A DNA stretch of 34,113 nucleotides from Nevskia soli (GTDB lineage Bacteria > Acidobacteriota > Terriglobia > Bryobacterales > Bryobacteraceae). Location: the NCBI RefSeq assembly GCF_903970205.1, contig NZ_CAJCHS010000045.1, forward strand, positions 1-34,113. The letters run 5' to 3'. The notes beneath the pieces are model-generated. The model did not search any database. It worked only from the letters and a program-made list of their open reading frames with translations, and had not been told where the DNA came from. Positions 1 to 34,113 of this stretch are shown in pieces (position 1 is the first letter of the stretch; every line of letters starts with the position of its first letter). Position numbers and translations under genes: made by a program.

Positions 1-24
1 AGTTGGGCATGACCCGTCGGTTCA

Positions 25-52
25 CACTCCGAGCCCGACCGAAAGGGAGGGT
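25..52 (+). repeat. Intergenic repeat, type A, copy 1
   Basis: This 28-base segment is identical to 4993-5020. Its core reads GAGCCCGACCGAAAGGGAGG. The flanking bases of the two copies do not match, so the repeat unit is sharply bounded. It lies upstream of the U32 gene. The core resembles the longer type B repeats at 25925, 30451 and 33492, which carry CGACGGNNANGGAGCGGT at the equivalent place. A shortened match (CGACCGAAAGGG) lies at 6708-6719. I read it as a dispersed intergenic element; its function is unknown. Confidence 0.8.
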
Positions 53-70
53 CGTCCGCCGGCAGCTGAG

Positions 71-98
71 TTGACCCTAGACAGACCGCGTCACAATA
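71..98 (+). promoter_or_regulatory. Candidate sigma70-type promoter for the U32 gene
   Basis: TTGACC at 71-76 is a good -35 match. CACAAT at 92-97 (or ACAATA at 93-98) follows after 15-16 bases and is a weaker -10. The start codon at 118 would then have a leader of only about 15 bases. This rests on motif matching alone. Confidence 0.3.
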
Positions 99-117
99 GA
101 AATAGCTGCCGCCTCGA

Positions 118-2637
118 ATGAATCGAACAAAGAAGCCTGAAGTCATGAGCCCGGCCGGGTACTGGCCGCAACTACGCGCGGCCGTGGAAGCCGGCGCGGA
201 CGCGGTTTACTTCGGGCTGAAGCACTTCACCGCACGGGCGAAGGTCGGGTTCGAGCCCTCGGAGTTGCCCGAAGTGATGCGAACCCTACATCAGCGCGGC
301 GTGCGCGGCTTCGTCACGTTCAACACGCTGGTGTTCGAGCATGAGCTGAACGAGGCGGCGCGCGCGGTCGAAGAAATCGCGCGTGCGGGCGCGGATGCGC
401 TGATCATCCAGGACCTCGGGATCGCGAAGCTGGCGCGTGAGATCGCACCCGATATCGAGATCCACGCGAGCACGCAGATGAGCATTACGGACACCGCGGG
501 GGTGGCCTTCGCGCGGTCGCTGGGTGTGGATCGGGTGACGCTGGCGCGCGAGTTGTCGCTTGCCGAGATTCGCGCGATCGCCAGTCAGATCGCGTGCGAG
601 TTGGAAGTGTTTGTCCATGGCGCGTTGTGTGTTTCGTATTCCGGGCAGTGTTTTTCTTCCGAAGCCTGGGGAGGAAGGAGCGCGAATCGCGGCCAGTGCG
701 CGCAGGCTTGCCGGTTGCCTTACGAGTTGGTGGTGGACGGGCGCGTCGAGCCCCTGGCCGATGCGCGGTATCTGCTCTCGCCGGGCGACCTGTACGCACT
801 GGAGCAGGTTCCGGAGCTAGTCGATATCGGCGTCAGCGCGCTGAAGATAGAAGGCCGGTATAAGGACGCTGCGTACGTGGCGCTGACGACCGCGGCTTAC
901 CGCAAAGCCGTCGACCAGGCGTGGGCGGGGCGCGCCGTCGCGCTTGAACCGATCGAGAAACTGCGGCTGGAGCAGGTTTATTCGCGCGGACTCGGACCGC
1001 ATTTCATGAGCGGGACGAACCATCAGAAGGTGGTGGAAGGACGCGCGCCCCGCCATCGAGGCTTGTTGATGGGGCGCGTGACGCGGGTTGGAAACGATAG
1101 CGTGACCATCGCGTCTGTCGGTGAAGCGGCTTCGATTGCGCCGTTGAAGCCGGGTGATGGCGTCGTGTTCGATGCGGCGGACTGGCGGAGTCCGCAAGAG
1201 CGTGAAGAAGGCGGCCGCATCTTTGAACGGACCGAGCGACGCGACGGGGAGATTGAGCTGCGCTTCGGCAATGGCGCGATCCGGCTGGATCGCGTACGTG
1301 CCGGAGATCTGATCTGGCGCACCGACGACCCGGACGTGGATCGTGCGGTTCGGCCGATTACCGAGGCAACGGCGCCGGTCCATCGCCAACGCGTTTCGGT
1401 GAAGGTTGTCGCGCGCGAAGGGCAATCGCTGCGGACCGAGTGGAGACTGGACCGCCATCCTTCGGTTTGCGTCACAGTCGAATCGGCGCAGCCGCTGGGA
1501 GTTGCGCAGAATCGCGCGCTGACTGTCGAGCTGTTACGGGAGCAATTCGCGCGCCTTGGCAATACCGCTTATGAGCTGTCGGAGATCGATCTCGATCGAA
1601 GCGGATCGCCCTTCGCGCCTGCTTCGTTATTGAATCCGCTTCGACGGGAAGCGGTGGAACGATTGCAGGAGGCGCAAACGCGATCAAATGTCGGGGCGGT
1701 CCGGGCGGCTGACGCGATTGCGGAGAAAGCGCTGCGAAACGTGGCTTCGAAAGCGCCGTTGCTGGGCCGCTCCGAATTGCACTTGCTCGTACGAACGCCG
1801 GGACAGCTCGCCGCGGCGATGGAACTAAGTCCGGCGAGCATCACGCTGGATTATCTCGATCTGTATGGCTTGCGCCCGTCTGCTGAACGCCTTCGGGCGA
1901 GCGCGATCGAGTTGCGCGTTGCCACGCCGCGTGTTCTAAAGCCGGGCGAGGAGAAGATACTCAATTTTCTGCTGAGTCTCGATTGCGCGTTGCTCGTGCG
2001 CGGCTCCGGAATGGTGGAGCAATTGGCAGCAACCGCGCACCGCATGTTGATTGGCGATTTCAGCCTGAACACGGCCAATTCGCTCACCGCCCAAGTCTTA
2101 TCCGAAAGCGGTTTCGCGCGGCTGACTCCCAGTCACGATCTGAACGCCGCGCAGATTTCCGAACTTGCCGGCCGGATCGGACCGGGACGCCTGGAGGTGG
2201 TTGCGTACCAGCATCTGCCTGTATTCCACACCGAGCATTGCGTGTTCTGCCGGTTTCTTTCGACCGGCACGAGCTATCGGGATTGCGGTCGTCCCTGCGA
2301 AACGCATGAAGTCGGATTGCGCGATGAACAGGGTCGCGTGCATCCCGTGATTGCCGATGTCGGCTGCCGCAATACGGTGTTCGGAGCCGAGGCGCAGGAT
2401 GCCAGCCTGTATCTAGACGTGTGGCGTGAGGCCGGTATCCGGCATTATCGGCTGGAGTTCGCGCACGAATCGGATGCGGAGGTTCGTCACGTTGCCGGCG
2501 CGTGGAAGGAAGCTCTGGCCGGCCGAATCACGTCGACCGAGCTGCGCGCGCGGCTAAAAGCGGCAACCTCCGATGGCACAACGGAAGGCAGCCTGTTTGT
2601 CCCGGAGGGCTGGGCACACCTTCCGGTCCTGCAATAG
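118..2637 (+). CDS. Peptidase U32 family protein (RlhA/YdcP-like, long form)
   Basis: This 839-residue protein opens with the U32 TIM-barrel pattern (MSPAGYWPQLRAAVEAGADAVYFG). The U32 signature lies around residues 164-198: EVFVHGALCVSYSGQC, then RGQCAQAC, giving cysteines 171, 178, 194 and 198. A second cysteine cluster (HCVFC at about 707-711, then DCGRPC) lies in the C-terminal part. In characterised relatives such as E. coli RlhA and the ubiquinone-hydroxylation proteins UbiU/UbiV, conserved cysteines hold an Fe-S cluster. RlhA hydroxylates 23S rRNA C2501. The protein is longer than E. coli RlhA (about 650 residues), consistent with the inserted DUF3656-type middle region in many U32 members. 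The family name 'peptidase' is historical and proteolysis should not be assumed. rRNA or tRNA modification is the likely role, but the substrate cannot be read from the sequence. It converges with the regulator at 2663 across 25 bases. Confidence 0.88.
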   Translation: MNRTKKPEVMSPAGYWPQLRAAVEAGADAVYFGLKHFTARAKVGFEPSELPEVMRTLHQRGVRGFVTFNTLVFEHELNEAARAVEEIARAGADALIIQDLGIAKLAREIAPDIEIHASTQMSITDTAGVAFARSLGVDRVTLARELSLAEIRAIASQIACELEVFVHGALCVSYSGQCFSSEAWGGRSANRGQCAQACRLPYELVVDGRVEPLADARYLLSPGDLYALEQVPELVDIGVSALKIEGRYKDAAYVALTTAAYRKAVDQAWAGRAVALEPIEKLRLEQVYSRGLGPHFMSGTNHQKVVEGRAPRHRGLLMGRVTRVGNDSVTIASVGEAASIAPLKPGDGVVFDAADWRSPQEREEGGRIFERTERRDGEIELRFGNGAIRLDRVRAGDLIWRTDDPDVDRAVRPITEATAPVHRQRVSVKVVAREGQSLRTEWRLDRHPSVCVTVESAQPLGVAQNRALTVELLREQFARLGNTAYELSEIDLDRSGSPFAPASLLNPLRREAVERLQEAQTRSNVGAVRAADAIAEKALRNVASKAPLLGRSELHLLVRTPGQLAAAMELSPASITLDYLDLYGLRPSAERLRASAIELRVATPRVLKPGEEKILNFLLSLDCALLVRGSGMVEQLAATAHRMLIGDFSLNTANSLTAQVLSESGFARLTPSHDLNAAQISELAGRIGPGRLEVVAYQHLPVFHTEHCVFCRFLSTGTSYRDCGRPCETHEVGLRDEQGRVHPVIADVGCRNTVFGAEAQDASLYLDVWREAGIRHYRLEFAHESDAEVRHVAGAWKEALAGRITSTELRARLKAATSDGTTEGSLFVPEGWAHLPVLQ

Positions 2638-2662
2638 GTCAATCGACGCTCTCGTTCGGCAT

Positions 2663-3319
2663 TCAGGACGCTAGCGATAACCGGACGATCTTCTTTTGAA
2701 ACGCATAGTGGACGAGCTGCGCTTTGTTGTGGATATTCAGCTTCCGCATCAGGTTGAACTTATGAGCCTCAACGGTCTTCGGACTTACGCTCAATAGTGC
2801 GGCGCACGCCCTCACCGAGTGACCTTCAGCGAGAAGCTTCAGTATTTCGCGTTCGCGCCGGGTCAACTCGGTGGTCCGCTGCGTATCTTTGCCCGATCGA
2901 ACCCGCCAGCCATCCACGAACCGCGAGAGCGCGGCAGGCGGCAAGTAGGTTTCTCCATTGGCGATTTGTCGAACCGCCGCCGTGAATTCTTGCACGGTGC
3001 TTTCGGACGGCAGGAGCCCCGCCGCGCCGGAGTGCATACAGTCGACAACCGCCTCTTCATCACTGATCGCGGACAGGAAGAGAACACGAGCGGAAGGAAT
3101 GCTGCGGACGAGTTCGCGCGCCGCGTCAATGGAGTTCGAACCGGCCATATTCGCTTCGAGTACAACCACGTCCGGTTGATGTTGATCGGCGAGCGATAGA
3201 CTCTCGCGAGCGTCGGCGGTCTCGGCTACAACACAGAAATCGGACTCATTCTCGAGCAATGATTTCAGTCCTTCTCTAAATAGGCGGAACGAGTGAATGA
3301 GCAGAATGCGGGTTCGCAC
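2663..3319 (-). CDS. NarL/FixJ-type regulator with a degenerate receiver domain
   Basis: The N-terminal ~120 residues have the response-regulator fold. The C-terminus is a LuxR-type helix-turn-helix (LTRREREILKLLAEGHS, then SVSPKTVEAHKFNLMRKL). The phosphorylation site is broken. The usual Asp-Asp pair after the first strand is His-Ser (residues 9-10, counted from the GTG). The phospho-acceptor position in DVVVLEANM is Glu55. The switch Lys near GAAGLLPSES is absent. An Asp-to-Glu change can mimic phosphorylation in some regulators, so this protein may be constitutively active or controlled in another way. I choose the GTG at 3319 because AAGGAGG (3326-3332) precedes it by 6 bases. A TTG two codons upstream abuts that Shine-Dalgarno sequence and is unlikely. 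No histidine kinase gene lies nearby. Target genes are unknown. Confidence 0.85.
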   Translation of the reverse strand: MRTRILLIHSFRLFREGLKSLLENESDFCVVAETADARESLSLADQHQPDVVVLEANMAGSNSIDAARELVRSIPSARVLFLSAISDEEAVVDCMHSGAAGLLPSESTVQEFTAAVRQIANGETYLPPAALSRFVDGWRVRSGKDTQRTTELTRREREILKLLAEGHSVRACAALLSVSPKTVEAHKFNLMRKLNIHNKAQLVHYAFQKKIVRLSLAS

Positions 3320-3381
3320 GGTCAACCTCCTTGGCAGTTCTTTCGGAGGAATGCGACGAAAAGTTTAGGGCGAGGCGTCAG

Positions 3382-3413
3382 CCCAGCGAACAAACCCAGC
3401 TGATCAACCCAGC
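3382..3413. repeat. Three CCCAGC words at 13-base spacing over the gatB stop
   Basis: CCCAGC occurs at 3382, 3395 and 3408 with exact 13-base spacing. The spacer bases are partly conserved (GAACAAA, TGATCAA). The last copy lies in the final codons of gatB. It is probably a small local duplication. Confidence 0.5.
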
Positions 3414-4882
3414 TTGCGCTTGAAAATCTCGTTCAGGGTACCCGGGTTCGCCTGCCCGCGCGACGCCTTCATCGCCTGGCCGACCAGGAAACCGAGGACC
3501 GCGGTCTTACCGGCGCGGTATTGCTCGACCTGCTTGCCATTCGCCGCGATTGTCTCCTCGACAATTCGCTCGATCGCGCCCGTATCGCTGATCTGTCGCA
3601 AACCTTCGCGGTCCATGATCGCGGCGGGCGCTTCGCCGGTCTCGAACATCCGGGGGAAGATCTCTTTGGCAAGTTTACCGGAAAGCTCCCCGGTCCCAAT
3701 CAGCTTCACCAACTCCCCCAGATGCTGCGCGGAGATCGGTGACTCAGTGATCTCCCTGCCCGCGGACTTCAGCATCCCGGAGAGATCGCCCATCACCCAG
3801 TTCGCCGTGTTTTTCGGGTCGCCGGACGCGGCGGCAGCCTGTTCAAAGTAGTCGCTGAGCGCGCGCGTAGCGGTAAGGACGTGAGCGTCGTAATCCCTCA
3901 GCCCGTAGGCCGCCGTGAAGCGGGCGCGGCGCGCCGCCGGGAGTTCCGGCATCGACTCGCGGACGCCGTTCAGCCAGGCATCGGACAACGTCAGCGGAAC
4001 CAAATCCGGCTCGGGGAAATACCGATAATCGTGCGCCTGCTCTTTGGAGCGCATGCCCACCGTCTCGCCGGTATCCGAGTTGTAGAGCCGCGTTTCCTGC
4101 ATCACGCGGCCGCCACTCTCGATCAACGCGATCTGACGCGATATCTCGTAATCCAGCGCGAGTTTCAGAAAGCGGAACGAGTTCAGATTCTTGACCTCCG
4201 CTTTCGTGCCGAACTTTTCGGCGCCGCGCAGACGCACGGACACGTTGGCGTCACAGCGCAGTTGGCCCTTTTCCATGTCGCATTCCGACACTTCAACGAA
4301 CTGCAGCACCTGCTTGACGATGGTCAGATAGGCGTAAGCTTCTTCCGAGGTGCGCATATCGGGCTCACTCACGATTTCAATGAGCGGCGCGCCGGATCGA
4401 TTGATATCGACGTAGGAGTAGCGGTCGGAATCGCGGAAACCGTCGTGGATACTCTTTCCGGCATCGTCTTCCATGTGAACGCGCGTGACACCGATCTCTT
4501 TGGCAACGCCGTCCACGTCAATCTCGACGCGGCCATGTTCCGCCAAGGGCTCATCGTATTGCGAAATCTGGTAGCCCTTGGGAAGGTCCGGATAGAAGTA
4601 GTTCTTGCGCGCGAAACGGGACAGCGAATTGACCTGGCATCCCAGCGCGACTGCGGCTTTCACCGCCAGTTCGACAGCCTTCCGATTCAGAACGGGAAGC
4701 GCTCCGGGCATTCCCAGACAGACCGGGCAGACGTGCGTGTTGGGAGGCGCCCCGAACTCAAGCGGACAGCCGCAGAAAATCTTGGTGCGCGTCCCGAGCT
4801 GGACGTGAACTTCCAGACCGATGACCGGTTCGTATTTGGCGAGAATGGCGGCTGAAGGCGAATCGAGTAAGGCTGCGGACAT
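3404..4882 (-). CDS. gatB: Asp-tRNA(Asn)/Glu-tRNA(Gln) amidotransferase subunit B
   Basis: This 492-residue protein has the full GatB architecture. The N-terminal catalytic part begins YEPVIGLEVHVQLGTRTKIFCGCP and includes CPVCLGMPGALPVLN and FARKNYFYPDLPKGYQISQYD. A helical linker follows, then the C-terminal YqeY-like tail ending in GQAMKASRGQANPGTLNEIFKRKL. With GatA and GatC it transamidates mischarged Glu-tRNA(Gln) or Asp-tRNA(Asn) in the cytoplasm. GatB activates the tRNA-bound acid with ATP and binds the tRNA. Cysteines in the CGCP...CPVC region fit the zinc site of bacterial GatB. gatA and gatC are not adjacent here. No strong Shine-Dalgarno sequence precedes the ATG. The length is normal for the family. 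Confidence 0.97.
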   Translation of the reverse strand: MSAALLDSPSAAILAKYEPVIGLEVHVQLGTRTKIFCGCPLEFGAPPNTHVCPVCLGMPGALPVLNRKAVELAVKAAVALGCQVNSLSRFARKNYFYPDLPKGYQISQYDEPLAEHGRVEIDVDGVAKEIGVTRVHMEDDAGKSIHDGFRDSDRYSYVDINRSGAPLIEIVSEPDMRTSEEAYAYLTIVKQVLQFVEVSECDMEKGQLRCDANVSVRLRGAEKFGTKAEVKNLNSFRFLKLALDYEISRQIALIESGGRVMQETRLYNSDTGETVGMRSKEQAHDYRYFPEPDLVPLTLSDAWLNGVRESMPELPAARRARFTAAYGLRDYDAHVLTATRALSDYFEQAAAASGDPKNTANWVMGDLSGMLKSAGREITESPISAQHLGELVKLIGTGELSGKLAKEIFPRMFETGEAPAAIMDREGLRQISDTGAIERIVEETIAANGKQVEQYRAGKTAVLGFLVGQAMKASRGQANPGTLNEIFKRKLG

Positions 4883-4992
4883 CGGTAAAAGTTTAACGCG
4901 AACGCGCAGTGATTCGGCTTCTTGCGTGCGCCTATGTAATTTGGACTACCCGTTCGTTTCACAACCAAAGATGAAAAGGGTCCGTACAGCCC

Positions 4993-5020
4993 CACTCCGA
5001 GCCCGACCGAAAGGGAGGGT
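4993..5020 (+). repeat. Intergenic repeat, type A, copy 2
   Basis: This is identical over 28 bases to 25-52 and in the same orientation. It lies between the start of gatB and the end of the HNH gene, which are transcribed in the same direction. It is followed at once by a run of inverted repeats (5038-5096), so the whole spacer may act as one structured element. Confidence 0.8.
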
Positions 5021-5037
5021 ATCCTGGCGGAACGGCG

Positions 5038-5096
5038 TATGTGGGCGACATTTTCGAGGGAGCCTCTTGGCTCCGCACATAGCCGGGGAGTCCGGC
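5038..5096. repeat. Tandem hairpins in the HNH-gatB spacer
   Basis: GGAGCC at 5059-5064 pairs with GGCTCC at 5069-5074 around a TCTT loop. An outer TATGTG (5038-5043) matches CACATA (5076-5081). A second hairpin pairs GCCGG (5082-5086) with CCGGC (5092-5096). On the minus strand the first hairpin lies downstream of the HNH stop, but no U-tract follows it, so it is not a classical intrinsic terminator. It may be a processing or transcription-end structure, or part of the repeat element beside it. Confidence 0.55.
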
Positions 5097-5139
5097 GATA
5101 AGTAACTACTGGCGCCGCGTAAGCGAGTTTGGTCCGAAC

Positions 5140-5691
5140 TTACTCGAACTGCGCGGGCGTGTGGTCGTAGAAAAGGTACTTACGCCATTGGTCGTCGCCC
5201 TTCCCCAGCAGGCGCATCAGGTGACGGCTGGTGTGGAGACTAAAAGGACGCGGCTGCCGGGTCAACTTCATCCCGGCTTCCTCGGGGGTGCGGTTGCCCT
5301 TGCGGTTATTGCAGCGGTGGCAGCAGGCGACCAGGTTTTCCCATGTCGATTCGCCGGAGCGCGAGCGGGGAATCACGTGGTCGAGAGTCATTTCCGCCGA
5401 CGGCAGCGTCTTGTGGCAGTACTGACAGGTGTAGCGGTCGCGCATCAGAATGTTCTTGCGTGAAAGGGCGCGCGTCTGGTGCGGGATGCGGCGGTATTCG
5501 AGCAGCCGGATCACCGACGGAAGCTTGAGCGAACGGCGCGACGAATGAATAGAATGCGTCGAAACTTCTTCCGCCGACGCCACGCCTTTCAACACCAACA
5601 CGAGCGCACGTCGCGCCGCGCAGATGTTGATCGGCTCATAGCTCGCGTTTAACACGAGCACCGGTTTTTGCAGTCTGGTCGAAGTAGCCAT
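5140..5691 (-). CDS. HNH endonuclease domain protein
   Basis: This 183-residue protein belongs to the widespread stand-alone HNH family. It begins with the typical stretch [20 protein letters not shown]. The HNH module runs over about residues 86-140. Cysteines 89 and 92 (CQYC) and 124 and 127 (CCHRC) are the likely zinc ligands. The catalytic Asp-His lies in [12 protein letters not shown] at residues 104-105, followed by ENLVACC and CNNRKGNR. I use the ATG at 5691 because the conserved family N-terminus starts there; it leaves 4 bases after the comF stop codon. An upstream in-frame start at 5754 would overlap comF. With comF it probably forms a small operon. The biological role of this family is not settled. 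Nothing nearby suggests an intron, phage or restriction cassette. Confidence 0.88.
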
Positions 5692-5695
5692 TTGT

Positions 5696-6475
5696 CTATC
5701 CAGGAGCCCCCGTTGGATTTTCATTCGGAATGTCGGTGTGGCGGCGATCGACACGCGCCAGAGTCAAAAGTACGACCGATCGCGCCCCGGCTTGTTTTAA
5801 CGCGACAGCGCAAGCGCCCGCGGTGGCGCCGGTTGTGAAAACATCGTCAATCAGAAGTACGCGGCGGCCGGCGAGGCGTTTCGCGTGGCGCGCAACGAAT
5901 ACGCTCTCCATATTGCGCTGCCGCTCGGTATGAGTAAGCCCGGCTTGCGGCGGGGTGCGCTGAACGCGCGCGAGTCCGGCGACTACCGGGACGCGTCGCG
6001 CGCGGGCGACCTTACGGGCGAGGCGTTCGGCCTGATTGAAGCCGCGCGACCATTGCCGCGTCCAGTGCATCGGTACGGGGACCACCACGTCGACAACTTC
6101 ATCGATGGGTAGGGCGGAAGCGATCATGCGGCCGAGCGGACGTGCGAGCGCGATCATTCGGCGGTACTTAAAAAGGTGGATCAGTTCACGCAGCCGGCTG
6201 TCATATGCGCCAAACGAGTAAGCCGCGTCAAATCCGCGGGCACACTCGCGGCAGACCGCGCAGCGGCCGGCTTCATCCAGCGACGAGGCGTCCACGAAGG
6301 GCGTCCGGCAGAGGGTGCAAAAATACTCGGCATCGAGCGGCTGGATGCCGGCGATACACGCACCGCAAACCGGATAACGAGTGATTTCGGTGAGAGTACG
6401 GTTACAAAGGCGGCAGTTATCGGGAAAAACGAGCGAAAAAAGAGCGTGAGGGATGGTTCGAAGGGTTCGGAAGAT
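5696..6475 (-). CDS. comF: ComF-family phosphoribosyltransferase-like protein, start uncertain
   Basis: The C-terminal part is a phosphoribosyltransferase fold with the PRPP-type motif [20 protein letters not shown] and the ComF hallmarks [27 protein letters not shown] and [16 protein letters not shown]. Upstream in the same frame is the expected N-terminal zinc-finger region with paired cysteines (CRLC, CGAC, CTLC, then CAVC). ComF is needed for DNA uptake and recombination in naturally competent bacteria, through interaction with DNA-processing proteins. The first ATG, GTG or TTG in frame is the GTG at 6295, which would cut off most of the finger. Between there and the in-frame stop near 6565 I find only unusual candidates, such as ATC at 6475 and ATT at 6550. 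The start given (6475) is a guess from homology to usual ComF N-termini. It is followed after 4 bases by the HNH gene. Confidence 0.82.
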
Positions 6476-6828
6476 CGGGGCCGGCGGGGAAGCCGTGACG
6501 CGATTAACCTGGAAGGCGCACCCCAGCGAACTCGCTCTTGCGGCTGAAATGGACGGGCCTGGTCATTGTTTCGAACACCTCGAAATCACCAAATCGTGCC
6601 AGTCTTACGTAAACCTTGAGTGTATTGCTCAAGAGCGAGCTTGTCAATTCTGCCGGCATTCTACGGACCACCGGCCTCGGGCTTTAGCGGCCGTTGTCAA
6701 ACCGGGACGACCGAAAGGGCCGAGGAAAACGGCTGGAATGTCGCGCTCCGGTTTCATTTCCGCTAGACTGTCTTTATAGCGCGAAGAGGCTCGATAGATT
6801 ACGAGCCCGGAGGGCCGACAAACTCAAG
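6476..6828. other. Divergent intergenic region, comF / bactofilin
   Basis: This 353-base spacer separates two divergent genes, so it must hold promoters for both; I cannot place either with confidence. It contains CGACCGAAAGGG at 6708-6719, a 12-base match to the core of the type A repeats. GGAGGG at 6809-6814 is a possible ribosome-binding site for the bactofilin, but it lies about 14 bases from the ATG. The extra codons of in-frame extensions upstream of 6829 show no recognisable homology. Confidence 0.5.
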
Positions 6829-7413
6829 ATGCCCATGTGGAACAAACGCCAGGAAGAGCCCACACCAGCGCCCCGGCCCGCTACGCCGGCAGCCAGCCCG
6901 GTAGCCGAGGTGAAGAAGGAGAGTACCGCCGTGTCGACGACGCCATTTCGTACCCCAGAACATAACAATCCAAGCAGTGGTAACCAGGCCAGTATCGGTA
7001 AAGCGGTAAAGATCAACGGCCAGATATTTTCTAAAGAAGACCTATATATTGACGGCGACGTGGAAGGGACGGTGGAATTGCACGAGAATAAGCTGACCAT
7101 CGGCCCGAATGGCCGGGTGCAGGCAGCCGTGCGGGCGCGGGAAGTGGTCGTGCTCGGAGCCATCCAGGGTAATGTCGAAGCGGCCGAGCGCATCGATATC
7201 CGGAAAGAAGCAAAGCTGGTGGGAGACATCAAGACCGCTCGGATTGTGATTGAGGACGGCGCCTATTTCAAGGGCAGCATTGACATCGTGAAGCATGATG
7301 CAAAGGTCGTCGCCGCGGCTCCCGCGCCGGTGCCCTCCGCGCCCGCGCCGCGCCCAGCGACGGTTCCGGGCGCCACCGTGTCCGCTGTCGCGTCCGGGGA
7401 CGCCAAGCGTTAA
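6829..7413 (+). CDS. Bactofilin family cytoskeletal protein
   Basis: This 194-residue protein has the bactofilin (DUF583) right-handed beta-helix core at about residues 56-153. It shows the regular short strands typical of the family: IGKAVKINGQIFSKEDLYID, GDVEGTVEL, GRVQAAVRAREVVVLG, GNVEAAERIDIRKEAKLVGD. Disordered Pro/Ala-rich tails flank the core (PTPAPRPATPAAS at the start, APAPVPSAPAPRPA at the end), as is usual. Bactofilins polymerise without nucleotide into filaments, often at the membrane. They position cell-wall, chromosome-segregation or appendage machinery, so a scaffold role is likely here; the partner is unknown. The start is ATG 6829 or the next ATG two codons later. An open frame continues upstream but looks non-conserved. 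No M23 peptidase gene, a frequent neighbour, is present. Confidence 0.93.
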   Translation: MPMWNKRQEEPTPAPRPATPAASPVAEVKKESTAVSTTPFRTPEHNNPSSGNQASIGKAVKINGQIFSKEDLYIDGDVEGTVELHENKLTIGPNGRVQAAVRAREVVVLGAIQGNVEAAERIDIRKEAKLVGDIKTARIVIEDGAYFKGSIDIVKHDAKVVAAAPAPVPSAPAPRPATVPGATVSAVASGDAKR

Positions 7414-7454
7414 GGCAACCTTCGAGGGCTATATCGCATCGTTGTTGTGAGTTA

Positions 7455-7559
7455 CTTGTTTCAGACCCGCTCGTTTCAGGCAAGCTTGTTTCAGTCAAGC
7501 TTGTTTCGGGAATGCTTGTTTCAGGCAAGCTTGTTTCGGGCAAGCTTGTTTCGGGAAAG
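7455..7559. repeat. Seven-unit 15-bp tandem array
   Basis: Seven consecutive 15-base units fill this interval exactly. They start at 7455, 7470, 7485, 7500, 7515, 7530 and 7545. The consensus is CTTGTTTC(A/G)GGCAAG, with 1-5 changes per unit; the first unit is the most diverged. The array ends 19 bases before the methyltransferase TTG start and begins 41 bases after the bactofilin stop. Because 15 is a multiple of three, the reverse strand stays open as repeated pentapeptides, but that frame overlaps real genes and has no independent support. It is a minisatellite-type locus that could vary in copy number between strains. Confidence 0.92.
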
Positions 7560-7578
7560 CTGAGGAAGACGCTCCACT

Positions 7579-8247
7579 TTGCTTCCGGACCGTTTTAAGG
7601 GCCTTTTCAACGAGAGCTCGAATCCAAGACCGACCCGCCGCGGCTCCGCTCAAGAGGAAAAGGAAACGCATATCGAGCGCCAGAGCCGTGGCCTCGATCA
7701 ATTTTTTTTCAACATTCGGGGCCTCTCCGGGTTGTCGTTGCTGGACCTCGGCGGGGCGGTGCAGGAGAACATCGAGTTCGTCACGAATCTTGGACACCGG
7801 GTGACGACGCAGGCGTTTTTGCAGACGCTCGACCAGACGTTCGGGCGCGACGCGGTCAACGAACATTCGCATCCGGACGGAATCGAGAGTTTCCTCAATC
7901 AGAATCTCGCTTTTCCGGACGCTACTTTTGACGGTGTACTGCTCTGGGATACTTTGCAGTACATCTCTCCTGCGCTCCTGGCCGCAACCATCAGCGAGCT
8001 ATACCGGGTTACGCGGCCGGGGAGCTACATGCTCGCGTTCTTCAATTCAGACGATAAAACTCAGGTTTCGCCGAATACGAAGTTTCGGATCGTGGACGCC
8101 AATATGATTCGTCTGATGCAGAAGGGGACGCGCAGGCAGGCGCAGTCTTTCAATAACCGCAACCTCGAAAAACTCTTTAGTAAGTTCGATTCCGTCAAGT
8201 TCTTCCTGACACGCGAAAGCTTGCGCGAAGTGATCATCCGCCGGTAG
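7579..8247 (+). CDS. SAM-dependent methyltransferase, class I-like
   Basis: This 222-residue protein has a Rossmann-type methyltransferase pattern. Motif I is LSLLDLGGA (residues 52-60). It is followed by a motif resembling FDGVLLWDTLQYI (about 117-129), then the helix ATISELYRVTRPGSYMLAFF that ends many class I enzymes' post-motif region. The usual acidic residue at the end of strand 2 is not obvious, so SAM binding is likely but not certain. A TTG start is used; GAGGAAG (7562-7568) lies about 10 bases upstream. The 15-bp tandem array sits directly before this start. Its last 14 bases overlap the 3' end of the convergent PEP-CTERM gene. The substrate is unknown. Confidence 0.72.
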   Translation: MLPDRFKGLFNESSNPRPTRRGSAQEEKETHIERQSRGLDQFFFNIRGLSGLSLLDLGGAVQENIEFVTNLGHRVTTQAFLQTLDQTFGRDAVNEHSHPDGIESFLNQNLAFPDATFDGVLLWDTLQYISPALLAATISELYRVTRPGSYMLAFFNSDDKTQVSPNTKFRIVDANMIRLMQKGTRRQAQSFNNRNLEKLFSKFDSVKFFLTRESLREVIIRR

Positions 8248-9109
8248 CGGCCGGGCGCTTCTGCGATAACCGGCGGAAGCGCTTAAACAACGCCCGAACG
8301 CCCATCAAACCCAGCCCGAGACTCAGTAGCACCCAGGTTGCGGGTTCCGGAATGGCCGCGACCGGCCGCGGTGACGGCCCCGAGACGCGCGGGAGCGGCT
8401 TGTTGATCTCCGGAGATTCCTTCGGTATCGGGAACAATACTCCCGGCGGGGCGGTTGTGGGCGGAAAAAGCGAGGTTTCGGTGACAACCGGCGGCTGTAC
8501 CGGCGGGTGCTCGATCGGTCGCGTAGGGACCAGCGGGGCGACTGGCAGCGGCGGAGTCACTCCTGGAAGTCTCACCGGTTGACCTGGCGCCGGCGGTAAG
8601 AGCGGCGTCTCAGGGACGATGATGGGTTTACGGGGCGGGATCTCGGTCGTCAGGCCAGGCGGCTCAAAACGGCGAACCGGCTTCTGGGGCGTATCGGACA
8701 GCCGGTTGCCGCAGCGACCGCGAACGAGGTTGACGCCATCCGTGAGGACGGATTCGCCGGCGTGAAGCAGCAGCGGCCGGTTCGTCCAGTAAATCGCGTT
8801 GTCAATACGATAGGACGCAAACATCCATCGATCCGCCGGCATCGTGATAGCTAAGAGGCGGTCGCCAATACCCTGGTAGTGAGCCGTCAGCTCCGGATCG
8901 GCGCGGCGATGGGCCTGGAACTCGGCCTCACCCACAACACCGCCGGGGATGAGCGAGTAGGGATAAATCCGGCGCGGGGCAATGGACGACTGCGTTAGTT
9001 TCGCTCGAAGTTCCTGACGCCGAACATCGGCATCGCGCCTTGCGCACCCGCACAGCAGGATCGCCAGGGCGACGGCCCACCGGGCAGTTAAACCAAGATA
9101 TTTGTTCAC
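8234..9109 (-). CDS. PEP-CTERM protein with lipobox-like signal and Pro-rich linker
   Basis: The 291-residue product starts with a hydrophobic signal (ARWAVALAILLCGCARR). Cys22 within LCGC fits a lipoprotein cleavage site. The C-terminus carries IPEPATWVLLSLGLGLMGV followed by the basic cluster KRFRR: a PEP motif at 254-256, a membrane segment and arginines. That is the PEP-CTERM sorting signal normally processed by exosortase. About 11 residues trail beyond the basic cluster, slightly more than usual. The N-terminal ~135 residues form a small domain I do not recognise. Residues ~138-253 are a proline-rich linker suited to spanning envelope material. The start is GTG with no clear Shine-Dalgarno sequence. 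No exosortase gene is present in the window. Dual anchoring is an inference. Confidence 0.8.
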   Translation of the reverse strand: MNKYLGLTARWAVALAILLCGCARRDADVRRQELRAKLTQSSIAPRRIYPYSLIPGGVVGEAEFQAHRRADPELTAHYQGIGDRLLAITMPADRWMFASYRIDNAIYWTNRPLLLHAGESVLTDGVNLVRGRCGNRLSDTPQKPVRRFEPPGLTTEIPPRKPIIVPETPLLPPAPGQPVRLPGVTPPLPVAPLVPTRPIEHPPVQPPVVTETSLFPPTTAPPGVLFPIPKESPEINKPLPRVSGPSPRPVAAIPEPATWVLLSLGLGLMGVRALFKRFRRLSQKRPAATGG

Positions 9110-9315
9110 GGGAGAATGACCATTGAAACTCTGGTCTTCTATCGTCGGTTCGACCTTTATGCTTTAGGTGCAACGCCGCTTTAGGCACAACCTGGGGGAA
9201 CTCAGCTTCGGCACGGGACAGCCGGCAAGACCGGGAGTTTACCGGCTCGCCGACCAGACTTCCGCTAAGTGGGAGGCGCCGCTACGATTGCATGGTGTAA
9301 GTTGTCCGGCAAACC

Positions 9316-10062
9316 CTAGTGCGTCCGGCGCTCCCGTTGCTGACTATCGAGAGCCCGCTCCGCCTCACGGGCGCTGATAACCGCGTCGGGAACGCGAATT
9401 CCACGGTAAACAAGCGCCGCAATCGCCGCCCCTAGAATCGGCGCCACAATGAACAGCCAGAGCTGCTGGAGCGCCCAGCCGCCGACGAACAGAGCCGGTC
9501 CGATACTCCGGGCGGGATTGACCGAAGTATTCGTCACCGGGATTCCGACCAGATGAATCAAAGTGAGAGCGAGACCGATAGCGACTCCGGCGAATCCCAC
9601 GGGCGCTTTAATGTCGGTCGCCCCGAGTATAGTAATCAGCAGGAAGAAAGTCAAAATCGTTTCCGTGAGGAATGCGGCAAGCAGACCATAGTGTCCCGGC
9701 GAATTCGCGTCATAGCCGTTGGCCGCGAAACCGGCGGTAGCCGGCACATAGCCGCCGGGAACGCCGGAAGCAATCGCGTAGAGCAGGGCGGAAGCAAGTA
9801 TCGCTCCAACGATTTGAGCGCCGATATAACCCGCCACATAGCGCGATTCGAACTTACGGGCGAAAAGAAGGCCCAGAGTTACCGCCGGATTCAGATGGCA
9901 CCCGGAGATAGGTCCCACGGTGTAGATCATGGCCAGCAGCGACAGGCCGAACGCGAGGGCTACGCCCAGGTAGCCGATCTTGTCGCCGGCTAGAACGGCG
10001 CTGCCGCATCCACCGAAAACCAGCACAAACGTTCCGAGCACTTCCGCGAGATACCGATACAT
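9316..10062 (-). CDS. aqpZ: Aquaporin, AqpZ-type
   Basis: This 248-residue membrane protein has six predicted helices and both MIP half-helix motifs (HLNPAV with NPA at 58-60, and SVNPARS with NPA at 182-184). The selectivity-filter residues of E. coli AqpZ (Phe, His, Thr, Arg) line up with Phe38, His170, Thr179 and Arg185. This points to a water-selective channel rather than a glycerol facilitator, which would carry NPARD and smaller filter residues. It acts in the inner membrane. AGGAGA precedes the ATG by about 6 bases. The extra hydrophilic C-terminal tail (EAERALDSQQRERRTH) is longer than in E. coli. The gene appears monocistronic, with 206 bases to the next minus-strand start. Confidence 0.95.
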   Translation of the reverse strand: MYRYLAEVLGTFVLVFGGCGSAVLAGDKIGYLGVALAFGLSLLAMIYTVGPISGCHLNPAVTLGLLFARKFESRYVAGYIGAQIVGAILASALLYAIASGVPGGYVPATAGFAANGYDANSPGHYGLLAAFLTETILTFFLLITILGATDIKAPVGFAGVAIGLALTLIHLVGIPVTNTSVNPARSIGPALFVGGWALQQLWLFIVAPILGAAIAALVYRGIRVPDAVISAREAERALDSQQRERRTH

Positions 10063-10374
10063 GAATGTCTCCTGATCTAAACGCGATTCATGATGTTATC
10101 TAAATCCTTCAAAAAGTACAAGGTGTGTGCGAAGTATTTTGTCGCTAGTATGTGAGTGTCCGGTCGAGCCAACAATTGAAGTTAGTCCGGACCGACCGGG
10201 CCGAGATTATTGCCCGCATGGTTCGGTGCGCCTTGAAAAACATTTGCAACAATCGGGCTCGGCCATGTCAATTACAAGCGAGTTCACGAATTCAGGATCG
10301 GACGCTGATCGCCCGATTGACGCTGCATCGCCGCTGGTTCGCGAACCTTGTTGAACAGCGTTTCTAATTAGTCG
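10063..10374. other. Non-coding stretch upstream of aqpZ
   Basis: This 312-base stretch holds the aqpZ promoter region at its left end (AT-rich around 10090-10120) and no convincing gene. Two overlapping plus-strand frames of about 70-75 codons exist (10127-10354 and 10152-10367). Neither shows a recognisable domain, signal sequence or Shine-Dalgarno sequence, and they cannot both be real. Confidence 0.4.
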
Positions 10375-10670
10375 TTACGACTTGCCCAGCGGGGTAGCCA
10401 GAAAAACCTCTGAGCCATCTGAGGAAGACCGCTACATAAGCTCCGAGCCGTCCGGCGATCCGGTTAGCTTCGAGGCGCCGAAGGTACGGCGGAGAATCGC
10501 CCCGACTCCCCTGTTGTCGGATCGTATGTGGATAGTGCATAAGGAACGCTTCCATAGGTGCTGGCCACATATGCATGAAAATCCGCCGACGCCGGCGCCG
10601 CAAAAACAGAGCAGGCGAAAAGGACGACCGCGAGGTTGGCGTTCGCAGAGACTCGCGTTGCGGGATTCAT
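10375..10670 (-). pseudogene. Decayed remnant of a secreted beta-propeller-like protein
   Basis: From the ATG at 10670 the minus strand reads a plausible signal peptide (NANLAVVLFACSVFAAPASA) followed by FHAYVASTYGSVPYALSTYD and PTTGE. These resemble the first blade of a YVTN-type propeller. That frame stops at 10464. In another frame the sequence continues as SKLTGSPDGSEL, a typical propeller phrase, then stops at 10432, resumes as SSSDGSEVFLATPLGKS and stops at 10375. The pattern fits a gene broken by a frameshift and stops, with the rest deleted. This is inference from short matches; a short functional secreted peptide is the alternative. Confidence 0.35.
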
Positions 10671-10730
10671 CGCCGGGGAGTATAACATCAACTATCACAG
10701 AAAGCTAGAAGCTATTAGGTTCGAGATATC

Positions 10731-12755
10731 TTAAGGGATGGGCAGCCAGATGGCGCTGGCATGATCGCCGGAGCGAAGGATAGACTCCGTCGCCTTCACG
10801 TAATCCGGAGTCTTGGCGAAAAAGATGTTGGGAACGAAGGTCTGCGGATTGCGGTCGTAGAGCGGAAACCAGCTGGATTGAATCTGCACCATGATGCGAT
10901 GTCCCGGCAGAAAGATGTGGTTTGCGGTGGGAAGCGTGAAACGGAAGCGCTGGGGCTGATCGCCGGGGATGGGCGTGGGGTTCGAAAAGCTTTCACGGTA
11001 GCGGCCGCGGAAGATGTCCATCGAAACGGCCAGTTCATAGCCGCCCATGGGCGGATCGCTGGGAACCTCATCGGGGTAGACATCGATCAGCTTCACCACC
11101 CAATCGGCATCGGTTCCGGTCGTTGACGCGATCAGGTCCGCGATTGGTGCGCCGCTGATTCGAACCGGCGCGCTGAGCACGGGCGTTTGATAACTAAGCA
11201 CGTCGGTACGGTCGACGACCGCGCGCTGGTCGCTTACGAGCCATGTGCGCCAGCGATCGGAATCCGCGAAACGCACGGGACGCGGAAGATAGGGAACTGG
11301 CTTGGAGGGATCCGAAACGTAGCTATCGGCCGCGTTCTGCTGAGCGGGCGGCGGTGTGAAACTTAGACCGAAACCCGATTGTAGATACAGCGGCTTCATC
11401 GGCGCCGCGCAGCCCTGTTCGCAAGCTAACGGCCAGCTCTTTAGCCTGTCCCAGTGATTCTCGCCGGTGTTATAGATAAATACCGGCGGAGTTTCGACAG
11501 TTAGTTCAGTATCTTTGAGGTAATGGTCGAAGAACGGCTTGAGGACGTCCCGGCGGAACTGAAGGGCCGTGTCGCCATCCCACTTCAGAGGGCCAAGATT
11601 GTAAGCATCGTAATTGACCTGACTATGCCGCCACGGGCCCATCACAAGATAGTTGTGAGCGGCCTGGCCCTGCCCATTCAAGGCGAGGTAACAATGGATG
11701 GCGCCCCACATATCTTCCTGATCCCAAAGACCCTGAATCCACATGGTCGGCACCTGGGAAGGGTGTTCGGCGACCAACTTATCCAAAGCCTGGCCTTGCC
11801 AGAACGAATCGTAACTTGGATGCTCCATCAGGCGGCGCACCCAAGGTAACTGGTCCAGACCATGCTCGCGCGCATAGTTACCGGCGGAACCGGCGCGAAG
11901 GAAGGCTTCGTAGTCGTCGTAAGCGTCGCGGCCCACCGCGTCGCCTGAACCGGTCTTTGTAGTCTGGGCCGCGGTGTAGTCGAAGTTCGGTTGGCGGAAC
12001 GCGCCGTAATGAAACCAATCGTCGCCCATCCAACCATCCACCATCGGGCTCTCCGGTGCGGCAACTTTAAGAGCGGGGTGCGGACCGAGCAGCGCCATCA
12101 CTACCGTGAAACCTTCATAGGAGGAACCAATCATCCCGACACGGCCGTTCGATTCGGGCGTATTCTTGACCAGCCAGTCGATCGTGTCATATGCGTCCGT
12201 GACGTGATCCGTTGCCGTCGGATTGAGAGGACCGCGCACCGGACGCGTCATTACATAGTCGCCTTCCGAACCATATTTGCCGCGGACATCCTGGAACACG
12301 CGAATGTAACCGCCGCGCACGAAAACCTCGTCGCCTTCGGGAAGCGCGGCCAGCATATGCGGACTGTCATTGCGGGCGACGCGCTTCGATGCGTTGTAAG
12401 GCGAGCGGGTCAACAGAATCGGGGCATTCTGCGCGCCTTTCGGAACAATGATCACCGTGTGCAGGCGGACGCCGTCGCGCATGGGAATCATGACTTCCCG
12501 TTTGATGTAGTCATACTCATCAAGCGGAGCGCTGAAGACCTTCGGGATATCGCCCGGCTCCGCCGCCCGCGCAGGTTGCGCGTCCTTGGATGAATCGTCT
12601 TTAGATGGAGTGGCGACCCTGGGTGCGGTACGACCGGGGTCTTTGGCTTGATGAGCCGGCAAAAGTTGCAGGCCGGCAAGAGCGAGTACCGCGAGAGAAC
12701 ATGCTGACCGGAAGCGCATGGATTCGAGTTTACCCGGACAACCGACGTGAGTCAT
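10731..12755 (-). CDS. Alpha-amino-acid ester hydrolase-type CocE/NonD family hydrolase
   Basis: This secreted enzyme of about 674 residues begins EYDYIKREVMIPMRDGVRLHT and has the alpha/beta hydrolase elbow GMIGSSYEGF. From the ATG at 12755 the triad is Ser212, Asp345 (in LWDQEDMWG) and His377 (in PWRHSQ). Spacing matches characterised alpha-amino-acid ester hydrolases. Their acidic 'carboxylate cluster', which binds the substrate's alpha-amino group, also appears conserved (Asp246 in GWMGDDWF, Glu347, Asp348). Such enzymes hydrolyse or transfer alpha-amino acyl groups, including on beta-lactam nuclei. The C-terminal half is the jellyroll domain of the family. AAGGAG at 12766-12771 sits 10 bases from this ATG and 7 from a GTG at 12758. 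The later ATG at 12719 has no ribosome-binding site. A signal sequence (RSACSLAVLALAGLQLLPAHQA) predicts export. Confidence 0.9.
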   Translation of the reverse strand: MTHVGCPGKLESMRFRSACSLAVLALAGLQLLPAHQAKDPGRTAPRVATPSKDDSSKDAQPARAAEPGDIPKVFSAPLDEYDYIKREVMIPMRDGVRLHTVIIVPKGAQNAPILLTRSPYNASKRVARNDSPHMLAALPEGDEVFVRGGYIRVFQDVRGKYGSEGDYVMTRPVRGPLNPTATDHVTDAYDTIDWLVKNTPESNGRVGMIGSSYEGFTVVMALLGPHPALKVAAPESPMVDGWMGDDWFHYGAFRQPNFDYTAAQTTKTGSGDAVGRDAYDDYEAFLRAGSAGNYAREHGLDQLPWVRRLMEHPSYDSFWQGQALDKLVAEHPSQVPTMWIQGLWDQEDMWGAIHCYLALNGQGQAAHNYLVMGPWRHSQVNYDAYNLGPLKWDGDTALQFRRDVLKPFFDHYLKDTELTVETPPVFIYNTGENHWDRLKSWPLACEQGCAAPMKPLYLQSGFGLSFTPPPAQQNAADSYVSDPSKPVPYLPRPVRFADSDRWRTWLVSDQRAVVDRTDVLSYQTPVLSAPVRISGAPIADLIASTTGTDADWVVKLIDVYPDEVPSDPPMGGYELAVSMDIFRGRYRESFSNPTPIPGDQPQRFRFTLPTANHIFLPGHRIMVQIQSSWFPLYDRNPQTFVPNIFFAKTPDYVKATESILRSGDHASAIWLPIP

Positions 12756-12779
12756 CACGCTGTCACTCCTTCGCAATGT

Positions 12780-12800
12780 TTTTGAAACTATGTTTCAAAA
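12780..12800. promoter_or_regulatory. Perfect 9-bp inverted repeat, candidate operator
   Basis: TTTTGAAAC (12780-12788) and GTTTCAAAA (12792-12800) are exact reverse complements separated by TAT. The palindrome lies between the divergent ester hydrolase and NHL genes, 25 bases upstream of the hydrolase start. Its GAAAC-N3-GTTTC core resembles operators described for TetR-family regulators such as Pseudomonas PsrA. The regulator here is unknown. Confidence 0.5.
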
Positions 12801-12832
12801 TGCCCCAATAAGAGCCAGGGTCAAACTATACA

Positions 12833-12849
12833 TTACAAGAAAGTTACAA
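12833..12849 (+). promoter_or_regulatory. TTACAA direct repeat upstream of the NHL gene
   Basis: TTACAA occurs at 12833-12838 and 12844-12849, 11 bases apart, about one helical turn. The surrounding 40 bases are AT-rich and must contain the promoter of the gene at 12888. This is suggestive of an activator site only. Confidence 0.25.
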
Positions 12850-12887
12850 AGATATCCTCAGAGTTTTCGGTTATCATCGCTGAGGCA

Positions 12888-14699
12888 ATGAGATTTCGAT
12901 ACTACAAAACTGCTCTTATATTCTTCGTTTGCGTGGTCTGCCAAGGGCAGACAATCAGCACAGTAGCCGGTTCAAGCACCCAAGGATTTACCGGAGACGG
13001 TGGTCCGGCGAGTGCCGCTGAGATCAATGTTCCGCAGGGCCTTTCCTTCGATTCAACCGGCGACCTTTATTTTGCCGACAGCGCGAATCAGCGGATTCGG
13101 GTAATCGCTGCGGTGCCCGCGGGCAGTGCTCTTTCGACGGGGATTATCAAGACTGTTGCGGGTAACGGGCTGGTTAACCTGAACTCTTCTACCGGCGCTC
13201 CGGTACCGCCCGTCACCGGTCCGGCTCTGTCCGTCCCCTTGGATTTTCCTTTTACCGTCCTCGCCCTACCCAACGGGGGATTTGATTTCTCCGATTACGA
13301 TTACATCTACACGGTCACTTCCGCCGGCATTCTGTCCTATGACAGCACCGCAACCACCGATATACAGGGTTTCGCGCTAGACCCTCAGGGTAATGTCTAC
13401 GGATTTAGTCTGGACGGCACATCGGTCTTTAAGTACACTTTCGGCTCCGCCAGCTATGTATCGGTTGCGGGTAATAGCAACATGTCCGGGGATAGCGGCG
13501 ATGGAGGGCCGGCGACAAGTGCGCTCTTTACCACCATTTCCGCCATTGCGTCAGATGCAAGCGGCAACATCTATGTGACCGACTCCGGCGTTTGCCGGAT
13601 CCGCAAGTTCAAAGTTGGCGGAACGATCACGACGGTTGCGGGAAACGGCACTTGCAGCATGAACGGCCCCCCAACATATGGCAAAGCCGCTACCAGCGTG
13701 GAGCTGAATAATCCCACTACGGCTCTTGCTGCCGATGGCAATGGAAATATCTATTTCGATGATGGAAACCGGATCGAGCAAGTGAACTCCAGCGGCATGC
13801 TGAATCACTTCGCGGGCATCGATTCCGGCTCCGCCTACGTCGGTGATGGCGGCCCCGCCATCGACGCTTACTTTGCAGGACCGAACTATTTAGCCGTAGA
13901 CAGCAGTAATAATCTGTATCTGTCGAGCCCCTTGAACCGCATTCTTGTGATCAGCGCCCCTTGCGTTAGTAATTGCCCCCCGCTGGTGCCGACGCCGGTC
14001 ATCGGCGGAGTATCGAGCGCCGCAACGAATAAGCAGACGATCACGCCGGGCGACTGGGTATCGATTTACGGAACCAACTTAGCCACAGTCACCGGCGGAA
14101 TCCTGCCCGGGGACATCAATGGAATAACTCTTCCGACAACGCTGAATAGTGTGAGCGTAACCGTGGACGGGTTACCCGCTACGGTTTCGTATACCAGCAG
14201 CGGCCAGGTAAACATCGAGATTCCGGACGACACGACAATCGGGTCCGTACCCGTTGTATTAACTAACGATGGGGTTTCCAGCGCACCGTTCCCGATTCCA
14301 ATGGCCGCGACATCGGCTTCACTGTTCGGCTATTACTCCGGGACCAGTTTCCTGGCCGTTGCGCAACATCTGGACTATTCGCTGGTAACTTCGACGGCGC
14401 CGGCCGCGGTGGGAGAAACGATCATTCTATACGCGGATGGGCTTGGGGCGACAAATCCGCCCGTAACTCCAGGCACATTGTATTCCGGGGCCGCTCCGTT
14501 AGTTGATACCGCAACGATATCCATTGGTGGAGTGCCCGGAACCGTTAGCTTCGCGGGACTAATCGGCGCCGGTCTCTATCAGTTAAACATCGTGGTACCG
14601 CAGGTTGCCGCCGGTAACCTACCGGTAGTGGTTACCCTTACCTCGGGCGGCGCAACGGTTGATATGACGCAGTCGGGCGTAGTGTTGCCTGTGCAGTAG
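12888..14699 (+). CDS. Secreted NHL-repeat protein with TIGR03437 C-terminal domain
   Basis: The 603-residue product has a signal peptide (about residues 1-20, ending near CQGQ). NHL-type propeller repeats follow over about residues 22-355, each marked by a GDGGPAS/T loop and phrases such as GNIYVTDSGVCRIRKF. Clear repeats begin near residues 28, 200 and 318, with weaker blades between. The last ~235 residues are the TIGR03437 domain: VIGGVSSAATNKQTITPGDW, VSIYGTNLA, ending VVLPVQ. This domain is abundant in Solibacter-like acidobacteria and its function is undetermined; it recurs in the genes at 21821 and 30565. The protein probably acts outside the inner membrane, with the propeller as a binding surface. 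GAGG lies only 2 bases before the ATG, so initiation may be weak. Confidence 0.88.
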   Translation: MRFRYYKTALIFFVCVVCQGQTISTVAGSSTQGFTGDGGPASAAEINVPQGLSFDSTGDLYFADSANQRIRVIAAVPAGSALSTGIIKTVAGNGLVNLNSSTGAPVPPVTGPALSVPLDFPFTVLALPNGGFDFSDYDYIYTVTSAGILSYDSTATTDIQGFALDPQGNVYGFSLDGTSVFKYTFGSASYVSVAGNSNMSGDSGDGGPATSALFTTISAIASDASGNIYVTDSGVCRIRKFKVGGTITTVAGNGTCSMNGPPTYGKAATSVELNNPTTALAADGNGNIYFDDGNRIEQVNSSGMLNHFAGIDSGSAYVGDGGPAIDAYFAGPNYLAVDSSNNLYLSSPLNRILVISAPCVSNCPPLVPTPVIGGVSSAATNKQTITPGDWVSIYGTNLATVTGGILPGDINGITLPTTLNSVSVTVDGLPATVSYTSSGQVNIEIPDDTTIGSVPVVLTNDGVSSAPFPIPMAATSASLFGYYSGTSFLAVAQHLDYSLVTSTAPAAVGETIILYADGLGATNPPVTPGTLYSGAAPLVDTATISIGGVPGTVSFAGLIGAGLYQLNIVVPQVAAGNLPVVVTLTSGGATVDMTQSGVVLPVQ

Positions 14700-14716
14700 T
14701 GTTGCCTGTACTATAG

Positions 14717-14734
14717 AAACGGCTTCGGCCGTTT
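14717..14734 (+). terminator. UUCG-loop hairpin after the NHL gene
   Basis: AAACGGC (14717-14723) and GCCGTTT (14728-14734) pair perfectly around a TTCG tetraloop, 17 bases after the stop codon. UUCG loops are exceptionally stable. There is no T-run after the stem apart from the three Ts inside it, so it may stabilise the 3' end rather than terminate on its own. Confidence 0.55.
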
Positions 14735-15061
14735 GAGCCCGGCGACGCGATTTCGGATTACTTTACAACGCCGGGCCATGACCGCCCGCGTCAAGACTTA
14801 GTCAGGTTAGAGGCCAAGTTAAAGAATTGTGTTCGGAAAACCGAGCTGTTAGCCGAGCTCTGTCCGCCGTCTTGTCTGGTCTATGTGGCGTCCTCTACTT
14901 ATCCGGAGAGAAGGTGTCGTTTGTTGCATCATGGCGGTTACTTGACGACGCAAAAAAATTGCTAAGAATTTATACGCTATTCACATAGACGGAATACTGT
15001 TGAAGGTGTTGTGTCTGAACTCATAAGACGCACCCACCAAGAAAGAAGGAAAATTCGATCA
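14735..15061. other. Leader region of the PstS-like gene
   Basis: This stretch has no supported gene. TTGACG at 14942-14947 followed by TAAGAA at 14963-14968 is a weak promoter candidate (15-base spacing), with TATACG slightly further on. A CGAGCT direct repeat lies near 14840-14860. An in-frame extension from 15011 lacks signal-peptide character. Confidence 0.4.
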
Positions 15062-16753
15062 ATGCTTAGAACAAACTTACTGATCGCAAGCGCGCTGGCG
15101 ATCTCCGCGGTTACAGCCGCGAGCGCCGCGCCGCCCACGATCATGGTCAACGGAGTGGGCTCATCAGCTCTCTTCAATACCGCCTCTTACGGGGCATGGA
15201 AGAACCTGGCCGGCGCCAACGCGCTGCACTACACCATCAGCGGCAGCGCCCCGGCAGGTTCGGAGTATCCGAACTTCGCGCAGATCAACGACGTTCGTCC
15301 CGGCGGCGGACCCGTTCAAAGCGGGACACTCTCGGTCGTCTGGAATGCCGCGGTAACGAAGGTTTGGGTTTACCTGAACGTGGACTCGGTAGTCGGGAAT
15401 CGGTCGTTCTTCTCAGTGCCTCGCGCTCAGCTGCAAGTCGATCCCTCGACCGAAACGACTCCCGGAGCGAATAAAATCCCGTCCGGCCTGTGGGGCGATG
15501 ACGCCGCCGGTCTTCCCGCTGCCATCCAGGAGGCTATCAACAACGCACCTTTCACGGCCGCCTATACGGACATCCGGCCGGAGGATGCGAAGTACGCGGA
15601 GTACCGTGCAACGTCGCCATACGTGGCCAGCAATCTCAACGGTCTGGGCTACGGCACAGGCGGCGACACTCCCGTCGGCACCCCGATCTTGAGTTCTTAC
15701 TCCAGTTCGAACGCTACCCCGATCGATTTCAACATCATCGGTAATGATCCGATTACGGGCGAACCCGTCCCCGCCTTTGTAACTCTCTCCGTGGGAGCCG
15801 ACCCGATTGTCTTCATAATTAACAAAGAGAACGCGTCAGGTCTGGGCGCTCCCGGCCTGCCCACTAACACCACGATCACGGACGTGCGTAACGTATTCGA
15901 AGGTACGACAGGCACCATCGGTTCGCTCTTCGGCATCACGAACACCACACCGTTAAACAGTGTGCAGCGCGAGCCCATCTCCGGTACGATGAACACCACG
16001 GAATTCTGCGTTTTCCGTACCCACACTATCCAGGCCTGCCCGACCTGCTCTCAAGAGAAGGGGATTGACCCGGGAGTTACTCCGAATAGCAATCCTCTGG
16101 ATATTCTTACCTCCGGCGGCGGCGTCCGGACGCGCGCCATTGGCACCAGCCAGTTGGTTGGCGCTGTGCAGAACCCGGAAACAACCACATCGACCCTGGC
16201 CAACCAGGTTAAGTCTACCGACATGATCGGCTACACTTTCTTTGGATACGGCAACGTTGCATCCATCGCCGGATCGGCTAACTACGGCTATCTGGAACTC
16301 GACGGGATCGATCCGATCTTCTCCGCTTATTCCAATGGCGAACTGCCGGTCTGCAATGCTCCCTGCCCAGTCACCCCCGGCTCGAGCTTCCCGAACGTCC
16401 GCGACGGCAAGTACGTGGCCTGGTCACTCCTCCGCGCGGTTACCGATGCTGCCGGCCAAGCCAACCTGACCAATTTGGTCAAGGCGATCGAAATCAACGT
16501 CGACTCCACGGTTCCGGACTTCGTTCCGTATCAGGCGTCCGAGAACTCCATGGGCCAGATCGAACCCGGCCTGAAGCTCTACCGCTCGCACTATGTAGAG
16601 ACGCAGCTTCCGACTAATGAGACTCCGCAAACGCCGGAAAACGGCATCAACATCGCTACCAGCGGTTGCTCAGCTGAGCAGGGCAGCGACGTGGGCGGCG
16701 AGATTTACAAGATTCCCGCTTCAGGCTGCGGCAACCTCGACAAGCGCCAATAA
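15062..16753 (+). CDS. Secreted PstS-like (type II periplasmic binding fold) protein
   Basis: Start ATG 15062 gives 563 residues beginning with a clean signal peptide (LLIASALAISAVTAASA). AGAAGGA lies about 11 bases upstream. The family hints are spread as in phosphate-binding proteins. GVGSSALFNTASYGAWK sits at the front. ADPIVFIINKENASG then ITDVRNVFEGTTGTI correspond to the 'IVNKSN..LT.DELRDIF.G' region. The QREPISGT segment corresponds to the ligand-binding Arg/Ser-Gly-Thr region. DMIGYTFFGYGNV then FPNVRDGKYVAW correspond to the PstS C-terminal region ending in the 'GxYPL' segment. It is far longer than PstS (about 320 residues), with inserts and several cysteines. No pst transporter genes are adjacent. 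The ligand is unknown. Confidence 0.62.
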   Translation: MLRTNLLIASALAISAVTAASAAPPTIMVNGVGSSALFNTASYGAWKNLAGANALHYTISGSAPAGSEYPNFAQINDVRPGGGPVQSGTLSVVWNAAVTKVWVYLNVDSVVGNRSFFSVPRAQLQVDPSTETTPGANKIPSGLWGDDAAGLPAAIQEAINNAPFTAAYTDIRPEDAKYAEYRATSPYVASNLNGLGYGTGGDTPVGTPILSSYSSSNATPIDFNIIGNDPITGEPVPAFVTLSVGADPIVFIINKENASGLGAPGLPTNTTITDVRNVFEGTTGTIGSLFGITNTTPLNSVQREPISGTMNTTEFCVFRTHTIQACPTCSQEKGIDPGVTPNSNPLDILTSGGGVRTRAIGTSQLVGAVQNPETTTSTLANQVKSTDMIGYTFFGYGNVASIAGSANYGYLELDGIDPIFSAYSNGELPVCNAPCPVTPGSSFPNVRDGKYVAWSLLRAVTDAAGQANLTNLVKAIEINVDSTVPDFVPYQASENSMGQIEPGLKLYRSHYVETQLPTNETPQTPENGINIATSGCSAEQGSDVGGEIYKIPASGCGNLDKRQ

Positions 16754-16783
16754 ACCAACGTTCATCTAGTTCAGTCAACCCAT

Positions 16784-16815
16784 AGCAGGCCGGTTGTAAG
16801 ACCGGCCTGCTTTTT
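16784..16815 (+). terminator. Strong intrinsic terminator
   Basis: AGCAGGCCGGT (16784-16794) pairs perfectly with ACCGGCCTGCT (16801-16811) around a 6-base loop and runs into TTTT. It lies 31 bases after the stop codon of the PstS-like gene and 24 bases before the hydrolase start, so it separates that gene from the following operon. Confidence 0.93.
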
Positions 16816-16838
16816 CAATTCAAGCCGTTCTTTCGAAA

Positions 16839-17852
16839 ATGAGACTAATTCGCCCTTTACTTTTACTCTTCCCGCTCTACCTTGGATTTATCTGTCCTTC
16901 TCAGGCGCAGATAACGGGACCCGCCCCCGCAGCCGGCGCGAAGCGCGCCACCGCAACCAGCGAGAGTTGGAGTTCCCTGACCTTGGCCGGCAGCGATCTT
17001 GCGGCGATGCCTCCCCTAACTCTCGAGAAAGATTCTCACCAGGACTTTTCACGCGAAATGGTGCGCGTACAATGGCGCGATGCCGATCCGATCTACCTGT
17101 TCGTGATGACGCCCAACGGGGTCAAGAAACCGCCGGTCATCCTATATCTTTATAACTACATCCAGGATACCGAGAGGTTTCGGGACGAGCACTTCTGCCA
17201 GTTCATTACCCGGAACGGATTCGCGGCAGTGGGGTTCAGCGCCGCGCTATCCGGACATCGCTATCACGACCGCCCGATGAAAGAGTGGTTTGTGAGTGAG
17301 TTACCGGAATCGCTGGCGGTAACGACCCACGACGTCGAGATGATTATCAATTATCTGGGGGCCCGAGGCGATATCGATGTTTCGCGTGTGGGCATGTTTG
17401 GAGAAGGTTCCGGGGGAACCGTCGCGGTACTCGCGGCCTCGGCGGATCCCCGCATCAAAGCCATCGATCTGCTCGACCCGTGGGGAGACTGGCCGGACTG
17501 GTTCGCCACTTCGACGCGCATTCCTCCGGAAGAGCGCGACTCTTTCATGAAACCCGAGTTTCTGAAGAAGGTTGAATTAGACGACCCGATCCGATACCTT
17601 CCTAACCTGACGATTCCCGTGCGCTATCAATACCTGAATGTTGCGGGAACGACGCCGCAGAAGGCCAGAGACCGGATTCAAGCCGCACTCCCTAAGCAAG
17701 CTGTTTCTACTCCGAAGGACAAGGCGCTTGCAGCGTACAAGCTGACTAATGGCGCGGATTATCTGGATTGGTTAAAGCAGCAAGTTCATATAGCCGGCAC
17801 GACCAACACAACGAAGTTGGATACAAGAAAAGATACACCGACACATGAATAA
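16839..17852 (+). CDS. Secreted alpha/beta hydrolase fold protein
   Basis: The 337-residue product has a signal peptide (RLIRPLLLLFPLYLGFICPSQAQ). Its alpha/beta hydrolase core includes KPPVILYLYNYI, HDVEMIINYLGARGDIDVSR and the elbow VGMFGEGSGGT with Ser191. The elbow is E-G-S-G-G, so the first Gly of the usual GxSxG is Glu. The segment IPVRYQYLNVAGTTPQKARD stands where the catalytic Asp normally is and lacks an obvious acid; the only late His candidate is in QQVHIAG. It may therefore be a weak, unusual or non-catalytic member. It is the first gene after a strong terminator. Its stop overlaps the start of the TonB receptor gene by 8 bases, which predicts translational coupling and a shared role. 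Confidence 0.78.
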   Translation: MRLIRPLLLLFPLYLGFICPSQAQITGPAPAAGAKRATATSESWSSLTLAGSDLAAMPPLTLEKDSHQDFSREMVRVQWRDADPIYLFVMTPNGVKKPPVILYLYNYIQDTERFRDEHFCQFITRNGFAAVGFSAALSGHRYHDRPMKEWFVSELPESLAVTTHDVEMIINYLGARGDIDVSRVGMFGEGSGGTVAVLAASADPRIKAIDLLDPWGDWPDWFATSTRIPPEERDSFMKPEFLKKVELDDPIRYLPNLTIPVRYQYLNVAGTTPQKARDRIQAALPKQAVSTPKDKALAAYKLTNGADYLDWLKQQVHIAGTTNTTKLDTRKDTPTHE

Positions 17853-20800
17853 ACTGCCTGGTGGATTGATTAGTAAATGGGTAAGCGCTTTCGACATACT
17901 GAAGGGCTGGGCTGCCATTGCCGTCCTCTTCACGGCGGCGATCGCCCTTGTGGGCACACAGGTCGCGACGGCGCAGGCGCCGGAGGTTGCGGCCGGGTTC
18001 ACCGGAACGGTAACCGACTCCACCGGCGGCGTGATTCCGAATGCGACCGTGCTTATCACGGGTCCGGACGGAACGCAGAAGACCGCAACGACTGACGCTC
18101 AAGGATCTTATACCCTGTCCGGTCTGCCGCCGGGTAACTATACAATCGTAGTCTCTTCTCCCGGGTTCAAGACAAGCGATGCGCGCACAATCGCGGTGAC
18201 GGCTGCCGAGCCCACGCGGGCGGATGTGAGTCTGAGTCCGGCGAACGCAGCCAGTACGTCGGTGGAAGTACAGGCGCCCGGTGTAGGCTCCGTCGAAACG
18301 GACACCTCGCAGCTTTCGGGCACAATCACGCAGAAGGAAGTTGTCTCGCTTAACCTGAACGGGCGCAACTTCACCCAGTTGATTGCGCTTGCCCCCGGCG
18401 TCAGCAACCAGACCGGCCAGGACGAGGCGAAAGTCGGGGTGGTCGGCAGCGTGCGTTATAGCGTAAATGGCGGACGCGTCGAATACAATACGTTCGACGC
18501 TGATGGCGCTGACTTGTTGAACGTCGGGATCAACGGAGCCAGCAGTACTCTGATCGTCTATCCGAGTCTCGATTCCGTCCAGGAAATCAAGGTGCTGACG
18601 TCAAACTACGGCGCAATGTACGGGCGCACGGCGTCCGGCACCGTCTTGACCGTGACTAAGTCGGGCGGCAGCGACTTTCACGGCAACGCTTATTACTTCG
18701 GGCGCAACGAGTTCTTTAACGCGCGAAACTTCTTCGACGAAACGCAGGGGGCGCCGCTTTATCGCCGGCAAGATCTAGGTGGGACGATCGGCGGTCCGGT
18801 GTACATTCCGGGGCACTATAACAAAAACAAGGACAAGACCTTCTTTTTCTTTTCGGAAGAGTACCGGCTGGAAAAATCGCCTTACACTTATAATCAAGCG
18901 GTTCCGTCAATGGCCGAGCGAAGCGGCAATTTCAGCGATGTCTGCCCGCAACCCTATAGCACCGCGGATTTCTCGGTCGCCAAGTATCCCGACTGCCCGC
19001 ACCTGTCATATAACCCCACCTATACTGAAGCGGCCCCCTTACCGAACTACACGATTCCGTATATTGATCCCAACGCGGCAGCGGTTCTCGCCACGGGTAT
19101 CATCCCCGCGCCGAACGCGACGGGAGGATGCAACTCGTCGATCGGATCGTGCTACGATACCACCGTTTCACCGCAGACGCAGTGGCGCGAAGAGCTATTC
19201 CGCATCGATCACAATATTAATCAGAATACGCGTCTAACGTTCCGTTACATTCACGATGCGTGGAACACGGTCGTCCCTACTCCGCAATGGGCGGAAATCA
19301 CGAACAGTTTCCCCACAATCGAAAGTAACTTTGTCGGCCCGGGGATCAGCATCGTCGGACGCTTATCTCAGACGCTGTCGCCAAGTCTAGTCAATGAAGT
19401 CGTCTTCACGTATGGAAATTCGAACATCACAATGTCGGATGTGAATGGACCCAACGCGACTTTCCAGAGACCGGCGGCGCTGGACGCATCCAGCTGTACC
19501 GTCACTACGTCGCCCAATACGGTTAGTTGCCCGATGGGTTATCTGTTCAGTAACGGTTTCGGCGGCAAGAGCCCCGGAATCGTGATTCAAGGCCCGAATG
19601 CGGAGTACGGCGGCAACGGTTTCTCCGTTGACGCGGGCTACCTGCCGTGGACACACACCAACCCTGTTTATACTCTCGGCGACAACTTGAGTAAGATTTG
19701 GGGTCAACATGATATTCAGGGAGGCGGTCAGTGGGTACTCTATAATCGTACTCAAACCAACGGGCCGGTGGGGAGCGCCACCGGCGACGTGCAGGGTATT
19801 CTTACTTTCGGCGCGATCAGTAACCCGCAAACGACCGGCAATTCCTTCGCGGACTTTCTTTACGGGAGTCCGAACAGCCCTGAGGACGGAGGAATCAAGA
19901 GCTTTACTCAGGATAGTGCCCAGATGCCATATCACCAGCGCTACCAGATCGCCGAACCGTATCTGCAGGACGACTGGAAGCTTACCCCTCATCTCACCGT
20001 CAATCTGGGCGTGCGGTTGAGCCTCTTTGGTACTTACCGGGAAGTCAACAACAACGCCTATAACTGGGTGCCGAGTGATTTCAACCCGGCCCTGGCCAGC
20101 CAGGTTTCAATCAATATGATCCATGGCTACCTTCAGGATAGTAATGGGGACGAGATACCGCTTGATACCAATAATCTGAACGCGGAACTAACAAATGGGC
20201 TAGTGCGCTGCGGAGTCAATGGCGTGCCCGCGGGCTGCATGAAAGGCCACGTTTTCAACCCCGCGCCGCGCATCGGTTTCGCTTGGGACATCTTCGGAAA
20301 CGGCAAAATGGCACTGCGCGGCGGTTATGGGATCTTCTACGAGCACGGGACCGGAGTCGAAGCCAACACCGGGTCGCTCGAGGCGAGTGCGCCGCTGGTT
20401 TTAAATATGACCCAGTATTATCCTGGAGGTTGGGCGTGTATCGGCGGCGCTAACCCGGTACAGTGCAGCGGCAACCCAGCGGCTACTGCCATCTCTCCTT
20501 CGTTCCCGCTAAACGTTACCAGCATTCCGACCCAGGCCGTCTGGCCCTATGTTCAGCAATGGAGCCTCAGCTTACAACGCGAGCTCCCAGCCCACGTTGT
20601 TGCGACGTTCGCTTACGTGGGAAGCAAGGGAACCCATCTTACCGATCAAATAAACCTAAATCAGATTGCCCCGGTGTCAAGTTCGGAAAACCCATTCCTG
20701 CCCGGGGAGCCTTTGATTCCCCTCACGGGCTTTTCTGGCGCCAGTGCTCTCGGCGATTGCGGCGGATTCCGCGGTCCGTACTTCCAGCTTGCGAACGGCA

Positions 20801-21801
20801 CCGTAGTGAACCAAGGAACTCCGGCGTTCATCAACCTGGAGGCGGCATGCTTCGGCGCGTTGCCGGGTGCTCTCGGCGAAGCAGCCTTCCCGCAAGTCAA
20901 CGCTCTGCGTCCCTACCAGGGATTCGGAAATATAATCGCGCTCCAGAACGAAGCCGACTCGATCTACAACGCTTTCCAAGCTACCCTCCGTCGTGTCGAG
21001 GGACCGCTGACTTTAGGTGTCTCATACACGTTCAGCCACTCGATGGACGACTCTTCCGATCGCTCGGACAATAACTTCGTCAACTCTTACGACCTTCGTG
21101 CGAACTGGGCAAGATCGGACTTCGATGTCACGAACTTGCTGAACATCAGCTATGTATACGATCTGCCGATTTTGAAGATGTTCTCCAACAAACCTTCCAA
21201 CCTAATGCAGAAGGTCTTTGGCGGGTGGCAACTCTCCGGCATTACCATCTATGCGTCCGGCACGCCGTTCACGGTAGTTAACGCGGCAAGTGGGAGCTCG
21301 ATCATCGATGGTGTTTCTGTTCTGGACAATGCCGGTGTCGGCAACGATATCGGCGCAGGCTCTTATCCCGACCTGGTCGGTAACCCATACGGCGGCCGGC
21401 CCGCCGGCGGTAACAACGGACTAAGCTTCGGCCCGCTCCTCTTGAACCCAGGGGCTTTTGCCGCGCCCACCGGACTTACCTTCGGCACTGCCGGCCGCAA
21501 TTCGCTCACAAATCCGGGACGCACAAACTTCGATGCCGCTCTGCTCAAGAATCTGACCTTGGGCGAGAATAAAGTTCTCCAGCTCAGATTCGAGGCTTTC
21601 AACGTTTTCAACCATACCCAATTCCGAATCTATGATGCGAATCTGGGCAATCAGGCCAACAACACCATCGATTGCTATGGTGACGCGTCCACCGGGTACT
21701 CGGCCGGAGCTGCAAATTGCCTGGCCGGCAGTGCTTTCCTGCATCCGGTAGACGCGCACCGTCCCCGCACCATACAATACGGAATCAAGTTTGGATTTTA
21801 G
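17845..21801 (+). CDS. TonB-dependent receptor, Oar-like, with carboxypeptidase-regulatory domain
   Basis: This 1318-residue outer-membrane protein begins with a long signal (hydrophobic WAAIAVLFTAAIALVG, cut near ATAQA). A carboxypeptidase regulatory-like beta-sandwich follows at about 50-130 (FTGTVTDSTGGVIPNATVLI, DAQGSYTLSGLPPGNYTIVV). Next comes a plug region (about 135-275: RNFTQLIALAPGVSN, SLDSVQEIKVLTSNYGAMYG), then a large beta-barrel starting with SGGSDFHGNAYYFGRNEFFN. The last residue is Phe after IQYGIKFG, the usual BAM recognition signal. Oar-type receptors import large ligands or export proteins with TonB-ExbBD energy; the substrate cannot be told. The start overlaps the hydrolase gene by 8 bases. 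The next gene starts 19 bases after its stop, so the three are probably one transcript. No TonB box is obvious. Confidence 0.93.
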   Translation: MNKLPGGLISKWVSAFDILKGWAAIAVLFTAAIALVGTQVATAQAPEVAAGFTGTVTDSTGGVIPNATVLITGPDGTQKTATTDAQGSYTLSGLPPGNYTIVVSSPGFKTSDARTIAVTAAEPTRADVSLSPANAASTSVEVQAPGVGSVETDTSQLSGTITQKEVVSLNLNGRNFTQLIALAPGVSNQTGQDEAKVGVVGSVRYSVNGGRVEYNTFDADGADLLNVGINGASSTLIVYPSLDSVQEIKVLTSNYGAMYGRTASGTVLTVTKSGGSDFHGNAYYFGRNEFFNARNFFDETQGAPLYRRQDLGGTIGGPVYIPGHYNKNKDKTFFFFSEEYRLEKSPYTYNQAVPSMAERSGNFSDVCPQPYSTADFSVAKYPDCPHLSYNPTYTEAAPLPNYTIPYIDPNAAAVLATGIIPAPNATGGCNSSIGSCYDTTVSPQTQWREELFRIDHNINQNTRLTFRYIHDAWNTVVPTPQWAEITNSFPTIESNFVGPGISIVGRLSQTLSPSLVNEVVFTYGNSNITMSDVNGPNATFQRPAALDASSCTVTTSPNTVSCPMGYLFSNGFGGKSPGIVIQGPNAEYGGNGFSVDAGYLPWTHTNPVYTLGDNLSKIWGQHDIQGGGQWVLYNRTQTNGPVGSATGDVQGILTFGAISNPQTTGNSFADFLYGSPNSPEDGGIKSFTQDSAQMPYHQRYQIAEPYLQDDWKLTPHLTVNLGVRLSLFGTYREVNNNAYNWVPSDFNPALASQVSINMIHGYLQDSNGDEIPLDTNNLNAELTNGLVRCGVNGVPAGCMKGHVFNPAPRIGFAWDIFGNGKMALRGGYGIFYEHGTGVEANTGSLEASAPLVLNMTQYYPGGWACIGGANPVQCSGNPAATAISPSFPLNVTSIPTQAVWPYVQQWSLSLQRELPAHVVATFAYVGSKGTHLTDQINLNQIAPVSSSENPFLPGEPLIPLTGFSGASALGDCGGFRGPYFQLANGTVVNQGTPAFINLEAACFGALPGALGEAAFPQVNALRPYQGFGNIIALQNEADSIYNAFQATLRRVEGPLTLGVSYTFSHSMDDSSDRSDNNFVNSYDLRANWARSDFDVTNLLNISYVYDLPILKMFSNKPSNLMQKVFGGWQLSGITIYASGTPFTVVNAASGSSIIDGVSVLDNAGVGNDIGAGSYPDLVGNPYGGRPAGGNNGLSFGPLLLNPGAFAAPTGLTFGTAGRNSLTNPGRTNFDAALLKNLTLGENKVLQLRFEAFNVFNHTQFRIYDANLGNQANNTIDCYGDASTGYSAGAANCLAGSAFLHPVDAHRPRTIQYGIKFGF

Positions 21802-21820
21802 CAACCTTAGAGGATTACTC

Positions 21821-24800
21821 ATGAATTGCAGCCGTTCGCTTACCGGCGTTGCCCTGTCCCTTTTAGGATTACTACCCAACCTGCATGCGCAGAGCTTGAT
21901 TGCTTACCCTGGACTGAACAACGTCAGCAGTCTGAACGTTGATATCTACAGCACCGTAACGTTCACCGAGCAATCGATCTTCGATCCCGGCGTTTTCAAG
22001 GTGATTACCACCGCGAACGGCTCCGAGCACTATCTAATCTCGAATAACTACGCTCCTATCACTGAGTTGACGTACGACCCGGTGGTTGTGCTGAACCGCT
22101 ACTTTACCGCCCCGTCCGGCATCATCTCCTATACCGGTATCGCGGGGCCTATTACCGCGGCCATTTTGACCCCGGATGAAAGCCGGTTCTTGGTAGCCGA
22201 GACTACGTTTCATTCCTACGATACGTCAGCGTTCAGGGACCAAACGGGCGGGGTCGGCTTGACGATCCCCGGAGCCACAACCGTGGTGGATCTTGCCGCC
22301 GGTTATGACAGTTTAACTGCCTATGCGCTGGGAATCGACGGAACGAACTCCTACTTGTCTTCCATTAGTCTTCCCGCTGTCGGAACAGGCGGTGCGCCGA
22401 CAATCACAAATACAGTGCCGATCGCGGGTCTGGCGACAAATTTAACTATCGGTCAGGACGGCCTGCTCTACGTGTCGCTCCCGGGTGAGATCTTGCAGAT
22501 TAACCCCGAAACTCTGGCCCCCACGCCGACGGGCGCGATCGCGGTAAGTGAGAATCCGGGAACGCCGGTTTTCACGCCCGACGGAAATTACATGGTCGCG
22601 GCTAACACGGTATCGACGCCTCCTCTAGATAACGCGGGCTGCGAATACTTTGTCTCGCCCCCCACGATTGTCGTTGGAAACGCCGCACAAACTGTGAATG
22701 TGAACGTTACCGTTTCTCCCAACGCGCCCTCTTGTCCGTGGTCGGCGACTCCACCTAACTTCGCCACGATAAGTACTCCAAACGGCACGCTAAGCGGCTC
22801 AACCTCGCTCACGTTCCCGGCAAACACCGGAACGACAAATCTTACCGGAACACTTTCGATTGCAGGCTTCGATATTCCCGTGACGCAACTCGCCACTACT
22901 ACGCCCGCGGCTCCTTCAGAAGCGGTGCTGGTGAATCTGAACACAAATACACTGGCGGGCTCGATTCCTACTATTTCGGATTCGGCGGGAAGTTACCCGA
23001 TCTCGGAGCTAGCGGTCGAGAACGATCAGTTGATCTATGCGTATGTAAATGGAAACGCAACACTGTACACGCTTCAGATCGGACTCAACGGCGGACTAAT
23101 TCTAACCGAGCCCAATCTTCCGTTGATTGCCGGATCCCCGATCAACGGGATGATCTATGCGTTCGGAGTCTCGAATGACCCCGGCATTGTGCCGGCCGCG
23201 GGAGCGTCAAGCCGCAATGCGCCGCAATATATCTTCGTGATAACCAGCGCGCCGAATCCCGCACTTAGCGCGAATGGGATTTATAGCATCGATCCGGTAG
23301 CTCTGACGACGTCGATCGGCGCGAACGAGTACGATCCGAATCTGGTAATTGCCTATGCCTATCCGGGATGCAGCGTTTCGAACGCAAACGGGGGGTGCTC
23401 TTCGGTAGTTCCCGCGAGTCAACTAGGTTACGGCTTCGGAGCCGTGCCGGGAAACACTCAAACGGTCGCGCTAGGCGCCACCTCAACCCCGATGGTGATT
23501 CGCGCTTTAGACCCGAATGGGTATCCGCTAAGCGGACTTATGGTCGACTGGACGCTCACTCCTCCGAATGGGCAGGCGACGACCACCACAGTCTTGAACG
23601 CTCCCGAGACCCTCACCGGGGATGAAGGCTACGCGGAAGCTACCGTCACCGGGGGGACTCTTCCGACGGATGTCGGCGCTGTACAGGTCCAGGCGTCCGC
23701 GGGCGGCTCGACGCCGGTTACTTTCAACTTCTCAGTGGGCGCGATCGCCCCGCCGGCGCCCGCGGCGACACTTTCCATCGTAAGCGGCCAGGGTCAGTTG
23801 TTGTTTGTCGATCCGCTCGACGTAAACTTACCTCCCACGGCGCCTCCATGTGTCTTCCCGACCTGTCCCGATACGGCCGCGGACCTGGTGGTACAGGCAA
23901 CGGATTCCAATGGAAACCCTGTTAGCGGCGCAGTTGTCACATTCACGGATGTAAGTTCTACCGTGCCGACACAGGTGACGGCGACGACAAACTCCGTGGG
24001 GCAGGCTTCAGTCTATATTCCGGCCCCAGCGTTTACGCTCTCCTATCCTTCATATACGACCGAGGAGATAACGGCTTGCACGGGAACTTGCCCTGGACCT
24101 TTGAGCGTGAACTTCTATCTGACCACCGTTACGAAGACCGCGACCACGTGTTCGACTCCGCCATGTAACCAGCTGGCGCTTCCAATAACCACGAGCGTGC
24201 TTAGTCCGCCGCCTGGAACCGTACTTACCGGCGCGCCGGGCGCCACGATCTCCAATGCCGTTCAGGTATTGGTCGCGAGTGCGACTGGCGACCCGATACC
24301 AAATGTGGGGGTCTCGGTGAACACGGGAACTAACCTGGCGCTGCCGAATTCGAGTTGTGCCGACCCCCAGGGATCGGGAGTAGCCCTTACGAACAGTAGC
24401 GGCATCGCGACCTGCAGCTTAGTACTTAACCAGGTGGGAGGAAGCGAACCACTTCTGGTAAGTGTGCCGGCCGTTAGCGCGTCGACAACGCCGTTGGGCT
24501 CAATCAGCACCGGTTCGACATTGACGATTCTACAGAACCAACCGGCAACCATCGCGATCGTGAGCGGAAACGATCAGGCTGGGCCTTCCGGAAATGGCGC
24601 CGCTCCTTTTACCGTTCAGGTTAACGATGCCAACGGGCAGCCGCTGCCCAATGTAACCGTGACCTTTGCAGTTACTTCCGGGTCGCTTACATTTACAAAC
24701 GGAACGGCGGTCACGAACGCTGCAGTACCCACGGTGACGATCGTGACCGACGTTAATGGGCAAGCCGCGCTGACGGCGACGTTCGGAACGACATTAGGCC

Positions 24801-25906
24801 CAGGAACGCTAACCGCAACGGCCGGAACTCTGGCTCCGGTTACCTTCAACTTTGCGACGGGGACACTTTCGACCAACATCTCGATTTCCTCGGGAAACAA
24901 CCAATCGGCGCCGCCCAACGCGGCTTTCGCTTCCCCGTTGACGGTGCAAATCACCCAGGCCAACGGTAGTCCGGCGCCTTACGCGAACATTACCTGGAGC
25001 TTACTCTCGGGAGTTAGCCTGGTCCTCGGAACCACAACTGGAGCGGCGGACTCTAGCGGAATGGCCAGCATCACGGTGACAGCCGGCCCCGTTCCCGGGG
25101 TCGCGCAGATATTGGCAACCACGGGAGCCGCGGGAGCGCCCGCGGACGTCATGTTCACGCTGACAGTTACCGGAGCAACTGGCGGCCCGTCGAACGTCGT
25201 TATCATGAACGCGGCCGATTACTCGACTTCGATCGGCATCGGTTCTCTGGTCAGCATCTTCGGTTCGAACATCACCAACCCGATCACTGGTGTGGATACG
25301 AATCCCACGGATCTGGCGAACTTCACGCTTACCTTCAACGGAATTGCCGCTCCAATCCTGGCTCTGGTGAACCAAAACGGAGTACAGCAGATCAACGCCG
25401 AAGTGCCGTTCGAAATTACCTCGGGTACCAACCCGGTAGTCTTACAGACACCGCAGGGGCAGGTGTCGCTGCCCAATCAGACAGTCAATAATGACGCGCC
25501 GGGAATCTTCACTAATGGATCAATAGCGGTCAATGGAACGAACTATCCGCTAGTCTCCGCAACGAGGCAGGATGGAAGTTACGTGAGTAGTTCCAATCCA
25601 GCCTTACCGGGCGACACCATTACCTTCTACGCAACCGGTCTCGGCCAAACGATCCCAACCGCGTTTACCGGCCAAGTCGGCGTACCCGGTGAATTGCTTG
25701 CGGAGCCGCTTTACGCCGCCATCAATAACCAAGGCGTGCAGGTGGTCTCGGCCGAATATACACCGGGTATGTTTGGCCTCTATACGATCGTGATCCAAGT
25801 GCCGCAAAACGTGGTACCGGGAGCTGCGGATCCGCTTACCATCTTTACAACGGACACAACAGGTGTTGGATATACCTCGCCTGCGGTTTACCTTCCCGTG
25901 CAGTAA
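21821..25906 (+). CDS. Giant secreted protein: BACON-like, Ig-like (Big_1-type) repeats, TIGR03437 end
   Basis: Start ATG 21821 follows AGAGGA at good spacing and gives 1361 residues with a signal peptide (SLTGVALSLLGLLPNLHAQ). The N-terminal ~270 residues look like a propeller-type region. A BACON-like module follows at about 285-360 (CPWSATPPNFATIS, TLSIAGFDIPVTQ). Four or more Ig-like, invasin/Big_1-style domains come after about residue 540, each with phrases like VQVNDANGQPLPNVTVTF and DVNGQAALTATFG. The last ~230 residues are TIGR03437 (SNVVIMNAADYSTS, LVSIFGSNITNP, ending AVYLPVQ). The build suits a long surface stalk or adhesin. Being downstream of the TonB receptor, it may work with it at the cell surface; that partnership is inferred from gene order. 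Confidence 0.86.
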   Translation: MNCSRSLTGVALSLLGLLPNLHAQSLIAYPGLNNVSSLNVDIYSTVTFTEQSIFDPGVFKVITTANGSEHYLISNNYAPITELTYDPVVVLNRYFTAPSGIISYTGIAGPITAAILTPDESRFLVAETTFHSYDTSAFRDQTGGVGLTIPGATTVVDLAAGYDSLTAYALGIDGTNSYLSSISLPAVGTGGAPTITNTVPIAGLATNLTIGQDGLLYVSLPGEILQINPETLAPTPTGAIAVSENPGTPVFTPDGNYMVAANTVSTPPLDNAGCEYFVSPPTIVVGNAAQTVNVNVTVSPNAPSCPWSATPPNFATISTPNGTLSGSTSLTFPANTGTTNLTGTLSIAGFDIPVTQLATTTPAAPSEAVLVNLNTNTLAGSIPTISDSAGSYPISELAVENDQLIYAYVNGNATLYTLQIGLNGGLILTEPNLPLIAGSPINGMIYAFGVSNDPGIVPAAGASSRNAPQYIFVITSAPNPALSANGIYSIDPVALTTSIGANEYDPNLVIAYAYPGCSVSNANGGCSSVVPASQLGYGFGAVPGNTQTVALGATSTPMVIRALDPNGYPLSGLMVDWTLTPPNGQATTTTVLNAPETLTGDEGYAEATVTGGTLPTDVGAVQVQASAGGSTPVTFNFSVGAIAPPAPAATLSIVSGQGQLLFVDPLDVNLPPTAPPCVFPTCPDTAADLVVQATDSNGNPVSGAVVTFTDVSSTVPTQVTATTNSVGQASVYIPAPAFTLSYPSYTTEEITACTGTCPGPLSVNFYLTTVTKTATTCSTPPCNQLALPITTSVLSPPPGTVLTGAPGATISNAVQVLVASATGDPIPNVGVSVNTGTNLALPNSSCADPQGSGVALTNSSGIATCSLVLNQVGGSEPLLVSVPAVSASTTPLGSISTGSTLTILQNQPATIAIVSGNDQAGPSGNGAAPFTVQVNDANGQPLPNVTVTFAVTSGSLTFTNGTAVTNAAVPTVTIVTDVNGQAALTATFGTTLGPGTLTATAGTLAPVTFNFATGTLSTNISISSGNNQSAPPNAAFASPLTVQITQANGSPAPYANITWSLLSGVSLVLGTTTGAADSSGMASITVTAGPVPGVAQILATTGAAGAPADVMFTLTVTGATGGPSNVVIMNAADYSTSIGIGSLVSIFGSNITNPITGVDTNPTDLANFTLTFNGIAAPILALVNQNGVQQINAEVPFEITSGTNPVVLQTPQGQVSLPNQTVNNDAPGIFTNGSIAVNGTNYPLVSATRQDGSYVSSSNPALPGDTITFYATGLGQTIPTAFTGQVGVPGELLAEPLYAAINNQGVQVVSAEYTPGMFGLYTIVIQVPQNVVPGAADPLTIFTTDTTGVGYTSPAVYLPVQ

Positions 25907-25924
25907 GATGAGGATTGTTCTGAC

Positions 25925-25973
25925 GGCTAACCTTCCGTGGTAATAACCGCTCCGTCACCGTCGCGGCTCTGTA
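25925..25973 (-). repeat. Intergenic repeat, type B, copy 1
   Basis: This copy matches 33492-33540 at about 45 of 49 bases, and 38 of 39 over 25935-25973. The reverse complement carries the family core GAGCCGCGACGGTGACGG and then AGCGGTTATTACCACGG. It lies 18 bases after the giant protein's stop codon. It is the left half of the nested palindrome described at 25935-26034. Confidence 0.85.
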
Positions 25974-26034
25974 CCTTAGTGAGTCTACAGAGCCGCGCGC
26001 GTCAGCAAGCGGTGTTTTTCGACTACTGCCACGG
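25935..26034. repeat. Nested palindrome between convergent genes
   Basis: Three pairs of arms nest symmetrically: CCGTGG (25935-25940) with CCACGG (26029-26034), ACCGCT (25946-25951) with AGCGGT (26008-26013), and CGCGGCTCTGTA (25962-25973) with TACAGAGCCGCG (25986-25997) around a 12-base loop. The right half is a diverged inverted copy of the type B repeat. It fills the gap between the convergent giant-protein and FadF-like genes, so it may terminate transcription from both sides. Confidence 0.8.
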
Positions 26035-26038
26035 GCTG

Positions 26039-27907
26039 CTAGCCTTCCGGGATCGAAGCCGCCGCAATCTGCGCAATATCCAGCAATTTCACGCGCTCGC
26101 CGTCTCCCGTTTCAATCTGCGCTAGCGCATCGCGGAACATTGTCTGGCAGAACGGGCACGCGGCTCCGATGGTCTTCGCGCCGGTCTTCACCAGTTCCTC
26201 AGCGCGCGTCACGTTCACGCGGCGTCCTTCCTCTTCACCGAGGAACATCTGGCCGCCGCCGGCGCCGCAGCAGAATGACCGCTCGCGATGCCGCGGCGCT
26301 TCCACCACTTCGGCATACCGGTTGATGATCGCCCGCGGCTCATCATATACGTCGCGATAGCGCCCCAGGTAACACGGATCGTGATAGACCACCTGCTCGC
26401 GTTCGCGGTCGTCCTGCTGCGGCAAACGATCCTGAATCCGAGCCAGGAGTTCGCTGTGGTGCTCGATCTCGAAAGTCGTGCCCGCTTCCTTCCAGTCCGT
26501 CGAGATCGTCCGCACGCAATGCGGGCAGATCGAAACCATCTTCTTCGGGGCCGCGGATTGCAGCGTTTCGATATTCTGTTCAGCAAGTTGCGTGAACAGC
26601 AGATCGTTTCCTAATCGACGCGCCGGATCGCCGTTGCAGCGCTCCTTACGCAACACGCCGAAACTCACGCCGGCATACCGCAGCACTTTGGCGAGCGCCT
26701 GAATCGTGTCGCGTCCTTGCGGGTCGTAGGCTCCCATGCACCCTAGCCACAACAGATACTCCTGCGATCCGTCGTAGATCGGCAATTCGGCGCGCTCGAT
26801 AAACTTCTGGCGCTCGCTCGAAGCAAACCCGAGCGAGTTGCCGTTGCGCTCCATATTCAGGAAGAGCTTGGTGCCATGCTCGTCTTCCCACTTGCCGGTG
26901 TTGACCGCGCCGCGCCGCAGCCCGATGATCACCGGCAAATGCTGAATTCCGACGGGACACTGATACTCGCAGCCCCCGCAAGTCGTGCACTGGAACGCGG
27001 CCTTTTCCGAGATATGCGTTCCCAACAGCGGTTGTTCGGAACCGATCCCGGCCGCTGGATCGTTCAGGTACCGCCGTAGCCCGAGAATGATCTCCTTCGG
27101 GTTCAGCTCTTTGCCCGTATTGAACGCCGGACAATGCTCCGTGCAGCGCCCGCATTCAACGCACGAGAAAGCCTGCAGCACGTCCAATTTCGTCACGTCT
27201 TTGCCCGTGTCGAGCCCGAAATCCTCGTCGCCGGAAAGCTTGGGGATGTCGCTGAACCCCGGCCGCTTCGCGAAAATGGCGAACGGACTTAGCACCAGAT
27301 GTAAGTGCTTCGTATGCGGAATGAGCGGCAGAAACACCAGTAGTGATATCGTGTGCAGCCACCAATTCGCCTTGCCCAAAGCCGTCCCAGGCGTGATGTG
27401 GAATCCGGCCATGTACGTCACCATCAGCAGGAAAATCAGAAATGCAATGAACCCGGATTCGTACGAGACTTTCGCCCCTAGCCAGCGCGGCCGGACGAAG
27501 AACCGGCGTACGAACAAACCCGCAATGGACACGGCTACGACCGCCGCAAAAAAGTAAACGAACCCAAAGTACGCAGTTCCGAACCACGAGTCGCGCGAGA
27601 CGGCGTCGAACCCAAACCCCTCGGCAACGTGGTTCATCGTGATCAACCCAAACGCCAGAAAGCCCCAGAATACGAACGCATGTGCCAGGCCGGGCAGCGG
27701 GCGCTCTTTAATGACCAGCCCCTGGCAGAGCACTTCCCACACGAAATCCCTCACGCGCGGCCAGATCGGGTGGATGGAGTAATCCGGGTCCGGCTTTGCC
27801 TTCTCGAAATTGCCGTAAAACCGTCGAAAGCGAGCCCAGAACAACCCCAGCGAGATGCAGATGGCAACCGCGAGGATCAAAACTTCCAAGAGAGAAGGCC
27901 GACCCAT
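26039..27907 (-). CDS. FadF-like membrane iron-sulfur oxidoreductase (heterodisulfide-reductase-related)
   Basis: The 622-residue protein (ATG 27907) has an N-terminal NarI-like membrane domain of about five helices with candidate haem histidines (GLAHAFVFWG, WWLHTISLL, HTKHLHLV). Two 4Fe-4S motifs follow: CVECGRCTEHCP at residues 249-260 and CTTCGGCEYQCP at 307-318. The C-terminal half is two CCG domains (WLGCMGAYDP, CNGDPARRLGN, ICPHC; then HDPCYLGRYRDVYDEPR, FCCGAGGGQMF, CPFC). This matches the family of B. subtilis FadF and related proteins thought to pass electrons from electron-transfer flavoprotein to menaquinone, for example in beta-oxidation. etfAB and acyl-CoA dehydrogenase genes are not adjacent. 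An upstream in-frame start at 27982 adds a non-conserved stretch, so I prefer 27907. Confidence 0.87.
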   Translation of the reverse strand: MGRPSLLEVLILAVAICISLGLFWARFRRFYGNFEKAKPDPDYSIHPIWPRVRDFVWEVLCQGLVIKERPLPGLAHAFVFWGFLAFGLITMNHVAEGFGFDAVSRDSWFGTAYFGFVYFFAAVVAVSIAGLFVRRFFVRPRWLGAKVSYESGFIAFLIFLLMVTYMAGFHITPGTALGKANWWLHTISLLVFLPLIPHTKHLHLVLSPFAIFAKRPGFSDIPKLSGDEDFGLDTGKDVTKLDVLQAFSCVECGRCTEHCPAFNTGKELNPKEIILGLRRYLNDPAAGIGSEQPLLGTHISEKAAFQCTTCGGCEYQCPVGIQHLPVIIGLRRGAVNTGKWEDEHGTKLFLNMERNGNSLGFASSERQKFIERAELPIYDGSQEYLLWLGCMGAYDPQGRDTIQALAKVLRYAGVSFGVLRKERCNGDPARRLGNDLLFTQLAEQNIETLQSAAPKKMVSICPHCVRTISTDWKEAGTTFEIEHHSELLARIQDRLPQQDDREREQVVYHDPCYLGRYRDVYDEPRAIINRYAEVVEAPRHRERSFCCGAGGGQMFLGEEEGRRVNVTRAEELVKTGAKTIGAACPFCQTMFRDALAQIETGDGERVKLLDIAQIAAASIPEG

Positions 27908-28041
27908 GAAACCCCATTTGAATGTAGCATCGGTTTCTGAAGTGCGGACCCACACGGCCGCCGCGGGCGAGGATAGTATCACATCAAGTAAAATTAGGGT
28001 TTCGGCCTTGTTTCAGAACAAATTCAAGCTGGAGGAAATGG

Positions 28042-28983
28042 TTGCGAATAGTGATTTCCGGTGCGGCGGGTTTCGTCGGCTCCCATATGTGCGATCGGCT
28101 GTTGACCGAGGGTCACACCATAATCGGACTCGACAACTTCCTCACGGGGAATCGGACCAACATCGGCCATCTGGCGCGTGAGCGCCGCTTCGAACTGATT
28201 AATCAAGACGTGACGGAGACTTTTTCCGTCGATGGCGGCTTCGACGCCGTGATTCATATGGCTTCGCCCGCCAGCCCGCGGGATTACCTGGAGCACCCGA
28301 TCGAAACGCTGGAGGTCGGCTCGGTGGGCACGCGCAATATGCTGGAGATCGCTCTGGAACACGGCGCCCGTTTTCTGTTGACCTCCACATCGGAATGCTA
28401 CGGCGATCCGCACGTTCACCCGCAGGTCGAAACCTACTGGGGCAACGTGAATCCCGTGGGCCCGCGCTCGTGCTACGACGAAAGCAAGCGCTTCGCCGAG
28501 GCGATCACCATGGCGTACCACCGCAAGTACGGCGTCGCCACGCGTATCGCTCGCATCTTCAATACGTACGGACCCCGTATGAAGCTGGATGACGGCCGCG
28601 TGGTGCCGGCCTTCCTCGATCAAGTGTTACGCGGAGAGCCGTTAACGGTGTTCGGCGATGGTTCGCAAACGCGCAGCTTTTGCTACGTGAGCGACCTGGT
28701 GGACGGCCTCTACCGCCTGCTCCTTTCGGACGAGATCTATCCCGTGAATCTCGGCAATCCGAATGAGATGACCATTCTGCAGTTTGCCGAAGCGATCCGG
28801 GACCGTTTGAACCCAGGCGCGCCGATCGCCTTCCAGCCGCTTCCGGAGGACGATCCCAAACAGCGCCAGCCGGACATCACCAAAGCCCGCACGCTCTTGA
28901 ACTGGGAACCGAAGGTCGGTCTGGACGAAGGGATCGCCAAAACGATCGAGTACTTTCGCGACCTGGTCGCCGTTCCGGCGTAA
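28042..28983 (+). CDS. NAD-dependent epimerase/dehydratase, UDP-glucuronate decarboxylase (UDP-xylose synthase) type
   Basis: This 313-residue extended short-chain dehydrogenase has the NAD motif [10 protein letters not shown] (Gly7, 10, 13), the segment [10 protein letters not shown], and the catalytic pair Tyr145-Lys149 (SCYDESKR). The phrases [44 protein letters not shown] and QRQPDITKA are characteristic of UDP-glucuronate decarboxylases, which make UDP-xylose for surface polysaccharides. A dTDP-glucose 4,6-dehydratase is less likely because of the '[10 protein letters not shown]' context. The TTG start at 28042 is well supported: GGAGG at 28031-28035 stands 6 bases upstream. The ATG at 28038 is in another frame. 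It is divergent from the FadF-like gene, with a 134-base shared control region. Confidence 0.87.
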
Positions 28984-29014
28984 GGCAAATCAATACTCAA
29001 CGCGTGCAAACCTC

Positions 29015-29023
29015 TGCTATACT
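29015..29023 (+). promoter_or_regulatory. Candidate extended -10 promoter for the DEAD-box gene
   Basis: TGC-TATACT forms an extended -10 element, with no strong -35 upstream. Transcription from about 29030 would give a leader of roughly 145 bases before the ATG at 29174. That leader includes a small GCGGT-TCCA-ACCGC hairpin. Long leaders are common for cold-responsive helicases; the link here is inference. Confidence 0.4.
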
Positions 29024-29173
29024 ACCTTTAGTCTTCTGTTCCGTAGCTTGATTAGTTGAGCGGTTCCAACCGCGTCCCCCGATCCTTCGATTTCGCTTTC
29101 CCTTTCGATTACTTGTTTTGTTTTCCAAAGGGTCCCGCCGATTTCCGGCACAGAATCCTTTTGAAAACAAACT

Positions 29174-30412
29174 ATGAATCAATTTTCTGAACTCACTCTC
29201 GCGCCCGCACTTCACTTGAACCTGGCGCGCAACTTATTTACGAAGCCGACGCCGGTCCAGGCGCAATCCATTCCTCCCGCGCTGACGGGCGCCGACATTG
29301 TGGCTACGGCCCAAACGGGAACCGGGAAAACTCTCGCGTTCCTGATCCCCATGATCGAGAAGCTCCTGCCCAACGCCAAAGCAACCGGCGTGCGCGCGCT
29401 GATCCTGACCCCGACCCGCGAACTCGCCATCCAAATCAGCGAAGCCTTCGCCCTGCTCTCCGTCGGCACGGGCCTACGCGCAGCCGTTGTGGTTGGCGGC
29501 CTTAGCGAATCCACCCAGCGCAACGCTCTCAAGCGCGGCGCGCAGGTCGTCATCGCAACCCCCGGCCGCTTGCAGGATTTCCTCGGCCGCCGTCTGGTCG
29601 ACCTCCGCAATGTCGAAATGCTGGTTCTCGATGAAGCGGACCGCATGCTCGACATGGGCTTCCTCGCGGCCATCGAAGCCATCCTCGAGACGCTGCCGCC
29701 CTCCCGCCAGAGCCTGTTCTTCTCGGCCACCATGGAACGGCAAGTCGAGCGCCTGATTGCCGGGCATTCCCGCAATCCGGTGCGCATCAGCTGCAGCGGG
29801 ACCACAAAAGCGCCCGATCAGATCGATCTGCATCTCTATGAAGTCGATAACGACACGAAGCTCAGCCTGCTCGTTCACCTTTTGAACGAAGAAGCGGGTT
29901 CGTTCCTCGTCTTCGCACGCACCAAACATGGCGCCGACCGGCTCGCCAAACGTCTGACCACTCTTGGAATCCGCTGCGTAGCCATGCATGGCGACCGCTC
30001 GCAGAACCAGCGCAATCAAGCCCTCGCCGGATTCCGCGACGGGCGTTACCGCGTCCTCGTCGCCACCGACGTTGCCGCGCGCGGCATTCACGTCGATAGC
30101 GTCGCCCACGTGATTAACTACGACTTACCGCAGGCGCCGGACGACTATATTCACCGCGTAGGCCGCACGGGCCGCGCCGGTCAGCGCGGTACTGCTTCGA
30201 CGTTCAGCATGCGCTCCGAGCGTGGCGATGTCCGCCGCATCGAGAGCGAATGCAAAGTGCGTATGATCCGCCGCGATCTGGCCCCGCAAGTTATCAGCGC
30301 GAAGCATCAGATCGAAAAGGCCTCGCCCGCGACGGTCAGCGAATTCCGCCCGACCGATAGCTTCAAACGCCGCAATAGCTCAGGACCGAAGCGCCGCTCG
30401 CGCGCGGCGTAA
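29174..30412 (+). CDS. DEAD-box ATP-dependent RNA helicase, RhlE-like
   Basis: The 412-residue protein has all helicase motifs in order: Q motif (PTPVQAQSIP), motif I AQTGTGKT (46-53), PTRELA, VVGGLS, TPGR, motif II DEAD (153-156), motif III SAT (184-186), then FARTKHGADRLAKRL, ATDVAARGIH and HRVGRTGRAGQRG in the second RecA domain. The tail after about residue 370 is short and basic (SFKRRNSSGPKRRSRAA), as in RhlE-type proteins that remodel rRNA and mRNA structure. It acts in the cytoplasm. No clear Shine-Dalgarno sequence precedes the ATG, and the upstream spacer of 190 bases looks like a structured leader. It is in line with the epimerase gene but has its own promoter candidate. Confidence 0.94.
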   Translation: MNQFSELTLAPALHLNLARNLFTKPTPVQAQSIPPALTGADIVATAQTGTGKTLAFLIPMIEKLLPNAKATGVRALILTPTRELAIQISEAFALLSVGTGLRAAVVVGGLSESTQRNALKRGAQVVIATPGRLQDFLGRRLVDLRNVEMLVLDEADRMLDMGFLAAIEAILETLPPSRQSLFFSATMERQVERLIAGHSRNPVRISCSGTTKAPDQIDLHLYEVDNDTKLSLLVHLLNEEAGSFLVFARTKHGADRLAKRLTTLGIRCVAMHGDRSQNQRNQALAGFRDGRYRVLVATDVAARGIHVDSVAHVINYDLPQAPDDYIHRVGRTGRAGQRGTASTFSMRSERGDVRRIESECKVRMIRRDLAPQVISAKHQIEKASPATVSEFRPTDSFKRRNSSGPKRRSRAA

Positions 30413-30450
30413 GCTACTCGTCGGTCACTATCTCGGTAGAATCCGTACGT

Positions 30451-30500
30451 TACCGGGCCGCGACGGCAAGGGAGCGGTTACTACCGCACGCTGACTAGCC
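30451..30500 (+). repeat. Intergenic repeat, type B, copy 2 (opposite orientation)
   Basis: This segment aligns with the reverse complement of the copies at 25925 and 33492. It shares GCCGCGACGG, GGAGCGGTTACTACC and the distal CTAGCC, with scattered substitutions and a small indel. It sits between the DEAD-box gene and the TIGR03437 gene at 30565, so the family occurs in same-direction as well as convergent spacers. Confidence 0.75.
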
Positions 30501-30524
30501 GGCCCAGACCTTCACGGCATCCTC

Positions 30525-30562
30525 GGAAACTGCATCCTAGTGATAGTCTAGTGACAGTTTCC
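30525..30562 (+). promoter_or_regulatory. Inverted repeat overlapping the translation start region
   Basis: GGAAACTG (30525-30532) and CAGTTTCC (30555-30562) are exact reverse complements flanking a 22-base loop, which contains CTAGTGA twice. The right arm ends 2 bases before the ATG at 30565, where a ribosome-binding site would sit. It could be an operator or a translation-controlling hairpin. Confidence 0.4.
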
Positions 30563-30564
30563 AG

Positions 30565-31872
30565 ATGCGATCCGTTCTATTTGTCTTACTTTTCGTAACC
30601 GCCCCGGCTGCCATGCTGCGTGCGCAGAGCCTTGGCGCCGCTGTCGATAGTGTCTGCTACGAGGGCGATTGTACGCCTGTCCCACTGCCGATAGGGACCA
30701 GCGAATTACTTGAGCTTTCTTTCAGCTACACGCTGCCGAATGGCGACATCTATTTCATCAGCGGGCCATTCAGCGCGTCGAGCGATAGCATCGGTACCAC
30801 GCTTCATGAGAACGATATCTACCAGATCACTTATGAAGGCAACACGTCCGGAGCTACGCAAGCATCCGCAACCGATACGCTGACAATCGACTTATACGAG
30901 TCGTACGCAACCCCGACAACAACCGCAAATTACACGGACGATCTGATCGGCGCCTTCAGCCCGAATATCTCGCCGAACAGTTCAGCGGCAGTCTGCTGGA
31001 ATGTGACAAATTGTTTCTCCGCTGTATTCCCGCCAGGTTCGTTCGATGAGCTCGGCACACTTCCGAATACCAGCGTCAACGGCGCGATGAACTTCGATGA
31101 GACCTATACCCTCGTTTTCGGCCAGGGGTCGCCGGTAGGATCGTTCATCGTGATCGGCGAGACCAGTGCGATTGGGGTTTCCCCGCCGACGATTACGGGG
31201 ATTGTCGATGCGGCTAGCTATACGACATCGATCGCACCGGGCGAGCTAGCCTCCATTTTCGGAACCTTCTTAACAGATGGCAGCCTTCAGGGCGCTACAA
31301 CCATACCGTTGCCCGACAAGCTGGTGGACGCGACGGTAACGGTGAATGGAACCGAGGTGCCGCTACTCTATGCGGCGCCGAGTCAGATTAACTTCCAGGT
31401 CCCTTACGAGGTTCCGGCCGGAACGTCGCCGGCAGTAATCGTCACGACAAAAGCTGGTTCGTCTAACTCTTTCCCCATGCCCATACAAGCCAACGCGCCT
31501 TCCTTGTTCCAATACAACGGAAACGAAGCGGTGGTCGAGAACTCGGATTTCAGTTTGAATCAGAGTTCGAACGGGGCTGCGCCTGGATCCTACATCATCG
31601 CTTATGCTACCGGCGGAGGAGCAGTAAGTAATCAACCGGCAGACGGTGCGGCTGGGCCGTCAAATCCGCTTGCCCAACTCCAAACCGGATCGGCAACCGC
31701 GACAATCAATGGCGAGAATGCTCCCGTCCTGTTCGCGGGGTTGGCTCCGTATTTTGTGGGGTTACTCCAGCTGAATATCACGGTACCTTCGGATCTGGCC
31801 TTCGGGACTTATCCGCTGGTGATTACGGTCGCGGGCGTTTCGAGTAAGTCGGCGACGGTAGTCATTAAGTAG
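30565..31872 (+). CDS. Secreted TIGR03437 domain protein
   Basis: The 435-residue product has a signal peptide (SVLFVLLFVTAPAAMLRAQ). The N-terminal domain, about residues 20-205, is all-beta with paired cysteines (VCYEGDCTP; CWNVTNC). I do not recognise it, though it resembles short exported domains of PEP-CTERM-type proteins (phrases such as GDIYFISGPF). Residues from about 210 are the TIGR03437 domain: TITGIVDAASYTTSIAPGEL, ASIFGTFL, PSQINFQVPYEVPAG, LLQLNITVPSDL. It ends KSATVVIK rather than the LPVQ seen in the other two. No Shine-Dalgarno sequence is visible, and an inverted repeat abuts the start. It converges with the radical SAM gene across 15 bases. The role is unknown beyond likely export. 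Confidence 0.85.
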   Translation: MRSVLFVLLFVTAPAAMLRAQSLGAAVDSVCYEGDCTPVPLPIGTSELLELSFSYTLPNGDIYFISGPFSASSDSIGTTLHENDIYQITYEGNTSGATQASATDTLTIDLYESYATPTTTANYTDDLIGAFSPNISPNSSAAVCWNVTNCFSAVFPPGSFDELGTLPNTSVNGAMNFDETYTLVFGQGSPVGSFIVIGETSAIGVSPPTITGIVDAASYTTSIAPGELASIFGTFLTDGSLQGATTIPLPDKLVDATVTVNGTEVPLLYAAPSQINFQVPYEVPAGTSPAVIVTTKAGSSNSFPMPIQANAPSLFQYNGNEAVVENSDFSLNQSSNGAAPGSYIIAYATGGGAVSNQPADGAAGPSNPLAQLQTGSATATINGENAPVLFAGLAPYFVGLLQLNITVPSDLAFGTYPLVITVAGVSSKSATVVIK

Positions 31873-31887
31873 AGTTACACGGCGTTG

Positions 31888-33429
31888 CTATACACCGGGC
31901 GCCACCACGTTGGCTCCCGGAAATACCAGCTCGTCCTCCGCTGCCAACCTTCGACGGAAGCTCTGGTGCCGCAGGCGCGTGAGTTCAACTAACGGCCGCC
32001 ATGCGATATGAACCAGATCGTACTTGATCAGGAAGTGCCAGAACCGGTTGGATCGTTTATACAAATACGACATAGCAAGATACGGAGCTACGGCCCGCCA
32101 ATCCTCAGGCCGCCGTCTCCAGATCGAAGCGTGCGAGAAGAGACGCTGATAGATCCAGGCATAGCCCTCTTCCAGTTCCTCAGGCGTCATATGTTTTGGG
32201 CGGAACACAGCGTGCGCCGTGTCGTATCGTTCCCAATCCCGATGCAGCAGACGGCCCTCCATCTCCATTTGGCGGAAAAGAGGAGTCTTCGGATAAGGCG
32301 TCAGGATGTGAAACGTTGCGCATTCCAGACGATTCGCCTCCACCCATTCCGCCGTCCGCACAAAGACGTCTTTGCGATCATGATCGAATCCGAGTACGAA
32401 CGAGGCGTTTACCTGGATACCGTTATCGTGTAGCAGTCTTACTCTGCGCGCATAGTCGGCAGTCTCTGGCGTCTTCTTTCGGGCTTCCACTAAGTTCGCG
32501 TCGCTAAGTGACTCCAACCCCACGAATACACCGGTACAGCCGGCGAGCGCCATCGCACGAACTAACACCGGATCATCCGTAACATCAATTGAGACCGCGG
32601 CGCTCCAGATCTTATTCAAAGGCCGAAGCGCCTCACAAAGTTCGCGCAGATAAGCGCGGTTCGACCCTAGATTGTTGTCGATGAAGACGGCATAAGGTTC
32701 GTTCCCCGCCGCGAACTCCTCGACGACCTGTCGCGGATCTCGCATGCGATAGGGTATTCTCAAACCCTCGGTTGCGAGATAGCAAAATCCGCAGCGGCTG
32801 TGACATCCACGGGTCGCGATGAGGCTGGTCGTGGTCAGGAAGCTGCGCCGGGGAAGAATCGATCGTCTCGGCGCGGGGTCGTTGCGATAGTCGCTCTCGT
32901 AAGTTGCCTGATAAGTGGGCTTGAGGCCGCCCGATTCGATATCGGCCAATATCCGGGGCCAGAGTTGCACTCCATCGCCGATGGCCAGAGCGTCCGCGTG
33001 GGGCGCGCATTCCTCCGGACAGGAGAGCACGTGCAGACCACCTAGGACAACTTTACTCCCGCGTGCCCGGTACCACGCCGCGAGTTCGAATGCCCGTTTT
33101 GCAAACGTCAGGTGGACTGTGATCCCGACCACCTCGGGTGTAACTGCGGACGGGGGTGGCCCTTTCAGCAGATTTTCATCCCAATACTGAACGTCCCAAT
33201 GGTCAGGCGTGGTTGCGGCAAAGCTGGTCAGCGCGAGCGATGGCGTAAGCACGTGCTTCCCAAAACTCGCATTCGGATCTTTTGGGTAAAAGGGATTGAT
33301 CAACAGCGCCAGCCGCCGCTGAAGCGGTCCAGTGAGGACGGCTGCATCTAAGACGGGAGGCTTCACCATCTCCGGCGGGAGCCATTTCCGGCGTGGAGAT
33401 CGCAAAAAGGCAGGTATCGGGACGTTCAC
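31888..33429 (-). CDS. B12-binding-domain radical SAM protein
   Basis: The 513-residue protein starts with a cobalamin-binding-like Rossmann domain (about 38-170: RLALLINPFYPKDPNASFG, VVGITVHLTFAKRAFELA, GSKVVLGGLHVLSCPEE, ADALAIGDG). The radical SAM domain follows, with the cluster motif CHSRCGFC (Cys209, 213, 216). Further typical segments are AVFIDNNLGSNRAYL, GCTGVFVGLESL and NGIQVNASFVLGFDHDR. The C-terminal ~100 residues resemble the tail of HpnP/HpnJ-like members (TPYPKTPLFRQMEMEGRLL, YDTAHAVFRPKHMTPEEL). This architecture covers methyltransferases and related enzymes acting on lipids, hopanoids or natural products. The substrate cannot be assigned and no hopanoid genes are adjacent. 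The start is GTG. Type B repeat copy 3 lies just upstream. Confidence 0.87.
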   Translation of the reverse strand: MNVPIPAFLRSPRRKWLPPEMVKPPVLDAAVLTGPLQRRLALLINPFYPKDPNASFGKHVLTPSLALTSFAATTPDHWDVQYWDENLLKGPPPSAVTPEVVGITVHLTFAKRAFELAAWYRARGSKVVLGGLHVLSCPEECAPHADALAIGDGVQLWPRILADIESGGLKPTYQATYESDYRNDPAPRRSILPRRSFLTTTSLIATRGCHSRCGFCYLATEGLRIPYRMRDPRQVVEEFAAGNEPYAVFIDNNLGSNRAYLRELCEALRPLNKIWSAAVSIDVTDDPVLVRAMALAGCTGVFVGLESLSDANLVEARKKTPETADYARRVRLLHDNGIQVNASFVLGFDHDRKDVFVRTAEWVEANRLECATFHILTPYPKTPLFRQMEMEGRLLHRDWERYDTAHAVFRPKHMTPEELEEGYAWIYQRLFSHASIWRRRPEDWRAVAPYLAMSYLYKRSNRFWHFLIKYDLVHIAWRPLVELTRLRHQSFRRRLAAEDELVFPGANVVAPGV

Positions 33430-33491
33430 GAATATACTCTACCACGCAAAGTACTTCACGACGAGTTGGAACAGGCTGGTCGCGCCGGCAT

Positions 33492-33540
33492 GGCTAGCCG
33501 CCCGTGGTAGTAACCGCTCCGTCACCGTCGCGGCTCTGTA
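33492..33540 (-). repeat. Intergenic repeat, type B, copy 3
   Basis: About 45 of 49 bases match 25925-25973, and 38 of 39 over 33502-33540, in the same orientation. It lies between the radical SAM start and the gcvPB stop, both on the minus strand. GCTCT at its right end and AGAGC just beyond it can pair, so this copy may also form a small hairpin. Confidence 0.85.
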
Positions 33541-33548
33541 ACGTAGAG

Positions 33549-34113
33549 CTAGTCCGCGGCTTTGCTCGCCGTCTTATCAGGTTGCCAGCGCAGAATCGGC
33601 CGCCTTGCCGCGCCCGTTTCATCCACCCGCGTGGTCCGCGTTAGATGCGGCGCGCTCTTCAGCTTCTCCGGCTCGTCTTCAGCTTCCTTGGCGATCGAGA
33701 TCATGGCGTCAATGAACAGATCGAGCTCGCGCTTCGATTCCGTTTCCGTCGGCTCCATCATCAGCGCTCCGTGAACGATGGTCGGGAAGCTCACCGTGTA
33801 CGGATGGAAGCCGTAATCGATCAGGCGCTTCGCCATATCGCCCGTTCGCACGCCCTTCTTCGCCTGCCGCTCGTCACTGAAGACGACCTCGTGCATGTTC
33901 GGGCTATCGTACGGCAGGTCGAAGTACGGCGCGAGTTTGTACCGAAGATAGTTCGCGTTGAGAAGCGCGTCCAGTGTCGCGTTCCGCAGCCCATTGCCGC
34001 CGTGCGCCATGATGTACGCCAGCGCCCGGACCAGCACGCCGAAGTTGCCATAGAATGCGCGCACGCGTCCAATCGATTGCGGCCGGTCGTAATTCCACGA
34101 CCATTGATCGCCC
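33549..34113 (-). CDS. gcvPB: Glycine dehydrogenase (decarboxylating) subunit 2, 3' part only
   Basis: The frame is open to the window edge, so only the last ~187 residues are visible. They begin DQWSWNYDRPQSIGRVRAFY and continue GNFGVLVRALAYIMAHG, NATLDALLNANYLRYKL, MHEVVFSD, KRLIDYGFHPYTVSFP and MMEPTETESKRELD. These are all hallmarks of the C-terminal half of the PLP-dependent P-protein of the glycine cleavage system. In split P-proteins this is subunit 2 (GcvPB), which carries the PLP lysine upstream of the part seen here. A single-chain GcvP is possible but its C-terminus usually differs in length. The tail RPILRWQPDKTASKAAD is poorly conserved. Confidence 0.93.
   Translation of the reverse strand, partial: GDQWSWNYDRPQSIGRVRAFYGNFGVLVRALAYIMAHGGNGLRNATLDALLNANYLRYKLAPYFDLPYDSPNMHEVVFSDERQAKKGVRTGDMAKRLIDYGFHPYTVSFPTIVHGALMMEPTETESKRELDLFIDAMISIAKEAEDEPEKLKSAPHLTRTTRVDETGAARRPILRWQPDKTASKAAD

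Follow-up and report, generated by a model that had tools for sequence, protein, structure and literature searches.

A seven-unit 15-bp tandem array, apparently private to one Bryobacterales species, lies between a bactofilin gene and a methyltransferase-like gene

The intergenic minisatellites or VNTR loci of bacteria consist of short tandem units that carry substitutions, occupy intergenic DNA and are private to a lineage. Contingency repeats, which also lie beside genes, bring about phase variation through changes in spacer length. Numerous short repeats, most of them under 50-100 nt, are described in Solibacter Ellin6076 (PMC3174227). Here we analyse a tandem array in the window, by which we mean the whole stretch of 34,113 nucleotides under study, and compare it with these systems. 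The works that we searched contained no paper on the array or on the gene pair that encloses it, which does not prove absence from print. The array takes up most of a 165-nt gap between two genes of the plus strand, and the features of the region are the following:

6694 to 7413, plus strand: bactofilin open reading frame, given from a TTG in the list of open reading frames (PF04519, E 6.3e-26, residues 101-196)
7414 to 7578, plus strand: intergenic gap of 165 nt, filled mostly by the array; the same-genus relative has 13 nt here
7447 to 7563, plus strand: short open frame of 38 codons, from GTG 7447 to TGA 7561-7563, read by hand and taken as a by-product
7455 to 7561, plus strand: seven units of 15 bp, followed by 2 bases of an eighth (Tandem Repeats Finder, repeat search, shuffles)
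7562 to 7569, plus strand: purine-rich GAGGAAGA, candidate ribosome-binding site immediately after the array, read from the sequence
7579 to 8247, plus strand: methyltransferase-like gene with a TTG start (PF08241, E 1.1e-5)

Tandem Repeats Finder gave the array a score of 137 at period 15 and of 158 at period 45, and among 300 dinucleotide-shuffled versions of the whole window none scored above 74, so the array is not a chance product and is confirmed as real, far above chance. With head-to-tail units inside the range of roughly 10-60 bp, and well above chance, it is a minisatellite. The units start at 7455, 7470, 7485, 7500, 7515, 7530 and 7545, with CT following at 7560-7561, and all are equal in length but not identical in sequence: units 1 to 7 differ from the consensus CTTGTTTCAGGCAAG at 3, 1, 1, 3, 0, 1 and 2 positions, respectively (11 of 105). 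The 45-bp period, with 91% matches, indicates that units 2-4 and 5-7 represent a duplicated block, and an A at position 12 is found only in the last unit of each of these three-unit blocks. The preliminary description, which had placed seven 15-bp units at 7455-7559 directly upstream of the methyltransferase-like gene, was correct in both the location and the units. An assembly artefact, which the draft state of the source genome (4.16 Mb in 455 contigs, 71% complete) would permit, is very improbable in our judgement, given that the array spans just 107 nt with distinguishable units, that both flanks are the expected genes and that the longest exact repeat within it is 20 nt, so that an assembler working with longer words can resolve it.

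Of the two flanking genes, the bactofilin gene probably starts further in than the listed TTG. The last full unit is separated by 19 nt from the TTG at 7579, and GAGGAAGA, which adjoins the array on its downstream side, could from its sequence be a ribosome-binding site. Neither gene had a match in NCBIfam, and no solved structure was matched by sequence by the methyltransferase-like protein, whose best Pfam match spans residues 108-152 only. Classical methyltransferases have a glycine-rich motif I, at the place of which this protein reads DLGGAVQENI; a similar stretch occurs in most of the 34 aligned loci (own included), with departures in L028, L032 and L034, for example. It is possible that the protein is an atypical, or even inactive, methyltransferase accompanying bactofilin.

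A bactofilin gene was found directly upstream of the methyltransferase-like gene, on the same strand, in all 33 related loci examined, which comprise those of 29 of 40 relatives and four from a named collection, and among which L007 and L012, on contigs of equal length, appear to be one record and L008-L010 may repeat genomes under other handles. The methyltransferase-like gene itself was matched in 41 of 41 genomes, own included, and of its four named relatives three are Bryobacterales and the fourth is an Acidobacteriia metagenome assembly. A single relative of the same genus was compared (73% protein identity); it shares the TTG start of the methyltransferase-like gene, and its gap is only 13 nt long (TAA-GGCACGCGCGGTC-TTG) and lacks the repeat. 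The conservation of the pair together with this short gap makes it most likely that the array separates two cistrons of a single transcript, with the bactofilin gene and the methyltransferase-like gene probably co-transcribed. The same-strand bactofilin gene, the constancy of the pair and the 13-nt gap had all been missed before. Both ends of the sister's gap are recognisable by eye in the window, as TAAGGCA... and ...CGCTCCACT-TTG, which gives the array, together with about 45 surrounding bases, the look of an addition. We infer that the array was gained in the lineage of the window and not lost in the sister; the alternative, a deletion in the sister, is possible because the comparison rests on just one same-genus relative.

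Gap lengths in the other relatives vary and depend on the start codon that is assumed. None of the 33 related loci has a tandem array in the gap (score of at least 40, at least 2.5 copies), the arrays listed for them lying elsewhere in the loci. We also considered a seed of the array in the gaps of relatives and rejected it, as 2 of the 33 loci, L017 and L036, both distant, contain 12 consecutive bases that match the unit with up to 2 mismatches. The gap of L013, from G022, which is the next nearest genome by protein, holds CTCGTTTCGG, which by eye is like the unit at 9 of 10 positions and, although from a nearer relative, is shorter and falls below the 12-base seed test; it could be a remnant of the array or a chance likeness.

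Beyond these loci, the DNA of 237 genomes of the family was searched with 181 bases of the locus, with at most 3 candidates scored per genome, and 2 of them gave a match: the own genome and G182, in which the match covers 45 bases at 80% (E 4.5e-4 for one genome) and corresponds to a short 15-bp repeat within long open frames. A 23-base two-unit pattern, allowing up to 3 mismatches, was found in 11 of the 237 genomes. One of these is the own genome; each of the other ten has a single match, with 3 mismatches, and the reversed control gave 6 matches. In 257 genomes of the order, a three-unit pattern gave 12 non-own matches in 9 genomes, compared with 10 in 6 for the reversed control. Ten of these 12 matches were inspected (the other two overlap one of them) and 9 of the 10 had a 15-bp array at the match, that of G182 among them, each enclosed by an open frame of 174 codons or more, which makes these arrays look coding. 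A family of GTTTC-core arrays in relatives was rejected on these grounds, 12 matches against 10 for the control and nine inspected arrays that look coding; within the order, short arrays with a 15-bp unit are not uncommon. No second such array was found in the 237 family genomes, among which the array appears to be private to one species. A phage, plasmid or viral-contig origin was also rejected, no match being found among phages, plasmids and viral contigs with the queries tried.

Within the own genome, a single unit was matched 7 times outside the array, as against 18 times for the reversed control, so the unit is not dispersed. This result bears on a second role proposed in the preliminary description, that of tandem binding sites, which we take as sites for a DNA- or RNA-binding protein and consider highly improbable. 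Such sites could be read into the consensus unit, an imperfect palindrome CTTG-N7-CAAG with 4-bp inverted arms, and into the first 8 bases, which are identical in 6 of the 7 units, but the unit does not recur at other loci as it does for iteron or operator arrays, and only units 3, 5 and 6 have intact arms, the other four (1, 2, 4 and 7) carrying uncompensated breaks. Moreover, 15 bp amount to about 1.43 helical turns, so that successive sites face different sides of the helix. The proposal thus finds no support.

The source genome also contains a separate dispersed hairpin, surveyed in 638 kb (60 contigs plus the window), whose arms are GC-rich (CCGCTCCGTCACCGTCGCGGCTC and GAGCCGCGCGCGTCAGCAAGCGG are examples) and whose loop measures about 20 nt in many copies. 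It is present in the window at 25947-26012, in L097 at 7923-8169, in L121 at 4989-5108 and in many other contigs; the scan was loose, and part of its 71 own-genome hits are not the element. A 23-base arm pattern, with up to 3 mismatches, has 98 matches in the whole own genome, 115 in G004, which belongs to another genus, and none in G001, which belongs to the same genus; overall, 13 of 25 genomes contain it, and across all 25 the reversed control has 0 matches. Such an abundant element with a patchy distribution resembles a mobile or REP-like family. An 18-bp minisatellite sits between the hairpin arms in L097 (7946-8142, 10.9 copies) and in L121 (5013-5079, 3.7 copies). The units of the two are alike and similar to the ordinary loop, so that each minisatellite may derive from it by expansion. 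The array could have arisen in the same manner, as an expanded loop of this abundant intergenic element, and its first unit does match the element edge TGTTTCAGAGCCGCG with 2 mismatches; even so, with loop expansions present in the same genome, we regard this origin as extremely improbable. No inverted repeat flanks the array (7300-7700), which is unrelated to the element by alignment and has neither its long inverted arms nor its many copies. The comparison of the gap with a library of 76 element pieces gave a score of 25. Of 300 segments of 165 bases drawn at random from the genome, the element itself being present in some, 68 reached or exceeded this score, and on this result the origin from the hairpin was rejected.

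Folding was analysed at the level of the array and of the start region. The array alone is more stable than its dinucleotide shuffles (z -3.25, 0 of 200), but in context the value is -0.20, and of 500 arrays of permuted units 102 are at least as stable as the native one, showing no excess of structure over permuted units. With 0 Rfam matches at gathering score in the whole window in addition, a structured RNA was rejected. For the start region, the folding model predicts opening energies of 10.9, 13.6, 13.6, 14.0, 12.6, 14.2, 13.0 and 10.8 kcal/mol with 0 to 7 units, and 11.2 kcal/mol for the sister; predicted accessibility thus shows no trend with unit number (range 10.8-14.2 kcal/mol), and occlusion of the start by copy number was rejected. 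The native value lies about 1 sd below the mean of 200 shuffled arrays (12.9, sd 2.1). The suggestions that copy number tunes expression, or that the array acts as a structural control, are consequently left without support by the flat accessibility and, for the latter, by the permuted units.

A contingency-like element, in which slippage would alter the number of units and hence spacer length or ribosome traffic, with an effect on expression of the methyltransferase-like gene, is unlikely. The array does lie between the stop and the start of a conserved gene pair with its edge at the possible ribosome-binding site, all three plus frames through it are open, with the short frame ending 15 nt before the TTG, and the native seven units have the lowest opening energy, though zero units come to nearly the same value. 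Nevertheless, the units have diverged, and diverged repeat units usually go with low slippage; steps of 15 bp preserve the frame, the opening energies follow no trend and the array is found in one species only. More specifically, a translational spacer tuned by slippage, in which ribosomes coming from the bactofilin cistron would cross the stop-free repeat and its length would set the output of the methyltransferase-like gene, is a model that we consider decidedly unlikely.

As for transcription signals, no sigma-70-like site was found on the plus strand in 6600-8400 (there are two on the minus strand), a weak negative because few are expected (0.5 on both strands) and other promoter types lie outside the scan. 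The same interval holds five terminator-like sites, compared with 2.5 (sd 1.5) expected on both strands. Three of the five are within the array, on the plus strand, at 7513-7541, and judging from these predicted sites there may be partial attenuation between the two genes.

The array can also be read as protein. All three plus frames, read by hand, are free of stops across the units, which a 15-base unit easily allows, and the 38-codon frame, which is in the same frame as both genes, changes its amino acid at every difference between units; we judge it a by-product. On the reverse strand, a frame of LPETS repeats is open over 7268-7543 and 4 of the 11 differences between units are silent in it (by hand). 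That the array is coding, in this reverse frame or in the plus frame, would agree with these silent differences and with the nine core-pattern 15-bp arrays of relatives that lie in long open frames, but the first start codon of the reverse frame falls within the array and the frame shares part of its length with the bactofilin gene, the differences alter every affected amino acid in the plus frame and the sister has no array, and we regard this reading as extremely improbable. The reverse-strand pentapeptide frame is best taken as a by-product, as was initially proposed.

Taken together, the array is likely to be a private and probably neutral minisatellite that grew in the spacer of a probable two-gene transcript. 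Slippage or unequal recombination, including one duplication of a three-unit block, would have expanded it in a single Bryobacterales species, and the spacer that separates the bactofilin gene from the methyltransferase-like gene would thereby have increased from perhaps 13 nt, the length in the sister, to 165 nt. The array would probably be transcribed within the bactofilin-methyltransferase mRNA, with no detectable selected function and at most, if any, a looser translational coupling of the two cistrons. Against neutrality stand the stability of the isolated array, the three terminator-like sites inside it, its place beside a gene start, where changes in length could matter, and, as regards its privacy and gain, the CTCGTTTCGG of L013 and the possible deletion in the single same-genus relative compared. 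The array points to a way in which a narrow gap between cistrons can grow by about 150 nt, mostly repeat, while a conserved gene pair stays intact, and if the number of units did tune the second gene, it would offer a simple natural test of spacer length in coupled translation.

Regarding known systems, the array and the REP/REPIN-like hairpin elements (PMC8049555) are both repeated intergenic DNA, but the array is not dispersed and has no long arms, and the genome has a separate hairpin family. With contingency repeats it shares a position beside a start codon, and it differs from them in its diverged units, in a unit length that is a multiple of three, in having no nearby sigma-70-like site on the plus strand and in showing no predicted effect of copy number. 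It would be a VNTR locus if its copy number differed between strains, and with the intergenic minisatellites and VNTR loci it shares short substituted units, an intergenic place and privacy to a lineage.
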